A stretch of DNA of 64,000 bases from Treponema sp. (GTDB lineage: Bacteria > Spirochaetota > Spirochaetia > Treponematales > Breznakiellaceae): the NCBI GenBank assembly GCA_009777995.1, contig WRKT01000004.1:1-64000 (forward strand), in the 5' to 3' direction. This document shows positions 1-64,000 of the stretch, piece by piece. The notes under the pieces were generated by a model that saw only the letters and a program-made list of their open reading frames with translations, searched no databases and was not told where the DNA came from. The translations under genes were made by a program, and so were the position numbers. Numbering within the stretch: the stretch's first letter is position 1; each line of letters begins with the position of its first letter.

Positions 1-81
1 AAGCTCTATCTTGTAATCCCGCATTATTCTGGCTCTTTCTTCTTCGTCCTTGCTTATCGTCATTAATACAAGACTTGCCAT
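1..81 (-). CDS. Partial CDS at window edge, Rpn/PD-(D/E)XK-associated small protein
   Basis: Only the first 27 codons are inside the window; the gene continues leftwards. The product begins MASLVLMTISKDEEERARI and is charged and helical. A strong ribosome binding site (AGGAGGAGGG) lies about 7 bases before the ATG, so this is a real start and not an internal methionine. It sits 43 bp downstream of the PD-(D/E)XK gene on the same strand. The 'SKDEEERARI' style resembles the C-terminal helical part of Rpn/PDDEXK_2-type proteins in spirochaetes, so it may be a split-off or remnant piece of such a gene. The function is unknown. Confidence 0.5.
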   Translation of the reverse strand, partial: MASLVLMTISKDEEERARIMRDYKIEL

Positions 82-124
82 GGCTATACCCTCCTCCTGC
101 TCGGATAATTATATCCTCTTTTCT

Positions 125-991
125 TTAGGAGGTCGCCGGGGCAGAGAGGTTTTTGACTTTTTCGAGGTCGAGCATTGTGGCTGAGGCAACAGTTTCGGGA
201 GAGAAACCCAGGTTAAGCATGTTTTGTGCTATGTCTAGGGTATTAAGAGCTTTAACTTTAGCCTCCCGCTTGGCATCCCATTCGGCTATCAAGCCCATTT
301 TAGTCCATACTTCCACTAACGGATTTGTATCACTGATTGTTTCCATATTTTTTGCCTCCTCTACGGCACGGATATTTGCTCTTGTAATGCCTTCAAGATA
401 AGTATACATCATGGGATAGTCTTTATAAAGCTCTGATTTATCACCCATCTTTAATAATATTGACTGGTCAAGTTTCTTACTTAAGCCCTTAAGCCATAGA
501 TTATCTTCCATGAATAGTTTCCTGTTATCAATAAACTGTATGGGTAAAACATCATTTGCTATATAATGGACTCCTCGCTGAATCTTTTTAATCGTATACC
601 CTATATCTTTATGCAAATATTTAAACAATTTCTTAGGCACATGACTATAAACAAACGATATTGTTATATCCTCTATCGGGATATTGTTTAAATAGGCATA
701 AATCCAAGCATAGCCATGAACCTTTTTATAGCTTGAAATCGACAGATGATCATCAGGGCTCTTATATTCGAAAATATTTATTTCCCTGAAATTAGCTGCA
801 AAATTTTTCTTGATCATGACATCTTTAGGTTTCTTGATGATCACACAATCGATCTTCAGCGGTTCAGTGGTAAGCTGCTCTTCAGACTTGATTTCAAGAG
901 AATCCAAGTATGGCTTTAATTCGAGGTGAATTGCAGCGATAAAGAGCGGATGCCAGGCAGTCCTTGGCCGGTTTGTTATTGGCTTTTCCAT
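125..991 (-). CDS. Rpn-like PD-(D/E)XK nuclease family protein
   Basis: The 288-aa product has the layout of the Rpn/transposase-associated PD-(D/E)XK nucleases that are multicopy in treponemes. The N-terminal 'WHPLFIAA' segment is followed by a core in which Asp48 (in KIDCVII) and Glu75-x-Lys77 (in FEYKSP) match the D...ExK catalytic motif. The C-terminal 70 residues are helical and end in 'LGFSPETVASAT', the short repeat-like tail often found in this family. Rpn proteins in E. coli are DNA endonucleases that promote RecA-independent recombination; activity here is inferred from the motif. No transposase or inverted repeat is visible next to it. It is divergent from the Uma2 gene across a 143-bp gap. 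Confidence 0.75.
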   Translation of the reverse strand: MEKPITNRPRTAWHPLFIAAIHLELKPYLDSLEIKSEEQLTTEPLKIDCVIIKKPKDVMIKKNFAANFREINIFEYKSPDDHLSISSYKKVHGYAWIYAYLNNIPIEDITISFVYSHVPKKLFKYLHKDIGYTIKKIQRGVHYIANDVLPIQFIDNRKLFMEDNLWLKGLSKKLDQSILLKMGDKSELYKDYPMMYTYLEGITRANIRAVEEAKNMETISDTNPLVEVWTKMGLIAEWDAKREAKVKALNTLDIAQNMLNLGFSPETVASATMLDLEKVKNLSAPATS

Positions 992-1134
992 ACCTATATA
1001 CTGCGCGGATATGAGTTTTGCTTTGAAATTCTAGAAAAAAGTTGAAAAATTTTAAGGCAAATCTCATCTTGGTGCAGTATTTATTACAGTGGCACAGAAA
1101 GCCAAATTAAGTTATAATGTTGGAGGTGAAAACA

Positions 1135-1701
1135 ATGGCAGATCCGGTCGAGAATATCGAGCGCTACACTTATGCTGATTATACGACTTTCCCTGAGGAC
1201 ATGAAATGCGAGCTTATAAATGGCATCATCCACATGATGTCATCCCCGTCTCTCCGGCATCAGAGGATGGTTAGGGATTTAACTGTGCAATTGTCAGGTC
1301 TTTTAGAAGGGAAGCATTGTGAAGTCATGGTTTCTCCGTTTGATGTACGACTATTCCCTGAAGAAGATAATTCAGACAATTTTGTAGTAATCCCTGATCT
1401 TTCAGTAATCTGCGATCCCGGAAAACTGGCGGACGGTAAGGCCTGTAGGGGAGCACCTGACTTTATCATCGAAATACTATCCCCTGCAACCATGAAACGT
1501 GACCTTCAAGTAAAAAAACAGCTCTATGAAAAGGCAGGAGTTAGAGAATGTTGGTTTATAGATCAAGAGGTTCTATACAAATGTATACTTGAAAACGGTT
1601 CTTATTCTGAAACGGAATTATCTTATCTCTTTAGCAAGGAGCCGATCCAAGTAATTGCCCTGCCCGGCATTTCGCTCACAATTCCGGCAGACTTAGCATA
1701 A
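1135..1701 (+). CDS. Uma2 family (DUF820) endonuclease-fold protein
   Basis: The 188-aa product matches the Uma2/DUF820 family, a restriction-endonuclease fold found in many copies in cyanobacteria and spirochaetes. Visible signatures are 'CELINGIIHMM' (Glu26), 'VIPDLSVIC' (Asp88), 'PDFIIEILSP' (Glu113) and 'KKQLYEKAGVRECWFID'. I chose the ATG at 1135 over the upstream ATG at 1117 because a good ribosome binding site (GGAGGTG, 1122-1128) lies 6 bases before 1135. A TATAAT-like -10 box at 1113-1118 would then give a very short leader, but no convincing -35 was found. The family's true biological role is unsettled. The gene stands alone, divergent from the Rpn-like gene. Confidence 0.8.
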   Translation: MADPVENIERYTYADYTTFPEDMKCELINGIIHMMSSPSLRHQRMVRDLTVQLSGLLEGKHCEVMVSPFDVRLFPEEDNSDNFVVIPDLSVICDPGKLADGKACRGAPDFIIEILSPATMKRDLQVKKQLYEKAGVRECWFIDQEVLYKCILENGSYSETELSYLFSKEPIQVIALPGISLTIPADLA

Positions 1702-1711
1702 CCCGGCTAAA

Positions 1712-2800
1712 CTAATATTCGCCGTTTGGATTTTCTCGTTCCCTTCTTGGGATATAGGGCGGACGATCAACAAAGCCTATCTTATAGCCGATTCCAAAGC
1801 TTATTACCCAGCGATTCCAGGGGATTCTCTCAGGATAATCAAATCCGCGGGCTGCATAGGGGCTTGGCGTTCTGATATTCCCAAGTGTATACATGAAATT
1901 GGCATCCACAAAGAAAGCGCCCATTGGGCCGCCTCTTACACCGAATTGCATCCCGCCTCCCACAGAGCCGGGCGGAATGTGTACACCCTGAACAGTGTTT
2001 AGCTGGACCTGACCCATTAAATAAGGTTCGAGCATAAAATGTCTTTCAGGTTTTATTGGGAATTTGACCTGGACACCAAGGCCGGGTATAAAGGCATTAC
2101 TTAGCGGGTCGCCAAACCTTACAAGCAGGGCAAGCTCTGAGCTCATCCAGTGGAGATACTGTAACTCGAAGCCAAGGGTTACCCCGGCGTTATAATCAAC
2201 AACGTGATGCAAAGGCAGGGGTCTTTCATTACGATTCTGAGAGCCGTCAGCGTTTGTAAGCCAAACCTCGCGAACATCTCTTAGAGCATGAACGGTAAAC
2301 GGCAAATCGAGGGAAAGACGGATGTAAAACCACTTATTGCGCCATAGGTCATCCTGTATTTCAAGATCACCGAGCCTTGTAAGGGGAACATTGGCCATGG
2401 CCTGATATAGTAAAAACAGGTTAAACTCGTACATTTCTTCCACCTCGGTGAAGGGGAAGCCAAAGGCAACCATTTCTACATCGCCCTCTCTCTGGATCAG
2501 CGTAACTTGCAGTAGAAATTGCGGCTCATCGGGTGGTGCCGGCTCTTCAAAGCCGTCTTCATAAAGAACCATATTTTGTCTGACTTCGAGCCTTAGCACA
2601 TAGTCAGCTTCGTTAATATTATCTGTAAGGGCATAACTGGCAGCAAGCGTTTCCGCATCAAAATTTTCTTTAAAAAACATTGCATGGTCAGGTCTTGCGG
2701 CCATGACGGGGGGTATATGAACAAGGATATCTTCTCTTGTTTGAGCAAAAATCGGCGCAACCAAGAGAAGAGCAAAAAACAAGCCTGAAAGTTTTTTCAT
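1712..2800 (-). CDS. Exported outer-membrane-like beta-barrel protein, unknown
   Basis: The 362-aa product starts with a clear signal peptide (MKKLSGLFFALLLVAPIFAQ; cleavage likely after residue 19-20). Residues 20-150 look like a periplasmic alpha/beta domain ('EADYVLRLEVRQN', 'FLLQVTLIQREG'). Residues 155-350 alternate aromatic and hydrophobic residues in a pattern typical of beta-barrel strands ('GVTLGFELQYLHW', 'MQFGVRGGPMGAFFVDANFMYTLG'). An outer membrane location in a spirochaete is inferred. I do not recognise a named family. It lies 67 bp downstream of the butyrate kinase gene on the same strand, so co-transcription is possible but not shown. Confidence 0.6.
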   Translation of the reverse strand: MKKLSGLFFALLLVAPIFAQTREDILVHIPPVMAARPDHAMFFKENFDAETLAASYALTDNINEADYVLRLEVRQNMVLYEDGFEEPAPPDEPQFLLQVTLIQREGDVEMVAFGFPFTEVEEMYEFNLFLLYQAMANVPLTRLGDLEIQDDLWRNKWFYIRLSLDLPFTVHALRDVREVWLTNADGSQNRNERPLPLHHVVDYNAGVTLGFELQYLHWMSSELALLVRFGDPLSNAFIPGLGVQVKFPIKPERHFMLEPYLMGQVQLNTVQGVHIPPGSVGGGMQFGVRGGPMGAFFVDANFMYTLGNIRTPSPYAARGFDYPERIPWNRWVISFGIGYKIGFVDRPPYIPRRERENPNGEY

Positions 2801-2867
2801 ATAATCTAATAATACTACACTTTTGATCGAAAATCAATAATTCCGGTTAAATCCCTCCGAGATCAAA

Positions 2868-3956
2868 TCAGAGGTATTCCAAAGGCTTTGCTTCCCCCCT
2901 GAGAGCACGCAATGCGCCTCCTGCTAGGGCCCAAACCTCATCTTCACCCGGGTAAAGGTGCACTTTTGCAAGCTTACTTACCCGGTTTTTAATAGTATCG
3001 GTAACTCTTTCGGAATAAGCAAGGCCGCCGGTAATGATTATTGCATCAACATTACATTCAAGGGCAACAACCATAGCACCAATCTCCTTGGAAATTTGGT
3101 AAAGCATGGAATCTAGTACCAATTTGGCGAAATCATCACCTTCTTTCTCTTTTTTTAGCACTTCGGGAACATCACTGGTACCAAGATAGGCCTTTACCCC
3201 GCCCTCGCCTGCAATCTTCTTTTTGAGCTGTGCCTGCGTAAATTTCCCCGAAAAGCATAGATCGATCAACTGCATTGCAGGGACACCGCCGCTGCGCTCA
3301 GGGGTAAACGGGCCCTCCCCGTATAAGCCATTATTTGCATCAATAACTTTACCTAGGCGATGGGCGCCAACGCTGATGCCGCCGCCAAGATGGGCAATAA
3401 CAAGGTTCAAATCCTCATACTTCTTCCCATGCTCGGAGGCATATCGCCTTGCAATGGCTTTCTGATTGAGGGCATGAAAAACACTCACCCTATCAATTTC
3501 GGGCACTCCGCTGAGTCTTGTATATGGCTCCATTTCATCCACAACCACAGGGTCTACAATGTATGCGGGGATTCCAAGGGGAGTTGCAATTTCAGAGGCG
3601 ATAAGTCCCCCAAGGCAGGTTGCATGCATTGCTGCTTTAGAAGTATGAAGGTCTTCCATCATTCTATCATTTATATGATAAATCCCTGAGGGTATTGGCT
3701 TGATTAAACCGCCCCTGCCTGCAACTGCATCCAAGGTTTTAATGTCTACCCCTGCATCGGAAAGACTTTTAAGCATTGCATCGCGGCGGAACTCTTTTTG
3801 CCCCGGAATTGTCCCGAAACTGTTCAATTTCTCGGCATCGTGACGAACCGTCTCGATTAGAATACAGTCTTCATCATCATAGATACCAAACTTCGTCGAA
3901 GTCGATCCCGGGTTAAAGGCCAATATCCGGAAAGCACCCTGTTTTTTCTCTGTCAT
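2868..3956 (-). CDS. buk: Butyrate kinase
   Basis: This is a full-length (362 aa) acetate/butyrate kinase family enzyme. The N-terminal phosphate-binding segment 'LAFNPGSTSTKFGIYDDE' is followed by family motifs 'HLGGGISVGAH' (about residue 190), 'GEGPFTPERSGGVP' and 'VDAIIITGGLAYSE' near the C terminus. The length and the 'ERSGG' motif fit butyrate kinase better than acetate kinase (about 400 aa). It converts butyryl phosphate and ADP to butyrate and ATP in the cytoplasm, or acts on a branched-chain acyl phosphate in the reverse direction. No phosphotransbutyrylase gene is adjacent, which is unusual because ptb and buk are often paired. Confidence 0.93.
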   Translation of the reverse strand: MTEKKQGAFRILAFNPGSTSTKFGIYDDEDCILIETVRHDAEKLNSFGTIPGQKEFRRDAMLKSLSDAGVDIKTLDAVAGRGGLIKPIPSGIYHINDRMMEDLHTSKAAMHATCLGGLIASEIATPLGIPAYIVDPVVVDEMEPYTRLSGVPEIDRVSVFHALNQKAIARRYASEHGKKYEDLNLVIAHLGGGISVGAHRLGKVIDANNGLYGEGPFTPERSGGVPAMQLIDLCFSGKFTQAQLKKKIAGEGGVKAYLGTSDVPEVLKKEKEGDDFAKLVLDSMLYQISKEIGAMVVALECNVDAIIITGGLAYSERVTDTIKNRVSKLAKVHLYPGEDEVWALAGGALRALRGEAKPLEYL

Positions 3957-3971
3957 GAAATTAATATAACA

Positions 3972-5024
3972 TTATTTTGCCTTCTCATACCATACTCCTT
4001 TAGTGGTCCCGTTTTTGAGGAGGTAACCGTCCTTTGCCAGCTTATTAATCGTTTTAGCAGCAGTGTTTATATTCAAACCAAGTTTATTTGCAATATCGCC
4101 TGTACTCCATTCCGGTTTTTCATTAAATAAATCTAAAATGAGGCGTGCGTTTCTACTCAGGTTTATGTCTGCTTTGGGCATTGTATTGATCTTCTCTTCT
4201 AAATGCCTTTTTTGTTTTAAAAGTGTATTAAAAAAAAATGATAACCATGGTTCATAATTAACATTATTTCCCCATATATCTCTCTGCGTTCTTCTAAGTG
4301 CACGATAATATCCTTCTTTATTAACTTCTATTATAGATTCGATGGATGCATATGGAATATATGCATAGCCTTTTTTTAGGAGCAGCATGGCTGTCAGCGC
4401 ACGCGAGAGGCGGCCATTACCGTCCTGAAAAGGATGTATAGCCAGAAAATGAACGATAAACATGCCAATTACAATCAATGGATGCAGAAAATTATCATCA
4501 AGGTTACTGCGAGTCCATTCGACAAGCTCTTCCATATAGCGAGGTGTGTCAAATGGTGATGTAGTTTGAAATACTATACCAATTTCTCTACCTTCGCTGT
4601 CATAAGCAGCAACAGAATTGGGGAGTTTCTTATATTCACCGCGGTGTTTCTCATCCTTGCCCACATAACGAAGTAAATCTCGGTGCAATTGCTTGATATA
4701 ATTCTCTGATAATGGAATATAAAGATAATTATCAAAGATTGTCTCCATTAATTCAGCATAACCTGCAACTTCTTCCTCATCGCGTGAGCCGAAAGATTTT
4801 CTATCTATACGGGACAATAATTTTTCCACTTCTAAATCCGAAAGTTTATTTCCCTCGATGCGATTTGAAGAGCCTATAGATTCGATTGTGGAAACTCTTT
4901 TTAAAGCTTTTAACTGTTCAGGCCTTAAATCCTTGAGCCCCGTCCAAGCCCCTTTAAACTCATCCAGCTCTGCAATAATGCTGAGCATTTCAGGTGTAAT
5001 AATGATATTTGATGTACTTATCAT
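3972..5024 (-). CDS. Fic family protein (class II), probable AMPylator with C-terminal winged helix
   Basis: The 350-aa product carries the catalytic loop HPFQDGNGRLSR (His197-Arg208), which transfers AMP from ATP to a hydroxyl side chain on target proteins. Upstream, Ser53-x3-Glu57-Gly58 ('SNRIEG') matches the inhibitory helix motif [S/T]xxxE[G/N] in the N-terminal position of class II Fic proteins, so it should be auto-inhibited. Residues 290-350 form a winged-helix-like DNA-binding domain ('WSTGDIANKLGLNINTAAKTINKLAKDGYL'), suggesting autoregulation. The start ATG at 5022-5024 has no visible Shine-Dalgarno, and the upstream region consists of 10-bp tandem repeats. It lies immediately after the DEAD-box helicase gene. 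Confidence 0.9.
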   Translation of the reverse strand: MISTSNIIITPEMLSIIAELDEFKGAWTGLKDLRPEQLKALKRVSTIESIGSSNRIEGNKLSDLEVEKLLSRIDRKSFGSRDEEEVAGYAELMETIFDNYLYIPLSENYIKQLHRDLLRYVGKDEKHRGEYKKLPNSVAAYDSEGREIGIVFQTTSPFDTPRYMEELVEWTRSNLDDNFLHPLIVIGMFIVHFLAIHPFQDGNGRLSRALTAMLLLKKGYAYIPYASIESIIEVNKEGYYRALRRTQRDIWGNNVNYEPWLSFFFNTLLKQKRHLEEKINTMPKADINLSRNARLILDLFNEKPEWSTGDIANKLGLNINTAAKTINKLAKDGYLLKNGTTKGVWYEKAK

Positions 5025-5033
5025 TATTTAATT

Positions 5034-5083
5034 GTACGAGAAAGTACGAGAAAGTACAAGATAATACGAGAAAGTACGAGATA
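5034..5083. repeat. Five tandem 10-bp repeats upstream of fic
   Basis: Five contiguous 10-bp units run without a gap: GTACGAGAAA twice, GTACAAGATA, ATACGAGAAA and GTACGAGATA. They fill the gap between the DEAD-box helicase stop (5091) and the fic start (5024). A 10-bp period puts each copy on the same face of the helix. They may be an operator for the Fic winged helix or a slippage-prone promoter element. Confidence 0.9.
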
Positions 5084-5090
5084 AGTATCG

Positions 5091-6734
5091 CTACTTCTTG
5101 CCGAAAATACCGAGGAGTTTGGAGAGGATGCCTTTCTTTGGGGTTGTAGGCTCGGGGGCGGGGGTCGCAGGGTTTGCGGCTGCCGGGGCCTCGGGGGTTC
5201 CCGGGGCGGGGGCCCGGGCGGCCTGTCCGGCATTCGGGGCCTTCTTCCCTGAGCGGTCTCGCCTTTTGCGGCCCTTGTTTTTATCTCTGCGATTGTCGCC
5301 GCGGGCTCCGTCGCCGGGGGTGCTCGTCCGGGGACTGCTTTTATCGTATTTTTGGCGGTAATAGGCCATCCTTTCATCAAAAGAAAGGTTCGACAGGTTT
5401 TCGTCTGTCGTTTGACCGGTGGGCCTGCCGACCTCGGCTTCTTGGTCGGTTTTGAGCCGCGGTTTTCTATCTCGGGGGTCTTTCCTTGAACTTTTCGATT
5501 TTAATCGATCTTTTCTGCCCGGTTTTTCTGTATCTTTGCCTCTATTACCGGGGCGATCATCGTAACGGTCTGTCTGTATGCGCTTGCCTTCGGTCTTATC
5601 TTCCGATAAGAGCTCAGGGGCGGCTGTTTCGGAGGGAATTTTCCCCCCGACAAAGCGCTCGATCTTGGGCAGCTCATAGACATCCTGCTCACTTGCCAGG
5701 GTGATAGCTTTCCCTGTCTTTCCCGCCCTTGCTGTACGGCCTATGCGGTGGACATAGTTTTCTGTTTCGTTCGGAAGGTCGTAGTTTATTACAAGGGCAA
5801 GGTCTTCAATATCAAGGCCCCTTGCGGCGACATCGGTGGCTACAAGGTAGCGGAGTTTCCCCGACTTTATATCTTCGATGATTTTTAAGCGCTTAGGCTG
5901 AGGTAAGTCGCCCATTATGAACTCGCAGTCAATTCCGTTTAACCTGAGCCGTTTTGCAACAATTTCGGTATACTGCTTGGTATTACAGAAAATGATAGCG
6001 CTTTCAGGGTCTTCCCGCTTGAGAATTCCCAATAGGAGTTTCATTTTATCTGCTGATGATACATGATAAAGGACCTGTTCCACTTCTTCCACTGTTACCA
6101 TTTCCGGTTCTATTGCAATCTCGAAGGGGTTTCGGGTATATTCCCAGGCAAGATTTTTAACCCAGGCGTTCAGGGTGGCGCTAAAGAGCATGGTTTGACG
6201 GCGATCCACAGGCGGAACTGCTCGGATAAGCTTCCTTAGGTCAGGGTAGAAGCCCATGTCGAACATTCGGTCGGCCTCGTCAAGCACTAGGAAGGCGATT
6301 TCCATAAGGTTCATCTTACCGCTCTGGTTCAAATCCAGAACTCGCCCGGGTGTGCCTATCATTATTCGGACATTATCTCTAAGGAGTTTTGACTGTTGGG
6401 TATAACCTACCCCACCGAAGAAGCTCCCGATTTTAAAGGAAAGATGCTTGCCAATGACCTTGGCCTCTTCCTCAACTTGAACGGCAAGCTCCCGTGTGGG
6501 CACCATGATAATCGCTTTCTTTCCCTGAAGCATCGGCTCGGAGAGCAGGCGCTGAAAAATGACAACAAGGAAGGCGGCTGTCTTGCCTGTCCCTGTCTGA
6601 GACTGAACATAAAGGTCCTGGCCGCTAAAAGCACTCCGGAATACCTGCTCCTGCACAGGCATACAGTCAATATATCCTGCTTCGGTCAGAGCTTTTTCCA
6701 GATCGGGATGCAAATTCAATTCAGAGAACTTCAT
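5091..6734 (-). CDS. DEAD-box ATP-dependent RNA helicase with basic and Ala/Pro-rich tail
   Basis: The 547-aa product is an RhlE-type DEAD-box helicase. In order it shows the Q motif region (PVQEQVF), motif I QTGTGKT (about 46-52), PTRELA, motif II DEAD (152-155), motif III SAT (185-187), 'VATDVAARGLDIEDL' and motif VI 'HRIGRTARAG'. Beyond about residue 390 a long low-complexity tail, rich in Arg/Lys/Asp and then Ala/Pro/Thr, ends in a hydrophobic 'KLLGIFGKK'. Such tails give non-specific RNA or ribosome binding. The likely role is RNA remodelling in cold adaptation, ribosome assembly or mRNA decay. The 3' end of the gene is much more GC-rich than its surroundings. Confidence 0.92.
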   Translation of the reverse strand: MKFSELNLHPDLEKALTEAGYIDCMPVQEQVFRSAFSGQDLYVQSQTGTGKTAAFLVVIFQRLLSEPMLQGKKAIIMVPTRELAVQVEEEAKVIGKHLSFKIGSFFGGVGYTQQSKLLRDNVRIMIGTPGRVLDLNQSGKMNLMEIAFLVLDEADRMFDMGFYPDLRKLIRAVPPVDRRQTMLFSATLNAWVKNLAWEYTRNPFEIAIEPEMVTVEEVEQVLYHVSSADKMKLLLGILKREDPESAIIFCNTKQYTEIVAKRLRLNGIDCEFIMGDLPQPKRLKIIEDIKSGKLRYLVATDVAARGLDIEDLALVINYDLPNETENYVHRIGRTARAGKTGKAITLASEQDVYELPKIERFVGGKIPSETAAPELLSEDKTEGKRIQTDRYDDRPGNRGKDTEKPGRKDRLKSKSSRKDPRDRKPRLKTDQEAEVGRPTGQTTDENLSNLSFDERMAYYRQKYDKSSPRTSTPGDGARGDNRRDKNKGRKRRDRSGKKAPNAGQAARAPAPGTPEAPAAANPATPAPEPTTPKKGILSKLLGIFGKK

Positions 6735-6777
6735 ACTGTTAGTTTATGGTATCTTTTTTTACAATAAAAGAATAGTG

Positions 6778-7404
6778 TCAAGATGCAGACATGCTGCTAT
6801 TTTTTGCACTAATTGCTTTATCCAGGATTTTAATTAATTTACTATATTGACCATTAAATGCTTCAATATCGGCCTGCAATAATTCATTGTTATCTATTTC
6901 ACTAAAATCTAAAGTATAGTTGGCATTTAACGATAATTGCCTAAAATATTCTCGCAGGGTTCTGCCATTACCTTCTCGAAATGGGTGCAAAGCATTTATT
7001 TCACCTATATAGTATGCCATTCTTTCAATAAATTTTTGCTTTTTTAACCCATTTAAGTAATTTTCTTGAAATAAATCTGCAAATATCTTACGAGCACTTG
7101 TGGTTATATATTGCCCCCTGCAAAAAATAGAGCTTCCCTTAGAGAAAAAATCCCCTTGTCTTATTAATCCGGCCCAATCATAAACTTCAGAGAAAATTAT
7201 CTTATGTATTTTACATAAATCTTCAAAATCAAATTTATCCAATATCGTCATATTATGAAGCATGAGTAGCTTAATACTAGTAATTTCTTTCTCAGCTATC
7301 GCTAAATCTTCTTCGCTATATATTCCAAGTTTATTTTTCAAAACTGTGGTTCCGGGGTAAAAATAAGAATCGGTACCTTCATATGTATAGTCATATTTAT
7401 GCAA
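6778..7404 (-). CDS. Fic/DOC toxin, class I (VbhT-like Fic domain)
   Basis: The 208-aa product is a compact Fic protein with the catalytic motif HPFREGNGRTLR (His140-Arg151) and the preceding 'YDWAGLIRQGDF' flap segment typical of VbhT/BepA-type Fic domains. There is no inhibitory helix inside it. The partner antitoxin gene lies 2 bp upstream on the same strand and carries that helix. The predicted activity is AMPylation of a cytoplasmic target; VbhT and related enzymes modify DNA gyrase and topoisomerase IV, but the target here is unknown. The gene is AT-rich compared with the neighbouring helicase, consistent with an accessory module. Confidence 0.88.
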   Translation of the reverse strand: MHKYDYTYEGTDSYFYPGTTVLKNKLGIYSEEDLAIAEKEITSIKLLMLHNMTILDKFDFEDLCKIHKIIFSEVYDWAGLIRQGDFFSKGSSIFCRGQYITTSARKIFADLFQENYLNGLKKQKFIERMAYYIGEINALHPFREGNGRTLREYFRQLSLNANYTLDFSEIDNNELLQADIEAFNGQYSKLIKILDKAISAKNSSMSAS

Positions 7405-7406
7405 AA

Positions 7407-7580
7407 TTACACTTCCACAACTGTATGCTTCTTTATTGTTTCCTGTAACACTTTTAGAATATCGTCTTTACCATTTAAACAATTTCTTAGTCGATTTTTA
7501 TCCTCTTCTGAAAGAGGCATATCCTCCATTCTCATGGAAAAATCTATGTTCTTAATAATTTTTTCAATATCATAGTCCAT
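7407..7580 (-). CDS. VbhA-like antitoxin of the Fic pair
   Basis: A 57-aa helical protein ends 2 bp before the Fic toxin start. Ser15-x3-Glu19-Asp20 ('SMRMED') resembles the inhibitory motif [S/T]xxxE[G/N], and the following 'LSEEDKNRLRNCLNGKDD' looks like the second helix of VbhA-type antitoxins. In this family the Glu pairs with a Fic arginine and blocks ATP gamma-phosphate binding. An alternative ATG at 7598 would add six residues; I prefer 7580 because GGAGGA lies directly before it. The motif has Asp where Gly or Asn is usual. The pairing follows mainly from context and motif. Confidence 0.78.
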   Translation of the reverse strand: MDYDIEKIIKNIDFSMRMEDMPLSEEDKNRLRNCLNGKDDILKVLQETIKKHTVVEV

Positions 7581-7669
7581 AAATCCTCCAAAAGCCATAA
7601 TTTTATACTTTCATTATATCACATTTTACTGATTTAAGCAGTAGATTATATCTTAAGTTATTTGCGCCC

Positions 7670-7699
7670 TTTACACCGGGCACAGATGTGATGTATAGT
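7670..7699 (+). promoter_or_regulatory. Probable promoter of the tRNA-Ser genes
   Basis: TTTACA (7670-7675) and TATAGT (7694-7699) are separated by 18 bp. The predicted start of transcription is about 8 bases before the first tRNA-Ser. Both boxes are close to the sigma-70 consensus. Confidence 0.55.
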
Positions 7700-7713
7700 G
7701 CAATTTATCCATA

Positions 7714-7798
7714 GGAGCGGTGTCCGAGTGGTTGAAGGAGGCGGTTTCGAAAACCGTTGTGCCGTAAGGTACCGGGGGTTCGAATCCCCCTTGCTCCG
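7714..7798 (+). tRNA. tRNA-Ser (anticodon CGA)
   Basis: The cloverleaf is complete: acceptor GGAGCGG pairs with TTGCTCC, the anticodon loop is TTCGAAA with anticodon CGA (reads UCG), there is a long type II variable arm, and the T-loop is TTCGAAT in a GGGGG/CCCCC stem. CCA is not encoded. It is the first of two tandem tRNA-Ser genes. Confidence 0.95.
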
Positions 7799-7818
7799 AA
7801 CGGAGTTCGGAGCAAGGG
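7788..7818 (+). terminator. Hairpin formed by the tRNA-Ser(CGA) 3' end and its inverted copy
   Basis: The last bases of the tRNA plus three more (7788-7801) are perfectly repeated in inverse at 7805-7818, giving a 14-bp stem with a 3-base loop (GGA). It could act as a processing or termination signal, but it competes with the tRNA fold because it uses the acceptor strand. No T-run follows. Confidence 0.6.
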
Positions 7819-7862
7819 AGCTCTTCGAGTCCCCCCTGCTCGATGAACCCCGCAGAATTTCT

Positions 7863-7949
7863 GGAGAGATGACCGAGCGGCCGAAGGTGTACGATTGGAA
7901 GTCGTATGTACCCGGAAGGGTACCGAGGGTTCAAATCCCTCTCTCTCCG
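7863..7949 (+). tRNA. tRNA-Ser (anticodon GGA)
   Basis: The acceptor GGAGAGA pairs with TCTCTCC. The anticodon stem TACGA/TCGTA holds loop TTGGAAG, giving anticodon GGA (reads UCC/UCU). There is a long variable arm, and the T-loop is TTCAAAT with a GAGGG/CCCTC-type stem. CCA is not encoded. It lies 64 bp after the tRNA-Ser(CGA) gene and is probably in the same transcript. Confidence 0.95.
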
Positions 7950-7998
7950 TAACCAAAAAGCCTGCTAAAATCGAGGATTTTGCAGGCTTTTTGGTTAC
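7949..7998. terminator. Long rho-independent-like terminator after the tRNA-Ser genes
   Basis: Arms 7949-7972 and 7976-7998 form a 23-bp stem with one bulged T (7966) and loop GAG. The descending arm carries a T5 run at 7988-7992 and the ascending arm A-runs, so it could stop transcription from either side. It begins directly at the last base of tRNA-Ser(GGA). Confidence 0.8.
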
Positions 7999-8041
7999 AT
8001 ATTTTTGCTTCGCAAAAATATCCGATTGCTATCGCAATCGG
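7999..8041. repeat. Two further perfect hairpins behind the terminator
   Basis: ATATTTTTGC (7999-8008) pairs with GCAAAAATAT (8012-8021) around loop TTC. CCGATTGC (8022-8029) pairs with GCAATCGG (8034-8041) around loop TATC. With the terminator, three hairpins stand back to back within 93 bp. Their role is unknown; they may come from a small mobile or attachment sequence. Confidence 0.8.
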
Positions 8042-8072
8042 GGAGAGTTCGGGCTCTTCGAGTCCCTCTCTC
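8042..8072 (+). repeat. Second tRNA-Ser 3'-end echo sequence
   Basis: GAGTTCGG followed by GCTCTTCGAGTCCC (8045-8066) also occurs after the first tRNA-Ser, as 7803-7810 and 7820-7833, where 9 extra bases separate the two parts. In each case the following bases imitate the 3' end of the tRNA just upstream (CCCTCTCTC here, CCCCCCTGCTCG there). It abuts the stop codon of the DUF4143 ATPase gene. Confidence 0.7.
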
Positions 8073-9404
8073 TTAGTAGTTTAGATTTCCAATGGCATAT
8101 AGTGGATAAGTGTCGATATCTCTATTATGTCCAAAATTTTCAAGTGAAGTCCGAATTCCCTTATCAATTTTCTTTTCTTTCATAAAGAGGCGGAGACTTT
8201 GCATACTACCCTGTCTTCCCGATTTAACTTCTATGGGAATAATACTTGAGCCTTTCTGAATTAGGAAATCAACCTGGGCACTTCCTTTGGCAGAACCTGC
8301 CGATCTCTGCCAGCAAAATAATTCCGCCTGTCTATAACAAGAAGACGATTTAATCAACTCAAGACCGACGAAAATTTCTGCAAGAGAGCCTCGATTAACA
8401 GCAGAAAAGTCTCTAAGAGGCAGTATTTCCGAACGAAGACCGAGTGTATGCAGAAAGATGCCTGTATCACAGGGAATGATTCTTCGAAACTTTACATTTT
8501 TTTCTGCACCAAGAGGTATGCCGTTTGCAGAAGTATGAGTAATAGGATGAACAAGTCCTGCCATAATAAGCAGCTCTAATGCCTGTCTAATCGCTGCAGT
8601 TGGAGTGCCTTGAACTGCACGCTCATAAACAAACTTGCCTTCACTCTGATGCATTACGGACTCAAAAACTTCATTTATTAGCAGGAGCGGGCTGTGCTTA
8701 CGGTACTTAGCAAAATCTGTTTTTAAAACGCTGACAAGATCGCCCAAAACAAGCTCACCTCCAAGTAAATCCCGTTTTCTTACATATTGAGAAACGGCCT
8801 CTGGCATTCCTCCGCAGATCAAAAATATCTTAAACCTTTCCAAAATCCGGTTATGTATTGGCTCAGGAAGGGGCCTTTCAGGGGACGCGGATTTTATGGC
8901 TTCACTTAAAATTCCTTCATCAATTGCATTAAGAAATTCATCAAATGCAAAGGGATACATAAAAACAGAGCGAATGCGACCAACACCGAAAGATGGGATC
9001 TCTTCAAGGGCAAATTCGAGAAGAGATCCTGCTGCAATTAGGTGCAAATCTGCATATTTCTCGTAAAAATAACGAATCTTTGCAAGAGCCGACTGACAGC
9101 TTTGAACCTCATCAAAGAAAAGCAGGGTTTCACCGGGAATTATCGGTGTACGGTAATACAGCTCAAGGAGTTCACAAATTTCCTGAGGTGAACGGGATGT
9201 TTCGAAGAAACTCCCTGCTTCTTCGTTCTCATCAAAGTTCACTTCTACAAAGTACTTAAAATTTTTTCCTAATTCCCTAACGGCAGAGGACTTCCCTATT
9301 TGCCTGGCGCCTCTTAAAAGTAATGGTTTCCTGTCAGGAGGTTTTTCCTTGCTCCAAGAAAGAAGAATTTGGTCGATATTGCGCTTAAAATAACTTAACT
9401 TCAT
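8073..9404 (-). CDS. AAA ATPase with DUF4143 nuclease-fold C terminus
   Basis: The 443-aa product has the layout of the AAA_14/DUF4143 family. Walker A GARQIGKS (32-39) and a Walker B-like 'TLLFFDEVQSC' (about 93-103) form the ATPase core. A winged-helix-like linker follows, and the C-terminal domain contains 'AQVDFLIQKGSSIIPIEVKSG', a D...ExK pattern of the PD-(D/E)XK fold. These genes are widespread, multicopy and usually accessory, and their function is not established. It is preceded by four 33-bp tandem repeats, and its 3' end touches a tRNA-derived repeat, so it may have been inserted at the tRNA-Ser locus (inferred). Confidence 0.88.
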   Translation of the reverse strand: MKLSYFKRNIDQILLSWSKEKPPDRKPLLLRGARQIGKSSAVRELGKNFKYFVEVNFDENEEAGSFFETSRSPQEICELLELYYRTPIIPGETLLFFDEVQSCQSALAKIRYFYEKYADLHLIAAGSLLEFALEEIPSFGVGRIRSVFMYPFAFDEFLNAIDEGILSEAIKSASPERPLPEPIHNRILERFKIFLICGGMPEAVSQYVRKRDLLGGELVLGDLVSVLKTDFAKYRKHSPLLLINEVFESVMHQSEGKFVYERAVQGTPTAAIRQALELLIMAGLVHPITHTSANGIPLGAEKNVKFRRIIPCDTGIFLHTLGLRSEILPLRDFSAVNRGSLAEIFVGLELIKSSSCYRQAELFCWQRSAGSAKGSAQVDFLIQKGSSIIPIEVKSGRQGSMQSLRLFMKEKKIDKGIRTSLENFGHNRDIDTYPLYAIGNLNY

Positions 9405-9430
9405 GTTTTCCCATTCAAGAATAACAAATT

Positions 9431-9562
9431 TTTAAAGAAAATTCAAGGCAAAAACAGGGCATATTCTGAGAAAAGTCAGCCCAAAAATAGGTGGAATTTT
9501 GAGAAAAGTGGGCCCGAAAATGGAGTGAATTTACAGAAAAGTCGGCCCGAAAATCAGGTGAA
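9431..9562. repeat. Four tandem 33-bp repeats upstream of the DUF4143 ATPase gene
   Basis: Units at 9431-9463, 9464-9496, 9497-9529 and 9530-9562 keep an exact 33-bp period. The conserved core is GAAAAGTCGGCCCGAAAA with variants; the first unit is the most diverged. The last unit overlaps the final codons of the nitroreductase gene (stop at 9554). They fill the region where the ATPase promoter should be. Confidence 0.9.
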
Positions 9563-10402
9563 AAAGTGAGGGATGGGGGGGATTATAATGGGCATTTGCC
9601 ATTGAAGTTTGGCAATTATGCCTGCGATATGCCTGCCCTGTCTTATGTCCCTTCCCATAAAGTCAAATGAAACTTCCAGACCTTCGGCCTGCGCCTGTAC
9701 CATGAAATGGGCCATTGCTATGCCGATATCAATATGTCTCATATCAGGCATAATCCTTTCAACCAATCCTTTGGGGGGCCTCAGGTAAAAATCATACCTG
9801 TCATCAATCTTTAGAACAAACCAGGGCTGATAATTAATGGCACTTGGAGCAACTCTTACAGCCTCCATGATAACATCGTTCACTGCAGGGCTAACGGCAT
9901 TTTCAAATTCCTTCTTTTTACCGTCTGTATCCGGAGGAGGCGAAGAGTCGTAGAAAATTTCCTTAAGTGCTTTCCTTGGGAAGTCGCCCGGATGCACCCT
10001 TTCGGTGGTATCTTGAGGAATGCCCGCAGACATCGCGATTATACAGTGGAGGCCGGCATGTTTCTTAAACTCACCTTTGAGCTTCTTAAGACCCCACCAA
10101 CAGGTCCCTATCCCTCTTGAAAATAACTCAAGAACTACTTGCTGACCAATAAAGCCGATATTCTCAAGATGCATGGGTTTCTCTTCACTATAAAAGGCAA
10201 TTAAATAAGGCGAACGCTTATTCTTGATTTCTGACCTTCGAAAGATTTTAACCTTAACCCGAATCTCGGGTATCAGAGGCCTAACTTCGAATGTTTCTAT
10301 CAGGTCATCATCACTTTCTAAAATCTCTACCGAGACATCAGAATATTGCCTAACCGATTTTCTTTTATAAATCGCTTCAGCTAATGTGTGATAATCTGTC
10401 AT
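9554..10402 (-). CDS. Nitroreductase family protein (TM1586-like)
   Basis: The 282-aa product begins with the nitroreductase hallmark 'AIYKRKSVRQYSD' (residues 10-22), the FMN phosphate-binding segment. Two half-domains follow: 'NIGFIGQQVVLELFSRGIGTCWWGL' (about 110-135) and 'AVNDVIMEAVRVAPSAINYQPWFV' (about 170-195). It fits the single-chain 'putative nitroreductase TM1586' group better than the classic NfsA/NfnB enzymes. It should bind FMN and reduce unknown substrates with NAD(P)H. The start overlaps the stop of the ABC exporter gene by 4 bp, so the two are translated from one message. The C terminus ends in 'IPPIPHFFT', encoded partly by the 33-bp repeat and possibly altered by it. Confidence 0.82.
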   Translation of the reverse strand: MTDYHTLAEAIYKRKSVRQYSDVSVEILESDDDLIETFEVRPLIPEIRVKVKIFRRSEIKNKRSPYLIAFYSEEKPMHLENIGFIGQQVVLELFSRGIGTCWWGLKKLKGEFKKHAGLHCIIAMSAGIPQDTTERVHPGDFPRKALKEIFYDSSPPPDTDGKKKEFENAVSPAVNDVIMEAVRVAPSAINYQPWFVLKIDDRYDFYLRPPKGLVERIMPDMRHIDIGIAMAHFMVQAQAEGLEVSFDFMGRDIRQGRHIAGIIAKLQWQMPIIIPPIPHFFT

Positions 10403-12150
10403 TCATTTACTCCTGTACTGTATTCAACTTCCTGAACATGACAAAGTCTTCGATATAAACCATCTTCCTCAATAAGTCTATCATGATTTCCGGCTTGAAC
10501 AATACGTCCTTTTTCAAAAACTATAATAATATCCGCATTTCTTACCGTAGAAAGGCGATGGGCAATGGTCACGATGGTTCTGGTGCCTGCGATTTCGTTG
10601 ATAGCCTGCTGGATCTGCGCTTCGGTGCGTACATCAACGGAGGCGGTTGCCTCGTCAAGAATAAGCACAGGGGCCCTGCGCAGCACAGCCCGCGCAATGG
10701 CGATGCGCTGCTTCTGACCGCCTGAAAGTTTTACCCCGCGCTCCCCGACCTGGGTCTGGTAGGCATCGGGCATTTCGAGAATGTCTTCATGGATGCGGGC
10801 GATTATTGCAGAGGACTTTATTTCTTCAAAAGAAGCATCCGGTCTTGCAAAAGCGATATTTTCTTCGATGGTCCCATTGAAAAGGAAGGTATCCTGCAGC
10901 ACGAGGGAAATATTTTGGCGCAGGCTGTCCAGGGTCATTTCACGGATATCCTTTCCGTCAAGGCATACCTTGCCCCCTGTCGGGTCATAAAATCTGCTGA
11001 TAAGCTTACTCAGCGTGGTCTTGCCGACTCCCGTTGCACCTACAAGGGCAACCATTTGGCCGGGTTTTACGTCAAAGGACACATCATCAAGTACTGTAAC
11101 ACCTTCAATATAGGAAAAACTCACGTTTTCAAAGGAAATACGGCCCTCGGCATGTCCCATCGCGACTGCATCAGGGCGATCTACGACACTCCTGGGTGCA
11201 TCAAGGATTTCGATTACCCTCTCTGCACCGGCAAGCGACTGCTGAGCGGATTCGAGAAGCTGGGCGAGACCGGTTATGGGTGCATAGAAGAGGGCAAGAT
11301 AAAGGAGGAAGCTGACCACTTCCGTAACAGAGAGGTTATTATGATAGGCAAAGAACCCTCCAAAACCGACAACAATGACACTGCCAAGGGATGTCAGAAA
11401 CTCAACACCGGGATTAAAAACCGCACTTAGCTTTAGGGCCCTAAGCATGTGCTTTGTAAAGTCCTCGCCCTTGCCGTAAACCTTCTCCGATGCACTAATC
11501 TGACGGTTGAATGCCTGTATTTCCTGGATTCCCTGGAAATTATCCTGCAACTGTGCCGATAGCTCGCCCTGGGACTTTTGCATTTTGCGGAAATTCGGGC
11601 GAACCTTCTTGCTGTAAAACCAGCCGGAAACAAGGATGAAGGGAACAGGGAAACAGGTGATCATGGCAAGCTGCGGATTAATACTGAACAGGATGATAGT
11701 CACCCCTGTAAGCGTAACAAAATTGGTGATTATATCGGGCATTATATGGGCATAAAGGAGCTCGAAGGTGGCGACATCGTTCATTACGCGGGCTAAGAGT
11801 TCACCTGTCTGCTTATTGTGGAAATAGTCCATGGAAAAGGACTGTATGGCATTATAGGCCTTCATCCGCAGTTCAAGTACCAGTCGCCATGCGGCCCTAT
11901 GCGAACAATAATTGGACATGAACCTGAACAAAATACGCGAGAAGTAGAGTCCAAGCAGCATTATAGCCATTCTGATGACTGTTCTTAGACTTTCCTCGTT
12001 CATGCCTGCGGCAACGAGTCCTGTCATGGTAGCCATTATACGCGGCGCGGTAAGATTAACCGCTGTCAGAGAGAAGGTTCCAATTATAGCAAGGATCAGC
12101 CAATAGCGATAACGGACAGCCTCTTTAGCAATTCGTAATAGTATTTTCAT
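10399..12150 (-). CDS. ABC exporter, fused permease and ATPase
   Basis: The 583-aa half-transporter has six predicted membrane helices in residues 1-305 (for example 'YWLILAIIGTFSLTAVN' and 'EVVSFLLYLALFYAPITG'), followed by an ATPase domain. The ATPase shows Walker A GATGVGKTT (about 375-383), Q-loop 'LVLQDTFLFNGTI', signature LSGGQKQRIAIARA and Walker B 'VLILDEATASVD', then the H-loop 'TIVTIAHRLSTV'. It is of the MsbA/multidrug exporter type; whether it works as homodimer or heterodimer is unknown, and no partner gene is adjacent. I start it at the ATG at 12148-12150: the longer open frame reads through the tRNA-Ala gene upstream. The transported substrate is not predictable. Confidence 0.92.
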   Translation of the reverse strand: MKILLRIAKEAVRYRYWLILAIIGTFSLTAVNLTAPRIMATMTGLVAAGMNEESLRTVIRMAIMLLGLYFSRILFRFMSNYCSHRAAWRLVLELRMKAYNAIQSFSMDYFHNKQTGELLARVMNDVATFELLYAHIMPDIITNFVTLTGVTIILFSINPQLAMITCFPVPFILVSGWFYSKKVRPNFRKMQKSQGELSAQLQDNFQGIQEIQAFNRQISASEKVYGKGEDFTKHMLRALKLSAVFNPGVEFLTSLGSVIVVGFGGFFAYHNNLSVTEVVSFLLYLALFYAPITGLAQLLESAQQSLAGAERVIEILDAPRSVVDRPDAVAMGHAEGRISFENVSFSYIEGVTVLDDVSFDVKPGQMVALVGATGVGKTTLSKLISRFYDPTGGKVCLDGKDIREMTLDSLRQNISLVLQDTFLFNGTIEENIAFARPDASFEEIKSSAIIARIHEDILEMPDAYQTQVGERGVKLSGGQKQRIAIARAVLRRAPVLILDEATASVDVRTEAQIQQAINEIAGTRTIVTIAHRLSTVRNADIIIVFEKGRIVQAGNHDRLIEEDGLYRRLCHVQEVEYSTGVNE

Positions 12151-12165
12151 TGTTGTTTCTACTTC

Positions 12166-12238
12166 TGGAGGTGAGGGGAATTGAACCCCTGACCTTTTGA
12201 ATGCCATTCAAACGCTCTACCAACTGTGCTACACCCCC
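12166..12238 (-). tRNA. tRNA-Ala (anticodon GGC)
   Basis: On the minus strand the acceptor GGGGGTG pairs with CACCTCC and the discriminator is A. The anticodon stem TTTGA/TCAAA holds loop ATGGCAT with anticodon GGC (reads GCC/GCU), and the T-loop is TTCAATT in an AGGGG/CCCCT stem. CCA is not encoded. The ABC exporter start lies 15 bp downstream, so both may share a transcript. Confidence 0.95.
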
Positions 12239-12275
12239 AGTGTGTAAGTAAATCTAACCTGATAGGGGAAAAAGG

Positions 12276-13550
12276 TCAAGTTGTTGAAATGCTATGAACG
12301 ATGTATTCTTTTAGCCTGCCTGCGATGTCCTCGTCGACTTTGGCTTCCACAAGGATACAGTCTTCCTCATAGTTTTCGGAGATGACTTGGCCCTCGCGGT
12401 GGAGGTAGGCTGCAAGATCGGTCCTCGCCGAGGGGAAACGGAAGGTCTTTCTTTCCCCCGAGAGGGTATTTTCCATTAAATTGCAGAGTTCCTTGAGCCC
12501 TGCCCCGGAAATAGCTGACACGGCAATGCTGCCCTGGTAGTGATTTTGGAGGCTTTCGAGGTCGGGAAGTTCAGGACTGCCTAGAAGGTCAACCTTGTTC
12601 AAAACGACGATTGCAGGGATATCCCCTGCACCAAGTTCCCTAAGCACAGAGAGAGTGGTCTCGTATTGCTTATTGATATCGGGATCGGAGGCATCAAGCA
12701 CGATTAAAAGTAAAGATGCACAGGAGGCTTCTTCCAGGGTGGAACGAAAACTGTTTACAAGACTGTGGGGAAGGCGGCGGATGAATCCCACAGTATCAAC
12801 AAGGATCACCTGCATGCCAAGCGGCAATTGGAGGCGTCTTGAAGTCGGGTCGAGAGTTGCAAAGAGCTTATTCTCGGAGAGGACCTCGGCGCCTGTGAGG
12901 GTATTTAAGAGTGATGATTTCCCTGAGTTGGTATATCCGACAAGTGCGCAGACAGGAACCCCCTGCCTCTCCCTCATTTTCCTCTGCACCTGCCTTCTCT
13001 GCCCGAGATCCGAGAGCTCTTCTTTTAACTTATGGATGCGCTCTTCAACTCTGCGCCTGTCCCTTTCAAAGAAGGTTTCGCCTGAGCCCCTGCTCCCGTA
13101 ACTGCCCCCCCTCTGTCTTGCAAGATTTAAGTACTTATGCTGGAGCCTTGGCAGAGCGTAAACCAACTCTGCAAGGTTTACCTGCAGCTCGGCCTCCTTC
13201 GTCCTTGCCCTGCTTGCAAAAATTCGGATAATAAGTTCCTGGCGATCAATTACAGGAATTCCTGCAAGATTCTCCCAATTCCTCTGTTGAGAAGGGCTAA
13301 GCTCCCTGTCAAAAATTATACAGTCAGCTTTCATGTCAACGGCACTTTCAGCAAGCTCTTCAGCCTTTCCGGTACCCATGCCGTATCTTGATTGGTTCCC
13401 CCTTATACGGACTATATTCACCGATATAATTTCTAACTCGAGGGTATCTACAAGGCTCGAAAGCTCATTGGTAAGTGAGTCCGCTTCGGCCTCAGACATT
13501 TTTTCGTCCCTAATCCCGACAAGGAAGGCTTGTATAGTTTTTTCTTCCAT
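12276..13550 (-). CDS. hflX: Ribosome-associated GTPase HflX
   Basis: The 424-aa product shows the full HflX domain order. An N-terminal subdomain contains 'VRIRGNQSRYGMGTGKAEELAE' and 'CIIFDRELSPSQQRNWENL', and a coiled segment carries 'RQRGGSYGSRGSGETFFERDRRRVEERI'. The G domain has G1 GYTNSGKSS (about 208-216), G3 DTVGFIRRLPHSLV and G4 NKVDLL. HflX splits stalled or hibernating 70S ribosomes under stress. The 'GxGE' glycine-rich segment used at the peptidyl-transferase centre is intact. It is divergent from the unknown gene at 13599 across 48 bp. Confidence 0.95.
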   Translation of the reverse strand: MEEKTIQAFLVGIRDEKMSEAEADSLTNELSSLVDTLELEIISVNIVRIRGNQSRYGMGTGKAEELAESAVDMKADCIIFDRELSPSQQRNWENLAGIPVIDRQELIIRIFASRARTKEAELQVNLAELVYALPRLQHKYLNLARQRGGSYGSRGSGETFFERDRRRVEERIHKLKEELSDLGQRRQVQRKMRERQGVPVCALVGYTNSGKSSLLNTLTGAEVLSENKLFATLDPTSRRLQLPLGMQVILVDTVGFIRRLPHSLVNSFRSTLEEASCASLLLIVLDASDPDINKQYETTLSVLRELGAGDIPAIVVLNKVDLLGSPELPDLESLQNHYQGSIAVSAISGAGLKELCNLMENTLSGERKTFRFPSARTDLAAYLHREGQVISENYEEDCILVEAKVDEDIAGRLKEYIVHSISTT

Positions 13551-13598
13551 ACCTTGTATATAGCATAAACCGGAAAATTAATATATTCTTTAAATACT

Positions 13599-14303
13599 GT
13601 GACTATCCTAAAGAAGACAATTTTAAGTCTGTTCATATCGATTATTCTTACAGGCGTCTTTTATGGCACATACTATATTTACCTCTCGAATACTTGGGAA
13701 TTTTTAACCGGGGCAACAATTCTTGCAACCCTATTCTTTACTCTATTTCTTATCATCTTTTTTCTGTTTAATGTGCGGCAGGACCCTGTTATCATAATAA
13801 AAAACAGACTCAGGCATCTGCATATTTCACTTATCGAACATATTTATGAGCATAAGGATGTATTCTGCTCGCAGACCTGGAGCAAGGAGCTTGAGCAGCG
13901 CCGAAGAGACATAATTACACAATTGAAACAGGGAATAAAGATCGGATCGGGTGAAGAAAGAGACAGAATTGATGCCCTTATACATAATAGCTGGGATGAA
14001 CTTGTAAAACATGCAGGCGGAAGCAAGGATAAAAACGGCGAGCAAGACAATTTGGAAAAGACGGGGAAACAGGGGCTTTTATCAAGGGCTGCTGCAGTAC
14101 TTGATGACCCTGCAGAAAGTGAAGAGCTGGAAGTAGTTTCCCCCTTCTCGGACCTGCTCAGGGACTTTTCCAAAGACGGAATTATTGAAGAACGGGAAGG
14201 GATTCCATACGTCAACGAGGATGCATTAAAGTCGAAGGGAACATCATCAAAAACGATAAACCGTGACTTTAAAGACCTCGTTGACTCGGTTATAAAAAAC
14301 TAA
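13599..14303 (+). CDS. Unknown membrane-anchored cytoplasmic protein
   Basis: The 234-aa product has two N-terminal membrane helices (about 7-29 and 37-58, the second very rich in Phe/Leu/Ile). A basic cytoplasmic stretch follows, 'IIKNRLRHLHISLIEHIYEHKDVF', then charged helices and an acidic, low-complexity middle. The C-terminal 'PFSDLLRDFSKDGIIEEREGIPYVNED' may be a small folded element. The start is a GTG without an obvious ribosome binding site; an AT-rich -10-like element lies just upstream, so a very short leader is possible. I do not recognise the family. It is divergent from hflX, and its last 4 bases overlap the convergent beta-barrel gene. Confidence 0.6.
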   Translation: MTILKKTILSLFISIILTGVFYGTYYIYLSNTWEFLTGATILATLFFTLFLIIFFLFNVRQDPVIIIKNRLRHLHISLIEHIYEHKDVFCSQTWSKELEQRRRDIITQLKQGIKIGSGEERDRIDALIHNSWDELVKHAGGSKDKNGEQDNLEKTGKQGLLSRAAAVLDDPAESEELEVVSPFSDLLRDFSKDGIIEEREGIPYVNEDALKSKGTSSKTINRDFKDLVDSVIKN

Positions 14304-15112
14304 AAGCTGTATCTTACTCCAAGCGCAGGTGCAAGAATCATGTCATGATCACTAAAAAGACCACTGACACGGCAGCGGAAGTAAGTGAAAAAGTTTCCAA
14401 AAATATTAAAGGATACTTCGGGAATTACAGTAAGGCCCAAGATATCAAAATAATCAAAGTTGGGGACTACGACATCAAGACCTGCATAAATAAAGTTTGC
14501 ATAGTATGTTAAATTTACGATTACTTCGTCAAACCCAAATTCGGGATATAAGGACCAAATTGGTGTAACACTTGCTCCAAAGCCGAAGTTACTGTCCCAG
14601 CCTCCTGTCAGCTCAAGGCCGAGAACATTATCATCATTACTATCATAATGCAGATAACTATAGGTCGCATTGCCCTGCAGATAGAAGCCGCCTGACGGAG
14701 TGCACCAATTATTCCTTACGCCAAGCCATGCAGCGCTGTACATGCCAAGCCCCTCATTCGGTCTTGGAGAAATAGCAAAGGTATCAACTGTATTTCCAAG
14801 AAAAAGTGTAAGGGTGCAAATATCTCCGACAGGGATATTATACGCAAGTTCAAGAAAGGCAAATAGATCCATCGGGTAATCATCAAAGAAACCTACTATA
14901 TAGGCAAGTTCTCCGTAAAATTCCAGGGTTTCATCTAAAAAGGAATTCTCATAGATTACATGGGGCATTAAATAGGGCATTAAATCTCCGTCATTTTCCC
15001 TGTGAACATTTTCTATGCCAAATTCCACACCTACAGTAAGACCGAGATCCTGTGCCGCGACTGCGCCCGTGACCATAGCCAGGGCAATTAAAACAAACAG
15101 TAATTTTTTCAT
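14300..15112 (-). CDS. Outer-membrane-type beta-barrel protein, unknown
   Basis: The 270-aa product has a signal peptide (MKKLLFVLIALAMVTGAVAAQ, cleavage after about residue 20). The whole mature part then alternates in strands rich in Tyr, Phe and Gly ('GFYLQGNATYSYLHYDS', 'GLELTGGWDSNFGFGASVTPIW', 'VIVNLTYYANFIYAGLDVV') and ends in a C-terminal Phe ('ALGVRYSF'). The terminal Phe is the usual signal for assembly by the BAM complex. The location is inferred to be the outer membrane. It lies 20 bp downstream of the LysM/M23 gene on the same strand. Confidence 0.65.
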   Translation of the reverse strand: MKKLLFVLIALAMVTGAVAAQDLGLTVGVEFGIENVHRENDGDLMPYLMPHVIYENSFLDETLEFYGELAYIVGFFDDYPMDLFAFLELAYNIPVGDICTLTLFLGNTVDTFAISPRPNEGLGMYSAAWLGVRNNWCTPSGGFYLQGNATYSYLHYDSNDDNVLGLELTGGWDSNFGFGASVTPIWSLYPEFGFDEVIVNLTYYANFIYAGLDVVVPNFDYFDILGLTVIPEVSFNIFGNFFTYFRCRVSGLFSDHDMILAPALGVRYSF

Positions 15113-15132
15113 AAGCTCCTCTTTAAAAAAAA

Positions 15133-16056
15133 TTATCTCATGAGGGCTCTGGGGTTAACCAGAACACCATCCTTGAAAACAGAAAAATGCAGGTGGGGGC
15201 CTGTGCTCAGGCCGGTACTGCCAACCGAGCCGATGGTTTCACCGGATGCCACATTTACACCCGCCCTGACACGCACCGTACTCATGTGCGCATACAGTGT
15301 ACGATAACCGGAATGGTGGTTAATAAGAACGAAGTTACCGTAAACATTATTATAACCAACATTAGCGACACGGCCCGACATTGCTGCTCTTACAGGATTG
15401 CCTGAATTGCCTCCAATGTCAATTCCGGTATGGAACTGCCTGCCGCTCCCGAAGGGATCATTTCTCCAGCCGAAGGGGGATGTTACCCGGCCTATGCTGG
15501 GCCAAAGGAAGAGGTCGCCGTTAATCTCCTGCCTTGCTATCCAGTCCATCCTGCCGCCGGGAATAAAAAGCCTTTCACCTTGACTGATATTTTCGCCAAA
15601 CATCTCATTTGCAATGCTGATATTCATTGTGCTCGTACTATATCTTTCGGCAATGCTTTCGAGGGTATCTCCCGGCTGAACCGTATAATAAATGCCGTCC
15701 TGATTCGGTATCCGTATCACCTGACCAATCTGCATAAGGCGGGTATTCCTTATATCGTTAACTGAAATAAGGGTGTCTTCGTTAAGACCTGTCATAAGGG
15801 CAATATTGCCGATTATATCGCCGCTTTCCATAACATAAGATCGATAGGTTAGATGGGGCAGGAGGAAGGGTTCCTCTGCCTCAAAAAGCATTTCGAGGTC
15901 AAAATCGGGGGCTTCAGGGAATTCGGTCAGGTCGGGAATCATACCTCCGCCTATTCCGTTGGTCGTCTGAGCTCTTACAACCGGGAAAAAAGGGAGCCCG
16001 AAGACAAAAATGATAAGAGAATATATCAATAAAATACGAATTCCGTGCTTAAACAT
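15133..16056 (-). CDS. LysM-domain M23 peptidase (murein endopeptidase or activator)
   Basis: The 307-aa product has an N-terminal signal or anchor helix (residues 7-28). Two LysM repeats follow: 'YVMESGDIIGNIALMTGLNEDTLISVNDI' (about 73-118) and 'YTVQPGDTLESIAERYSTSTMNISIAN' (about 124-165). The M23/LytM domain shows zinc ligands in 'FHTGIDIGG' (HxxxD) and 'GPHLHFSV' (HxH), so both metal-binding motifs are intact and it should be an active endopeptidase rather than a dead NlpD/EnvC-type activator. It acts on peptidoglycan in the periplasm. It lies 13 bp downstream of the polyprenyl synthase gene. Confidence 0.9.
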   Translation of the reverse strand: MFKHGIRILLIYSLIIFVFGLPFFPVVRAQTTNGIGGGMIPDLTEFPEAPDFDLEMLFEAEEPFLLPHLTYRSYVMESGDIIGNIALMTGLNEDTLISVNDIRNTRLMQIGQVIRIPNQDGIYYTVQPGDTLESIAERYSTSTMNISIANEMFGENISQGERLFIPGGRMDWIARQEINGDLFLWPSIGRVTSPFGWRNDPFGSGRQFHTGIDIGGNSGNPVRAAMSGRVANVGYNNVYGNFVLINHHSGYRTLYAHMSTVRVRAGVNVASGETIGSVGSTGLSTGPHLHFSVFKDGVLVNPRALMR

Positions 16057-16068
16057 AGCTCTTCTTAA

Positions 16069-17136
16069 TTATAGTAGTATATCGACAAGACCTGCAAGCA
16101 GTCTTAATCCTTCTTTATTAAAAGAATGGCCCGGGATTTTCGGGGAAGAGAGAATCTCCCTGCTCTCGTTTATATAGAAATTTGCCTTCTCGGCGGCCTC
16201 TTCAAGTACCCCGGCATCTTTCATTACATCGATAATCTCGTTCACTTCAGGGGCATTTACCCCTGTGGAGCGTGCCACAGTAAAGCAATCTGCGGCAAAA
16301 TCCCTTTTTTCGGGATACCGATGCAGGTAAAGAAGGACAGGAAGGCTTTTTTTGCCTTCGACTATATCGTCTCCCCTCTTTTTCCCGGGAATTCCGACAG
16401 TAAGGTTTTTAACATCATCTAAAATCTGAAAGCCCACCCCAAGCTGCTCTGCAGCTCTCCCGAACTCTGATGCACAGGCCTCATTCCCGCCGGCACATAT
16501 AACACCGAGCACTGCCGCAAGGCGGGCAAGACAGCCGGTTTTTAGTCTGCACATGCGGTCATACTCGTTGAGGCCGGGGAGTGACCTGAAGTCCCGGTGC
16601 CAGGCAATGTCCATTGCCTGCCCGAGGTGAAGGGCCCTTAAATGGGTGCTCCAGGCAGACCAAAGGCGGGTCTTTAGGACATATTCAAGATTCGTTGAGT
16701 CAAGGCAGGCAAGGGGGAGAAAGTACATGAAGGCCCCCCCGTTAATTGCAGTGTCTGTGCCGTATATCAGATGAACGGCGGGTTTTCCGCGGCGCTCATC
16801 GGAATTGTCTTCAATATCATCGTGGATGAGGCTCGCATTGTGGGGAAGTTCGATAAGCGGCGTCAGGGGCAGTGCCGTTTCAGCTCCGTGAGTCCCTGCA
16901 AGGGCTTCGGCGGTAAGCAGCATGAGCAGGGGTCTCCATCGCTTGCCCCCCCTGTCCACGAGGTCCCGTCCGGGGAGGATCAGAGATTGCGCAAGTTCAG
17001 GATGCACGGCAGACTCGCCTATGCCCGCAAGGCCCCCGAAAACCTTATCAAGCCAGGGTGAATCCGCTCTGCGAGGGAGCCATTTATCCAGCTCATCTTC
17101 AATTTTCTCAAGCCTTTGGCTATACTCTATATTCAT
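16069..17136 (-). CDS. Polyprenyl (trans-isoprenyl) diphosphate synthase
   Basis: The 355-aa product has the first Asp-rich motif in 'LIHDDIEDNSDERRG' (DDIED, about residue 108) preceded by 'LPHNASL', and the second in 'QILDDVKN', where the third Asp of DDxxD is replaced by Asn. It also contains 'GKRWRPLLMLL', the isopentenyl diphosphate binding segment. It condenses isopentenyl diphosphate with an allylic diphosphate to make the chain for a quinone or the lipid carrier. A perfect GGAGGT ribosome binding site lies inside the first codons of the divergent rlmE gene. The altered second motif is worth noting, although Asn is seen in some family members. Confidence 0.88.
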   Translation of the reverse strand: MNIEYSQRLEKIEDELDKWLPRRADSPWLDKVFGGLAGIGESAVHPELAQSLILPGRDLVDRGGKRWRPLLMLLTAEALAGTHGAETALPLTPLIELPHNASLIHDDIEDNSDERRGKPAVHLIYGTDTAINGGAFMYFLPLACLDSTNLEYVLKTRLWSAWSTHLRALHLGQAMDIAWHRDFRSLPGLNEYDRMCRLKTGCLARLAAVLGVICAGGNEACASEFGRAAEQLGVGFQILDDVKNLTVGIPGKKRGDDIVEGKKSLPVLLYLHRYPEKRDFAADCFTVARSTGVNAPEVNEIIDVMKDAGVLEEAAEKANFYINESREILSSPKIPGHSFNKEGLRLLAGLVDILL

Positions 17137-17746
17137 GACCTCCGCCGATTATAGCAAACTTGACCATTGGTCTCTACTAGCTCAGAAAGATAATTACCCT
17201 GCCCGCTCCGTGTATAAGTTAAAGGAGATGGATGAAAAGTTGGGGCTTTTTAAGGGTGATAATCTTAAGGTGCTGGATCTTGGCGCAGCGCCGGGGAGTT
17301 GGAGCCTTTATATCCTGCGTAAATTGAAAAATGTTTCCCTGGTTTCGGTGGACCTGAATCCCCTATCCCGTAATTGTGACGAGGGCCTATTTGACGGCGG
17401 TAACTTCAGTTTTATTCAGGGTGATTTTACCCTGCAGGAAATTAGGGAAGCCGTAATTTCTACGGGTCCTTATAATATATTAATAAGTGATGCTGCCCCT
17501 AATACTGCAGGGAACAGAACCCTGGATAGCCTTCGTTCGATTGATCTTGCAGAAATTGCCCTTGATTTTGCAAATTCCACCCTGATAAAGGGGGGGAAGC
17601 TCGTTATAAAGATATTCCAGGGCCCGGGTTCAGATTTATTCATACAAACTATGCGCACTTCATTCGAGAATGTTAAAACAATGAAGCCAAAGGCCTGCAG
17701 GCCCGGCTCATTTGAAGTTTACTGCATCGGGCTCGGCAAGAAATAA
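17135..17746 (+). CDS. rlmE: 23S rRNA 2'-O-methyltransferase RlmE (FtsJ/RrmJ)
   Basis: The 203-aa product carries the complete catalytic tetrad K-D-K-E: Lys28 (ARSVYKL), Asp119 (ISDAAPN), Lys159 (KLVIKIFQG) and Glu194 (GSFEVYCIG). The SAM-binding loop is VLDLGAAPGSW (47-57). It methylates the ribose of a uridine in the 23S A-loop during 50S assembly. I start it at the ATG at 17135, which matches family length; the open frame extends upstream only as an antisense of the polyprenyl synthase gene. The two divergent start codons overlap in one CATG. There is no ribosome binding site, and a TATACT box at 17121-17126 suggests a nearly leaderless message. Confidence 0.93.
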   Translation: MTSADYSKLDHWSLLAQKDNYPARSVYKLKEMDEKLGLFKGDNLKVLDLGAAPGSWSLYILRKLKNVSLVSVDLNPLSRNCDEGLFDGGNFSFIQGDFTLQEIREAVISTGPYNILISDAAPNTAGNRTLDSLRSIDLAEIALDFANSTLIKGGKLVIKIFQGPGSDLFIQTMRTSFENVKTMKPKACRPGSFEVYCIGLGKK

Positions 17747-17751
17747 GGACT

Positions 17752-18552
17752 TTACACCGTCCGCTTACTGCGTTCGTTACTCCCGCGCTTCCACCTGATA
17801 TAAACCTGCCTGCCTGTGCCGTGTTCCTGGGTTCTTTCCTCGGTTTCGAACTGAGGTATTGCCCTGAAAAGGTCTCCGAGTTTCTTAAAACCGTAATTTC
17901 GGGGGTCAAATTCGCTTGAACGATTGTTAATCTTCTGGCCTACACCCCCAAGATATGCCCATCCTGACTCATCAGCCTGGTCGTCAACTGCATCGCGAAG
18001 AAGTTTAAGCAGCTTCCTGTCGATTTTGGACTCTTTTCGGGGTTTTACCTTGGGCTTATCCTCATCTTCTTCAGACTCCTCCTGATAATCCAGTAGAAGC
18101 TCCGTGAAAATGAACTTGTCGCAGACTCTGACAAAGGCTCTCGGGGTCTTTTCTGCACCGAAGCCGTAGACGGTACAGCCGCTTTCCCTGATTCGGGCAG
18201 CCAAGCGGGTAAAATCGGAATCACTTGAAACAATGCAGAACCCGTCAAGCTTTTCGCTGTAAAGAAGATCCATCGCATCGATGATCATTGCGCTGTCAGT
18301 AGCATTTTTTCCTGTTGTATAAGAGAACTGCTGAATCGGCTGTATTGCATTTGCAAGAAGCCTTTCCTTCCAGGAACGAAGATGATTACTTGTCCAGTCG
18401 CCGTAGATTCGTTTTACGCTGGCAACTCCGTATTTTGCGATTTCATTTAAAAGTCCTTCTATAATAGCAGGCTGTGTATTGTCTGCATCAATTAAAACTG
18501 CAAGTTTTGCCTGGCCTGTTTCGGCCTGTATGGAGAAAGGCAATAATGGCAT
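17752..18552 (-). CDS. NYN-domain ribonuclease-like protein with C-terminal OST-HTH/LOTUS domain
   Basis: The 266-aa product starts with a NYN (PIN-like) domain: 'LAVLIDADN' (Asp22, Asp24), 'KNATDSAMIIDAMDLL' and 'IVSSDSDFTRLA' supply the conserved acidic residues expected to bind the catalytic metal. The C-terminal part from about residue 178 ('KLLKLLRDAVDDQADESGWAYLGGVGQKINN...FDPRNYGFKKLGDLFRAI') is a LOTUS/OST-HTH fold, known to bind RNA, including G-rich structures. It is followed by a basic tail. This is the LabA-like NYN family, so an RNase role is likely but unproven. It lies 4 bp after the helicase-partner gene, in the same operon as XPB. Ribosome binding site AAGGAG is present. Confidence 0.88.
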   Translation of the reverse strand: MPLLPFSIQAETGQAKLAVLIDADNTQPAIIEGLLNEIAKYGVASVKRIYGDWTSNHLRSWKERLLANAIQPIQQFSYTTGKNATDSAMIIDAMDLLYSEKLDGFCIVSSDSDFTRLAARIRESGCTVYGFGAEKTPRAFVRVCDKFIFTELLLDYQEESEEDEDKPKVKPRKESKIDRKLLKLLRDAVDDQADESGWAYLGGVGQKINNRSSEFDPRNYGFKKLGDLFRAIPQFETEERTQEHGTGRQVYIRWKRGSNERSKRTV

Positions 18553-18556
18553 TTTA

Positions 18557-20737
18557 TTACTCCTTAAATAGCGATTGTTTTATTCGTCTTAAAAGACTAA
18601 TTTTTCTTAAAGGGATTTCAAAAACCCTTCCCAGGATCTCGGCCCCTGCCGTGCCGCTCGCCGGTGCGCCCGCCGGGCCCGCGTCCTCCCCGGTGCGGAA
18701 GGTGAAAATGCTATCCCCGTCCTTTTTTTCAAGACTCTGGGGTATCCCGATGATGCGGTTAATTTCGCCTTCGGGGGTTGACCAGGTGACTTCCACAAGA
18801 GAACCTGCATCAATGGCCTGCTTTGCAATCAGGGACTTCCCCGAATAATCGAGGCCCCTCGCTTCGAGTTTCTCGTAACGCAGGGATTTTGCTTCAAGCT
18901 GGGTCTTATTCAATACCAGGCGTCTTTCTATGCGTGCTAAAAGTTCATCACGCTCATGCTTGGCAAGCTGCATCTTGCCAAGGTCATTGCGGAAACTGTC
19001 TCGCATGACTTCAGATTCAGGCGACTGCGAGTACTGCGGGGCTCCCTGCGAGGCATCGCCTTGCGTGCCCTGCAGCGCGATTTGCGGTGTAATTTGCGGC
19101 GACGAGTCAAGCGCGGGGAAGGCCTTTCTTAGGGTAATTCGGGGCATGCTCACTCGGCTCGCTCGTCCCCCACGGTCATTCGCTGAGGGAGGCGGAGGCT
19201 GTGCGATAATGTCAACACCGGCCTTTTTCAGGGCCTTAACTGCTTCGGCTCTGTCCCCTGAGGATAGGAGGTAGACACCGGGGGCAAGGGTCTTTTGAAC
19301 CAGTGCAGAAACAGGGGCAGCCTTCGCAAGATAACGGCGCTCCTCTGAAAGGTTCAGAATTATACCCTGATTTAAGGAGATTTCGGCATACCTGCTCTCC
19401 CATTCCTTAATCGTCCACTGAATATTCGGGTCAATGCGATTCCCTGAAAGACGCTGAAGAAGTTTAAGCATTTCATCGGCAGCCAACCCAAGGTCAAAAC
19501 CCCTTACAGTGGAGCCGAGGGTAAGCTCAAAAATGACAGTAGTTTCAGTGCAAATATTTACCTTGCAGAAACCGGCAAGCAGGAGGGCATCAGAGAAGGA
19601 AATTTCAGGTAAAAGGATGATGGAAAATGCAGTATCCATGATGATAACAGGTTCAGCGCCCTCTTCCTTGGGAAGTTTGGGCGGCACAGGAATAAAAAGC
19701 TCCCCAATCCTTTGAAAAAGACCCGCCTTTTCCATAATTGGAAGAAGATCGTCAGGGAAAAGCTTAACCCCGCTAAATTCTTGACCATATTTGACTTCGA
19801 TTAGCTTCCAAAGCCGTTTAAGAGTGATTTCAGGATAAGATTTCGCTCGATTAATGCTTGACCAAAAACGGTAGATACTCGAAGCAATAATCCGCAGATG
19901 CCTCCGGAAGAGCAGACCCGACTCTTCATCAATTATAAATGCACTTAGCTTATCCTTATTCTTTAGGCCAAGGTACATTGCAGCAATCCAGTAAATCTGC
20001 CTTTCTATAATAGAAAGCTCCGCGAAGTCTGCGATTTTCTCGCTGCATAATAGGAGGTGATCCCCTTCGATTCGGCAAAGCTCAAGGTGTACAAGCAATT
20101 TCACGGTTTTCTCGATATCCATTCCGGGGAAAAGCTTTTTCCCCTCCTCTATCACCTTTCTTCTAATAACCCCCTCTGCCCTGAACACTTCATCAATAGA
20201 TTGAATATAGGCAAAAAGACCTGCAAGTCCCCTTTTATCAAGGTAAGTATCGCCGTATACAGGGGCAGCACTTAATTCGGTAGGATCAATATCATTACAG
20301 GGTAAAATAGAGTGAGTATGCTTCGTTAGGGGGTTTAGAACTTCGATAAGAACAGGATTTAGGGAGAGGCGCTGGATGCCTTCATGCTTATATCTATAGA
20401 GGATGAACCGCTCTTCAAGATTGATGAGCAGGGCATTAAGTTCGGCCCCGGTAAACTCGCCTGCAAAGAAATCTTCCAAATCCCTTGCATTGGGCTCCTC
20501 AAGCAGGGCAATTGCGGCAATTATCTTTTGATCCTGCTCATCAACATAGGCCTTTATGACCTTTTTTATGTCCGTTTTCTGAAGAAGGGCAACAAGATCG
20601 TTTAAAAGACGCTGCTTATTGAAGGGCGTTTTAATATTCCCGAGCACACTTCTAAGCAATTCGAAAAAACTGCTTTCAGGCAGGGTCATCAAAGCGGATT
20701 TCCACTCGTCTATAGTACGAAATTTATAGGCGCTCAT
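18557..20737 (-). CDS. Helicase-associated protein (Helicase_C_3-like), XPB partner
   Basis: The 726-aa product is not itself a helicase. Residues 1-360 are winged-helix-like repeats ('LLNDLVALLQKTDIKKVIKAY'). Around 370-530 it shows the Helicase_C_3-type pattern ('VIIMDTAFSIILLPEISFSDALLLAGFCKV', '...WESRYAEISLNQGIILNLSEE...LAPGVYLLSS'), the same type of domain found at the N terminus of XPB. A Pro/Gln-rich linker and a basic C-terminal domain follow. I use the ATG at 20737, which overlaps the XPB stop as ATGA; an upstream ATG at 20749 adds four residues. Bacterial XPB genes are often next to such a gene. The role is inferred as a DNA-processing partner of XPB. Confidence 0.72.
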   Translation of the reverse strand: MSAYKFRTIDEWKSALMTLPESSFFELLRSVLGNIKTPFNKQRLLNDLVALLQKTDIKKVIKAYVDEQDQKIIAAIALLEEPNARDLEDFFAGEFTGAELNALLINLEERFILYRYKHEGIQRLSLNPVLIEVLNPLTKHTHSILPCNDIDPTELSAAPVYGDTYLDKRGLAGLFAYIQSIDEVFRAEGVIRRKVIEEGKKLFPGMDIEKTVKLLVHLELCRIEGDHLLLCSEKIADFAELSIIERQIYWIAAMYLGLKNKDKLSAFIIDEESGLLFRRHLRIIASSIYRFWSSINRAKSYPEITLKRLWKLIEVKYGQEFSGVKLFPDDLLPIMEKAGLFQRIGELFIPVPPKLPKEEGAEPVIIMDTAFSIILLPEISFSDALLLAGFCKVNICTETTVIFELTLGSTVRGFDLGLAADEMLKLLQRLSGNRIDPNIQWTIKEWESRYAEISLNQGIILNLSEERRYLAKAAPVSALVQKTLAPGVYLLSSGDRAEAVKALKKAGVDIIAQPPPPSANDRGGRASRVSMPRITLRKAFPALDSSPQITPQIALQGTQGDASQGAPQYSQSPESEVMRDSFRNDLGKMQLAKHERDELLARIERRLVLNKTQLEAKSLRYEKLEARGLDYSGKSLIAKQAIDAGSLVEVTWSTPEGEINRIIGIPQSLEKKDGDSIFTFRTGEDAGPAGAPASGTAGAEILGRVFEIPLRKISLLRRIKQSLFKE

Positions 20738-22416
20738 GTTAAAGTCCATTGTTGGATGGAGTACTTATACCCCTGTTCCGCAAGGAATTTCTGACGATTT
20801 GCGGCAAAGCCTTCTTCAACAGTATAGCGGGATACAAGGGTATAAAACAGGGAGTTTCGCTTTTTGGGGCGCAAGATCCTTCCGAGACGCTGGGCCTCTT
20901 CCTGTCTTGAGCCGAAGGAGCCTGAGACCTGAATTGCCATTGAGGCATCGGGGAGGTCTATCGCAAAATTGGCAACCTTGCTCACAACGATAACCCGCAG
21001 TTCCCCCTTTTTAAATGCCCCGTATATCCTCTCCCTTTCGGTATTCGGGGTCTTCCCTGTTATAAGGGGAACATCAAGGAGGCGGGCTAGGGTTTCAAGT
21101 TGATTGATATACTGGCCAATCACCAGAATTCGGTCTTCCCTATGCCTTTCTACGAGTTGGACCACTGCGGCATTTTTTAGGGGATTTTCGCTTGCAAGCC
21201 GGTACTTTTCCCTCGGGGTGGCCACTGCGTAGGGGATTTTGAGTTTTTCAGGCAGGTCTATGCGAATTTCACGGCAGAAAGCCCCCGCAATCCAGCCCTT
21301 ACTCTCCAAATCCTTCCAGGGAACATCGTAGCGCTTCGGCCCTACAAGGCTGAAAACCGCATCCTCTGCACCATCCTCCCTTACAAGGGTGGCAGTAAGG
21401 CCGAGGCGCCTTACTGCCTGAAGCTCGGCAGTTACACGGAAAACAGGTGCGGGAAGCAGGTGAACCTCATCGTAGATGATCAGCCCCCAGGGCCGCTCCC
21501 TGAAGAGCTTAAAATGGGGGAAATCGGCCTTTTTATCCGGGCGCCATGTGAGGATCTGATATGTGACCACAGTGACAGGGGCAACACCCTTGGAATCCCC
21601 GGTATACTCGGCAATCTGCTCAGGGGTTAGATCAGTCTTATCAAGAAGTTCCTCCATCCACTGGTGTACGGCAGCAACATTCGTGGTCAAAATCAGGGTA
21701 TTGGTTTTTAAGAGGGACATGATGAGCATTCCCACTATGGTTTTCCCCGAGCCGCAGGGCAGTACCACCACGCCGTAACCGGTGCCCGGCCCTCCTGCAC
21801 CAAGCACTGCACCCGCTGCTTCAAGCTGGTAATCCCTTACTTCAAATGGCCTTCCTGACGTGCAATTATCCCTTAAACTCAATTCCAGAGCCTCGCCGCT
21901 TACAAAGGGGGCCTCGTCTTTAACGGGCCAACCTACGCGAATAAGCTCACGTTTTACGCTTCCCCTATCAATAAGACGCAGCCTGAAACCCCTGTCAGTC
22001 TTTTCAATTAACTTTTCAAGGGGCTTTACGGCTCCAACCTCTGCTAGGACTTCCTCATCCGAAGAAGTCAGAAGGAGAAGGTCCCCTGAATCATCTTCGG
22101 AAATCAGCCGTATCCTGCCGTATCTGGACATGGTATCTGCAAAGCCTTCTGTAATTCCGCCGGGAATGGGATAACGGGTAAAATCGTTGAGTACTTGTAC
22201 CACATCCTCGGGAGAAAGGCCTGCACTTGCGGCATTCCAAAGCGAGAGGGGGCTGATTTGATAGGTATGTATATGCTCAGGGGATTTTTGCAGCTCTGCA
22301 AAGGGTAGGATCGCAGCCCTCGCCTCTTCTGCCCTATTTGCATGGACATCGAGAAGTAAGGTTCGATCACTTTGAACGATCAGGGGGTTCTGAGGATTTG
22401 GCTTTTCTGCTGTCAT
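20734..22416 (-). CDS. XPB/ERCC3-type DNA repair helicase
   Basis: The 560-aa superfamily 2 helicase starts with a Helicase_C_3/XPB N-terminal domain ('PLIVQSDRTLLLDVHANRAEEA...'). The core follows: motif I PCGSGKT (about 217-223), motif Ia 'LILTTNVAAVHQW', motif II DEVH in 'IYDEVHLLPAPVF', motif III LTATL and motif VI 'QRLGRILRPKK'. The 'RED' motif ('LVREDGAED') typical of XPB is present after motif III. XPB proteins unwind DNA 3' to 5'; archaeal ones work with the nuclease Bax1, and bacterial ones occur in treponemes and some actinobacteria. No Bax1-type nuclease is adjacent, but a NYN protein is two genes downstream. Confidence 0.92.
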   Translation of the reverse strand: MTAEKPNPQNPLIVQSDRTLLLDVHANRAEEARAAILPFAELQKSPEHIHTYQISPLSLWNAASAGLSPEDVVQVLNDFTRYPIPGGITEGFADTMSRYGRIRLISEDDSGDLLLLTSSDEEVLAEVGAVKPLEKLIEKTDRGFRLRLIDRGSVKRELIRVGWPVKDEAPFVSGEALELSLRDNCTSGRPFEVRDYQLEAAGAVLGAGGPGTGYGVVVLPCGSGKTIVGMLIMSLLKTNTLILTTNVAAVHQWMEELLDKTDLTPEQIAEYTGDSKGVAPVTVVTYQILTWRPDKKADFPHFKLFRERPWGLIIYDEVHLLPAPVFRVTAELQAVRRLGLTATLVREDGAEDAVFSLVGPKRYDVPWKDLESKGWIAGAFCREIRIDLPEKLKIPYAVATPREKYRLASENPLKNAAVVQLVERHREDRILVIGQYINQLETLARLLDVPLITGKTPNTERERIYGAFKKGELRVIVVSKVANFAIDLPDASMAIQVSGSFGSRQEEAQRLGRILRPKKRNSLFYTLVSRYTVEEGFAANRQKFLAEQGYKYSIQQWTLT

Positions 22417-23006
22417 AACCTTTCTATATTAGCGCCTGCATCGAATGCCTTTTTTAGATGTTTCGCACGATTTAAATCGCGGTCGGGCAGCTCCCTGCTT
22501 GTTGCTTCCAGAATTATCATCTCCCTATGGTTTACTCTGTCAAAGAAGCGATCCAGGAGCATCACCTTCTCCATAGCATCTCCCAGGCCTGTTTCCTCGA
22601 AGTACTTAAGGGTATTCCCCGCTGTACAGATGACAAGGCCCTTCTCGAGCTGCTTCATTGTGCGGTTATCCCCGTAGGCGTAGCCATAGGTCCAGACCCG
22701 ATTAAACCAGCCGACTAATTTTGCAGGTGCATCTGACCAGAATATCGGGTAGATGAATGCAATTGCATCAGAAAAATTGATCTTCTCATGCTCAAAGGCA
22801 ACGTCAAGGGGGATGGGCAGTTTCTTACTATAGTAGGCTTCCCTGCGATACTCTTCTTCACTGATATCACTAATAAAATCCATTTCATATAGGTCAGAAA
22901 GGATATGGCTATGCCCTGCGCTTTCAAGGCCTGCAATAAAGGAATCTCTTACTTCACGGGTAAACGAGTTTTTACTTGGATGGCAATAGACTATAAAAAC
23001 TTTCAT
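22413..23006 (-). CDS. NAD(P)H dehydrogenase (quinone)-type flavodoxin-fold oxidoreductase
   Basis: The 197-aa product has a flavodoxin_2 fold: 'KVFIVYCHPSKNSFTREVRDSFIAGL' at the N terminus, 'AIAFIYPIFWSDAPAKLVGWFNRVW' (about 85-110) and 'YGDNRTMKQLEKGLVICTAGNT'. It belongs with the NQO1/KefF-type family, which binds FMN or FAD and does two-electron reduction of quinones. It overlaps the XPB gene start by 4 bp, so it heads the XPB operon; whether the link is functional is unclear. It is divergent from the GntR gene. Confidence 0.88.
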   Translation of the reverse strand: MKVFIVYCHPSKNSFTREVRDSFIAGLESAGHSHILSDLYEMDFISDISEEEYRREAYYSKKLPIPLDVAFEHEKINFSDAIAFIYPIFWSDAPAKLVGWFNRVWTYGYAYGDNRTMKQLEKGLVICTAGNTLKYFEETGLGDAMEKVMLLDRFFDRVNHREMIILEATSRELPDRDLNRAKHLKKAFDAGANIERL

Positions 23007-23050
23007 GGTTTTCTTGAGAAAATATTATCATTTATTTAATAAAAAATCTA

Positions 23051-23108
23051 TTGACAAAAAATCAACATTTGATCATAATGATAGTGTACTAGTGTTGTAG
23101 TACACTAG
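23051..23108 (+). promoter_or_regulatory. Promoter and palindromic operator of the GntR-ABC operon
   Basis: TTGACA (23051-23056) and CATAAT (23074-23079) are 17 bp apart, close to the sigma-70 consensus. Directly behind lies AGTGTACT (23083-23090), 8 bp, then AGTACACT (23099-23106), a perfect inverted repeat covering the transcription start. The arrangement fits steric repression by the dimeric GntR protein encoded just downstream. Confidence 0.85.
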
Positions 23109-23131
23109 ATACTTCATAAGGAGGTAGATTG

Positions 23132-23530
23132 ATGCCTTTATGGGAGCATTGGAGATTGGCCTTTGATGACAGGATACCGATATATCGTCAGATCATCCTC
23201 AATTTCAACAGAGCCTTTGTTCGCGGCGAAATAGGGACAGGTGAACGCATTCCGTCAATTCGTGAAATGTCTGCTCTTTTGAAAGTGAATACGAATACAA
23301 TGCAGAGGGTTTATCAGGAATTGGAGCGGGATGGGTTAATAAGCAGCAAACGTGGAACAGGATATTTTTTAACGGAGGATTCGGAAATGACAAAGAAAAT
23401 GCGCAAGGAGCTTGCTCAAGCTTCCCTGCAGCGATTTGTGGAAGAGATGCGCGCCTTGGGCTGTGCAGACAAGGAAATTATTAATGAACTTGGTTCTTAT
23501 ATGGAAGGAGGAAAAGTTGGAACCGTTTAA
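23132..23530 (+). CDS. GntR family transcriptional regulator (YtrA type)
   Basis: The 132-aa product has an N-terminal GntR winged helix ('PIYRQIILNFNRAFVRGEIGTGERIPSIREMSALLKVNTNTMQRVYQELERDGLISSKRGTGYFLTED') and only a short C-terminal helical dimerisation part, the layout of the YtrA subfamily. That subfamily typically represses an ABC transporter operon that follows it, as here. The ATG at 23132 is chosen because AAGGAGG (23118-23124) precedes it by 7 bases. It should bind the AGTGTACT palindrome in its own promoter. The inducer is unknown; YtrA-type repressors often respond to cell-envelope stress or antibiotics. Confidence 0.92.
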   Translation: MPLWEHWRLAFDDRIPIYRQIILNFNRAFVRGEIGTGERIPSIREMSALLKVNTNTMQRVYQELERDGLISSKRGTGYFLTEDSEMTKKMRKELAQASLQRFVEEMRALGCADKEIINELGSYMEGGKVGTV

Positions 23531-24239
23531 TCTGGAAATTTCAGGGCTAAAGAAACACTTTAGGGAGCAGGAAGCTCTAAGAGGCGTTGATATGAGCATT
23601 CCCTGCGGGCAGATTGTGGGTCTCCTTGGGCCGAATGCCTCGGGGAAAACCACCTTGCTGAAGGTTATTGCAGGGCTGCTTGAGCCGACCGAGGGCAGGA
23701 TTACCTATTCGGGTAATAAGGGGCCGGGGCCTGAGGCAAGGCAGACCATCGGCTTCTGCCCTGATGCCATGGGCTACCCGGGCAGGATGCGTGTGCGAGA
23801 TGCCTTCGCTTTTTTTAAGGCGATGTACAGCGACTTTTCTGAAGAGCGATCGGAGGAGATTATCGACATTATGGAGTTAAGGAATTTGATGGACGCTAAA
23901 ATTAGCCGCCTGTCCAAGGGTATGAAGGAAAGGCTTTCTTTCGCCCTGACCTTCTCTCGCGACACAAAGCTCTACCTTTTGGATGAGCCCCTTGACGGCA
24001 TAGACCCCGTAGGTAAGATGCAGTTAATTCAAGCAATTGTTGCGATGAAGCCTGATAATTCCTCGGCTTTAATTTCCACTCATCTTGTCAAAGATATCGA
24101 AAGGGTCCTGGACAGTGTTTATTTTCTTTCACGGGGAAAAATAGTTTTTTCCGGCTCCTGCGATGACATCCGCGAAGAGGGCGGGAAAACCGTGGAACAA
24201 GCTTATTTGGAGGTATTTACACGTGAAGGCACAATTTAA
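23517..24239 (+). CDS. ABC transporter ATPase subunit
   Basis: The 240-aa product shows Walker A GPNASGKTT (38-46), signature 'RLSKGMKERLSFA', Walker B 'LYLLDEPLDGID' and H-loop 'ALISTH'. The signature is LSKGM rather than LSGGQ, as in CcmA/YtrB-type ATPases. The gene very probably starts at the TTG at 23517: AAGGAGG (23505-23511) lies 5 bases before it, and this start overlaps the GntR gene by 14 bp. Starting at the upstream ATG at 23412 would add 35 residues that do not look like an ABC protein. It pairs with the permease encoded next. Confidence 0.92.
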   Translation: MEPFNLEISGLKKHFREQEALRGVDMSIPCGQIVGLLGPNASGKTTLLKVIAGLLEPTEGRITYSGNKGPGPEARQTIGFCPDAMGYPGRMRVRDAFAFFKAMYSDFSEERSEEIIDIMELRNLMDAKISRLSKGMKERLSFALTFSRDTKLYLLDEPLDGIDPVGKMQLIQAIVAMKPDNSSALISTHLVKDIERVLDSVYFLSRGKIVFSGSCDDIREEGGKTVEQAYLEVFTREGTI

Positions 24240-24996
24240 GTACGCTTTTTTAAACGGAATCCATCTGCGAGGGCCTGCCTTTGCCGTTATTTTAACGGTA
24301 AACCTGGTATTTATTATACTGCGTTCGGTGGACATGCTCCCATTTGCAGCTCTTATAACCGGGATTTCCTTAAGCGGGGTTGGAATTGCCGTGATGCTGG
24401 TTTTCAATATTATTTCTGATGTCAGTATGATAAGCGGTATGTTCACTGCCCCGGGGGCTTATCTTATGGCTCTGACACCGGTTCATCGCAGGAAGAATCT
24501 TATTGCAAATGTCACGGTTATGTCATTGATGGACTTAATTACAATGGGCATTGTTATAGTTTGTACGACATTTCTTGCGGTTAACACCGCAGAATTTCTG
24601 GGCTTTTCTGATATTTGGGGCATTATAATGATGTATATACGTGAAGACCCAACGATCTTACGAAACGGTGTTTATTCGATCCTAATGTTGATTTCAGGAT
24701 ATTTACTTACTATGTCAATTATACTATTCTGCATTACAGCAAGAAGATCGTTTTTATTCACAAAGCCCGTTCCGGGGCTGCTGACCTTCCTGCTCGGCTG
24801 TCTCTGTTTTTATGCGGTAAGCCTGTCCCAGTTGCTCCTTGCTCCCCTGGGTACAGTGGACAGATACACAGTTTTTATTACAATATCACTTGGCTATGAT
24901 GCAATATTCCCGACCTACTTCCTGCTCCTATTATTACCGGCTGCAGGTTTATTTATAGTTACATCAAATTTAATTGAGAAGAGGATCAATATATGA
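24223..24996 (+). CDS. ABC transporter permease subunit
   Basis: The 257-aa hydrophobic product has about six membrane helices ('FAVILTVNLVFIILRSV', 'GVGIAVMLVFNIISDV', 'LIANVTVMSLMDLITMGIVIVCTTFLAV', 'YSILMLISGYLLTMSIILFCI', 'LLTFLLGCLCFYAVSL', 'IFPTYFLLLLLPAAGLFIV'). I place the start at the GTG at 24223, which has GGAGGT 8 bases upstream and overlaps the ATPase gene by 17 bp. It is the membrane partner of the preceding ATPase. Nothing in the sequence shows the substrate. Confidence 0.85.
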   Translation: MKAQFKYAFLNGIHLRGPAFAVILTVNLVFIILRSVDMLPFAALITGISLSGVGIAVMLVFNIISDVSMISGMFTAPGAYLMALTPVHRRKNLIANVTVMSLMDLITMGIVIVCTTFLAVNTAEFLGFSDIWGIIMMYIREDPTILRNGVYSILMLISGYLLTMSIILFCITARRSFLFTKPVPGLLTFLLGCLCFYAVSLSQLLLAPLGTVDRYTVFITISLGYDAIFPTYFLLLLLPAAGLFIVTSNLIEKRINI

Positions 24997-25730
24997 AACG
25001 ATTTATACGGTTAACACTTGGCGCGATTTTTGTTATTATCAGTTTAGGAGGCTGCGTTATTACAAACTTTTCAGATTCCACGACAGTAGCAGGCACAGGT
25101 GTCGTTCAAACTTTTGAGTACCCTGTAAGTGCATACTCAAGAGTAAGAGCTGAAGGATTAGTAGATATTCACTATCGCTCGGCTCCGTCGAATATAGTAA
25201 GGCTGGATGTCCAGCCAAATCTGCATGAATATTTTGAAGTGAGAGTTATAGACGGTGAGCTTATTGTCGGCATAAGAAGGGGCATTAATATAAGACCGAC
25301 AACAAGGCCTGTACTTACAATCTCAACACCTAATCTTGAAGCAGTGATAATGCGCGGAAGTAATAATTTTACAGCTCACGATAGGATTCGCGGGAATACA
25401 TTCACAATTTCTCAAACAGGCTCAGGCGGAGCTACTGCAGATCTTGATGTACAGAGCCTTGAAGCTTCCTTATCAGGGTCAGGTGATTTTAGTTTCTCGG
25501 GCCGCTCGGACAGGGTAAGTCTGACCATTACCGGCTCAGGGAGTATTGATGCCCTATCTGTAGAAACCAGGGAAGCGACAGTAAGGCTTTCAGGCTCGGG
25601 CAGGCTTGGAGTAAACAGCAGTGAAACCCTTAGTATTAACGCAAGCGGCTCAGGCACTGTATCTTATAGGGGCTCGCCAAGGCTCAGCTTAAGTAATACC
25701 GGCTCAGTTAGAATAAATAACGTTGAGTAA
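24993..25730 (+). CDS. Lipoprotein with DUF2807 (head GIN) beta-helix domain
   Basis: The 245-aa product has a lipobox LGGC with Cys21 as the probable lipidation site. The rest is a repeated beta-strand pattern with many Ser-Gly-Ser-Gly turns ('SQTGSGGATADLDV', 'SLSGSGDFSFSGRS', 'TITGSGSIDAL', 'RLSGSGRLGVN', 'NASGSGTVSY'), the DUF2807 fold seen as a small beta-helix. It should sit in the periplasmic leaflet of a membrane. It overlaps the permease gene by 4 bp and is the last gene of the GntR operon, suggesting an envelope-stress role. It meets the convergent DUF58 gene with no gap. Confidence 0.88.
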   Translation: MKRFIRLTLGAIFVIISLGGCVITNFSDSTTVAGTGVVQTFEYPVSAYSRVRAEGLVDIHYRSAPSNIVRLDVQPNLHEYFEVRVIDGELIVGIRRGINIRPTTRPVLTISTPNLEAVIMRGSNNFTAHDRIRGNTFTISQTGSGGATADLDVQSLEASLSGSGDFSFSGRSDRVSLTITGSGSIDALSVETREATVRLSGSGRLGVNSSETLSINASGSGTVSYRGSPRLSLSNTGSVRINNVE

Positions 25731-27161
25731 TTAAAGACGCCCTGAGCGCTTTACAGAAAGATAGCGGTTAATAAGAGCGGCAGAAAGGTCCCTTGCACTT
25801 GTATCAAGTGTTAAAACACCTGAATGCTCCCAGGCCTTATACAGGTCGCGGCGGCTTAGTTGGTAGGAAAAGGCAGCAGCGGTTTCAAGGGCCTCATCGA
25901 GGCCTTCGGGCTGCCTTGACGCAAGGTACTCGGACTCCTGCTCCTTAAGGCTTACTAAAAGGAGCAGGTGCCGTTTCTCCACACGCTTAAGAATCCAGGA
26001 AAGGGACTCCCTGTCCTCCTCCCGAAAATTACTTATAAGGATGATAAAAGTTCTCCGCTTTAATTGACTAAGAGCATCTTCAAGTGCAGAAAAGGGGGAA
26101 GATGGGGAGGCGGAGCTTTTTACATCGTAGAGATTGTTCATAAGGGCAGGAAAGGAGCTAAGTCCCTTGCGTGGGTTTATCCTGCGTGTTGAAGGGTTCA
26201 AACCGAAGCTTCTAACAGCAACACTGTCACCATGTTTTAGACTGATCCAAGAAAGCAGAAGCACTGCTTCAAGAGCGCTGTCAAATTGAAGACGACCGGT
26301 CAAACTTTCCTTCCTGTTAAGCCTATAACCTGAATCAAGAAGAAAAAGAAGCTGCTGATCCTGCTCTTCCTGATACTCCCTAATGATAACCTTCCTGCGT
26401 CTGCTCGTTGCCCTCCAATCAACTGCCCTTATAGAATCCCCATCCTGATAATCCCTAAGACTGTTAAACTCTAATCCCTGCCCCCTCATCCTTATGTTTT
26501 TAACTCCGCTTCGCTCAAGGAGTCCTCGCAAATCCCTCCCTGCGGCGGCCTTAATTTTATTAAAGTTGGGATAAACTCGGACAGTGGAGGCGCAGGAGTG
26601 GAAGACTTTAAGGGCCCAGAATCTGCACGGGGAAGAAAGGAGGAGCTCAAGGCCCCTGAAAAAAAACAGGCCTCTTTCCCTTGGAAGCAGGGAATACTCA
26701 AAGGTGAGGCCTTCCCCTGCGGCAAAAGCCAACCTGTCGATGACAGCCGGGAAGGCGGCTGTGGTGGTCGCCGTGGGTGCGGCTGCGGCAGTCGCCGTGG
26801 GGCTCGCCGTGGGCACGGCTGTGGTGGTCGCCGTGGTGGTCGCCGTGGGCGCGGCTGCGACCATCGAAGGAGGATGCAGATCCCAGAGGAGAATCTTATA
26901 CGGCAGGAAGAGCTTATTCTCCTTTCGAATAATTATTCTAACCCTTGTCCACTCATCCTGTGCCAAGGACACTCTGACTTCTCGCTCAACAGCAAACCTG
27001 TCACCAAGAAAGAAGAGCACAAGTGCATCTAAAACTATAATCGGAAGCAGAGAAAGGCCTGCATAAAGCCAAACCAATGAGACAAAATCAGAAAAAAATC
27101 CTACGGCCCCAAGAACGGCCCAGGCAAGGGCCGCGGTGATTAGGGCAGGGCCCGGCTTCAT
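25731..27161 (-). CDS. DUF58 (von Willebrand A-like) protein with Ala/Thr insertion
   Basis: The 476-aa product has two N-terminal membrane helices (8-30 and 34-53). The DUF58 core begins with 'MRGQGLEFNSLRDYQDGDSIRAVDWRATSRRRKVIIREYQEEQDQQLLFLLDSG', a classic MoxR-partner signature leading into a vWA-like domain. The unusual part is residues 101-137, a low-complexity run of Ala, Thr, Pro and Val inserted in the beta-sandwich region before the core. DUF58 proteins are encoded with MoxR ATPases and are thought to assemble or mature membrane complexes. It is the last gene of a seven-gene operon and overlaps moxR by 4 bp. Confidence 0.9.
   Translation of the reverse strand: MKPGPALITAALAWAVLGAVGFFSDFVSLVWLYAGLSLLPIIVLDALVLFFLGDRFAVEREVRVSLAQDEWTRVRIIIRKENKLFLPYKILLWDLHPPSMVAAAPTATTTATTTAVPTASPTATAAAAPTATTTAAFPAVIDRLAFAAGEGLTFEYSLLPRERGLFFFRGLELLLSSPCRFWALKVFHSCASTVRVYPNFNKIKAAAGRDLRGLLERSGVKNIRMRGQGLEFNSLRDYQDGDSIRAVDWRATSRRRKVIIREYQEEQDQQLLFLLDSGYRLNRKESLTGRLQFDSALEAVLLLSWISLKHGDSVAVRSFGLNPSTRRINPRKGLSSFPALMNNLYDVKSSASPSSPFSALEDALSQLKRRTFIILISNFREEDRESLSWILKRVEKRHLLLLVSLKEQESEYLASRQPEGLDEALETAAAFSYQLSRRDLYKAWEHSGVLTLDTSARDLSAALINRYLSVKRSGRL
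26751..26861 (-). repeat. In-frame low-complexity repeat in the DUF58 gene
   Basis: On the plus strand the segment is made of GTGGTCGCC, GTGGGTGCG, GTGGGCACG and similar 9-base units, strongly GC-rich. It encodes about 37 residues of Ala/Thr/Pro/Val. Units keep the reading frame, so copy-number changes would lengthen or shorten the protein without breaking it. Confidence 0.8.
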
Positions 27162-28108
27162 GAGCGGGGAGCCTCCACTCCTGAAATCAGATTTTCAAGA
27201 GCCGCATTTTCGTTTAAGCCTTCAAGCTCGCTTTCTGCTGAAAGTGTGATTCTGTGAATCAAGACAGGGATTGCCATTGCCTTTATGTCATCGGGAATGA
27301 CAAAGTCGCGGTTTTCAAGGAGGGCCCTGCCTCTTGCACAGCGGATTAACGCGAGGCTTCCGCGGGGCCCTGCGCCGCTCTCGATGGCATAAGATCCGTG
27401 CGACCCTTTTTCGCGTGTTGCCGCGACAATGCGCACGGCATAATCGATCAATTCAGGTGCAATAAGGACTGCCGAGGCCTTATCCCGTAAAGCTATAAAC
27501 TCCTCGGTTGAAAGGGCCCTGTTCACTCCTTCAAGGGAGAGCTCGGCGCCGGTGCCTCCCTTAAGCACACGCTCTACCATTTCTTTTTCATCTTCCTGCA
27601 TGGGGTAATCGATTAAGAGCTTCATTAAAAAGCGGTCTTTTTGAGCATCGGGCAGCGGGTAGGTGCCTTCATGCTCAAAGGGGTTTTGTGTTGCAAGCAC
27701 CATGAACGGACTTGGAAGGGGGTATTCTTGACCGTCAAGGCTGACCTGGAATTCCTGCATGGCTTCAAAGAGGGCTGCTTGAGTCTTCGCAGGAGAGCGG
27801 TTAATCTCGTCAGCTATTAGGATATTCGTAAAGATTGGCCCCTTTCGTGTGATGAACTTTCCCGCCTGGACATCCAGCATTATGTTACCTGTTATGTCAC
27901 TCGGCATAAGGTCGGGGGTGAATTGGACACGCTTACATTCACCGCCAATTGCCTTTGCGAGGGCCCTTACAAGCAAGGTCTTGCCAAGGCCCGGCACACC
28001 CTCCACAAGCAAGTGTCCGCCTGCAAGCAAGGTGATAAGGGTATGATCGACAAGTTCCTTCTGACCGATAAAAACTTTTTCGACTTCGTTTCTAATTTTA
28101 TCAATCAT
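27158..28108 (-). CDS. moxR: MoxR family AAA+ ATPase
   Basis: The 316-aa product has Walker A GVPGLGKT (37-44), Walker B 'ILIADEINRSPAKTQAALFEAMQE' (about 103), sensor 1 'VLATQNPFEHEGTYPLPDAQKDRF' and the C-terminal lid with 'GAGPRGSLALIRCARGRALL'. It is a complete MoxR-type chaperone ATPase. These work with DUF58/vWA partners to activate or assemble enzymes and membrane complexes. It lies between the DUF4350 and DUF58 genes with 4-bp overlaps on both sides. Confidence 0.95.
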   Translation of the reverse strand: MIDKIRNEVEKVFIGQKELVDHTLITLLAGGHLLVEGVPGLGKTLLVRALAKAIGGECKRVQFTPDLMPSDITGNIMLDVQAGKFITRKGPIFTNILIADEINRSPAKTQAALFEAMQEFQVSLDGQEYPLPSPFMVLATQNPFEHEGTYPLPDAQKDRFLMKLLIDYPMQEDEKEMVERVLKGGTGAELSLEGVNRALSTEEFIALRDKASAVLIAPELIDYAVRIVAATREKGSHGSYAIESGAGPRGSLALIRCARGRALLENRDFVIPDDIKAMAIPVLIHRITLSAESELEGLNENAALENLISGVEAPRS

Positions 28109-29187
28109 ATACGCTCCAATACTTCTTTATAGTTTTTTATTATCATTAAAAAATTCCGTTCGTCTATGGGCCTTGCAATAAGCTCCGTTAGGCGTCTTTG
28201 AAATTCATCATCATCCATGTACCCTTCCTTTAAAAAAAGCTTGCGTTTAATTTCCTTTAGATAGGCATTTTTATAGACATCGAGAGCTCTGTAATTTCTA
28301 AGAAAACGTCCTTCCGATAGAAAGCGCTCCCTCAAGGTCTTCCCCGGCTTTGTATCATCACCTGACAATAAACCGAAATTTGGAATAACAGCCCAAAAAC
28401 CTATTAGCAGCAGTACCGACACTGACACGATTAATGCAGTAAAATTGCCTTGCCTGAAAAGACTGCCCCATAGACCTTGAGAAACGGGAATCCCGCGTAT
28501 AAAAAGCCAAGCTCCGGAATCGCTCCCTCCTAAGCGGGTGGCCCTGTCTGCAAAGAGGGCCCAGGCAAGTCTTGAGTTAGCCGGGTTATCAAGATTGCGG
28601 GAGAGAAGGAATTGGGGGTTACCTGAAACTATTATAGTGCCTGCTCCACTCCTTCTCTGCACCAGCCTTACAATGTTGCCCCTGTCTCTAAAGGTAAGAG
28701 TATTATTATCGTTGACAGAAAAAAATACTCTTAAATCATAATCCGGATACTCATAATCATCATAGTAAGTTATCCGTCCTGATCTCTCAGCATTAATTCC
28801 AAACTCCAAGAGGAAGTCGAGGAGGCCGGAATCGGTGGCTCCTTGAAAATTATCCAGAACCAGGTATAAGGTTCCACCGGTTTCTACCCAATGAAACAGG
28901 TACGTTGAAGCTTCTTTAGTCCAAGTGAAAAGCGAAGACTGTATAAAGATATTTCTTTCTCTTGCTTCTAAAATATCAAGGAGGCTGCTTGAGTTTTTAA
29001 CCCGAACAGGAATACCCATGCCGGTAAGCCAGCGATCGAGGGCCAGGTACTCGTTTGCCCTTGCTTCCCTTGTTGGGGGTATGGCTCTTACGACTCTTTG
29101 AATTTCAAAATTGTTGTATATTGTAAAAGCAGCAATAGAAATCAAGGCTATCACAATTAATGAAACAATAATTAAATTACGGTTCAT
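28105..29187 (-). CDS. DUF4350-like membrane protein of the MoxR operon
   Basis: The 360-aa product has an N-terminal membrane helix (4-26), an extracytoplasmic domain with a glutaminase-like fold pattern ('NEYLALDRWLTGMGIPVRVKNSSSLLDIL', 'YLFHWVETGGTLYLVLDNF'), a second helix near 255-275 ('FTALIVSVSVLLLIGFWAVIPNFGLL') and a cytoplasmic tail rich in Lys and Arg. This is the DUF4350 layout found in MoxR-DUF58 operons, where it is thought to be part of a membrane complex. The catalytic residues of the glutaminase fold are not evident. It overlaps both neighbours by 4 bp. Confidence 0.75.
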   Translation of the reverse strand: MNRNLIIVSLIVIALISIAAFTIYNNFEIQRVVRAIPPTREARANEYLALDRWLTGMGIPVRVKNSSSLLDILEARERNIFIQSSLFTWTKEASTYLFHWVETGGTLYLVLDNFQGATDSGLLDFLLEFGINAERSGRITYYDDYEYPDYDLRVFFSVNDNNTLTFRDRGNIVRLVQRRSGAGTIIVSGNPQFLLSRNLDNPANSRLAWALFADRATRLGGSDSGAWLFIRGIPVSQGLWGSLFRQGNFTALIVSVSVLLLIGFWAVIPNFGLLSGDDTKPGKTLRERFLSEGRFLRNYRALDVYKNAYLKEIKRKLFLKEGYMDDDEFQRRLTELIARPIDERNFLMIIKNYKEVLERI

Positions 29188-30644
29188 CGATAAAGCCTCA
29201 TTTCTTCTAAAAGTGAGCGGCAGTAAAGGATGACTTGCTCAAAGGCGCCTTCGCCGGGAGGCCTGTCAGCATAGGCAAGGGGTACCCAAGATTCAATAAG
29301 GAACCTGAACTTTTCTTCTTCGGCAGGTGTAGTATTTCGTATAAGATTTAGACAATCATACTCTGTTGCATCAATAGGGAAATTAATATCATACTTATAA
29401 TGAAAAGCTCCAAGGCATCCTGAAAGACATGATGCCCAGGCTTCTCTGAGCAAACCTTTTTCGAAAAAACTTTGAGCCCTGTCAAAAAGTTCACCCGGGT
29501 CTTCTGATGATGCAAGGAAATTCGCATAACTGCTACTAACACGTTTTAATTTACTTCCAAACGGCAATAAATATAATTTTTTTATCAACACAAGATATAT
29601 CAAGAAACCGACAAAACCTGCAATTGACAGAACTACTATCAATCTGAGAAAAAAACTGAATATCAGCCTGATACGCTCTAAGCTGTCTGCAAAGTCAATC
29701 CCTGGAAGCTCGCGAGATTCTCTGTCACTTCTAAACCTGATTGCCCGGCTCTCTCTACTTCCGCCAAAATCCTCATGGCTAAGGATGTCCTGTAGATTTT
29801 CCAGGTGCCTTGCGGAAATTACAGGATAATTTTCAGGGAAGACGGGGAAGACCTCGTTTGAATGGGCTTTTGAGGGCAGGAGCAGGGCAGAGAGAATGAG
29901 GAGTACAGGTATAACCTTAGAGCCGTTTTTTGCGAATTTCTGAAAGAGGAGCTGCAAATCCCAGCCCTCTAATTCTACCCTGCAATTGATATAAAGGCAA
30001 AAGCCCATGCAAACGCAAAGACTTTCTACAAGAAAAAAGTTAAAACAGAAAAGAATAAAAATGATAATTTCTACAGACCGGCCGTTATTCCAAATTTCCA
30101 TAAAGGCAGAGGGAGAAATTAATTGGATTAGCATCAGAATAAAAAGAAATTCTCCAAGTAAAAGTATAAACTCTATTGCCAGGGCTAAGATGCTTAGAAA
30201 GACAGAAAAACCAAGACCACCCCTGGTTAGGTCTTTCTTTCTCTGCCTGAATTCTTGCGAATCAAGGTTTTCCAAAATTCTTATCGGCATCGCTGCGAAA
30301 CGCCCCGGGCGCAAGCGCCTCCAGAGTAAATCACCCGGCAAACCTTTAATAAAATTCATAAAAGCAGAAAGATTAACACGGGTAGTCTGCCCAATAAAGT
30401 TCCTAGATATAATGAAAAGAAGAGGGCGTGCAAATAAGGGCTTTAGCCACCATAAAATTAAATAGGAAAGATAAACGGAGTCTCCGGGTAATAAACGAAG
30501 GCTCCAGGCAATAAACCATACCGGGATTGCAAAGAAGGGAAGGAAGTAAGCAAAATTACTGCGCCAAAGGAGAACACCTGAATCAACAGCCTCCCAAACA
30601 CTCCGACTCCGCAGATGCAGGGCACCGGAAAAGTTAAAATTCAC
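29184..30644 (-). CDS. DUF4129-like multi-spanning membrane protein of the MoxR operon
   Basis: The 486-aa product has about six membrane helices in residues 30-260 ('FAYFLPFFAIPVWFIAWSL', 'LSILALAIEFILLLGEFLFILMLI', 'SVEIIIFILFCFNFFLVESLCVCMGFCLY', 'VIPVLLILSALLLPS') and one at about 330-352. The C-terminal cytoplasmic part 'DLFDRAQSFFEKGLLREAWASCLSGCLGAFHYKYDINF...TEYDCLNLIRN' matches the DUF4129 pattern. Function is unknown; the context says it belongs to the MoxR/DUF58 membrane machinery. It overlaps both neighbours by 4 bp. Confidence 0.7.
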   Translation of the reverse strand: MNFNFSGALHLRSRSVWEAVDSGVLLWRSNFAYFLPFFAIPVWFIAWSLRLLPGDSVYLSYLILWWLKPLFARPLLFIISRNFIGQTTRVNLSAFMNFIKGLPGDLLWRRLRPGRFAAMPIRILENLDSQEFRQRKKDLTRGGLGFSVFLSILALAIEFILLLGEFLFILMLIQLISPSAFMEIWNNGRSVEIIIFILFCFNFFLVESLCVCMGFCLYINCRVELEGWDLQLLFQKFAKNGSKVIPVLLILSALLLPSKAHSNEVFPVFPENYPVISARHLENLQDILSHEDFGGSRESRAIRFRSDRESRELPGIDFADSLERIRLIFSFFLRLIVVLSIAGFVGFLIYLVLIKKLYLLPFGSKLKRVSSSYANFLASSEDPGELFDRAQSFFEKGLLREAWASCLSGCLGAFHYKYDINFPIDATEYDCLNLIRNTTPAEEEKFRFLIESWVPLAYADRPPGEGAFEQVILYCRSLLEEMRLYR

Positions 30645-31612
30645 GGTTGCTTCCTACCGGAAAATCTGCCTGCAAAAGTAAAGTAAAGGATTAAGATTAC
30701 CCATCCGATAGCCCCAAAAGAATAACGAAGGGCAAGCGGAAACTCATGCCTTGATGACCAGAAAGCTTCAATGCAAGCAGCAATGACGAGCATACAGGCA
30801 GCTCCCGCAATAATTGGGAGTGCAACTTTACCTGCCATCTTAAGAGAGACAGAGCGGGGAAGCCCGCGAGGAAAGAAGAAGCTAAAGCCGAGCAATAGGC
30901 CTGCCTGCGCTGAGAGGACTATCGCAATAAGCTCAAAACTGCTGTGGCCGATTATGAAGGGGAAGAATGTTTCAGTGAAGCCAATATTGATAATATGACC
31001 TGCGGCAGCGCCAAGAAAAATACCGTTAAACGAAAGAATAAAGATGCTTCCGACACCTGCAAGAATACCGGAAGCGAAAGTTCTAAATGCAATTGAAATA
31101 TTATTGTAAATATAGAAACCGAACATGTCGGCATCCGAGCTAACATTTCTAGGAGTAAGATAATAAGCGCTATCAGGATTGTACATACTTTGAAGATTCA
31201 TTATCACATCCTCTCCCATTATCATATAGACCATGGAAGGATTGCGGATACAAAGAAAGCCAAAGAAGAGCATTAGGCCAAAAAACAGGATTGATGCTGC
31301 TGCAAAGGATCGCCACCTTGAACGTACTGCTCGCGGAAAGATACCCAGCGCAAAATCTACGGCATATTTTAATGACCATGTACGCCCGGCATAGAGAACC
31401 TGGTTACCTTCCAATACAAGAGAATTAAGCCTTTCGATAACTATAGGGTCAAACCCGTGAGCTCTGGCGGTATTAAGATCTTGGGTAAGCTCCCTATAGC
31501 CTGTGGGGAACCATGAAGCTCTTTCCCTTAAAGATTTCTTTCCTCCCCGAACTGCCAGCTCAAATTCATCCCAAGATTTTCCACGTCGTTTCACAAAGCT
31601 CTGCTGGGTCAT
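30641..31612 (-). CDS. Stage II sporulation protein M-like membrane protein
   Basis: The 323-aa product has a cytoplasmic N-terminal third ('WDEFELAVRGGKKSLRERASWFPTGYRELTQDLNTAR') and then five or six membrane helices with the SpoIIM-family segment 'FASGILAGVGSIFILSFNGIFLGAAAGHIINIGFTETFFPFIIGHSSFELIAIVLSAQAGL'. The 'GHSSFEL' motif is characteristic. In non-sporulating bacteria this protein is found with RDD and MoxR/DUF58 genes as here; the link to sporulation is only by homology. It overlaps both neighbours by 4 bp. Confidence 0.88.
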   Translation of the reverse strand: MTQQSFVKRRGKSWDEFELAVRGGKKSLRERASWFPTGYRELTQDLNTARAHGFDPIVIERLNSLVLEGNQVLYAGRTWSLKYAVDFALGIFPRAVRSRWRSFAAASILFFGLMLFFGFLCIRNPSMVYMIMGEDVIMNLQSMYNPDSAYYLTPRNVSSDADMFGFYIYNNISIAFRTFASGILAGVGSIFILSFNGIFLGAAAGHIINIGFTETFFPFIIGHSSFELIAIVLSAQAGLLLGFSFFFPRGLPRSVSLKMAGKVALPIIAGAACMLVIAACIEAFWSSRHEFPLALRYSFGAIGWVILILYFTFAGRFSGRKQP

Positions 31613-32325
31613 TGTGTTCCGTCCAGTGTATGGGCAATACCAAGCAATAGTGCCGAAGGTTCAAATGCAGAATTGCCTGCAGACAAATCTGCAATGGGCC
31701 AAATATTTGCGATTTCGTTAGAGCGGGCTCTGCCCAATAGCGGATAACGCCGGGCAAACATAAGAATGGTCTGTTTTTCTTCGAACTTGAGCTTTCGGTT
31801 TGGATAAACAACCGGGAATTCCGATAACCGAGGCATTGCGGATCGCCTAACAGTGGAGCGTGCCCCGGCCGTATAAACCACAATTGTATCAGCTACCCAA
31901 TCTCCCAGCCGTCTAAAAGCCGGGCTGGCAAGCATGCAGATAAAGGCAATAAGATAGCAAAACAAAAATGTGTCGGCAAAGCGCAAAAGGTTTCGCAGAA
32001 AAGAAGCACCCGGGCTAATCGGAGAGCCGTCTCCGCATACAACCATGACGCCCATTATACGCTTACCGGGGCTCTGTCCCCTGTTGAAGACTTCAAAAAG
32101 ACTGTGATAAAACCAGTCCAGAGCAAAAATCAGAATTAGGAAAAACCAAATACCGAGTACCCGGCCAAGAACTACATTTAAAATGAGAATGCCAAAAATA
32201 ATAGCACCTTGGATAAGGGTGTCTATGGCCCAAGAGCAGGCCCTGATTGGAAGCCCCGCAGGATGAAGAACAAACTCTATACCTTCAGGAGTCTGTAAGG
32301 TTAAAACTGTATCTTTATTATCCAA
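31609..32325 (-). CDS. RDD family membrane protein
   Basis: The 238-aa product has three membrane helices in residues 28-145 with the RDD signature 'PIRACSWAIDTLIQGAIIFGILIL' and 'FEVFNRGQSPGKRIMGVMVVCGDGSPISPGASFLRNLLRFAD'. The C-terminal 90 residues are cytoplasmic and basic. RDD proteins are small multi-spanning proteins of poorly known function; some are ion antiporters. Here it goes with SpoIIM in the MoxR operon. It overlaps the preceding gene by 8 bp and the following by 4 bp. Confidence 0.88.
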   Translation of the reverse strand: MDNKDTVLTLQTPEGIEFVLHPAGLPIRACSWAIDTLIQGAIIFGILILNVVLGRVLGIWFFLILIFALDWFYHSLFEVFNRGQSPGKRIMGVMVVCGDGSPISPGASFLRNLLRFADTFLFCYLIAFICMLASPAFRRLGDWVADTIVVYTAGARSTVRRSAMPRLSEFPVVYPNRKLKFEEKQTILMFARRYPLLGRARSNEIANIWPIADLSAGNSAFEPSALLLGIAHTLDGTQ

Positions 32326-32827
32326 GGACAGTTGCCATCGCCACTATAACACTGACAATCAAGGTCACAGGCACTAAGGCTAGACCAATAATGAAGAGAA
32401 TCCCAAGCATTTTCCAGAACCTGCTATTATATCTAAAGGCATTTTCCAGGTCTTGCTCCATCCCGGTTGCAAGATAGCTCCGGATTCGATCGCCAAATCT
32501 ATAAATTGAGAGCGACATGAAGAAGGAAAATGCTGCTGCACCCACAGTGTAGATCGCAGCTCCTCCGCCAAATAAGGTCATAAGGCCGCCTGCCTCCTCA
32601 AGACCCGGAATTGAGCTGAAAGTGCGGGCGGATATTGGCAGAAAAATCCCCCCGGTTAATGCAGCAACCCCCGAAAAAATGAAGCCGGCAATGCCCACAA
32701 AGCGAAGCCAGGGAGAGGCCTTTTTCAGGTGGAGCAGCATGGGCTCGGTGATATAGCCCTGCGGCAGGGATTCTTCAGGTACCACCGCGGTATCAGGGCT
32801 TTGGTAAGGGTTTGTTTGATCGCTCAT
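32318..32827 (-). CDS. Small membrane protein heading the MoxR operon
   Basis: The 169-aa product starts at the ATG at 32825-32827 ('MSDQTNPYQSPDTAVVPEE'); a longer frame to 32908 runs into a GC-rich non-coding stretch. It has a Pro-rich cytoplasmic start and three membrane helices ('FVGIAGFIFSGVAALTGGIFL', 'AIYTVGAAAFSFFMSLSIY', 'MLGILFIIGLALVPVTLIVSVIVAM'). The 'NPYQSP' start and helix layout recall DUF5362-type proteins, but I am not certain. It is the first of seven overlapping genes, so the operon promoter must lie between 32828 and the tRNA-Thr gene, where I see no consensus boxes. Confidence 0.6.
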   Translation of the reverse strand: MSDQTNPYQSPDTAVVPEESLPQGYITEPMLLHLKKASPWLRFVGIAGFIFSGVAALTGGIFLPISARTFSSIPGLEEAGGLMTLFGGGAAIYTVGAAAFSFFMSLSIYRFGDRIRSYLATGMEQDLENAFRYNSRFWKMLGILFIIGLALVPVTLIVSVIVAMATVLG

Positions 32828-32867
32828 ATGGCCCTTTATTTTAATGATAATCCCCCGAAACGGCAAG

Positions 32868-32960
32868 AGGAGGCCCGCCGTAGGGAGGGCCTGTGGGGAC
32901 CGGCGCACCCTCGACGCAAGTCACCGTGAAGACCGGCGCGCTCGGCACGGGTGGAAAAGA
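32868..32960. other. GC-rich non-coding stretch with hairpin and direct repeat
   Basis: AGGCCC (32871-32876) and GGGCCT (32887-32892) form a hairpin with a 10-base loop. GACCGGCGC occurs twice, at 32898-32906 and 32931-32939, 33 bp apart. The stretch is clearly richer in G and C than its flanks and does not look coding. It could be a structured leader or a remnant of transferred DNA. Confidence 0.5.
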
Positions 32961-32991
32961 TTGAGGTTTTTATGTATTATTGGGAGGATTC

Positions 32992-33064
32992 GCCAAGATG
33001 GCTCAGTCGGTAGCGCGGCACACTCGTAATGTGCAGGTCACGGGTTCGATTCCCGTTCTTGGCT
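32992..33064 (+). tRNA. tRNA-Thr (anticodon CGT)
   Basis: The acceptor GCCAAGA pairs with TCTTGGC and the discriminator is T. The anticodon stem GCACA/TGTGC holds loop CTCGTAA with anticodon CGT (reads ACG), and the T-loop is TTCGATT in a CGGG/CCCG stem. CCA is not encoded. It is convergent with the DUF4832 gene, whose stop lies 2 bp away. Confidence 0.95.
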
Positions 33065-33065
33065 T

Positions 33066-34655
33066 TTATTGCACTACAATTGTCCCCAGGTAATTTGCGG
33101 CGAGGGCCGGGTTCCAAATGTCGCCGTTGTTGGCAAAGCGAATTCTTCTATTAAATCCTGTTGTTTCGAGTACATCGGAAATTTTGAGGTATACATTCCA
33201 TTCACCGGGAGGTATATTCGACGGGAGGCCTATGTTAAAATTGAACTCAACTAGCTCTCCGCCTGCTGCTGTTGAGCCGCTTGTAACTCTCCTAATATCA
33301 AGGTCTAAATCATAGACATAATTAATTGAGTTCTGACTTATGATTACCTGCGTTCTTGTTTGATTAAGCACATTTCCAAAACCGACGTTTTCAAGCACCA
33401 ACTTAAAACTTGTTGTCCTGCCCGGCCTTGACTCTGTGAATGCAGATTCTCTTATCACAATTCTGTAACCAAGATGATTGCTTATATAGTTATATTCAGT
33501 TATAGATCCTGTATTATAAATCGGATTACTTCCACTATAAATATTCTGAATCCATGTGCCAATAACTTGATAATTCCAGAGCCAGTTAAGATAAGAGGTA
33601 TGTGTTCGGAATGCTTCCTGCTTTATAAAGTTAATATTGTTAAAATCACCTATCACATCCCCTGTAACATCGCTATTAGAATCAGCTACTACTTCCCCTC
33701 CATAATAGGTATGCCGTGTATGATTAGCAAGCCATCTAACTTCCTGCTCCCTATTACTAAATGTACCCAAGTCATTATGGGAGCCGAGATAACCGTCGTT
33801 ATACACGCCTACTCTATACGCATCGTCCATCCCTTCCCTGATTTGAAAGTTTGCCATGTTTGCATCTGTCAGGTTTATGCCATGGCTTTGTCCAAATCTT
33901 TCATTAGCCCAATGCCGGAAGTACAAGGGTCTCCTCACATTTATCCGGCGTGAGGGTACAGCCTTAAGCCAGGCTTCAACAAGTCTGTAATAATTCTCCT
34001 CGTTTGCAGGGTCAGAAATTGTTGTAGAATGCTGCTCACCCCATGGGCCAAACATTCCTGACTCAACCATAGAAACAACATCACGGAACTCTTCTATAAC
34101 GACGCCAAGCTGCTCGATGTGTCTTTCAATCCATTCCATACCGGGCTCTCGATCAGAAGGAGGGTCAGATGAAGCAGGGCCTTCAATATCATAAGAGAAT
34201 CTTAAAATAGCAGTTGCATCCGAATTACGAACAAAACCGAGAACCTGCCTTAAAACGCTCAGGCTTCCTTGACTAATATCTCTATTCGATGCCCCCGGCA
34301 TGGCATTAGCGGAATAAGGAGAAAGACCAAAATGAAAATGTAGAATTCCTGCACCTTGCCAAGCTGTACTATGTGCAGGATAACCGGGCACCCAATTCCC
34401 GGTGTTTATTGTCATGTTAGTGATGTCTGTTTGATTCCACCACCATGGCAATGATGACTGTGAGAAATCATGAGCGAGGGCTCTATAAAAGCCCCTCCCG
34501 GGATTGACAATTGACTCGGTTGATTCAGTATAATCAATACCGCTGTCCATGAATACAAGCGGTTCCTGAGAGGGGTTATCTATACCATTATTATTTCCTT
34601 CGGGATTGCAGGCGAGAAGTACAAAAATAATAAAAATGAAAAAAAGATTTCTCAT
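33066..34655 (-). CDS. DUF4874/DUF4832 lipoprotein, possible glycan-active protein
   Basis: The 529-aa product has a lipoprotein signal (MRNLFFIFIIFVLLAC; Cys16 lipidation). 'NPGRGFYRALAHDF' (about 50-64) and the TIM-barrel-like middle with 'ILRFSYDIEGP', 'GMFGPWGEQH' and 'RRPLYFRHW' are typical of DUF4874, and the second half ending in a beta-sandwich ('LDIRRVTSGSTAAGGELVEFNFNIGLPSNIPPGEWNVYLKISD') of DUF4832. Glycoside hydrolase-like activity has been suggested for such proteins by fold only. It is exposed on a membrane surface. It sits at the 3' end of the unknown 33-40 kb cluster. Confidence 0.8.
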   Translation of the reverse strand: MRNLFFIFIIFVLLACNPEGNNNGIDNPSQEPLVFMDSGIDYTESTESIVNPGRGFYRALAHDFSQSSLPWWWNQTDITNMTINTGNWVPGYPAHSTAWQGAGILHFHFGLSPYSANAMPGASNRDISQGSLSVLRQVLGFVRNSDATAILRFSYDIEGPASSDPPSDREPGMEWIERHIEQLGVVIEEFRDVVSMVESGMFGPWGEQHSTTISDPANEENYYRLVEAWLKAVPSRRINVRRPLYFRHWANERFGQSHGINLTDANMANFQIREGMDDAYRVGVYNDGYLGSHNDLGTFSNREQEVRWLANHTRHTYYGGEVVADSNSDVTGDVIGDFNNINFIKQEAFRTHTSYLNWLWNYQVIGTWIQNIYSGSNPIYNTGSITEYNYISNHLGYRIVIRESAFTESRPGRTTSFKLVLENVGFGNVLNQTRTQVIISQNSINYVYDLDLDIRRVTSGSTAAGGELVEFNFNIGLPSNIPPGEWNVYLKISDVLETTGFNRRIRFANNGDIWNPALAANYLGTIVVQ

Positions 34656-34664
34656 TGATTTTCC

Positions 34665-34898
34665 TTACTTACCCGGCGAACTTGGCATTGTATCCAATAT
34701 ACGCCTTATATTATCAGGTATTTCATTAGCATGTCTACGGTTGAACTCCTGATTTGATCGCTCCCAGGCTTCTTGGTATTCTCTTGAGAGAGTCGTACCT
34801 GCATGCGGGTCATCTGAAGGTGTGGTATTGCTCGAAGAATTCGAAATGATGTTGTATGCCAGAAGGCCTATAAACATCCAAAAAACTATCCGTGCCAT
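34665..34898 (-). CDS. Small single-span membrane protein, unknown
   Basis: The 77-aa product has one N-terminal membrane helix (MARIVFWMFIGLLAYNII) and a hydrophilic remainder with Ser/Thr/Asn and a helical 'REYQEAWERSNQEFNRRHANEIPDNIRRILDTM'. It could be anchored with the tail outside. I recognise no family. It lies 9 bp upstream of the DUF4832 gene and 19 bp downstream of the AAA+ gene, so it is probably in one transcript with both. An AAGGAG-type ribosome binding site is present. Confidence 0.6.
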   Translation of the reverse strand: MARIVFWMFIGLLAYNIISNSSSNTTPSDDPHAGTTLSREYQEAWERSNQEFNRRHANEIPDNIRRILDTMPSSPGK

Positions 34899-34917
34899 AT
34901 AAACTCCTTTTATTTAA

Positions 34918-36603
34918 CTAGGCTACAAAACCAATAATTTTGCATGATTCACTTTCTTGATTCTCTGCATCGCAGAACCTCATTAAATTCTGCAGAGAAG
35001 GGATTTCTCCTGAAAGAACAAAGTGAACTGCTGCCTTTCTTGCTATGTTCTCAATTTGGCCGCCGGAAAAATCATAGTTTTCTGCTAAGGCGTGAGCATT
35101 TGAGTCTGAAATACCATCCATCATAGAAAGCCAAATAGCCCTCCTTGTTTCAACTTCCGGTTTTTCAAACTCAATTTTATAAAGGAAGCGGCGTTCAAAA
35201 GCACCGTCCATATTGCTTGACAGATTAGTTGTGGCGATTAGTATTCCATCCAGAGTTTCCATCTCTTGCAGAATAATATTTTGGATAGCGTTTTCTGTCT
35301 GAGCCGGGCCGCTATAATTCTCCTGTATACGCCGTCGTTTACTGAAAATTGCATCTGCTTCATTAAAGAGAAGTATTGGTGTTATGTCAGATTTTTTCAC
35401 ACAATAGCGGTATTTATCAAAAATACCCTTAATTTGCTTTTCACTTTCTCCAAACCACTTGCTTTTAACACTTGCTATATCGATTTGCATTATACCTCTG
35501 CCTGTTTGCCTCGCAATTTGATAAGCGGTTTCTGTTTTTCCGGTACCGGGGGCACCAGAAAACAGGCATGCGAAACCGGTTCTCATTTTCTTTTCAGAAA
35601 GGCGGTTCTTGATTTCAAGAAATTTTTCTGTCATTAGCACTTCAGTTAACTCGCCAATAGAATCTTGTGTTTTACCGGGATAAAAGAGCTGTTTTTCAGC
35701 TATTGATTCATAGCTTTTAACGCCCTTCAATGGTGCGCTTGAAAGAGTAAGATCAAACTCTGCAAGAAATTCTTCTTTTACTTCATTAGTGATACAAAAG
35801 ACTTCTGATTCACGAAAGCCGTCACCACAGGCATTCTCTATCAGATTCCTAGTAATCAGAACATGATTTCCGCTTAGAAACAGACGCTTGATTGTCATAT
35901 ATTCTGAACGACGTTCATATATGGTCGAAAGGATACGTAATTCCATTTCCGGTGTATCAAGAGAAACTAAATTACTAAAGAATCGAAGCAGAATTAGAGT
36001 CTCGCCATAATCCAGAGAAAGGCTTAAAACTTTTCTTACAAACAAAAGCTGCTTATTATCTTGCAATATATTGTTCATCCTCGAAATAGTCTTACCATAA
36101 GGTATGGCTTTATGTAGCATATCATCAAACATTTCCTCTAAGTACTCAAAAAATTCATCATTAGAAAGTCCTTTTGCTTTATTCAGATCTTGAAACGAGC
36201 CCTTTCTAAGGCAGTTAATCGTCTTAAACGGTATTTTAAATGATATAACTTCCATCAAAGGGTTAAATTTATTATAACCATGATCAATTTCTATCAACTC
36301 CTTCTCTTCCAGCTCTTCCAGTTCATCCAAGAAGGAAATAACCTCAAGGCTCTTTAGATTAATATATGCCGCAAGATTGTTCATGTCGATATTATGACCG
36401 TTATACATGTTGATTAAAGAAGCAAAGAGAGCAGAGGCGGTACGGGAAACCTGCAGCTTATCGGAAAGAAAGGCAAGGTGCGGCTCAGCGAAGTCACAGA
36501 ACAGCTCATTCATGCCTCCGGCTTGTTTCATAATTTCTCCAATTTCTCTTACCCTGTGAAAATAATCAACTTTTTCTTCTGTTTGTTTGTTTGAAACACT
36601 CAT
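34918..36603 (-). CDS. AAA+ ATPase with helical N-terminal domain
   Basis: The 561-aa product has a roughly 320-residue helical N-terminal region and a single AAA domain. Walker A is GAPGTGKTE (about 350-358), the Walker B-like element is 'ILLFNEADAIF' with Asn before Glu in place of the usual Asp, sensor 1 is 'LIATTN' and the arginine finger is 'GAFERRFLYKIEF'. The pore-loop-like 'SKWFGESEKQI' is present, as in ClpATPase/Cdc48-type rings that remodel proteins. The N-terminal part contains a winged-helix-like 'LSRTASALFASLINMYNGHNI'. It overlaps the DUF4116 gene by 4 bp. The substrate is unknown. Confidence 0.85.
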   Translation of the reverse strand: MSVSNKQTEEKVDYFHRVREIGEIMKQAGGMNELFCDFAEPHLAFLSDKLQVSRTASALFASLINMYNGHNIDMNNLAAYINLKSLEVISFLDELEELEEKELIEIDHGYNKFNPLMEVISFKIPFKTINCLRKGSFQDLNKAKGLSNDEFFEYLEEMFDDMLHKAIPYGKTISRMNNILQDNKQLLFVRKVLSLSLDYGETLILLRFFSNLVSLDTPEMELRILSTIYERRSEYMTIKRLFLSGNHVLITRNLIENACGDGFRESEVFCITNEVKEEFLAEFDLTLSSAPLKGVKSYESIAEKQLFYPGKTQDSIGELTEVLMTEKFLEIKNRLSEKKMRTGFACLFSGAPGTGKTETAYQIARQTGRGIMQIDIASVKSKWFGESEKQIKGIFDKYRYCVKKSDITPILLFNEADAIFSKRRRIQENYSGPAQTENAIQNIILQEMETLDGILIATTNLSSNMDGAFERRFLYKIEFEKPEVETRRAIWLSMMDGISDSNAHALAENYDFSGGQIENIARKAAVHFVLSGEIPSLQNLMRFCDAENQESESCKIIGFVA

Positions 36604-37220
36604 ATAGCTACCATCTCCTTTCTTAATCTGTTTGCTTCTTCAATATACTCATCCGGCATACCCATTCGTTTTAACGAATGGATAAACAATTCAGATGAGA
36701 TCCATATATCTGATAATGATTTAGGTAGTACTTTTGCAGCAGAAAAATTTAAACTGTTGAACTGTATATCAACAAAATGATAATAACCGGGAGAAGACGT
36801 AGGATGATGCTTTAACACTTCCATACACAATTCAGGTGTCCTTAGCTTTTTAGGTACAAAATTAATTGCTGCAACATAATCAAACCCGACAGAATGTCCT
36901 GCATCCCAATAAGCAGAGCTTAAATAATCATGCTTAACTGCTTCAAGACATAGTTCATATGTTTTAAACTCATCAGGGACAAATCCTAATGCAGAGCAGC
37001 CCTCGTCTACAGGGATATTGTGTCTGACAGCATCAAGGCAAAGCTCATAAGTTATGAATTTTTTAGGGACATGTTCAAGAGCAGCTCCCCAATAATGTAC
37101 TGCCACAAAACACATCTCAGGTGTTCTTTCTTCTATAGGAATGTTTCCAAGACTGTTTCCTTTGATGATGATATCTCTATACCACTCTGAAATAGACAAC
37201 CGGTTTTTTTCTTCCTCCAT
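36600..37220 (-). CDS. DUF4116-type repeat protein
   Basis: The 206-aa product is built of about four repeats of the form 'VPKKFITYELCLDAVRHN', at about residues 50-68, 82-100 and 125-143 with a weaker first copy at 28-45. The pattern [VP][DK][EK]x[KR]TxELC[LM]E[AV][VL]KH is that of DUF4116, a helical repeat fold thought to bind proteins. The gene sits upstream of the AAA+ gene with a 4-bp overlap, so it is a good candidate for an adaptor or substrate-binding partner of that ATPase (inferred). Confidence 0.75.
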   Translation of the reverse strand: MEEEKNRLSISEWYRDIIIKGNSLGNIPIEERTPEMCFVAVHYWGAALEHVPKKFITYELCLDAVRHNIPVDEGCSALGFVPDEFKTYELCLEAVKHDYLSSAYWDAGHSVGFDYVAAINFVPKKLRTPELCMEVLKHHPTSSPGYYHFVDIQFNSLNFSAAKVLPKSLSDIWISSELFIHSLKRMGMPDEYIEEANRLRKEMVAI

Positions 37221-37233
37221 TTACTTTCTCCTA

Positions 37234-37872
37234 TTAAAAAGTAATCTTTCTGCCCAAAAAGCGGAAAGCTGTAACATATAAAACCGAATAGCAAATTCCG
37301 CTTCTTGAAGGTAATACATATCCCTCTGCCCAAAAATCCTTCTTCTTTTCAGGGAATGAATAACAAAGGTTTTCGAATTCATTAACAGCAGACATTTTAG
37401 CAAGCATAACCACAAGGTTTTGGATCTCGCCATGCCGTCTTATCTTTGCGGTGAATAGCCCGGCACCGGGGACAAGATTGGGCATAACTTTTCCGGATAT
37501 GCTTATCCTGGGAAAGTTTTGTGCTTCCGGAAGTGAAACCTTTGATCGCAGGGTATTTAGCTGCTCAATTTGTGCAGAAGTCAGTATTGAATCGTAAACG
37601 ACCAACTTTGGAGCCTCGGGTATTTGAATCGGTTTCTCGACAGTGCCGTATAATGCCGCAGAGAACGCACGTCTTATACTGTTTTCGATAATACGAGTCT
37701 TGAGGTAGGAGTAAAGAAACCTGCATAACGGGTCTCCAATAATGGATAAGGGAAAACCTATCCCCGCGAGGTAAAATAGAAAACGAAAGGTGGGGTAGAA
37801 TGTATCAATAGTACTCCTATTGATCATGAAAATGCCGAAAATAGCAATTCCTATTAAGGTTCCACTTACCAT
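37234..37872 (-). CDS. Unknown protein with N-terminal membrane helices
   Basis: The 212-aa product has two membrane helices (about 4-17 and 28-50: 'FRFLFYLAGIGFPLSIIGDPLCRFLYSYL') and a cytoplasmic C-terminal domain of about 150 residues with alternating strands and helices ('KLVVYDSILTSAQIEQLNTLRSKVSL', 'IQNLVVMLAKMSAVNEFENLCYSF', 'VLPSRSGICYSVLYVTAF'). No catalytic motif is seen and I recognise no family. It lies 13 bp upstream of the DUF4116 gene and 5 bp downstream of the 63-aa gene. Confidence 0.6.
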   Translation of the reverse strand: MVSGTLIGIAIFGIFMINRSTIDTFYPTFRFLFYLAGIGFPLSIIGDPLCRFLYSYLKTRIIENSIRRAFSAALYGTVEKPIQIPEAPKLVVYDSILTSAQIEQLNTLRSKVSLPEAQNFPRISISGKVMPNLVPGAGLFTAKIRRHGEIQNLVVMLAKMSAVNEFENLCYSFPEKKKDFWAEGYVLPSRSGICYSVLYVTAFRFLGRKITF

Positions 37873-37877
37873 AGGCT

Positions 37878-38069
37878 TTAAACCAAGGTCATGAGCAAGT
37901 TACCGCGGCCGACTCGAGAGCCGGATGAATCAAAGGTCTCATCCATCTCAGGGATATAAACACCCAAGAGTTGCCCTGAGGCACTATGGACCTCCTGTCG
38001 GCCACCGGAACCGATGTCGTAGATTACAGCTCTGAGGCTGCCATCGGGATTGTAAATTTCTTGTTTCAT
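37878..38069 (-). CDS. Short beta-repeat protein, unknown
   Basis: The 63-aa product is made of three strand-turn-strand units: 'IYNPDGSLRAVIYD', 'VHSASGQLLGVYIP' and 'TFDSSGSRVGRGNLL'. They share the pattern [ND/SA]xxGxxxGxY seen in small beta-meander proteins. It has no signal peptide. It lies 5 bp before the two-helix membrane protein. Good ribosome spacing and its place in a same-strand run support it as a real gene. Confidence 0.55.
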   Translation of the reverse strand: MKQEIYNPDGSLRAVIYDIGSGGRQEVHSASGQLLGVYIPEMDETFDSSGSRVGRGNLLMTLV

Positions 38070-38138
38070 TGAGAACTCCTAAATAGTGAGGGAATTTGAC
38101 AGGGGAGCAACGCCCCCTTTAAGAAAAAATTTTCAGGT

Positions 38139-39089
38139 TCAATACGGGCTTGTTGATTGAAAAACTTCAGGATTTTTTTCACTTAAATATGATTCAAGGT
38201 CAATAATAAATCCGGTCAGCATTCTTGAAGATATGGCTAGGGCACTCTCTTTGGAAACACCGGGGCGATGTTTACGGTAAACTTCATACTGCGTTAACTT
38301 TTTATTACTTTTTTCCCATTCCTTAATTACTTTTTTATCAAGGACACGATCCAAGACTTTATAATTCCTTATTTTTTCAATGCAATGTAAAGTAAAAATG
38401 GCCTTATAACAAGCCCTGCTTCTTTTTTGTTTCTTTCCCAATACATTTTTAATCGCATTCCGGATTATCTCTGTGTCCAGTTTAATTAATAAATCGTTTA
38501 GGGGAGTTACATGAATGCTTCTTGGAGAATAGGGCGGAGCTACTTCAGTATCAAATACATCAACCTCGTTGCAATCTTTATCAATAAAAATAGAAGGGCT
38601 TGGGCGATATAATTTATCGATAAAGAAATTATATTCCCAACTATTAAACCAACCTGATGCAAACTCTATTTTCTCATCCGGTGTCAATTCAACACCCAGC
38701 TCAATCTCACACATTCTAACCAGGTCCCTAATCTCTTTTAAAATTCTCTTTTTATACCTGGAAATCTTAACTATTTTCTTTTCATCGTAATTACGGTAAT
38801 AAGCCGCTCTTCCCTTCTCCAACGAATCGTACAGATACTTGAAAAAACCCTCTTTTGATTGAGTTAGCTTATCATTCTTAATTACTCTTGTACAAACATC
38901 GGCGATTTCTTCACCCATAATGTCAATATCATCTTCAAACCGAAATTCTTTGCACCATTTGTAAATCTGCCCACATAGAAGGGGAAAAAATTCATCATAG
39001 CGGTTATCGGAGGCGGCTTCATTATGGTAATCAGTAAAAATAGTGAAAATCCGGTCTTTAAATTGCTCTTCTTTATCGTTTTCAACCAC
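38139..39089 (-). CDS. Sigma-70-like protein next to a CARF-like protein
   Basis: The 316-aa product is unannotated by clear homology, but its layout looks like an RNA polymerase sigma factor. Residues 28-135 resemble region 2 ('FFPLLCGQIYKWCKEF...IADVCTRVIKN...FFKYLYDSLEKGRAAYYRNYDEKK'). 'ILKEIRDLVRMCEIELGVELTPDEKIE' resembles the start of region 3. The C-terminal 'LTQYEVYRKHRPGVSKESALAISSRMLTGFIIDLESYL' could be the region 4 helix-turn-helix. Alternatively it is only a helical nucleic-acid binding protein. The start codon is GTG with AAGGAGG just before it. It lies 9 bp downstream of the CARF-like gene, so the two are almost certainly co-translated. Confidence 0.5.
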   Translation of the reverse strand: MVENDKEEQFKDRIFTIFTDYHNEAASDNRYDEFFPLLCGQIYKWCKEFRFEDDIDIMGEEIADVCTRVIKNDKLTQSKEGFFKYLYDSLEKGRAAYYRNYDEKKIVKISRYKKRILKEIRDLVRMCEIELGVELTPDEKIEFASGWFNSWEYNFFIDKLYRPSPSIFIDKDCNEVDVFDTEVAPPYSPRSIHVTPLNDLLIKLDTEIIRNAIKNVLGKKQKRSRACYKAIFTLHCIEKIRNYKVLDRVLDKKVIKEWEKSNKKLTQYEVYRKHRPGVSKESALAISSRMLTGFIIDLESYLSEKNPEVFQSTSPY

Positions 39090-39098
39090 AAAACCTCC

Positions 39099-39725
39099 TT
39101 ACATTGCAAAGAAATTTCTAAGTGTTTCTGCGGCCTCATCAGCATTGGTCGCACCCATAGTACCCATTAGCTTAAAAAGGTAGTAGAGAGAAGTAACATC
39201 AAAAAGCATGGGGTGCTCAACCTTACGGGTGACATTGTTAAACTCAACCTTTCCATAAACAATGTATCGGACAATAGCTTCACGGAACTCTTCCACAAAG
39301 CGGAGGGCGCAGAACAGAGACAGAATCCCCGGTTTAGAACCAAAAGTAATATCGGCCAAAAGCTCAGCATTATCGGGGATTTTTTCTGCCAAATCGGTAA
39401 TAAGCTTGTTGTAAGTCTTTTTTGTGGGTAAAAACTCGATATCGATTGTATCGTAGCTCAGAATTGCCCCAATTTTGGAGTTAATCCCTTCGATTTCTTG
39501 AGTAAAGTTCTTCTTATTCTCTTCACATTGACTGTTTCCTCCCGTGGTTATAATGTAAATAACCTTAATTTCCTCATCCTTCTTCATTTTTTTGGCAAGG
39601 ACACTGTTTATAGGACAGAGAACAGGCTTCTCATATTCAAGAGCCTTGTTTCCGTCCACAGGGAACTTTACAGCCTCTACCTCATGAGGAGGCCTCATGG
39701 GAACCGGAATAATAACTACTTTCAT
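39099..39725 (-). CDS. Stand-alone CARF-like (TM1812/Csx-type) ligand-binding protein
   Basis: The 208-aa product has the Rossmann-like pattern of CARF domains. 'KVIYIITTGGN' (about 54-64) matches the first strand and glycine loop. 'AELLADITFGSKPGILSLFCALRFVEEF' (about 118-145) matches the second CARF motif, normally D[IV]THG[FY]R. 'IVYGKVEF...PMLFDVTSLYYLFKLM' matches the end of TM1812-type domains. CARF domains bind cyclic oligoadenylates or related nucleotides and are usually fused to a nuclease. Here there is no HEPN, PD-(D/E)XK or other effector, and no CRISPR array in the window. The next gene encodes a sigma-70-like protein. Fold assignment is by motif only. Confidence 0.6.
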   Translation of the reverse strand: MKVVIIPVPMRPPHEVEAVKFPVDGNKALEYEKPVLCPINSVLAKKMKKDEEIKVIYIITTGGNSQCEENKKNFTQEIEGINSKIGAILSYDTIDIEFLPTKKTYNKLITDLAEKIPDNAELLADITFGSKPGILSLFCALRFVEEFREAIVRYIVYGKVEFNNVTRKVEHPMLFDVTSLYYLFKLMGTMGATNADEAAETLRNFFAM

Positions 39726-40055
39726 GCTTTTCTCCTATTATATTATAATGGCTGGTTTTAGCGGGAGTTAACTCTTTTGGATGGGAATTTATATTTATTT
39801 TAGTCAACCGGTTGACTAAAATTTTCTTCGACTTTGAAAAGACCGTAAGTATATCATACAAAACCGGCCGGCGTGGATATTACCCGAAAAATAAGCAAAG
39901 TTTTTATATTGTCAAGTGGATATTTTGGAGTAAATGGACTTTTTATCCGAAAATAGTGAAAATATCTTAGGTTTTCCTTTGCGTTAAGACATATTCTATC
40001 ATACGAATTTATTGTACGTGGTGCAGGTGGGGGTAAAAGCACAATTTTCCTTATA
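39726..40055. other. 330-bp intergenic region between addA and the CARF-like gene
   Basis: It contains the 26-bp palindrome at 39797-39822, an AGGAGA ribosome binding site at 39731-39736, and TATAAT-like boxes on the minus strand (39742-39747). No convincing coding sequence was found: a 62-codon minus-strand frame (39854-40042) lacks coding character and a ribosome binding site. The rest is AT-rich without clear structure. It probably holds the promoter of the CARF/sigma operon. Confidence 0.6.
39797..39822. promoter_or_regulatory. Perfect 26-bp palindrome, probable operator
   Basis: ATTTTAGTCAACC (39797-39809) is followed directly by its exact reverse complement (39810-39822). The centre AGTCAACCGGTTGACT is of the kind bound by TetR-family dimers. 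It lies 71 bp upstream of the CARF-like start. It is not followed by a T-run and has no loop, so it is not a terminator. No TetR gene is in the window. Confidence 0.75.
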
Positions 40056-43000
40056 CTAATCCCAGGTCACCTCCACCGCGTTCCCCGAGCGTAAGTAATA
40101 AAGCAAAATCCTACAATCCTTCCCCGGAGCAGCAAACAAATCCGACACAGCCTTATGATAACAGGCCATTTGCGGAATATACTGTTCGGGGTTTTCTTCT
40201 CTGTCAGTCTTGAAATCTACTACCCAAATGCCTTCTTCATCTTCAAATACAAGGTCAATGGTGCCTGTAATAAAAAGCTCTTCGTCATCAGGCGTATTGA
40301 GTAAGCTACGAAAGCGGAACTCACTATGGCGCTTTCCTGCCTTCTCTGCCTTTACCCCAAGAGGTGAGCGGATGAACAAATCGGCGAGCTTCTTTCCTGC
40401 GTCAAGAAAAACATCCCCATCTGCCGGGCTCAAAGACCCTGCAAACTTTGGCGGCAGAACTGCTTCTTTTCCTGTAAGTATTGCTTCCAGACAGATATGG
40501 ACCAAGGTTCCAAAGTCAGCAGAACTAAACAGGTCGCCATAACGTCCAAGCAGCTTATCTGTCTTAATAAAAACATTCTCTGCATTTTTGCCTGAGTATT
40601 CACTGTTCTTTTTTATATGTGTTCCCGAGGTTTCCTTTAAAGATGCAGGGAGTGAGGTAGGGGCAAATCGGGTTTGGGAGACAACGGGAGTTTCAATAAT
40701 TTCGGAGTCTTTATAAAATGTTTCTACCATCTTAAAGAAGGAGTTCAGTCCCTTTTGGTCATTTGAAAAACCTTCACTATGCTGTTCTGCTTTTCGCATA
40801 TATTGTTCGCTGTAAATCGGGATTTCTTTAATGTTAAAGAATGTTTCCGTTCCGGGATCATCAGGAATATGCGCACCGAACGCAGGCAGGCAGAGGCCGA
40901 AAAAGTGGCTGCCTGTTAAAATAGAATCACCCGGGATATCTGCTTTACCTTTCTTCTCTTTGATTCTATAATTAATTAATTGCTTTACCTGTAAAGAGAA
41001 ATCTTTATCTTTATAATTTTCTTCTCCTTTACTCTTCCCCTTACTTAAATCAAGGCTGCCTGTAAGATATAACTCGTTTTCTGCTCTTGTCATTGCAACA
41101 TATAGGAGCCTGCGTTGCTCAGCAATTGTTTTTCCGGCTCTAATGGCATGCGCTCTTTCCCAAAAATAGTTATGCTTTAATTTTTTACAGCTTTCCAATT
41201 CAGGTGGAAAGGGAGGGTTCATTGTAAAACCAAATTCTTCTGTATCATAAATATCTTCACAAGAATCATTTTGTCCTGTTTTATGACAACAGCACAGGAA
41301 CACAACCGGATACTCTAAACCCTTACTCTTATGCATGGTTATTAGGTTAACTGCACTTGCTCTTTCAAGGGGTATTTCCAGTTTATCAAGCTTTTTTTCG
41401 GAAAGTGACAGTTTATGAATATAATCAGTAAATGCTGCAAGTGTTTCAGAATTCTTATCGGAAATTGCAGCAAGATGAAACAGATAATCGTAAAGTTCCC
41501 GATATGGGGTAGTTTTATGGTTCCACTCAGTTTCGTAGCGGTAACCAAGGCCATACCATAATTCATTCAATATTGAGCAGATGTTTTTTGTCCGGCTCAT
41601 TTCAAGAATTTTACTATAGATAATCTGCCCATGACGATACTTTTCCTTGTCTAATTCGGGAAGCAAGGCAAGCGGTTCATCATCAAAAGGCTCGCCCGAT
41701 TCAAGACAATTAATGCAAACTGCAAGTCCCGGTATAGATATTCCGACGAAGGGAGAACGTAACATTTGACCATAGGCCGCCCTGTCACTCGGGTAAGCTG
41801 CAAGTCTTAGAACTGACATTAGATCATTTACAAGGCCACCGAAGAAAAAGCCATTTAGATTTTCACTTGTATATGGAATATTAAGCAGCATAAGATGCTT
41901 TTCAAAAAGATGCTGAGGAGTACGGGTGCGGAACAAGATAGCGATATCATGAGGTCTATATTTTGCGTTTCCTGATTCATCTTTCTCTTTAAGCAACTCA
42001 CTAATCTGTTCTGCAACAAATCGAGCTTCATTTTCAACCGGAGTTAAAACTGTATCATCTTCTACTTCGAATTTATCTGAATCTGCTTTATCAAGTATAC
42101 AAAGAGTCAGTTTCCCCTTTCCTGTTTTACTTGCTCTAAGCGGAGAATATGAAGCCTCGTAAAGAGGCAGAGTCGACAAAGCGGGAGCAAATACTGCGGG
42201 ATTTTCTGCTAAAGACGATCTACCTTCAGGATCGAACTTGCTGCCTCCGAAGATCGTATTAAATGCACCGATTAATTGGGGAGCAGAGCGATAGTTTACC
42301 ATTAGAGGAATGTCTTTGCATTTTAACTCATCCTTTAGCTTTCTGAAAACAGAAACATCTGCTCCCCTGAACCTGTAAATTGATTGTTTTTCATCTCCTA
42401 CAAAAAAGAGCTTGTCAGGGCAAAGATCTGAGGGCGGAGGAATAGCAGTATTATTGCACTCATACTTTTCTGCAAGTAAAAAGAGCAGCTCTTTCTGTAA
42501 TTCGTTATTATCTTGAAACTCATCTATCATAATAGCTTTAAAAGTTTCTTTTTCATTTTCACGTATATCCAACTGCTCAATAAGAATTTTTTTAGCAAGA
42601 AGAGCTGAATCTGCAAATGTCAATATACCAAGGTTTCGCTTTTTATTTAGATATTGTCTCTGTAGATTAGAAAAAAGTGACATCATCGAGAAAATTAAAC
42701 CAGCTTGTAAGCAAAATACACCAAGTGAAGAAAACTCTGAATTTAATTCACGCAGCTCTTTTAGAATATCTTTTATAAAATTGTTCTTTGGAGTACCTTG
42801 ACTCAAATTTACCGCAGCTAACGCATTAATATACTCCAGAATATACATAATTGCACTTTGTAGCGGTTGAGCTTCTGCCCAATCAATTGCAGAGTTATGA
42901 TCCAAGGTGAGGATTACTTTGAAATAATCGCGAAGCTCATCTCCACTTGGGAATACAATATCATAATTAGAATAACGCTTCAGAACCGGAGCAGTACCGG

Positions 43001-43697
43001 GACTGCAATTTTCGTTTCCTTTATAGACTTCCGGGAGCTCTCTTAGTAATTTTTTTACTATCTCACTTTGTCTATCCCATTCGCCGGATACAATCGAAGA
43101 CTGCAAATCAAAATCTCTCTTGGGATCGACGTCTTTGTCTATATAAGTGCACTCAAACAAAGCTGAAGCAAAGATCCTTTCAGCTATACCTGTAGAGCTT
43201 TTACTATTATAAAGCTTTTTTATTACAGGATGCATTCTATTTGCAATTAAGAAAGGGAGAGATTCATCTATTGCAAGCTTCTCGCACCGATCTTCTTCCA
43301 GAACAAAATCAGGACTTATTCCATATCGATTTGAAGCCTGTCTTACGATGGAGGCGCAATATGAATCAAGGGTTTGTATCCTGGCTTGAGCAAAATCTTC
43401 CAGGGCTTTTGCGGCAAGTTCCTTCTTTTCCTTAGAATGTTCTGAAGTTTTTCTTACAATATCAGTTAGGAGGAAGTGTATTCTTCGATACATTTCTGCT
43501 GCCGCTTTTTTAGTGAATGTTAGGGTAAGGATTTCACTTACAGAATGTTTCTTTTCTGTTATAAGCCAGACATAACGGCTTGCAAGCACCATGGTTTTTC
43601 CTGAGCCTGCTCCTGCTGCAATTACAGCATTCTTTATGGAATAAGCTGCATTACGTTGTTCTTCATTTAAAGTAGGTACTTTTAATTTAGCTTCCAT
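40056..43697 (-). CDS. addA: ATP-dependent helicase/nuclease subunit A (AddA/RecB-like)
   Basis: The 1213-aa product has the UvrD-type helicase motifs in order: motif I AGAGSGKT (about 29-36), 'TLTFTKKAAAEM', motif II 'AIMIDEFQDNNELQ', motif III 'LFFVGDEKQSIYRFRGADV', 'VNYRSAP', 'TMHKSKGLEYPVVFLC' and motif VI 'RRLLYVAMTRAENELYL'. The C-terminal nuclease domain shows 'GTIDLVFEDEEGIWVVDFKTD' (D...D-x-K), the RecB-type PD-(D/E)XK motif. With AddB it resects double-strand breaks to load RecA. The ATG at 43697 is preferred over the one at 43709 because GGGGAA lies just before it. It overlaps addB by 11 bp. Confidence 0.92.
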   Translation of the reverse strand: MEAKLKVPTLNEEQRNAAYSIKNAVIAAGAGSGKTMVLASRYVWLITEKKHSVSEILTLTFTKKAAAEMYRRIHFLLTDIVRKTSEHSKEKKELAAKALEDFAQARIQTLDSYCASIVRQASNRYGISPDFVLEEDRCEKLAIDESLPFLIANRMHPVIKKLYNSKSSTGIAERIFASALFECTYIDKDVDPKRDFDLQSSIVSGEWDRQSEIVKKLLRELPEVYKGNENCSPGTAPVLKRYSNYDIVFPSGDELRDYFKVILTLDHNSAIDWAEAQPLQSAIMYILEYINALAAVNLSQGTPKNNFIKDILKELRELNSEFSSLGVFCLQAGLIFSMMSLFSNLQRQYLNKKRNLGILTFADSALLAKKILIEQLDIRENEKETFKAIMIDEFQDNNELQKELLFLLAEKYECNNTAIPPPSDLCPDKLFFVGDEKQSIYRFRGADVSVFRKLKDELKCKDIPLMVNYRSAPQLIGAFNTIFGGSKFDPEGRSSLAENPAVFAPALSTLPLYEASYSPLRASKTGKGKLTLCILDKADSDKFEVEDDTVLTPVENEARFVAEQISELLKEKDESGNAKYRPHDIAILFRTRTPQHLFEKHLMLLNIPYTSENLNGFFFGGLVNDLMSVLRLAAYPSDRAAYGQMLRSPFVGISIPGLAVCINCLESGEPFDDEPLALLPELDKEKYRHGQIIYSKILEMSRTKNICSILNELWYGLGYRYETEWNHKTTPYRELYDYLFHLAAISDKNSETLAAFTDYIHKLSLSEKKLDKLEIPLERASAVNLITMHKSKGLEYPVVFLCCCHKTGQNDSCEDIYDTEEFGFTMNPPFPPELESCKKLKHNYFWERAHAIRAGKTIAEQRRLLYVAMTRAENELYLTGSLDLSKGKSKGEENYKDKDFSLQVKQLINYRIKEKKGKADIPGDSILTGSHFFGLCLPAFGAHIPDDPGTETFFNIKEIPIYSEQYMRKAEQHSEGFSNDQKGLNSFFKMVETFYKDSEIIETPVVSQTRFAPTSLPASLKETSGTHIKKNSEYSGKNAENVFIKTDKLLGRYGDLFSSADFGTLVHICLEAILTGKEAVLPPKFAGSLSPADGDVFLDAGKKLADLFIRSPLGVKAEKAGKRHSEFRFRSLLNTPDDEELFITGTIDLVFEDEEGIWVVDFKTDREENPEQYIPQMACYHKAVSDLFAAPGKDCRILLYYLRSGNAVEVTWD

Positions 43698-46569
43698 AAA
43701 ATTCCCCATTGCAGATTTTATAGACTGTACGACACACTTTACTATAATTACACTTATAACAATGGGCAGAATGTTTCGTTTTACAGGGAAAACCTCCTTC
43801 TGTTACCTCTTTTGCAAATTTTTCTGCCTTTTCGTCGAACTCATCCATGATATTATAATATTTTTCGCTCCCGAATATTATTGAATCTGACTCTTTTTCA
43901 GGAATATTTTCTCCTGTTTGATTATTCTTAATAGAACCAAACAATACTGAAGGGTCTGTATCAATAATACTAAAGAACAATGCCTTTTTAACTTCTGCTC
44001 TTGATTCTGCCTGTGCTAGACGCAGATACATTGGAAGCTGAAAATCCTTAAGTCCTTCATCTCCGGTATAATATGAAAGCTTTGGCATTTCTTTTGATTT
44101 AAAATCTACAATCAATCTGACACCGGTTGGTTCTTCAAGAATGCAATCTACTTTCCCGGTTAAATTATAGAAACCCTTTAAATTATTATACCCTGATTCT
44201 GCTGCGATAACCTTGCACCCGGAAAAATATGAGGAAAAAGCAATTAAGAATTTTTCCATTTTAAATAAAATTGCTTCCTTTTGTGCATGCATAAGGCGAG
44301 TTGTGAGCATACTCATTTCCTGATTTGGGCCTTTTGGCAGCATGGGAAATGATGAAAACACCGTTTCTATATTTTTTTTCAGCGTTTCTAAATATGGCCC
44401 CGGCAGTCTGTAATTAGGCTTATCTCCCGTACCCACATTGTCCGTCTTTGGAATACTGTCTTTATTATTTTTTATGCTATTCAAGAAAAGGCTGATTATT
44501 GAATGAAACACATCCCCTCTTGTATTATTCGACATAAGACTTGTTTCTACTTTTATGTTTTTTAATTCAAGCACACGCTCAAAGAGCCATTTATGCGGGC
44601 ATTCATAGTACGGAGTAAGAGAAGATGATGACACGCTAATAACTTCGCTTAATTTATCTCTTCCGCTTAATCTTGTTTTAATCATGTGCATGAGCGGATG
44701 TTCTGCACTTAATACTGTGGTTAGATCACCTGAGGCTTTTCTCCTTAACTGCCATTCATTAAAACCGTTTTTTTGGTTTCTGTGAAATTTACCGACAGGA
44801 ATACTTTGCTTTACCGTAGGACCAAGAGAAGAAAGAATAGCCGTCTCTGTACGATATAAATCCGGTGCGAAATTATATTTGAATCCTTCTTCATTGTCAT
44901 AGCGCTGTATTGGTTTTGAAGAGGCTTCAAGTGAGCTGTGCGGAATAGTATACCCCTCGAATGTATCTTCAGAGCAAAAAAAGGCTGCAGGGAGCCTTGA
45001 ATTATACTTATGTAATTGAATATAGATATTTGAAGCATCTCTTTTTAAAATACCGAGTTTTCCTCTTCTGCTCATTGGAAGGAAGGTCAAAGGCTCGAAA
45101 ACCGTTGTTAGCACATCCTGGCTTGAGCCAAGAATTATATGACAATCAAAAGGAGCAGATGCCGCAGTACGATATGGCAAGATTGCCACTCCTCTACCGG
45201 TTTGTTGAGCAAGATATTTTACATCTTCAAGATATGTCGTAAAAAAAGAATATGGATGTAGTATTTTTATGTCAGGGTAATTCTTTTCTATCTCAGTCAG
45301 ATACATCAGCTCAGATATACATCGAGAAAGAATAGTATTAGCATCTTCCGACACTTTTTCCATGTTAAAAAACTTTGATCTGAAAACAAAATACTGCTTT
45401 CGAATTTCAGAAAAGGAGCTTGCAGTATACATTGCATTTATGCAATTTCTAAGATCGTAAAAGAATTTCTTTGTGTCAGCTGATATACCTCGGTATGGAC
45501 TCTTAAATGCATCTTCCCAGACATTTATCCAAATCTTCTTTCCTTCTTCTTCTTCAGGCCAAGAGCTTATACAATTATTATTAATTCCAAAATCTATAAG
45601 CTTTTTTATTTCGTCTCTCTTTTCCCATGGAAGATGCTGATTAAGAAGTAACTCAATAATTGAAGAAAAGGAATAGTTCTCTGATGCACAGGCAAGAATA
45701 CAAGTAAACAGTTTCCCCGCCATGAAAGAAGCTAAAGGTGCACCACTCTGTTTAATAAATGGAATATTCCTATTTTCAAACTCCCTAATTAAATATGGAC
45801 CGTAATGTTTATCCTCGGGAATGCTTACGCAAATTGAACTCCAAGATACGTTTTCGCTATCATGCAGCGCCTGAATATAAAGAGCAGCTTCGGTTATTTC
45901 GCTTCGCGAATTAGTATAGTAAAATAGCTTGTTTTCATTTTCATCTACTTCTTCAATTGGGGGATTAATAAGTCTTACATGCTTGCTTTCTTCAAGCAGT
46001 TCTTTATATTCAGTAAAATCAGAAAGCGAGTCAGAAAAGAAAATAAAGCACTCCTTTCCCGTGTCTTGAAAAGGCGGCGTTTCCCATGCAGGTTCAAAAA
46101 GATTTTGACTTTCAAGAAACTGCTTATAACGCTCTGTAAGAATCAGAAGGTCCCTATCTTCACCTGTATCATATTCCTTAACCTTCCGAAGCCAGATACC
46201 GAGCTGAGGCAACAAACTTGCCAGCCAATTAGTATGAGAATCAGCAAGAGCAGCCCATTCCGGCATAATGATCGACTCAAAAATTGGCTGCTTCCCGGCT
46301 GAACAAAGGTCGGCATTTTCGCGAATCAGCGCACTTATAAACAATTTGCGAAGAACGCCGGGCACACACTTTTTATCTTTAACTCTTGAACTTATAGAAC
46401 TCTGCTTAAAAGTATCCCAGGCAATAAACTTATCCATTGAAATAGACCCGCCTTTGCGTAGACGCAGAAGATGATCAGCCCAGCGAGATACTGCAATATC
46501 TGTCGGAAAGACAAATAGAGAGTCAGGTTTATCAATATTTTCAAGTAAAGTTAGTTCTACTTTGTTCAT
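43687..46569 (-). CDS. addB: PD-(D/E)XK nuclease subunit AddB-like
   Basis: The 960-aa product has an inactive-helicase-like first two thirds and a C-terminal nuclease domain with 'VRLIVDFKSKEMPKLSYYTG...FQLPMYLRLAQ' (D-x-K and the Q-x-x-x-Y motif) preceded by 'LTGKVDCIL'. Just before the end, 'CKTKHSAHCYKCNYSKVCR' supplies cysteines for an iron-sulfur cluster, as in AddB, with the first ligand probably upstream ('SSSLTPYYECPHKWLFERVL'). The N-terminal Walker A is missing, so motor activity must come from AddA. It is 1 bp downstream of the MFS gene in a same-strand run. Confidence 0.82.
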   Translation of the reverse strand: MNKVELTLLENIDKPDSLFVFPTDIAVSRWADHLLRLRKGGSISMDKFIAWDTFKQSSISSRVKDKKCVPGVLRKLFISALIRENADLCSAGKQPIFESIIMPEWAALADSHTNWLASLLPQLGIWLRKVKEYDTGEDRDLLILTERYKQFLESQNLFEPAWETPPFQDTGKECFIFFSDSLSDFTEYKELLEESKHVRLINPPIEEVDENENKLFYYTNSRSEITEAALYIQALHDSENVSWSSICVSIPEDKHYGPYLIREFENRNIPFIKQSGAPLASFMAGKLFTCILACASENYSFSSIIELLLNQHLPWEKRDEIKKLIDFGINNNCISSWPEEEEGKKIWINVWEDAFKSPYRGISADTKKFFYDLRNCINAMYTASSFSEIRKQYFVFRSKFFNMEKVSEDANTILSRCISELMYLTEIEKNYPDIKILHPYSFFTTYLEDVKYLAQQTGRGVAILPYRTAASAPFDCHIILGSSQDVLTTVFEPLTFLPMSRRGKLGILKRDASNIYIQLHKYNSRLPAAFFCSEDTFEGYTIPHSSLEASSKPIQRYDNEEGFKYNFAPDLYRTETAILSSLGPTVKQSIPVGKFHRNQKNGFNEWQLRRKASGDLTTVLSAEHPLMHMIKTRLSGRDKLSEVISVSSSSLTPYYECPHKWLFERVLELKNIKVETSLMSNNTRGDVFHSIISLFLNSIKNNKDSIPKTDNVGTGDKPNYRLPGPYLETLKKNIETVFSSFPMLPKGPNQEMSMLTTRLMHAQKEAILFKMEKFLIAFSSYFSGCKVIAAESGYNNLKGFYNLTGKVDCILEEPTGVRLIVDFKSKEMPKLSYYTGDEGLKDFQLPMYLRLAQAESRAEVKKALFFSIIDTDPSVLFGSIKNNQTGENIPEKESDSIIFGSEKYYNIMDEFDEKAEKFAKEVTEGGFPCKTKHSAHCYKCNYSKVCRTVYKICNGEFYGS

Positions 46570-46570
46570 A

Positions 46571-47857
46571 TTATTGCAAATGCTTCTTACCTATGCGCAA
46601 TGTGACCAATGCAGCTAAAAACAATGCAACAATAGCAAGGATTGAAAAGGAACTGCGACCGACTATTCCAAGAGTAACCGAATAGATAAGGGGCCCAAGT
46701 ACAGCTGCGAACCTTCCGAATATGTCAAAGAAGCCGAAGAACTCTCCTGAATGCTCCGGGGGAATCATCTGACAATAATAAGCCCTTGATGCTGCCTGTA
46801 TACCACCCTGAACAGTGCCTACAAGAACTGCGAGGGACCAGAATAAAACGAGTGCAGTGTCTACTCCGAAATATCCTTCTTCAAGACCAAACCCCATTAC
46901 AAAGCCGACAAGACAAATAGTTAAATAAACGCAGATTGCCCCGTGGATTATTTTGAGTGTACCAAAACGACGGGACAGGTATGCAAAAAATATTGAACAG
47001 GGGAATGCTACAAGCTGAGTTACAAGCAATGCCAAGATCATACCAGTTGCATCAAGACCCAAGGTAGCACCATAAGCTGTTGCCATGCGCATTACAGTAC
47101 CTACTCCGTCAATATAAAAGAAGTAAGCGAGGATAAAAAAGAATAGCCGTTTATCCTTAAAAATTTTCTTAGCAGTTTCGAGCACAGCTGAAAAAGCACT
47201 GCGAATAAGCGGATGAGACTTTGGTTTTTCTACACCATAGAGCTGCTTAACGTCTTTTAGAAATGGAATTGTAAACAGCCCCCACCAGACAGCAGTAATA
47301 ACAACAGATATTTTAACCGCAAGGGTTAAATCAATACCAAAATTACTGCCAAAAGTTATTAAAGCAATGCTAAAAAGGAATGGAATTGTACTGCCGCCAA
47401 TATAACCGAAGGCAAAACCGTATCCGGAAATTTTATCCATCCTGTCAGTCGTTGTAACATCGGAGAGGAAACTATCATATACAATATTTCCTCCGGAAAA
47501 ACCGATAAGAGATATCGAATAACCGAGCATCAAGAACACCCAATTGTTTGTGACTGCACTAAAGAGAGTTGCTCCAATACCTATCCCAAGGAAGACAAGA
47601 AAGGTTGGTTTTTTATATCCCATGAAATTTGCAAGGGCTCCAACCATAGGTGCTAATACTGCAAGTATTATCATCCCCCCTGATGTGGCAAGACCCCACC
47701 AATAATCTCCGGATTGACCTGCACTGTTGGCAACTCCTGTAAAGTAAATTGGGAAAACTGCTGCCATCATGATTGTGGCATAAACCGAGTTTGCCCAGTC
47801 ATACATTATCCAGCTTTTTTCCTGTTTAGTCATTTTCGTACTTTTATCTCCACTCAT
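46571..47857 (-). CDS. MFS transporter, UMF1/Atg22-like
   Basis: The 428-aa product has 12 predicted membrane helices. The N-terminal 'SWIMYDWANSVYATIMMAAVFPIYFTGVA' and 'ISLIGFSGGNIVYDSFLSDVTTTDRMDKISGYGFAFGYIGG' are characteristic of the UMF1 family, bacterial relatives of Atg22. 'GGIQAASRAYYCQMIPPEHSGEFFGFFDIFGRFAAVLGP' follows in the C-terminal half. Substrates of bacterial members are unknown; Atg22 exports amino acids from the vacuole. The ribosome binding site AGGAGG is clear. It lies 12 bp downstream of the phosphodiesterase-like gene, suggesting joint use. Confidence 0.9.
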   Translation of the reverse strand: MSGDKSTKMTKQEKSWIMYDWANSVYATIMMAAVFPIYFTGVANSAGQSGDYWWGLATSGGMIILAVLAPMVGALANFMGYKKPTFLVFLGIGIGATLFSAVTNNWVFLMLGYSISLIGFSGGNIVYDSFLSDVTTTDRMDKISGYGFAFGYIGGSTIPFLFSIALITFGSNFGIDLTLAVKISVVITAVWWGLFTIPFLKDVKQLYGVEKPKSHPLIRSAFSAVLETAKKIFKDKRLFFFILAYFFYIDGVGTVMRMATAYGATLGLDATGMILALLVTQLVAFPCSIFFAYLSRRFGTLKIIHGAICVYLTICLVGFVMGFGLEEGYFGVDTALVLFWSLAVLVGTVQGGIQAASRAYYCQMIPPEHSGEFFGFFDIFGRFAAVLGPLIYSVTLGIVGRSSFSILAIVALFLAALVTLRIGKKHLQ

Positions 47858-47869
47858 AGATTCCTCCTA

Positions 47870-49048
47870 TCAAAATAAGTTAAGCCCGAGACGCTTTGCT
47901 GCAAAAGGTGCAATATCCAAAAGACTGCCATTTTTATTCATACCACTCTCAATCCCTCGGCCTTTAAGCAAATAAAACACAGAATAATCCGGCATATCAA
48001 GGGGATAGCCGTGGTTTGATTTCTCCTTTGACTTTGGCTTTCCGTAACAATAACCTGCCTTTGCACAAAAACCGAATGTAGCATGGGTATAACCTGACTC
48101 AAGCAGTTCATTTGCATTTAAGAAACGTCTGAAGCCGGTGCTGTTTTCGATATAACTGTATAAGCTTTCAACAGAACCGGAATCAAGAGTACCCTTATGG
48201 AAAAATGCTGAGCCGCCGCAGCATTCAAAAAAACATCCATGCTCTCCGGGTAAATAGCCGGCATTTTCAACGGAAAGGAGCCCCCGGGTTTTTAGCTCCT
48301 CGTTCGGATCAATAATCATATCAACATTAATTTGGCTGTGATCAGAAAAAAGAATAATATCTCTATCATCTCCCGCAGCATTAAGAAGCGCATTCAGATT
48401 TTTATCCAGAGCATGGAAAGCAGCTTCGATAGCCTGCTTGCTTAATCCATTGTTGCTGCGGCCGTGCTCATGGCGAAGAAAATCGTAGGCTGTAAGATGA
48501 ATAAAGGCAAGGTCGGGAATATACTCGCGTAAAATATGAGTCATGCAGGCAGTAGCAAAATTGTCCAGGTTTGGCTGGCGAACACCATCAAGATGCTTCC
48601 TATACAATAGAAAGAGCTTTAACTGTAATAAACTATTTCCTGCTTTTAAGCTTGTCATAAGCTGACTCTTTCCGGGCCTTGCAAGAACCTCGGGAACATT
48701 ATAACGAATGGTTTTGGAAAATGCAGTAACCGGCCAGAAAACGGCAGCAGTCTTAAGATTCTTTTCAGATGCCGCCTGCCATAAAGTTTTTGCTTTGATA
48801 AGCGCTTCATTACTGTTCCAAACAGGGTTCGTAACAGGGAAGCTTTCAGTATTTGAAATGATACCGTGCTCGCTCGGCTTAAGACCTGTTGCAACCGATG
48901 CATGAACCGGATAGGTATTGCTTACAAATAAAGACGGTACATCATGAAAAACAGCAGACTTATTTGCAAGCTTGGAAAACGCCGGGAATGACATTAAGGT
49001 TTCAAACTCAATATCGCCAAGGGCATCATAACTGATAATCAGCATCAT
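47870..49048 (-). CDS. Alkaline phosphatase superfamily (nucleotide pyrophosphatase/phosphodiesterase-like) protein
   Basis: The 392-aa product has the ENPP-like arrangement: metal ligand Asp in 'LIISYDALGD' (residue 8), nucleophile Thr in 'VSNTYPVHASVATGLKPSEHGI' (about 45), 'AFIHLTAYDFLRHEHG' (Asp and His ligands) and 'IILFSDHSQ' (Asp-His). 'NHGYPLDMPDYSVFYLLKG' supplies the last His. No signal peptide is seen, so it is probably cytoplasmic. Substrates are phosphodiesters or phosphoglycans, not predictable here. It is first in the run with the UMF1 permease and addBA, and divergent from the aldo/keto reductase gene. Confidence 0.8.
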   Translation of the reverse strand: MMLIISYDALGDIEFETLMSFPAFSKLANKSAVFHDVPSLFVSNTYPVHASVATGLKPSEHGIISNTESFPVTNPVWNSNEALIKAKTLWQAASEKNLKTAAVFWPVTAFSKTIRYNVPEVLARPGKSQLMTSLKAGNSLLQLKLFLLYRKHLDGVRQPNLDNFATACMTHILREYIPDLAFIHLTAYDFLRHEHGRSNNGLSKQAIEAAFHALDKNLNALLNAAGDDRDIILFSDHSQINVDMIIDPNEELKTRGLLSVENAGYLPGEHGCFFECCGGSAFFHKGTLDSGSVESLYSYIENSTGFRRFLNANELLESGYTHATFGFCAKAGYCYGKPKSKEKSNHGYPLDMPDYSVFYLLKGRGIESGMNKNGSLLDIAPFAAKRLGLNLF

Positions 49049-49138
49049 CTTGATTATACCATGGAAGATTATTAACGCTCAACCGGCATAGACTCGTCTT
49101 ATCAACCGTAGTATAATAAAATAGAATGGAGAAGTAAA

Positions 49139-50296
49139 ATGAACTATCGTAATTACGGCAAGTTGGGGTATCAGGTCTCTGCTCTGGGAATGGGTTGCAT
49201 GAGACTGCCGCGGGTTTATAAAGACGGAGAAAGCAAGGCAGAGATTGATAAGGAAAAGGCAATCGAAATTATCAGGTATGCTGTTGAGCATGGGATCAAT
49301 TACTTTGATACAGCCTTTACATATCATAATCAAACAAGTGAGATAGTCCTTGGCGAGGCCCTTAAAGGCGGGTACCGGGAAAAGGTCAAAGTTGTAACGA
49401 AGCAGCCGCTTGGCGTTATGAAAACGCAGGATGATATTCGCATCAACCTGGAATCAACTTTAAAGAAACTTCAAACCGATTATATTGATGTATACCTTAT
49501 TCACAATATTCAGAAGGGTAATTGGGAAGAGGTAAAGAAACGGGAGATAGTTCGCGAGTGGGAAAAATTCAGAGATGAAGGTCTGATTAAGGCCATTGCA
49601 TTTTCGTATCACGGGAAATTCCCCTGTTTCAACGAAGTTATGGAATATTATCCATGGGATATGTGTCAGGTTCAACAAAATCTTTTGGATATTGATAAAG
49701 AAGTTACTGCCGAGTCCATACGTGTTGCAGGAGAAAAAGGCTGCGCCCTTGTGATTATGGAGCCCCTGCGAGGAGGCGGACTTGTTAACACGCCCCCGTC
49801 TGTTAAGGCAGCATACGATACTTGGCCGGAAGAGCGCTCACCGGCTGAATGGGCATTCCGCCATTTGATTGATTACCCTGAAGTCAGCTGCATAATCAGC
49901 GGGATGACGACACTGGAGCAACTAAAGGAAAACATCGCCATTTTCTCCAAACCTGATGCAGTGCCCGGATGTCTTACAACGAAGGAAAGAGAAATACTTG
50001 CAAAGGTAAAGGATGCCTACGATTCCATTATCTCTATTCCCTGCACAAGCTGCGGCTACTGTATGCCGTGCCCGCATGGCGTTGACATAGTCGAAGTGTT
50101 CTATCGATATAACGAGGGGATGATGTTTAGCGCATTTGACCAGCCGAGGCGCATGTATGCCTTCTCGGACAAGGGAGGGCGAGGCGCTCGCTCCTGTACA
50201 GACTGCGGTGAATGTGTTAAAAAATGCCCGCAGAGCATTGACATACCCAAGGAGCTAAAGATTGCACATAAGGCTCTGGCCGGTTGGATAGAGTGA
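49139..50296 (+). CDS. Aldo/keto reductase with C-terminal 4Fe-4S domain
   Basis: The 385-aa product has an aldo/keto reductase barrel ('LGMGCMRLP' at residues 17-25, catalytic Asp and Tyr in 'INYFDTAFTYHNQTSEIVLGEAL', Lys in 'KVVTKQP', His in 'VYLIHNIQ'). The C-terminal part adds 'CTSCGYCMPCPHGVDI' and 'CTDCGECVKKCPQSIDI', two clusters of cysteines for iron-sulfur centres. This fused type is common in anaerobes and thought to use ferredoxin-linked electrons. The ribosome binding site is GGAGAAG. Its last 42 bases overlap the convergent DnaE-type gene. Confidence 0.9.
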   Translation: MNYRNYGKLGYQVSALGMGCMRLPRVYKDGESKAEIDKEKAIEIIRYAVEHGINYFDTAFTYHNQTSEIVLGEALKGGYREKVKVVTKQPLGVMKTQDDIRINLESTLKKLQTDYIDVYLIHNIQKGNWEEVKKREIVREWEKFRDEGLIKAIAFSYHGKFPCFNEVMEYYPWDMCQVQQNLLDIDKEVTAESIRVAGEKGCALVIMEPLRGGGLVNTPPSVKAAYDTWPEERSPAEWAFRHLIDYPEVSCIISGMTTLEQLKENIAIFSKPDAVPGCLTTKEREILAKVKDAYDSIISIPCTSCGYCMPCPHGVDIVEVFYRYNEGMMFSAFDQPRRMYAFSDKGGRGARSCTDCGECVKKCPQSIDIPKELKIAHKALAGWIE

Positions 50297-53200
50297 CGAC
50301 CGTGCTCCTATGCCTTGCTTCCCCAAGACCTGAATCCGGTTGATTTCAAGGGATACAGCCCCGTTGTCAATCATCACCCTGCCATACACAAGCAGGGGCT
50401 GTTGGTCAAAGAGCAGTTTATTGAAGCGCTCATATACATCAGGGAAGATCACTGTTTCGTACATTGCAGTTTCGTCTTCAAGACTTAAGAAGGACATGGT
50501 TAATCCGTCTTTTGTCCACACGTCCTTTTGCGTAACAGGCCAGCCAATCATTTTCACGCTGCGGCCAATATGATTTTCAATGTGCAGAGCTTTGACCCTG
50601 TTCTTTATCGCCAAGACATCATCCTTCCACAGGGCAAGCGGATGAACATTTCTTAGGAAACCAAGGGCACGGTATTCCTCTTTTAGCTTATTTGATAAAT
50701 CGGGAGCCGGAAGTACAGGAACCGGGGTCTGTATGTTTTCAAATAGGCCGGGGGTTCCGCCTCGGATACTGCCTGTGGAACTGCCGCCGGCTCCGCCCCC
50801 GGTACCGGCCTCCCTCCTCATGCCGAGAAGCCTTCGGGCCTGCAAGGGCCTTGGGGTACTTGCATTATTGATGTTTGAAATACTGTCAAACACCCCCGCA
50901 GGGCAAAGCGCTATAATATCATCCCTGCCAAGCCTAACCCTTTCAGAAAAATCTTCAAGGCTTTTATACTCCCCGCCTCTTTCCCTTTCTGCAAAAATCT
51001 GCTTGGCCCCGGATGATGAAAGCCCCTTGATTGACATCAGGCCTATCACAATATCCCGACCCCTGCCATAATAATGCCAATCCGAAACATTGACATCGGG
51101 GCCGACAGTAAAAAGCCCCATGCGGCGGGCCTCTGCAATATAGGCATGCGGCCTATAATACCCCCCCTGATTGGAAAGAACTGCCGCCATAAACTCGGCA
51201 GGGTGATGAACACGCAGATAGGCCGACTGGAAAGAGACCATGGCATAGCTTGCGCTATGGGGTTTGCAAAAAGAATACCCGTCGAAGGAGAGCATCATCT
51301 CCCAAATCTTCTGCACGGTTTCTTCGCTAACTCCGTTCTTCCTGCAGCCTTCGAAGTACTGCTGCTTATAAACTGCAAGCCTTGCTCCCCCGGCTTTCTT
51401 TGCAATCACCTTTCGCAGCTTATCGGCATCAGCCTCGTTAAATCCCGCAAGGGCAACCGCCGTCTTTGAAACATCCTCCTGATAACATAGAATCCCATAA
51501 CTCTCTTGAAGAATCTCTGCGAGCCTTGGGTGGAGGGGCTCCCATTTCCCCCCTTTTAGGCGCCGCACATATTCGTTTATAAACTTATTTGCCGCAGGGC
51601 GTATTATAGAAGAATGTATAACAATATGATGAAAGTCCCCCTTCCCGGTTTTTCTCTGCAACTGCCTCATCGCGGGGCTTTCGATGTAAAACACCCCCAT
51701 GCTGTCACCGCGTGCAAGGGCCTCAATCGTGGGTTTATCGTCAAGGGCCCTGCTTAACCTGCCTTCAAGTTCGTCATCATTTACATTCTTGATAGCATCC
51801 CTTATAACAGCCAAGCTCCGATTCCCAAGCAGATCGATTTTGACGAAGCCTGCCGCCTCGCTCCCTTCCTTTTCCCATGCAATAAGAGGAAAGCCTTCGA
51901 GGGATTTTTCAACCGGCACATAACGGTTTATCGGCCCCGGTGTTACAACAATACCGCCGCAGTGCATTCCGAGCCCTCGGGGCAGGCCTTCAATTTTCTT
52001 TGCAATTTCAAAAATTTCCTGCCATACAGGATCAATACTGATAATTTCTAAATCCTTGCTTTTTAGAGAGAGCTTGCGTTCAAGTCCTGTAATCTCGGCA
52101 TCCCCAAAACCATAGGCCTTTGCCGTCTCCCTTAATGCGGATCGATAACGGAACATATTATGGTTTGCAACCCTGCCGCAATGGCCGGGCCCAAACTTTT
52201 CGATAACTGCCTTGATTAGATCGTCCCGCTCATCCCAGGCGAAGTCTATGTCAATGTCAGGAGGATCAGGACGTGACGGGTTAAGAAAGCGCTCAAAGTA
52301 AAGGTCATGGCGCAACGGGTCCACATTGGTTATCCCAAGGCCGTAAGAGACAATCGATGCCGCCCCTGAGCCGCGCCCGCAGGTACGCGGCGACATGCGG
52401 ACAATATCATCAATTAATAGAAAATACTCGGAGAAACCCATCTGCTTAATAACGCCGAGTTCATATTCGATTCGCCCAACTTCCCTGTCCGCAAGCTCTC
52501 CGTAGCGTATAACATTTCCGTCATAAACCCGCCGGCGCAGTTCATCATCCACTGACGGGGCGGGGTATGAGGGAAAGACCCAGCCCTTAAACAGATCGTT
52601 ATAAGTGCAGAGGGCGGCAATTTCTTCGGTGCCCTTTACGGCAGCAGGCCACGATGAAAGATGGTGCAGATCCTTTGACAGACGCAGAATCCTGTCAGGC
52701 TCGGCAATTTCACCGGGAGCAAGATTCCCGATAGTTTTCAATAGGCTTATAGCGCGTAACACACGGTGAACCGGGAAATCATCTGCTTCGAGGAAAAGGG
52801 AATCGTCAAGAAAGGTAAGGGGGATGTTTAACTTACGGCCGGCACTTACGGCCCTTATGTCAGAAGGCGTAATCGCTGCATAAAGCCGCCGCACCCGCCC
52901 GTTAAGCTCTGCCAAAACAGCCTCATCCGGGGAAGCCAAAACCAGACCCTCGGCATTCTCCCTGATTAGCGGGAGGGGGTTAAACCCCGACTTATCCTTG
53001 ACTCGCTCCCTATTCCGCTCCGATAAAACTTCGCATAATCTGCTATAGCCTGCGCGGTTTTCAATAAAGCAGTACAATACCTTCCGGTCGCTGCCAATCG
53101 TCAAAGCCGCCCCTATAACCGGCCTGATTCCCCTCTCCCTAGTCTCTTCGAGGATCGAATGCACACCATAAAGGCCGTTTAAATCACAGAAGCCTGCAAC

Positions 53201-53299
53201 CTTGACTCCGAATGTTGCGGCGCGATCCAGCAAGGCTCCCGGCTTATGTACTCCATATAAAAACGAGTAGCCGGAAACAAGGCCGAGTCTAGTTTGCAT
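50255..53299 (-). CDS. dnaE2: DNA polymerase III alpha subunit, DnaE2/ImuC type
   Basis: The 1014-aa product is a C-family polymerase. The PHP domain is degenerate: the N terminus reads 'LGLVSGYSFLYGVHKP' where active PHP domains have HxHxxxS. The palm is complete with 'CGRGSGAASIVSYGLGI' and 'PDPPDIDIDF' (about 340), then 'RFLNPSRP' and 'HCGGIVV'. A C-terminal OB fold ('MSFLSLEDETAMYETVIFPDVY') ends the protein. Shorter than replicative DnaE (about 1160 aa) and lacking its tail, it fits the error-prone DnaE2/ImuC group. The ATG at 53299 overlaps the Y-family gene stop by 11 bp, giving translational coupling. Confidence 0.85.
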   Translation of the reverse strand: MQTRLGLVSGYSFLYGVHKPGALLDRAATFGVKVAGFCDLNGLYGVHSILEETRERGIRPVIGAALTIGSDRKVLYCFIENRAGYSRLCEVLSERNRERVKDKSGFNPLPLIRENAEGLVLASPDEAVLAELNGRVRRLYAAITPSDIRAVSAGRKLNIPLTFLDDSLFLEADDFPVHRVLRAISLLKTIGNLAPGEIAEPDRILRLSKDLHHLSSWPAAVKGTEEIAALCTYNDLFKGWVFPSYPAPSVDDELRRRVYDGNVIRYGELADREVGRIEYELGVIKQMGFSEYFLLIDDIVRMSPRTCGRGSGAASIVSYGLGITNVDPLRHDLYFERFLNPSRPDPPDIDIDFAWDERDDLIKAVIEKFGPGHCGRVANHNMFRYRSALRETAKAYGFGDAEITGLERKLSLKSKDLEIISIDPVWQEIFEIAKKIEGLPRGLGMHCGGIVVTPGPINRYVPVEKSLEGFPLIAWEKEGSEAAGFVKIDLLGNRSLAVIRDAIKNVNDDELEGRLSRALDDKPTIEALARGDSMGVFYIESPAMRQLQRKTGKGDFHHIVIHSSIIRPAANKFINEYVRRLKGGKWEPLHPRLAEILQESYGILCYQEDVSKTAVALAGFNEADADKLRKVIAKKAGGARLAVYKQQYFEGCRKNGVSEETVQKIWEMMLSFDGYSFCKPHSASYAMVSFQSAYLRVHHPAEFMAAVLSNQGGYYRPHAYIAEARRMGLFTVGPDVNVSDWHYYGRGRDIVIGLMSIKGLSSSGAKQIFAERERGGEYKSLEDFSERVRLGRDDIIALCPAGVFDSISNINNASTPRPLQARRLLGMRREAGTGGGAGGSSTGSIRGGTPGLFENIQTPVPVLPAPDLSNKLKEEYRALGFLRNVHPLALWKDDVLAIKNRVKALHIENHIGRSVKMIGWPVTQKDVWTKDGLTMSFLSLEDETAMYETVIFPDVYERFNKLLFDQQPLLVYGRVMIDNGAVSLEINRIQVLGKQGIGARSSLYPTGQSLMCNL

Positions 53300-54482
53300 A
53301 GGAGGCTTGCCCGCCCTGCATTGCCGAGGCCGCAAGGACGAGGGCCCTTGTTATCTTTCCTGCGCCGTAACGGTTCTGTATCTTGTCTATGGCCTTTTGC
53401 AGATTGCGATTTGTGATTTCCTCTTCCGGCTCAAAGAGATCAGGTTGATAGGAGAGGGGTTGCAGCTCCTCAAAGCTAAGACCTATTGAGCGTATGCGAA
53501 TTCTGCGGGTAATTTGCTTTTCGAGTATCGCATAACAGGCCGCAATTATTTCCTTGTCAAGGACAAAGAGCCCCTTGGTTTTTCGGAAGCCCTGCAGCAT
53601 AACGCCGTCACTGTAGAGCACCCCAAGCCGGACACTTTTCATTCCGAGTTTTTCGTTCCTCATCTTTAGGCCGCCGCTTTCGGCGAGGGCCCTTATTGCG
53701 CCCTTGATTGCAATCTCTTCTATTGTGTCTTCCTTAAAGTCGGCCTGACTTTTTATGCGCCTTGCACCGCCTTCAACGCAGGTATTATCGATCCCAAGGG
53801 CCATGTTCCGAAGAAGAGGCCCTTTCTTGCCGAAGAGGGCAACGACCTCGCTGTCCGAGAGGCGGGCGATTTCACCGATTTCCCTAATGCCGGTAACGGT
53901 GGCAGTCCGCAAAAGCCCGGGCCCCATGCCGGGCAGAATCCGTATATCCTGATGATCAAAAAACTCGGCCTCTATTCCCGCCTGCACTTGAATGAGGCCG
54001 ACAGGTCTTATCGCGCGAGTTGCCACCTTGGACACCAGCTTATTTGAGGCCACTGCCGCGGAGGGTTTTATTTCAGTCTTTCCAAGAATGTCTTTTAAGA
54101 CGCGGCTTGAGCAGTCGACCGGCGGGCCGAAGATCCCGGTGGTGCCCGTGATATCAAGGTAGAGATTTCCCCCATTATCGTTTTCCCATACGGGGGCATA
54201 ACGGGATGCAAGCGCCTCGAGTTCCCTATTCATCGCCTCATAGGCTCTTGGGTCTGGTTCGAGCACGGTAAGATCCTTCACCTGCCTTTCGGCAGCAGCA
54301 AGGGCCATGCCGGGACTGAGCCCCTGCCTGATTGCCTCGGGCGAGCAGCAGAGGGCCAAAGACCGCCCCCCGCCGCCGCCTGCAATAACATAGGGCCGCC
54401 CTCGGAGGCTTTTATCTTTTACGGCGGCAACAGCCGTCTTAAAGCCAATAATGTTAAGATGGCAAACTGTCCGCTCCCCCAT
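53289..54482 (-). CDS. Y-family polymerase-like protein lacking catalytic acids (ImuB-like)
   Basis: The 397-aa product aligns along the DinB/ImuB fold. 'CHLNIIGFKTAV' stands where active enzymes have HVDMDCFFAAV, so the first catalytic Asp is Asn and the next is Ile. 'NGGNLYLDITG' stands for SLDEAYLDVT, so both catalytic Asp and Glu are lost. 'LPGMGPGLLRTATVTGIREIGEIARL' (helix-hairpin-helix) and the little-finger domain remain. A C-terminal 'QPDLFEPEEE' could be a clamp-binding motif. Loss of the acids is the known state of ImuB, the adaptor that brings DnaE2 to the beta clamp. The gene sits between DUF72 and the DnaE2-type polymerase genes with overlaps on both sides. Confidence 0.82.
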   Translation of the reverse strand: MGERTVCHLNIIGFKTAVAAVKDKSLRGRPYVIAGGGGGRSLALCCSPEAIRQGLSPGMALAAAERQVKDLTVLEPDPRAYEAMNRELEALASRYAPVWENDNGGNLYLDITGTTGIFGPPVDCSSRVLKDILGKTEIKPSAAVASNKLVSKVATRAIRPVGLIQVQAGIEAEFFDHQDIRILPGMGPGLLRTATVTGIREIGEIARLSDSEVVALFGKKGPLLRNMALGIDNTCVEGGARRIKSQADFKEDTIEEIAIKGAIRALAESGGLKMRNEKLGMKSVRLGVLYSDGVMLQGFRKTKGLFVLDKEIIAACYAILEKQITRRIRIRSIGLSFEELQPLSYQPDLFEPEEEITNRNLQKAIDKIQNRYGAGKITRALVLAASAMQGGQASYAN

Positions 54483-55296
54483 CCTGCACTTCCTTCCCCT
54501 CCGCTTTCAGAATCCCCAACTTTATCAATAACTTCCTTAGGGTCTGCGCGTTTCTTACAGCTTTCCCAAAGGGATGATTGTTAAAATAGACCAAAATCCG
54601 CTGCGCCTGCTCTGTAACCCGCTCAATCCGCCCCGCAATGGCCTCAACCTCGCTGTCCGTGTACAAATAATCGTAGCGGGCATGCTCATCCTTCCCCCAC
54701 CAGGCCTCTTTATTCCGCCCATGCAGGCGGATATAGGCCACAGGAGCCGTAACCACGTCCATTGTGGGCGGAAGACCCTTCAAATCGGGCATATCAAGGG
54801 AAACCAGCGGCACTCCACGGCTTTTCATGCCGTCAATGACCTTCCCGATGCACCAATCGGCCCCCCTGAACTCCACTGCCGAAGGAATCCCCTTGAAATA
54901 ATCAAGCAATTCCCCAAGATATCGCCTGTTTTCGGTGGTATAGTGGAAAGAATAGGGGAACTGGAAAAGAACCGCCTCAAGCCTCCCCGCCTCCAGCATG
55001 GGCTCGATGGCTTTTATGTATGTCTTTGCCTCGGCCTCCCACTGCCCTGAATCCACCTCGTGGGTCAGCGACCTATGGGCCTTAATCGAGAAAGTGAGGC
55101 CCGGCCCCGCATCAAGAAGCATCTTCGCCAGGTTTTGGGCATCCGGCATCCTATAGTAGGAGAAGTTGAGTTCCACCGTCGGGAAAAGCCCCGCATAGCA
55201 GGCAAGATAGTCCTTCTGCTTAGTCCCCTCAGGGTATACCGGCCCCACCCATTCCTTATACGAGTACCCGCTTGTTCCAATGAGAATGTCGATCAT
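54454..55296 (-). CDS. DUF72 (YecE-like) protein
   Basis: The 280-aa product is a TIM-barrel-like DUF72 protein: 'ILIGTSGYSYKEWVGPVYPEGTKQKDYLACYA' at the start, 'VELNFSYYRMPD', 'FSIKAHRSLTHE', 'LFQFPYSFHYT', 'AVEFRGADW' and 'YIRLHGRNKEAWWG', ending in 'ILVYFNNHPFGKAVRNAQTLRKLL'. No proven biochemical activity is known for the family. It overlaps the ImuB-like gene by 29 bp and is the first gene of this operon, with a strong promoter directly before the start codon. Confidence 0.92.
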   Translation of the reverse strand: MIDILIGTSGYSYKEWVGPVYPEGTKQKDYLACYAGLFPTVELNFSYYRMPDAQNLAKMLLDAGPGLTFSIKAHRSLTHEVDSGQWEAEAKTYIKAIEPMLEAGRLEAVLFQFPYSFHYTTENRRYLGELLDYFKGIPSAVEFRGADWCIGKVIDGMKSRGVPLVSLDMPDLKGLPPTMDVVTAPVAYIRLHGRNKEAWWGKDEHARYDYLYTDSEVEAIAGRIERVTEQAQRILVYFNNHPFGKAVRNAQTLRKLLIKLGILKAEGKEVQDGGADSLPS

Positions 55297-55303
55297 ATTA
55301 TAT

Positions 55304-55331
55304 ACTATACACTTGTTTAGTTATTTGTCAA
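55304..55331 (-). promoter_or_regulatory. Consensus promoter of the DUF72/ImuB-like/DnaE2 operon, leaderless
   Basis: On the minus strand TTGACA (55331-55326) and TATAGT (55309-55304) are 16 bp apart. Only 7 bases separate the -10 box from the ATG (55296), so transcription should begin at or within 1-2 bases of the start codon. No ribosome binding site is possible. Confidence 0.75.
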
Positions 55332-55361
55332 TTAATTTGTATTTTACGATAACAAAACAAA

Positions 55362-55700
55362 CTACCATGACTTCCAAAGATCAGGGACATATCCTACCGT
55401 CGCTTTCCCACCATTCCGTACAATAGGTGTCTTGAACATGGCCGGATTAGACAGAAGCTTTTCTTCAATATCATTTTCCAAAGCCAGATGGCTAATATAG
55501 TTATTTTCATATTCTTTTGAATTCTTATCAATTAATGGTTCCATCCCGCCGACAGCCGTTTTTACACTCAGGTATTCACCTTTGCTCATGCCATATTTTA
55601 CAATATCTATGCTTTGGTATTTTATACCCCTTTCCTTAAAATACCTCTCTGCTTTTTTAGTATCAAAACACTTAGGTTTCCCAAATATCTGTATGTTCAT
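55362..55700 (-). CDS. ArsC/Spx-type thioredoxin-fold protein
   Basis: The 112-aa product belongs to the ArsC family: 'IFGKPKCFDTKKAERYFKERGIKYQSIDI' with a single Cys11 in the CxxxxR/K region, and 'AMFKTPIVRNGGKATVGY' near the end, matching the conserved 'likRPiv' segment with Lys-Thr-Pro in place of Arg-Pro. Lacking CxxC it is not a Spx redox switch. It may be an arsenate-reductase-like glutaredoxin partner or the YffB/YfjU-type of unknown role. No ars genes are adjacent. Confidence 0.8.
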   Translation of the reverse strand: MNIQIFGKPKCFDTKKAERYFKERGIKYQSIDIVKYGMSKGEYLSVKTAVGGMEPLIDKNSKEYENNYISHLALENDIEEKLLSNPAMFKTPIVRNGGKATVGYVPDLWKSW

Positions 55701-55792
55701 AATCTTATTTTACCGGAAAAAGAGATAAGCAATAAGCAGAGAGTAACTTGTGACGGTGCATCAAATCTGCTATTCTTATTAAAGGAAGGTTA

Positions 55793-56041
55793 ATGATGAC
55801 TCTTGAACACTTTGATCGCATCACTCAAGATCCTGATGTAATGGGCGGTAAACCTTGTATTCGTGGTATGCGTCTTACAGTTGGCAGGATTCTATCCCAG
55901 ATTGGAGCCGGAGAAACGATTGAGGAATTATTGATTGATTATCCATATCTGGAACGAGAGGACATCCTGCAATCATTGCAATATGCTGCTTGGCTTGCTC
56001 AAGGTTATGAATTTGCATATACTTCCATTTTCTCTACCTGA
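55793..56041 (+). CDS. DUF433 protein (possible antitoxin)
   Basis: The 82-aa product carries the DUF433 signature 'RITQDPDVMGGKPCIRGMRLTVGRILSQIGAGETIEELLIDYPYLEREDILQSLQYAAWLA'. It is a helix-turn-helix-type fold usually encoded directly before a DUF5615 PIN-like toxin. Here no DUF5615 gene follows; the next gene is a GNAT acetyltransferase 33 bp downstream. The start could be ATG 55793 or 55796; GGAAGG is just upstream. The function is predicted as antitoxin by family only. Confidence 0.88.
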   Translation: MMTLEHFDRITQDPDVMGGKPCIRGMRLTVGRILSQIGAGETIEELLIDYPYLEREDILQSLQYAAWLAQGYEFAYTSIFST

Positions 56042-56074
56042 AAGGAAGGAGACATAATAACTGAGTAAACAAGA

Positions 56075-56545
56075 ATGAAGTACACAATCACCGAGATCAC
56101 AGACAGCTCAAAGAAAAGCGAATATGCAAATAAGATCCTTCGGAGCCTGCCGGAATGGTTCGGCATTGAAGAAAGTTTGATAGAATATGTAAACACTGTG
56201 AGTCAGTATCCCTTTATCGCGGCCTTTGACAATGAAGACTGCATAGGATTCTTTTCCGGTAAAATACACTATAACAGAACAGGGGATATTTACGTTTGCG
56301 GCATTGATCCCAATTATCAGGGGAAAGGGATTGGGACATTACTGTATAGAGAGTTGGAAAATTACTTCCTAAAAAATAAATGCGAGTATGTAATCGTAAA
56401 AACGCTAAGCGAAATTGCCCAAGATGAAAACTACGCAATGACGAAAAAGTTCTATATTAAAATAGGCTTTAAGGAGCTGATTACTTTGACAGAGATGTGG
56501 GACCATAATAACCCCTGCTTGATAATGATAAAAAAGATATCTTAA
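56075..56545 (+). CDS. GNAT family N-acetyltransferase
   Basis: The 156-aa product has the GNAT fold. 'DIYVCGIDPNYQGKGIGTLLYRELENYFLKNKCEYVIVKTL' contains the acetyl-CoA pyrophosphate loop Q/RxxGxG/A ('YQGKGIGT', about 87-94). The C-terminal 'FYIKIGFKELITLTEMW' is the usual last helix and strand. The substrate is unknown. It follows the DUF433 gene and ends with a 4-bp overlap with the convergent unknown gene. A GNAT toxin paired with the DUF433 protein is a possibility, but GNAT toxins normally pair with ribbon-helix-helix proteins. Confidence 0.88.
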   Translation: MKYTITEITDSSKKSEYANKILRSLPEWFGIEESLIEYVNTVSQYPFIAAFDNEDCIGFFSGKIHYNRTGDIYVCGIDPNYQGKGIGTLLYRELENYFLKNKCEYVIVKTLSEIAQDENYAMTKKFYIKIGFKELITLTEMWDHNNPCLIMIKKIS

Positions 56546-56817
56546 TAAATCCTGTCAGCTTCATCAATAGTAGAATGAAGCCTAACTTCATTCTTAATTA
56601 TTTTTTTCTCATCTATATCGTAAGTAACTTCCCACAAATATACATCTAATCCTTCTTCTTTAGCTCCTTTACAAACTGCTTCTTCATAATTATACTCATT
56701 TGCCATTATAGGATTGTCAGTAAACCATTTACCGGAACCTTTACTATCATACTCATCATAAGCTAGTAGCTCCATTTCATTTTTGCCTAATAAATAAACC
56801 AGCTTTGTTCTTTTCAT
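56542..56817 (-). CDS. Unknown small protein
   Basis: The 91-aa product is acidic and without a signal peptide or membrane segment. Its pattern ('KLVYLLGKNEMELLAYDEYDSKGSGKWFTDNPIMANEYNYEEAVCKGAKEEGLDVYLWEVTYDIDEKKIIKNEV') suggests an alpha/beta fold with a possible recognition role. I recognise no family. It is convergent with the GNAT gene. Codon use is similar to its neighbours. A ribosome binding site is not clear, so the start is uncertain. Confidence 0.5.
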   Translation of the reverse strand: MKRTKLVYLLGKNEMELLAYDEYDSKGSGKWFTDNPIMANEYNYEEAVCKGAKEEGLDVYLWEVTYDIDEKKIIKNEVRLHSTIDEADRIY

Positions 56818-56894
56818 TCATCTATTTCACAGCAAACAGAACGGCTTGTCAAGAGGAGTTCAGCCTGATACTATCTTTACAAAGCATTTTCAGC

Positions 56895-57218
56895 TTAACA
56901 TTTCTTCATCTTCAAGATATCAATCATTTCTGTTACAATATCTTGAACAGTTAAAGCATTCATCAAATGATCTTGACCGTGCACCATTAATAAGTCAACT
57001 TCTACAGGATCGGGGGTATCTTCATCCATTTCACCATGTAATAAAGTAGTCTGGAACTGGTGTGCAGCCTGGATTGATTTATGACTCTCTTCCATTAGTT
57101 TCCGCGCAGATTCAAAATCGCCTGTTTTTGCACTGCGCAGAGCCTCTATTGCTTTGGAACGTGCATCGCCTCCATTAACAATTAAGTTCATTACCACATC
57201 TTCTGCCGAGACCTTCAT
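56895..57218 (-). CDS. PTS lactose/cellobiose-type IIA component
   Basis: The 107-aa product is a three-helix-bundle IIA of the lactose/cellobiose family. The phosphorylated His is His80 in 'LLMVHGQDHLMNALT', and the conserved metal-binding Asp follows in the same motif. 'IVNGGDARSKAIEALRSAKTGDFESARKLMEES' is the usual N-terminal half. It accepts phosphate from HPr and passes it to IIB. It is the last gene of the operon, 4 bp after the Enzyme I gene. Confidence 0.95.
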   Translation of the reverse strand: MKVSAEDVVMNLIVNGGDARSKAIEALRSAKTGDFESARKLMEESHKSIQAAHQFQTTLLHGEMDEDTPDPVEVDLLMVHGQDHLMNALTVQDIVTEMIDILKMKKC

Positions 57219-57222
57219 ACTC

Positions 57223-58842
57223 CTACCCCTCTAAATTTGTTTCTCTTATCTTTTGACGCAACGGAAGAACAAGATTTGGAGAAACACTTAATTCATCTAT
57301 TCCCATTGACAGAAAGGTTTCTGTTAGAGATAAATCTGAAGCAAGTTCTCCGCAAATGCCAACCCAGCATCCATTACGATGCCCTGAATCTATGGTCATT
57401 TCTATCATTCTTATGATTGCAGGATGATGAGAATCGTAAAAAGGTTCTAGTTTTTGATTTTGTCTGTCGATTGCCAGAGTGTACTGTGTTAAATCATTTG
57501 TTCCAATGCTGAAAAAATCTACCTCTTTAGCAAGTTCATCCGCTATCATTACAGCAGCAGGGGTCTCTATCATAATACCAATTTCAATATCGGCAAGAAC
57601 AAAACCAGAAGAAATTAATTTTACCTTGCATTCTTCAAGTATCCTTTTCGCATCTCGAAGCTCATTTAAACTGATTATCATCGGAAACATCACTGCTATT
57701 TTACCATATACAGAAGCACGAAGTATTGCTCTTAACTGGGTACGAAAAATATCTTCCTGTGTTAGGCATATACGTATTGCCCTATACCCAAGAGCAGGAT
57801 TTTCTTCCTTATCCAAACCAAGATAGCTTACTTGCTTATCCGCGCCAATATCTAAAGTACGTATTATGACCTTTTTTCCACCCATAATTTCTGCAATGCT
57901 TTTATATATTGTAAATTGCTCTTCTTCTGTAGGCAAACGACCAGTTTCAAGATAAAGGAACTCCGTTCTAAAGAGGCCGATACCTTCAGCACCATTTTGA
58001 GCAGCTAGCTTTACATCATACTCGTTACCTGCATTCGCAAATATTTCGATCTCTTTGCCATCAATAGTAATACTTGGCAACAAGATTAACTTTTTCTGCG
58101 CCTTGCGTTCATCCTCAGCTTTTTTTCTAAGAATTTGTAGTTTATCCATTGTGCCAATATCAGGTTCAATATATAAAATGCCATCATATCCATTAATCGC
58201 ACCTGTTAGTCCATTCCATGATTCTTCAATTTTCACACCAACAAGGGCAGGTATCCCTATTGTCCTGGCTAAAATTGCAGTATGGCTGTTTACAGAGCCA
58301 CCTTTTGTTATAAAACCCAATAGAAAATTTTTATTCATTCTTACAGTTTCACTAGGTGTAAGGTCATCTGCATATATAATAACAGGCTCTGTTAGTTCTT
58401 GCTGACTCTTGGCTCCGCTTAGTATTCTGATGAGACATCTTGAAATATCTTTAATATCAGCAGCCCTAGCCTGCATATATTCATCATCCATTGAAGTAAA
58501 CATTTCTTCAAATTCTATGCCTGTTTTATATACTGAATATTCTGCGTTATACCTTTCTTCATTAATATTAATTTTAATTGAATCTAAAAAATCATCATCT
58601 TCAAGCAGCATCTCGTGTATTTCGAAGATGGATGCTTCTTCTTCGCTTGTTAGTTCAAGTGCTTTATTATAAAGACCCTTCATCTCCTGCTTTGCTATAA
58701 TTAAAGCATTCTCTATACGAAGAAACTCCTCCTCTGTATTTTCGACAATTTCCATTTTTATTATTTCATTTAAATTCCGAAAATGATATAATTTTCCGAT
58801 AGCAATGCCATTAAAAACAGATTTACCGGATACACTTCTCAT
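57223..58842 (-). CDS. ptsI: PTS Enzyme I (phosphoenolpyruvate-protein phosphotransferase)
   Basis: The 539-aa product has the phospho-His motif 'GGSVNSHTAILARTIGIPALVG' (about 180-200), the linker and a C-terminal barrel with 'GIGLFRTEFLYLETGRLPTEEEQF', 'RTLDIGADK', 'MIETPAAVMIADELAKEVDFFSIGTNDLTQYTLAIDRQN' and the catalytic Cys in 'VGICGELASD'. It is complete, so it should transfer phosphate from phosphoenolpyruvate to HPr. It is slightly shorter than E. coli EI (575 aa). It lies 28 bp downstream of the HPr gene. Having ptsH and ptsI inside a sugar operon is unusual. Confidence 0.96.
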   Translation of the reverse strand: MRSVSGKSVFNGIAIGKLYHFRNLNEIIKMEIVENTEEEFLRIENALIIAKQEMKGLYNKALELTSEEEASIFEIHEMLLEDDDFLDSIKININEERYNAEYSVYKTGIEFEEMFTSMDDEYMQARAADIKDISRCLIRILSGAKSQQELTEPVIIYADDLTPSETVRMNKNFLLGFITKGGSVNSHTAILARTIGIPALVGVKIEESWNGLTGAINGYDGILYIEPDIGTMDKLQILRKKAEDERKAQKKLILLPSITIDGKEIEIFANAGNEYDVKLAAQNGAEGIGLFRTEFLYLETGRLPTEEEQFTIYKSIAEIMGGKKVIIRTLDIGADKQVSYLGLDKEENPALGYRAIRICLTQEDIFRTQLRAILRASVYGKIAVMFPMIISLNELRDAKRILEECKVKLISSGFVLADIEIGIMIETPAAVMIADELAKEVDFFSIGTNDLTQYTLAIDRQNQKLEPFYDSHHPAIIRMIEMTIDSGHRNGCWVGICGELASDLSLTETFLSMGIDELSVSPNLVLPLRQKIRETNLEG

Positions 58843-58870
58843 TCTTTCACCTCAAGGTTTCCAATGGTCT

Positions 58871-59128
58871 TTACAAATTTTCATTAAAAAATTTAAGAAG
58901 ATCGACTATAGCAGATTCTTCGCCGACTCCATCTGCAATCACTTTCACAATATCACCTTGCTTTACTCCAAGACCCATTAAAGCAGTTAATTTACTTCCC
59001 TGAATCGTTTTAGAGCCTTTAGAAATAGTCACATTGCATTCAAACGCTTTACACATTTTAACAATTAATCCTGCAGGCCGTGCATGTATGCCAATTGGAT
59101 CATTAATTTTATATTCAAATTCTTTCAT
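58871..59128 (-). CDS. ptsH: PTS phosphocarrier HPr
   Basis: The 85-aa product has the active site 'GIHARPAG' with His15 and Arg17. At position 46, where Gram-positive HPr carries the regulatory Ser phosphorylated by HPr kinase, it has Lys ('QGSKLTALMGLG'), although Ser45 is adjacent. It should therefore take part in sugar transport but not in classical HPr(Ser-P) catabolite repression. It overlaps rpiB by 4 bp and precedes ptsI. Confidence 0.95.
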   Translation of the reverse strand: MKEFEYKINDPIGIHARPAGLIVKMCKAFECNVTISKGSKTIQGSKLTALMGLGVKQGDIVKVIADGVGEESAIVDLLKFFNENL

Positions 59129-59577
59129 CCTAAATCTCCTGTCTCTTCTATTCTAGCTATCATATCCAATCTTTTTTGATGCCGCCCGCCTTCATATTTG
59201 GCATTGAGCCACTCATCCACTATCATTTTAGCCATTTCAATACCTATAACTCGAGAACCAAACGCAAGTACATTTGTATTATTATGCTCCTTAGACATTT
59301 TAGCAGAAAATGGTTCACTGCAAACACAAGCACGAATTCCCTTCACCTTATTTGCAGCAATTGAAATACCAACCCCTGTACCACAAATTAAGATACCACC
59401 ATCAACTTCTCCGCTTTTAACCATACAGGCAACTTTAAACCCGCTGACAGGATAATCAAATCTATCCGAGCTATTTGTCCCAACATCAATTATTGTATGT
59501 CCTTTCTCCCTTAGATGTTCAACAATTTCATTTTTCATCTCTATTGCAACATGATCATTCCCAATAGCTAGTTTCAT
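59125..59577 (-). CDS. rpiB: Ribose/allose-6-phosphate isomerase (RpiB type)
   Basis: The 150-aa product is a complete RpiB: 'MKLAIGNDHVAIEMKNEI' (GxDH), 'FDYPVSGFKVACMVKSGEVDGGILICGTGVGISIAANKVKGIRA' with the catalytic Cys, and 'EHNNTNVLAFGSRVIG'. RpiB enzymes isomerise ribose 5-phosphate and often allose 6-phosphate. The next gene encodes an AlsE-like epimerase, with a 4-bp overlap, so allose 6-phosphate to allulose 6-phosphate is the favoured reaction in this operon (inferred). Confidence 0.93.
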   Translation of the reverse strand: MKLAIGNDHVAIEMKNEIVEHLREKGHTIIDVGTNSSDRFDYPVSGFKVACMVKSGEVDGGILICGTGVGISIAANKVKGIRACVCSEPFSAKMSKEHNNTNVLAFGSRVIGIEMAKMIVDEWLNAKYEGGRHQKRLDMIARIEETGDLG

Positions 59578-60224
59578 AAGGCCGCTCCCTTGTAAAGCGA
59601 TTCCAAAACATGCGCATAGCTACCTTTTTTCCCAAACAAAGCACTTGTACCCAATACGAAACCATCTACTCCTTGTTTTGACAATTCTTGAATTTTCTGC
59701 GGACTACAAGCACCATCTATAAACAGCTTAAAACCAAATTTTGGCTTCAAAGTAACCAGCTTTATAATTTTTGCAGTTACAAATTCCAAAAATTTTTGAC
59801 CTGCAAACCCCGGATTAACAGTCATTGCCAACAAGTAATCACACATATGAAGCATTTCCTCGATTTTCTCAATGCCGGTATCCGGATTGATAGCCAACCC
59901 TGCCTTACACCCGGCTTCGCGAATTTGAGCTAATGTTCTAACTACATAACGCTCGCTTTCAGGATGTATGTAAATTATGTCACAGCCGGCATCAATAAAC
60001 CATTTAATTTTATCCGAAGGATTTTCTATCATTAGATGTGCATCAATAGGCTTTTTAGTATTACGTCTAATGCATTTTATATCTTCAATACCCATTGCCA
60101 TGTTTGGAACAAAACAACCATCCATTACATCGCAATGAAAAACATCAGCACCGGCTTCATCCAGTAGTCTAACTTCTTCTGCCAAATGATCAAAGTCGGC
60201 GCACATCATGCTGGGGAAAAACAT
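59574..60224 (-). CDS. Ribulose-phosphate 3-epimerase family, AlsE-like
   Basis: The 216-aa barrel has 'PSMMCADFDHLAEEVRLLDEAGADVFHCDVMDGCFVPNMAMG' (metal-binding His and Asp), 'DAHLMIENP', 'LLAMTVNPGFAGQKF' and 'LFIDGACSPQKIQELSKQGVDGFVLGTSALF'. 'MTVNPGFAGQ' and 'GTSALF' are closer to the E. coli allulose-6-phosphate 3-epimerase AlsE ('MTVDPGFAGQ', 'GTSGLF') than to Rpe ('MSVNPGFGGQ', 'GSAIF'-type). Product would be fructose 6-phosphate. It overlaps rpiB by 4 bp. A role as pentose epimerase is the alternative. Confidence 0.85.
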   Translation of the reverse strand: MFFPSMMCADFDHLAEEVRLLDEAGADVFHCDVMDGCFVPNMAMGIEDIKCIRRNTKKPIDAHLMIENPSDKIKWFIDAGCDIIYIHPESERYVVRTLAQIREAGCKAGLAINPDTGIEKIEEMLHMCDYLLAMTVNPGFAGQKFLEFVTAKIIKLVTLKPKFGFKLFIDGACSPQKIQELSKQGVDGFVLGTSALFGKKGSYAHVLESLYKGAAL

Positions 60225-60237
60225 TATAAACTCAATC

Positions 60238-61200
60238 TTATCTGCGGGAAGCAGACATGCGCTCCCAGGTTTTTGCTCGACCTTTGATCGTTATAGCCAT
60301 CTGATAAATATTCTCAGGTATACTCATACCCCCAAGCCCTGCGTCACCAATAGAATGAATATCTGCACCGGTTAATTTGCTCCAAAGTGAACACTGACGG
60401 ATGGTATCTACATCTGAACCCTCAACTGTGCCGTCAAGGAAGGTCATCACAAGTGTACCCTGCTTATATGTATGGACGAAAGTTACCAAATCCCGAATAC
60501 AGTCCACATTAATCCCCCAGCGACTGCCCGGCATTGGCATGCAAATAACATCAGCACCGGCATCAATAAGGCTCGAAATAAGCTCTTTGTAGAAATCCTG
60601 CGATCTCATAGGATCACCTATGACAGGCTCTTTGGAACCGTCCTCCCATTTACCGGAAAATATTACCATATTATCACCCAGAACTTTTTTTGCTTCTTTT
60701 GTTGCATTTAAAATTGCATCATACTTTGTCCCAGTACCCGGATTCCCACCTAAAACAACAAAGTCTACCTTTTCATCAAGGAGCTTCTGTAGGTTTTTAG
60801 GACTAGCTATACGATCTTCTCTTACAAGGAAGCTTAAAAAGTTGGATTTATCACTTTCTTGCCCACATTCCAGGTAAACCCCAATAGGAACATCAATTAA
60901 CTTTCTCATCTGTGGAATACGATACTGTTCTCTACTGAAGCCTTCTGCAGTTAGACCACTAATAATAAGCCCGGGATGTTCAGCATCTTCATTAGCTGAA
61001 TAGCCGTTAAAAAAGACCATATCTGCACCCATAGCCTGCGCAAGTTCAGGATTTGTAGTACCCATGGAAAGCGGAACCATGCCGACATAATTCTGTGACA
61101 GGATTACACGACCCTCACTATCCCAGATGGATTTTTTAAGATCACTTGCAGACATTTTTTGGATATCTGTACGTTTTGCATTAATTAATCTTGTAGCCAT
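60238..61200 (-). CDS. TIM-barrel-like protein of PTS operons, unknown
   Basis: The 320-aa product resembles the PEP-mutase/TIM-barrel proteins encoded in lactose/cellobiose-type PTS operons of Firmicutes (DUF7916-like; name uncertain). It shows 'GMVPLSMGTTNPELAQAMGADMVFFNGYSANEDAEHPG', 'VDFVVLGGNPGTGTKYDAI', 'DAGADVICMPMPGSRWGINVD' and 'TGADIHSIGDAGLGGMSIPENIYQM'. The glycine-rich loops suggest a phosphate-binding barrel. It lies 13 bp downstream of the GH1 gene and 13 bp upstream of the epimerase gene. Its activity is not known. Confidence 0.7.
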   Translation of the reverse strand: MATRLINAKRTDIQKMSASDLKKSIWDSEGRVILSQNYVGMVPLSMGTTNPELAQAMGADMVFFNGYSANEDAEHPGLIISGLTAEGFSREQYRIPQMRKLIDVPIGVYLECGQESDKSNFLSFLVREDRIASPKNLQKLLDEKVDFVVLGGNPGTGTKYDAILNATKEAKKVLGDNMVIFSGKWEDGSKEPVIGDPMRSQDFYKELISSLIDAGADVICMPMPGSRWGINVDCIRDLVTFVHTYKQGTLVMTFLDGTVEGSDVDTIRQCSLWSKLTGADIHSIGDAGLGGMSIPENIYQMAITIKGRAKTWERMSASRR

Positions 61201-61215
61201 TATAATTCTCTCCTT

Positions 61216-62610
61216 TTAATCAAGTTTATAATCTGCTTCTGTAATATCACTCAGATCGCTGCCATTAGAAGCAATACACTTTCTGTACCAATAAAATGAG
61301 TCTTTAGGGATTCGTTTATAATCATTTTCTCGATCTACATAAATCAAGCCATATCGTTTAGAAAAACCTTCATGGGTGCTATAGAGATCGATTGCTGACC
61401 ATGTGCAATAGCCAATCATCTCCACACCTTCATCAACTGCTTCTCGCATACGCGTAATATAATCCCGGAAATACTTTATCCGGTAATTATCATGGATACG
61501 ACCATCAGGCGAAATTCCGTCACGATGAGCAAGGCCATTTTCTAAAACAAGAATCGGCATCCTATATCTATGCCAATAATCTTTTATCATACTCTTAATT
61601 GCATAAGGATCAATCTCCCAGCCCCATTCATTACGATCAACATATTGGTTTTGCAATCTGGAAAAAGCTCCCTGATTACCCTTTTGTTCTTCAGTCTTTG
61701 CTTGAATAATCGCAGATGAATAACAGGTAAAAGAGAAGAAATCAGGCTCTGCTCCGGTTAAAATATCCATATCACCATTTTGGATATAATTACTTACATC
61801 AATGCCAAATTTATTTTGAAAATGGTGATTATATATTTTGCGGCAGTAAATATCTCCATAATCGTAGTACACAGATTGACGAATTTCATCACAAGCTTCA
61901 ACATCTTTGGGATTACATGTTGCAGGATAAAAAGTCACGCCAAGATTATTCCCTGCGACTTTAGCAAGAGGATCACAAGTATGGATTATACGGGTAGCAA
62001 GCGCCCAACATAAAACACCGTGATGTTCACCTAAAAACGATTCTACCGCATCTTTTGGTTTATAACCTGTCATATATTCGGTCATTCCAAGAGCAGCTGC
62101 ATTCTGTTCATTAAAAGGTACATAATACTTTATACGACCCTTAAATCTTGTAGCAACTGTCTGTACATAACGACAAAAATATTCAATAATCTCCCTTTCT
62201 GTAAACCCTTTACAATTTTTACTCAAATTTGCAGGCATATCATATGCATACAATGTACAGATGGGTTGAATATTATACTTCTCTAGTTGAGTAAGAATCC
62301 TATCATAAAAAGCAAGCCCTTCTTCATTCGGATGCTTTTCATCTCCATTTGGGAAAATACGGGTCCAAGCCATACTGAATCTATAAATCCCAAAGCCCAT
62401 CTTTCCTAATAAAGAAATATCCTCTTCAACATGATGGTAATGATTGGAAGCAACTTTGAAATCCGCAAAATTGGCATTAGGATTTGCAAACATCCCCTGA
62501 TTAAGGCGAATGTCGGCAATAGAAACACCGACACCGCCTTCATTTCTGCCACCTTCAAATTGCTGAGCGTTTGTAGAAGATCCCCATAGAAAGCCCTTCG
62601 GGAATGGCAT
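61216..62610 (-). CDS. bglA: GH1 6-phospho-beta-glucosidase-like hydrolase
   Basis: The 464-aa product is a GH1 glycosidase with acid/base Glu in 'YYVPFNEQNA' and nucleophile Glu in 'ILVLENGLAHRDG'. 'FLWGSSTNAQQFEGG' opens the barrel. Its place in a PTS operon makes a 6-phosphoglycoside the likely substrate. The acid/base motif is FNEQ instead of the usual TxNEP, so Pro is lost after Glu and Asn-Glu-Gln is used, as in 6-phospho-beta-glucosidases of the BglA type. It releases glucose 6-phosphate or a related sugar phosphate plus the aglycone. Confidence 0.9.
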   Translation of the reverse strand: MPFPKGFLWGSSTNAQQFEGGRNEGGVGVSIADIRLNQGMFANPNANFADFKVASNHYHHVEEDISLLGKMGFGIYRFSMAWTRIFPNGDEKHPNEEGLAFYDRILTQLEKYNIQPICTLYAYDMPANLSKNCKGFTEREIIEYFCRYVQTVATRFKGRIKYYVPFNEQNAAALGMTEYMTGYKPKDAVESFLGEHHGVLCWALATRIIHTCDPLAKVAGNNLGVTFYPATCNPKDVEACDEIRQSVYYDYGDIYCRKIYNHHFQNKFGIDVSNYIQNGDMDILTGAEPDFFSFTCYSSAIIQAKTEEQKGNQGAFSRLQNQYVDRNEWGWEIDPYAIKSMIKDYWHRYRMPILVLENGLAHRDGISPDGRIHDNYRIKYFRDYITRMREAVDEGVEMIGYCTWSAIDLYSTHEGFSKRYGLIYVDRENDYKRIPKDSFYWYRKCIASNGSDLSDITEADYKLD

Positions 62611-62619
62611 ATGTACCTC

Positions 62620-63915
62620 TTATTTTGATACCGCAGCGCGTTCTTCTTTTAAAGCATTGAGGTCACATACTTTAAAAAATGGGAAGTAAATAATAATGCT
62701 TGCAGCACATGCAATAATCAAGAAAATACCAAGTGAGATACCACCTCCAAGGAGGAATCCTGCAACAGGACCGGGTAGTGTCATAACTGTTAGTCTAATA
62801 ACAGGAATTCCAACAAGCCCGATGTTCATTAAAATAAACATTATCGTATACACGATGAGCGGTGTTGCAATAAAAGGTATACCCATAACCGGATTTAATA
62901 CCATTGGGAAGCCGTAAATAACAGGTTCGATAATATTGAACATACCGGGTGCGAAAGCGACCTTACCCAGTGCCTTATATCGCGCACTCTTTGCGAAAAG
63001 CATGTTTATATATAAGCCAAACATGCAACCGGGCCCGCCCATAAATTGAATAGCCACAAAAAATGTCATCATGCTGAGCATGAATGGTAACGGTTGACCT
63101 GCAGTATAGGCTTCAAAATTAGCTGCCGCAGGAACACCAAGTATTGGGGCCATAACAGAAAACACAACCAACGTACCATGAACACCCATCCACCAAAGCA
63201 CACAAGCAACAAGCAATGCTGCAAGATGAGCCGGGAAGCTGTTTCCAAGACCAAGCAGTGGCAATGCAACCATTGAGTAAATAAATTGATGGAAACTGCC
63301 GAATGTAGAATTCTCAAAAACAGCACGCAATACAATAAACGGAATGGCTGTAAGGAATACAGGTACAACAGCTTCAAACGGCTTTGAAACAAATTCGGGT
63401 ACCATCTCAGGCATCTTGATTTTAATACCCCGTTTTAATATTTTACTGAAAAGAAGTGTGCCGATGATTGCACAGAACATGGCAGAGAATACTCCCTGCG
63501 CACCAAGCCAGCTTGTATTTATGAATATACCACCTTCCATAGCTTGAAGAGGAGTCAGTATTAAAAAGAGCATAATTGTCAGCATGGCTCCTTGGAATGG
63601 GTTATCACCATGCTCTTTTGCAAAACCATAACCCAGAGAAAGACACATAAAGACAGCAACCATATTACACACATTTATAATTGCAGTTAATAATGGGCCA
63701 ATCCCGGTAGTTTGCAGGAAACCGGTATATCCTGCACCGAAAGGTAAACCATTAATCAATGACAGAATTGCACCGGTCAGGAGTACACCAATCATGGCAG
63801 CCATATTACGGCTTAGAACGCCCAACCACCTATTCCCCTGTACTTTACCTGCAATTTGCTGTGCCTTCTCAACAAAACTTGAGCCAAGGGTAACTTCACC
63901 ATTATTTGAGTACAT
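62620..63915 (-). CDS. PTS lactose/cellobiose-type IIC permease
   Basis: The 431-aa product has about ten membrane helices with the IIC signature 'AALLVACVLWWMGVHGTLVVFSVMAPILGVPAAANF' and 'VAIQFMGGPGCMFGLYINMLFAKSARYKALGKVAFAPGMFNIIEPVIYGFPMVLNPVMGIPFIATPL'. The 'NIIEPVIYG' motif is the sugar and phosphate site. The ribosome binding site AAGGAGG is present before the ATG at 63915. It transports and phosphorylates a beta-glucoside-type sugar with the IIB encoded upstream. Confidence 0.95.
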   Translation of the reverse strand: MYSNNGEVTLGSSFVEKAQQIAGKVQGNRWLGVLSRNMAAMIGVLLTGAILSLINGLPFGAGYTGFLQTTGIGPLLTAIINVCNMVAVFMCLSLGYGFAKEHGDNPFQGAMLTIMLFLILTPLQAMEGGIFINTSWLGAQGVFSAMFCAIIGTLLFSKILKRGIKIKMPEMVPEFVSKPFEAVVPVFLTAIPFIVLRAVFENSTFGSFHQFIYSMVALPLLGLGNSFPAHLAALLVACVLWWMGVHGTLVVFSVMAPILGVPAAANFEAYTAGQPLPFMLSMMTFFVAIQFMGGPGCMFGLYINMLFAKSARYKALGKVAFAPGMFNIIEPVIYGFPMVLNPVMGIPFIATPLIVYTIMFILMNIGLVGIPVIRLTVMTLPGPVAGFLLGGGISLGIFLIIACAASIIIYFPFFKVCDLNALKEERAAVSK

Positions 63916-63941
63916 AAAATCCTCCTTAGTCTTGACTTGAA

Positions 63942-64000
63942 CTAAACTATTTTCTTCTCTTTCATGATTTTTTCAGCAGCCTCAAAGACATTTTTCCCGT
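63942..64000 (-). CDS. Partial CDS, probable PTS IIB component (C terminus)
   Basis: The last 18 codons before the stop at 63942-63944 encode GKNVFEAAEKIMKEKKIV; the gene continues beyond the window. It lies 26 bp upstream of the IIC gene on the same strand, the usual place of the IIB gene in lactose/cellobiose-type systems, and the helical, charged end fits a IIB. Identity is inferred from position more than sequence. Confidence 0.5.
   Translation of the reverse strand, partial: GKNVFEAAEKIMKEKKIV

Follow-up and report, generated by a model that had tools for sequence, protein, structure and literature searches.

A minus-strand operon of three genes, at positions 50255-55296 of the window (the whole 64,000-nucleotide stretch that was analyzed), encodes a DUF72 protein, a catalytically dead Y-family polymerase homologue (iPolY), and a DnaE2 polymerase, in that order. 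The explanation that we favor, and consider likely, is a mutasome operon of the DnaE2B-iPolY-RecA type that serves translesion synthesis, is induced by DNA damage, and has DUF72 as a further conserved component. Since the trio recurs in several bacterial phyla, DUF72 is a candidate for a protein that handles lesions alongside mutation-prone DNA synthesis.

Genes and proteins of the operon

The features of the operon are listed in Table 1. Genes, domains, and trees agree on a mutasome-type operon in which DUF72 is joined by a Y-family protein that is catalytically dead and by a DnaE that is not the replicative one, as the original prediction had proposed, and the 29-bp overlap that it gave for the DUF72 and Y-family genes is exact (54454-54482). 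The dnaE gene, read as 50255-53335 (minus strand), matches DNA_pol3_alpha with an E value of 1.2e-61. It probably starts at the ATG at 53299 (1014 aa) rather than at the TTG at 53335, and from this ATG it overlaps the iPolY gene by 11 nt. The host is a termite-gut-type spirochaete.

Table 1. Coordinates of operon features in the window
Feature	Position	Strand	Detail
DUF72 TIM-barrel protein	54454-55296	-	280 aa, first operon gene; Pfam PF01904, E 2.5e-59
iPolY, catalytically dead Y-family polymerase homologue	53289-54482	-	397 aa; IMS, E 8.9e-24; IMS_C, E 2e-6
DnaE2 (DnaE2B-like) error-prone polymerase alpha subunit	50255-53299	-	1014 aa; Pfam/NCBIfam, trees, PHP comparison
Asn10 codon replacing first catalytic Asp of iPolY	54453-54455	-	Alignment with DinB controls
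Gly105-Asn106 codons replacing catalytic Asp-Glu of iPolY	54165-54170	-	Alignment with DinB controls
Beta-clamp-binding-like motif QPDLF, iPolY residues 346-350	53433-53447	-	QxxLF/ExDLF in nearly all cassette iPolYs
RecA-NT-like motif LQKAIDKIQNRYGAGKITRA, iPolY residues 361-380	53343-53402	-	Motif scan; present in most cassette iPolYs
Proposed palindromic operator AACTAAACAAGTGTATAGTA, consensus TACTAWACNNNNGTWTAGTA	55303-55322		5' end 26 nt ahead of DUF72 start
Sigma-70-like promoter TTGACA-16-TATAGT	55304-55331	-	Best promoter-like match of the region, 11/12

Aligned with six DinB sequences as active-site controls (HxDMDAF...SIDEA), iPolY has exactly the substitutions that were originally described, Asn for the first catalytic Asp and Gly-Asn for the Asp-Glu pair. 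The Asp-Glu pair is lost in all cassette iPolYs aligned over the catalytic region (more than 70), and despite this loss the clamp-binding motif and the RecA-NT motif, whose family was defined in PMC6511836, persist in these proteins. The window iPolY ends just past its RecA-NT motif and lacks the ImuB C-terminal domain (ImuB-C); cassette iPolYs are 387 to 408 aa long (one is 357 aa), versus 461 to 511 aa for ImuB. In the tree, iPolYs form their own clade apart from ImuB, with weak support for the split (78 to 83), and two iPolYs from Desulfuromonadales (L209 and L175) fall in the clade of the window protein. RecA is encoded once, as the sole PF00154 match in the assembly, which is 86.6% complete.

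The window DnaE has lost PHP ligand positions that are kept in seven replicative DnaE1 sequences (HxH is replaced by R4/G6/V8, D by Y15, and H by L40), which bears out the earlier description of its PHP domain as degenerate. The polymerase aspartates are kept, two in PDIDIDF and one in KIDLLG, and a tau-binding tail is absent. A phylogeny against replicative DnaE, suggested as a check on the original prediction, splits 30 DnaE1 rows, including those of relatives, from all DnaE2 rows, including the window copy, with a support of 92 (one DnaE1 row, L017, is a wrongly read frame). The window DnaE lies outside the ImuABC-linked DnaE2 clade of Burkholderia, Rhodanobacter, and Streptomyces (support, 100), and its clade includes a Geobacteraceae DnaE2 (L201). 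It groups with the DnaE2 of a Bacteroidota SRAP-DinB-DnaE2 operon with a support of 99, although few reference sequences underlie the assignment to DnaE2B and the one from Bacteroidota sits on a long branch.

Based on its sequence, we conclude that the window polymerase is an error-prone DnaE2 and not the replicative enzyme. The original prediction had named the lack of a second dnaE as a sign that this copy is the organism's only, replicative one, and indeed no other dnaE was found in this species' assembly. However, that assembly is 86.6% complete, and all 11 of the other genomes with a cassette that were examined for it have a separate DnaE1 (329 to 362 bits) beside DnaE2. Genomes of the same genus and the same family also have DnaE1, and it is their DnaE2, not their DnaE1, with which the window copy clusters. 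Because of the DnaE1 of these relatives and the trees, we rejected the replicative reading, the probability of which we regard as negligible.

The predicted model of DUF72 is a TIM barrel (pLDDT, 95.1), and its nearest solved structure is TM1631 (1vpq; TM, 0.84), which has the same fold. The predicted phosphate site of TM1631 (Asn44, Tyr47, Tyr48, Lys72, Gln114, Arg145, and Arg191; PMC3828134) has counterparts in N44, Y47, Y48, K72, Q112, R144, and R190 of the window protein. Its conserved residues form an enzyme-like pocket (E42, K72, E142, D168, R190, H192, and N240) that it shares with DUF72 proteins outside cassettes. An endonuclease role for TM1631 is itself a prediction (PMC3828134). Membership of DUF72 in the Endonuclease IV or UVDE families is unsupported: a sequence search of structures returned only DUF72 structures, and the best 50 fold matches were DUF72 proteins and other TIM barrels, with no Endonuclease IV or UVDE among them. 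A phage origin is not suggested either, phage matches being weak, with less than 35% identity among the matches listed.

Promoter and proposed operator

The only strong promoter of the operon has its -10 element inside the palindrome. Of the 27 spirochaete cassettes, 24 are preceded by a site with at most 3 mismatches (P ≤ 0.006 for each by shuffling), and in 12 of those 24 it lies exactly 30 nt before the ATG. A scan of the window's own genome also placed the palindrome ahead of the DNA-repair genes TIGR03915 and TIGR03916. It is found upstream of recA in two relatives (G131 and G116) and upstream of lexA in two (G116 and G087); in this genome, lexA has no such palindrome upstream and recA has only a 3-mismatch site. 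Operator-like sites show no genome-wide excess (6, versus 8 for a reversed-pattern control), and therefore the operator assignment is based on position and cross-species conservation. LexA-like S24 repressors, Pfam checked in samples, head 33 related cassettes, and an annotated Desulfosarcina ovata plasmid has the gene order lexA, DUF72, "hypothetical," DNA polymerase III alpha.

To judge from these sequences, the operon is apparently switched on by DNA damage. A LexA-type repressor would occupy the operator overlapping the promoter, and DNA damage would relieve this repression. We propose the palindrome as a damage-response operator for these spirochaetes.

Distribution of DUF72 beside error-prone polymerases

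A sample of 296 Spirochaetota genomes contains 14 with the cassette and 282 without it. DUF72 adjoins 15 of 15 cassette copies in this sample and is present in all 14 cassette genomes versus 55 of the 282 others (Fisher P = 4.6e-10, with no correction for relatedness). Across all evaluable Spirochaetota cassettes, 26 of 27 have DUF72 linked, so the link that the original prediction asked to see conserved among spirochaetes is indeed conserved. It is not specific to them, as had been supposed, since the trio also occurs in Thermodesulfobacteriota, Acidobacteriota, Krumholzibacteriota, Nitrospirota, and Fidelibacterota. Among the matches listed, DUF72 is found at 53 of 73 evaluable DnaE2-iPolY loci, in at least 8 phyla, and is absent from the other 20, and it is therefore not obligatory for the DnaE2-iPolY pair. 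The named genomes were scanned by DnaE2, the iPolY alignment being too divergent for a pattern scan; the scan took the best 80 by similarity, and its phylum fractions are thus not unbiased frequencies.

Within cassettes, DUF72 occupies at least two gene positions, being downstream of dnaE2 in Nitrospira and Marinimicrobia, and it belongs to at least three separate lineages. The gene coupling is tight, with gaps mostly from -39 to +108 nt. Among 30 spirochaete umuC loci that were retrieved, 8 to 9 have DUF72 after umuC, and DUF72 is enriched beside polB2 mutasomes (PMC11791011). For DUF72 with LexA, ImuB/DnaE2, or DNA repair, the openly accessible main texts searched yielded as relevant only this PolB2 note and the TM1631 predictions. 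We did not find a report of DUF72 as a component of DnaE2 or Pol V systems, while the kind of complex itself is known.

Role of DUF72 and comparison with known mutasomes

In the working that we propose, iPolY, making no DNA itself, would dock on the beta clamp through QPDLF and on RecA through the RecA-NT motif and bring in DnaE2. The latter, without a functional PHP proofreading site, would extend past lesions, and DUF72 beside the polymerase may bind, shield, or nick damaged DNA. As the likeliest role of DUF72, we see that of an enzyme that handles lesions next to the polymerase.

The original prediction suggested instead that DUF72 may stand in for ImuA in a variant of the mutagenic complex; in such an ImuABC variant, DUF72 would be the RecA-like partner to which the dead Y-family protein binds. 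DUF72 does hold the first operon position, like imuA, and the cassette has no imuA, nor was an ImuA-like gene seen in the genome (86.6% complete assembly). However, iPolY retains the RecA-NT motif, so that RecA itself, of which there is a single copy, can fill ImuA's place, and since the pair fits the DnaE2B-iPolY-RecA type, it is most likely RecA and not DUF72 that does so. Moreover, DUF72 is modeled as a TIM barrel with a conserved phosphate-binding-type pocket and no RecA fold; it comes after dnaE2 in some cassettes and is lacking from others; and it accompanies umuC genes, whose products use RecA in known Pol V. We therefore rejected DUF72 as an ImuA substitute, a very remote prospect on this evidence.

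Two other readings concern what DUF72 does. It could serve the mutasome in a structural and regulatory way, as a subunit comparable to UmuD' or ImuB-C that is bound to iPolY or DnaE2 and does not act on DNA. The tight gene coupling with overlaps, the recurrence of DUF72 with several polymerase types, and a pocket that could equally serve binding are consistent with this, but the pocket is enzyme-like and shared with non-cassette proteins, and shared chemistry fits the several DUF72 lineages in cassettes better than a co-evolved interface does; we think such a role unlikely. We are equally doubtful that DUF72 is a co-regulated passenger, such as a UV- or abasic-site endonuclease-like damage-response gene that shares the promoter and is not a partner of the polymerase. 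Orphan DUF72 proteins of the cassette clade persist without a cassette in two relatives (L083 and L253), and many genomes without any cassette have DUF72 alone. Against this stand the 14/14 co-occurrence in the phylum sample and an association that recurs, in varying gene order, with mutasomes of the DnaE2B, Pol V, and PolB2 kinds, the last reported in PMC11791011. More tentatively than the lesion-handling role itself, we suggest that DUF72 may be a general lesion-processing or -shielding enzyme of bacterial mutasomes, with a part comparable to that of SRAP proteins, and that no fewer than three translesion machines unrelated to one another (DnaE2B-iPolY-RecA, UmuDC/Pol V, and PolB2) may each have recruited it independently. 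DUF72 is a widespread family without known function, with members in E. coli and B. subtilis. The order-varying operon link with polymerases, together with an operator common to other repair genes, gives it a concrete and testable role in damage tolerance or lesion processing.

The operon resembles ImuABC as a three-gene SOS-type cassette of an accessory gene, a dead Y-family protein, and a DnaE2 with a degenerate PHP domain, but its first gene encodes an unrelated TIM barrel and it has no ImuA. We rejected membership in ImuABC, as the original prediction had it, because in the trees the DnaE lies outside the ImuABC-linked clade and iPolY lies outside ImuB, and because iPolY is without the ImuB-C extension. 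In the PolB2 mutasome neighborhood with DUF72 and SRAP (PMC11791011), DUF72 likewise adjoins an error-prone polymerase operon, as an enriched neighbor, but that system has a B-family polymerase, iRadA, and PPB2, and it lacks DnaE2 and a Y-family protein. The SRAP-DinB-DnaE2 operon on an Adhaeribacter swui plasmid (Bacteroidota) has a DnaE2 near the window type, a Y-family partner, and a damage-handling gene first; it differs in having SRAP instead of DUF72 and a partner that is DinB-like at its N terminus and groups with DinB. By tree, length, and motifs, the window pair fits the published DnaE2B-iPolY-RecA, or gbDinB2, type of Timinskas and Venclovas (PMC12926913 and PMC6511836), which likewise has DnaE2 and a dead Y-family protein with RecA-NT in an operon, lacks imuA and imuB, often has lexA in the operon, and is widely spread among phyla. 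The main text of those two papers makes no mention of DUF72 as the first gene (or, as in Nitrospira, the last), and DUF72 would widen the composition described for DnaE2-based mutasomes.

Genes and identity of the DnaE copy

As originally predicted, the operon consists of three minus-strand genes, whose positions and domains were both confirmed, and the DUF72 and Y-family genes have 29 nt in common; the Y-family gene in turn overlaps dnaE by 11 nt. The proposed loss of the Y-family active site also holds: in an alignment with six DinB controls, Asn10 replaces the first catalytic Asp, and Gly105-Asn106 stands where the controls have Asp-Glu, a pair that is gone from all aligned Y-family homologues of the same cassette type. 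The DnaE retains its polymerase aspartates, stops after the OB fold, and, in agreement with the predicted degeneracy of its PHP domain, lacks the ligand positions retained by the DnaE1 sequences compared (7/7).

Coordinates of the operon genes in the window and of features at other retrieved loci (L numbers; G000 is the source genome, C numbers are contigs)
Feature	Location	Strand	Basis or remark
DUF72 gene	54454-55296	-	domain match
Y-family protein gene (iPolY, 397 aa)	53289-54482	-	domain match
dnaE gene	50255-53335	-	domain match; ATG 53299 is the better start
Putative divergent S24-like regulator, short umuD-like gene, umuC, DUF72	L254:161-3307 (relative)		regulator and umuD assigned by reading the sequence
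Decayed cassette: intact DUF72, then 55-residue iPolY remnant, dnaE2 absent	L074:4294-5305
109-aa DUF72 remnant between lexA and iPolY	L172:4446-4775
~1.1 kb between DUF72 and iPolY	L062:8857-9958		same-genus genome G003
Palindrome directly upstream of TIGR03915 putative DNA repair gene	G000 C31:27368-27387 (L225)		0 mismatches
Palindrome at start of TIGR03916 "DNA modification/repair radical SAM" gene	G000 C20:32854-32873 (L229)
Operator-like site upstream of 85-aa and 244-aa genes	G000 C24:5476-5495 (L230)		2 mismatches

A replicative role for this DnaE would be expected if it were the only copy in the genome, and no second dnaE was found in the source assembly, which is 86.6% complete. However, the window copy clusters with the DnaE2 rather than the DnaE1 sequences in the tree (in which one DnaE1 row, L017, is a wrongly read frame with no bearing on the window's position), and DnaE1 is also present in 11 of 11 other cassette-bearing genomes, two of them single-contig. 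Based on these two results, we reject the replicative identity and consider an assembly gap, rather than biology, the most likely reason for the missing second copy.

Mutasome type and the place of ImuA

The operon had been read as an ImuABC variant in which DUF72 may stand in for ImuA. The published classification sets ImuA-ImuB-DnaE2A apart from DnaE2B systems, whose partners are active or inactive Y-family proteins with the RecA-binding motif RecA-NT, RecA thereby being a proposed component (PMC12926913). In our trees, four ImuABC-linked DnaE2s form a clade that excludes the window DnaE2, which groups with the Bacteroidota SRAP-DinB-DnaE2 row; the Y-family protein lies outside the ImuB group (with weak support, 78 to 83) and has 397 aa, compared with 461 to 511 aa for ImuB in ImuABC. 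These results argue against an ImuABC variant. The C-terminal end of the Y-family protein carries a QPDLF clamp-type motif followed by a RecA-NT-like motif (LQKAIDKIQNRYGAGKITRA), the latter kept in most of the cassette Y-family proteins. Since the source genome also encodes a single RecA, and no further RecA-like protein was found in its 86.6%-complete assembly, it is most likely, judging from sequence, that RecA and not DUF72 takes the place of ImuA. This type of complex is already known, as a prediction in the literature.

DUF72 beside error-prone polymerases

The co-occurrence of DUF72 with the polymerase pair across spirochaetes is upheld. Among 296 genomes drawn evenly from the phylum, 14 have a cassette-type iPolY, and DUF72 is present in all 14 of these, compared with 55 of the remaining 282 genomes (Fisher 4.6e-10, kinship ignored); it adjoins 15 of 15 cassette copies in this sample, the DUF72 of genome G219 being cut by a contig end. 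In a wider set, made up of matches to a DnaE2 alignment (the best 80 by similarity) and spirochaete loci and evaluated only at loci with enough flank, DUF72 is found at 53 of 73 loci: 26/27 in Spirochaetota, 11/17 in Thermodesulfobacteriota, 6/11 in Nitrospirota (every one downstream of dnaE2), 2/5 in Acidobacteriota, and one or few each in Myxococcota, Pseudomonadota, Krumholzibacteriota, and Fidelibacterota (taxon labels as deposited, many being MAGs). This distribution contradicts a spirochaete-only variant. DUF72 was found neither near DnaE2 loci without iPolY (L071 to L073) nor near ordinary DinB loci (L127 to L132). The former loci (genomes G031, G033, and G028) represent a second, more divergent DnaE2 lineage, with a gene of ~300 aa downstream.

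Many non-spirochaete cassettes are headed by a LexA-type gene (a cluster of 33 loci, with the S24 peptidase Pfam-confirmed in all four members sampled), and a Desulfosarcina ovata plasmid is annotated as lexA, DUF72, "hypothetical protein," and DNA polymerase III alpha. The DUF72s of spirochaete cassettes are separate in the tree from same-order non-cassette DUF72s, those of Desulfobacterota cassettes are another clade, and those of Acidobacteriota and Nitrospira cassettes are distant; with several clades in cassettes, DUF72 was probably recruited several times. By its sequence, the DUF72 at L172 has lost an internal part, with the polymerase pair retained. The single contig of genome G245 carries two near-identical DUF72-iPolY-DnaE2 cassettes, L114 and L115.

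DUF72 also lies downstream of umuC, on the same strand, in 8 or 9 of 30 spirochaete umuC loci retrieved with the L254 UmuC; umuC is followed by DUF72 at L254, L262, L264, L266 to L269, L271, and L272. These DUF72s are one supported set in the tree, which also includes the unlinked DUF72 L285. Because a published note places DUF72 beside PolB2 systems (PMC11791011), the DnaE2 and umuC links found here bring to three the unrelated error-prone polymerase systems that it adjoins.

Operator and possible role of DUF72

The single strong promoter match upstream of the operon (TTGACA-16-TATAGT, 11/12) overlaps a palindrome (TACTAWACNNNNGTWTAGTA) that is found with ≤3 mismatches ahead of DUF72 in 24 of 27 spirochaete cassettes (P ≤ 0.006 each, mononucleotide shuffles), in 12 cassettes exactly 30 nt before the ATG. 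The three cassettes without it are the degraded L074 and both G245 copies; in G245, a separate divergent HTH/S24-peptidase regulator accompanies each copy, and the palindrome differs (GTGATTATTTTAATCAC). The -10 element lies inside the operator with the ATG ~7 nt after it, from which we infer an almost leaderless DUF72 message. Palindrome sites occur at lexA in genomes G116 and G087 and at recA in G131 and G116. In the source genome, the TIGR03915 and TIGR03916 sites may mark a damage regulon, and the 85-aa and 244-aa genes, for which no NCBIfam match was found, are possible uncharacterised damage-response genes. Because the raw number of operator-like sites genome-wide is not above the reversed-pattern control, and no operator site was found at the source genome's own lexA, we regard LexA as the likely rather than the proven repressor of the operon.

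The DUF72 model, predicted with high confidence (pLDDT 95.1), is closest to the DUF72-family structure TM1631 (TM 0.84), and among the best 50 fold matches, those below the DUF72 entries are generic TIM barrels only. In our alignment-based mapping, the TM1631 residues proposed for phosphate holding and DNA wedging (PMC3828134, in which the endonuclease role is itself a prediction) are kept in the window protein as N44, Y47, Y48, K72, Q112, R144, and R190. The conserved pocket, the repeated recruitment, and the presence of SRAP in place of DUF72 in the Bacteroidota SRAP-DinB-DnaE2 operon would fit an enzyme acting on damaged DNA by binding, nicking, or shielding it. No report of DUF72 in DnaE2 and UmuDC operons, or of the spirochaete operator, was found in the open literature searched.
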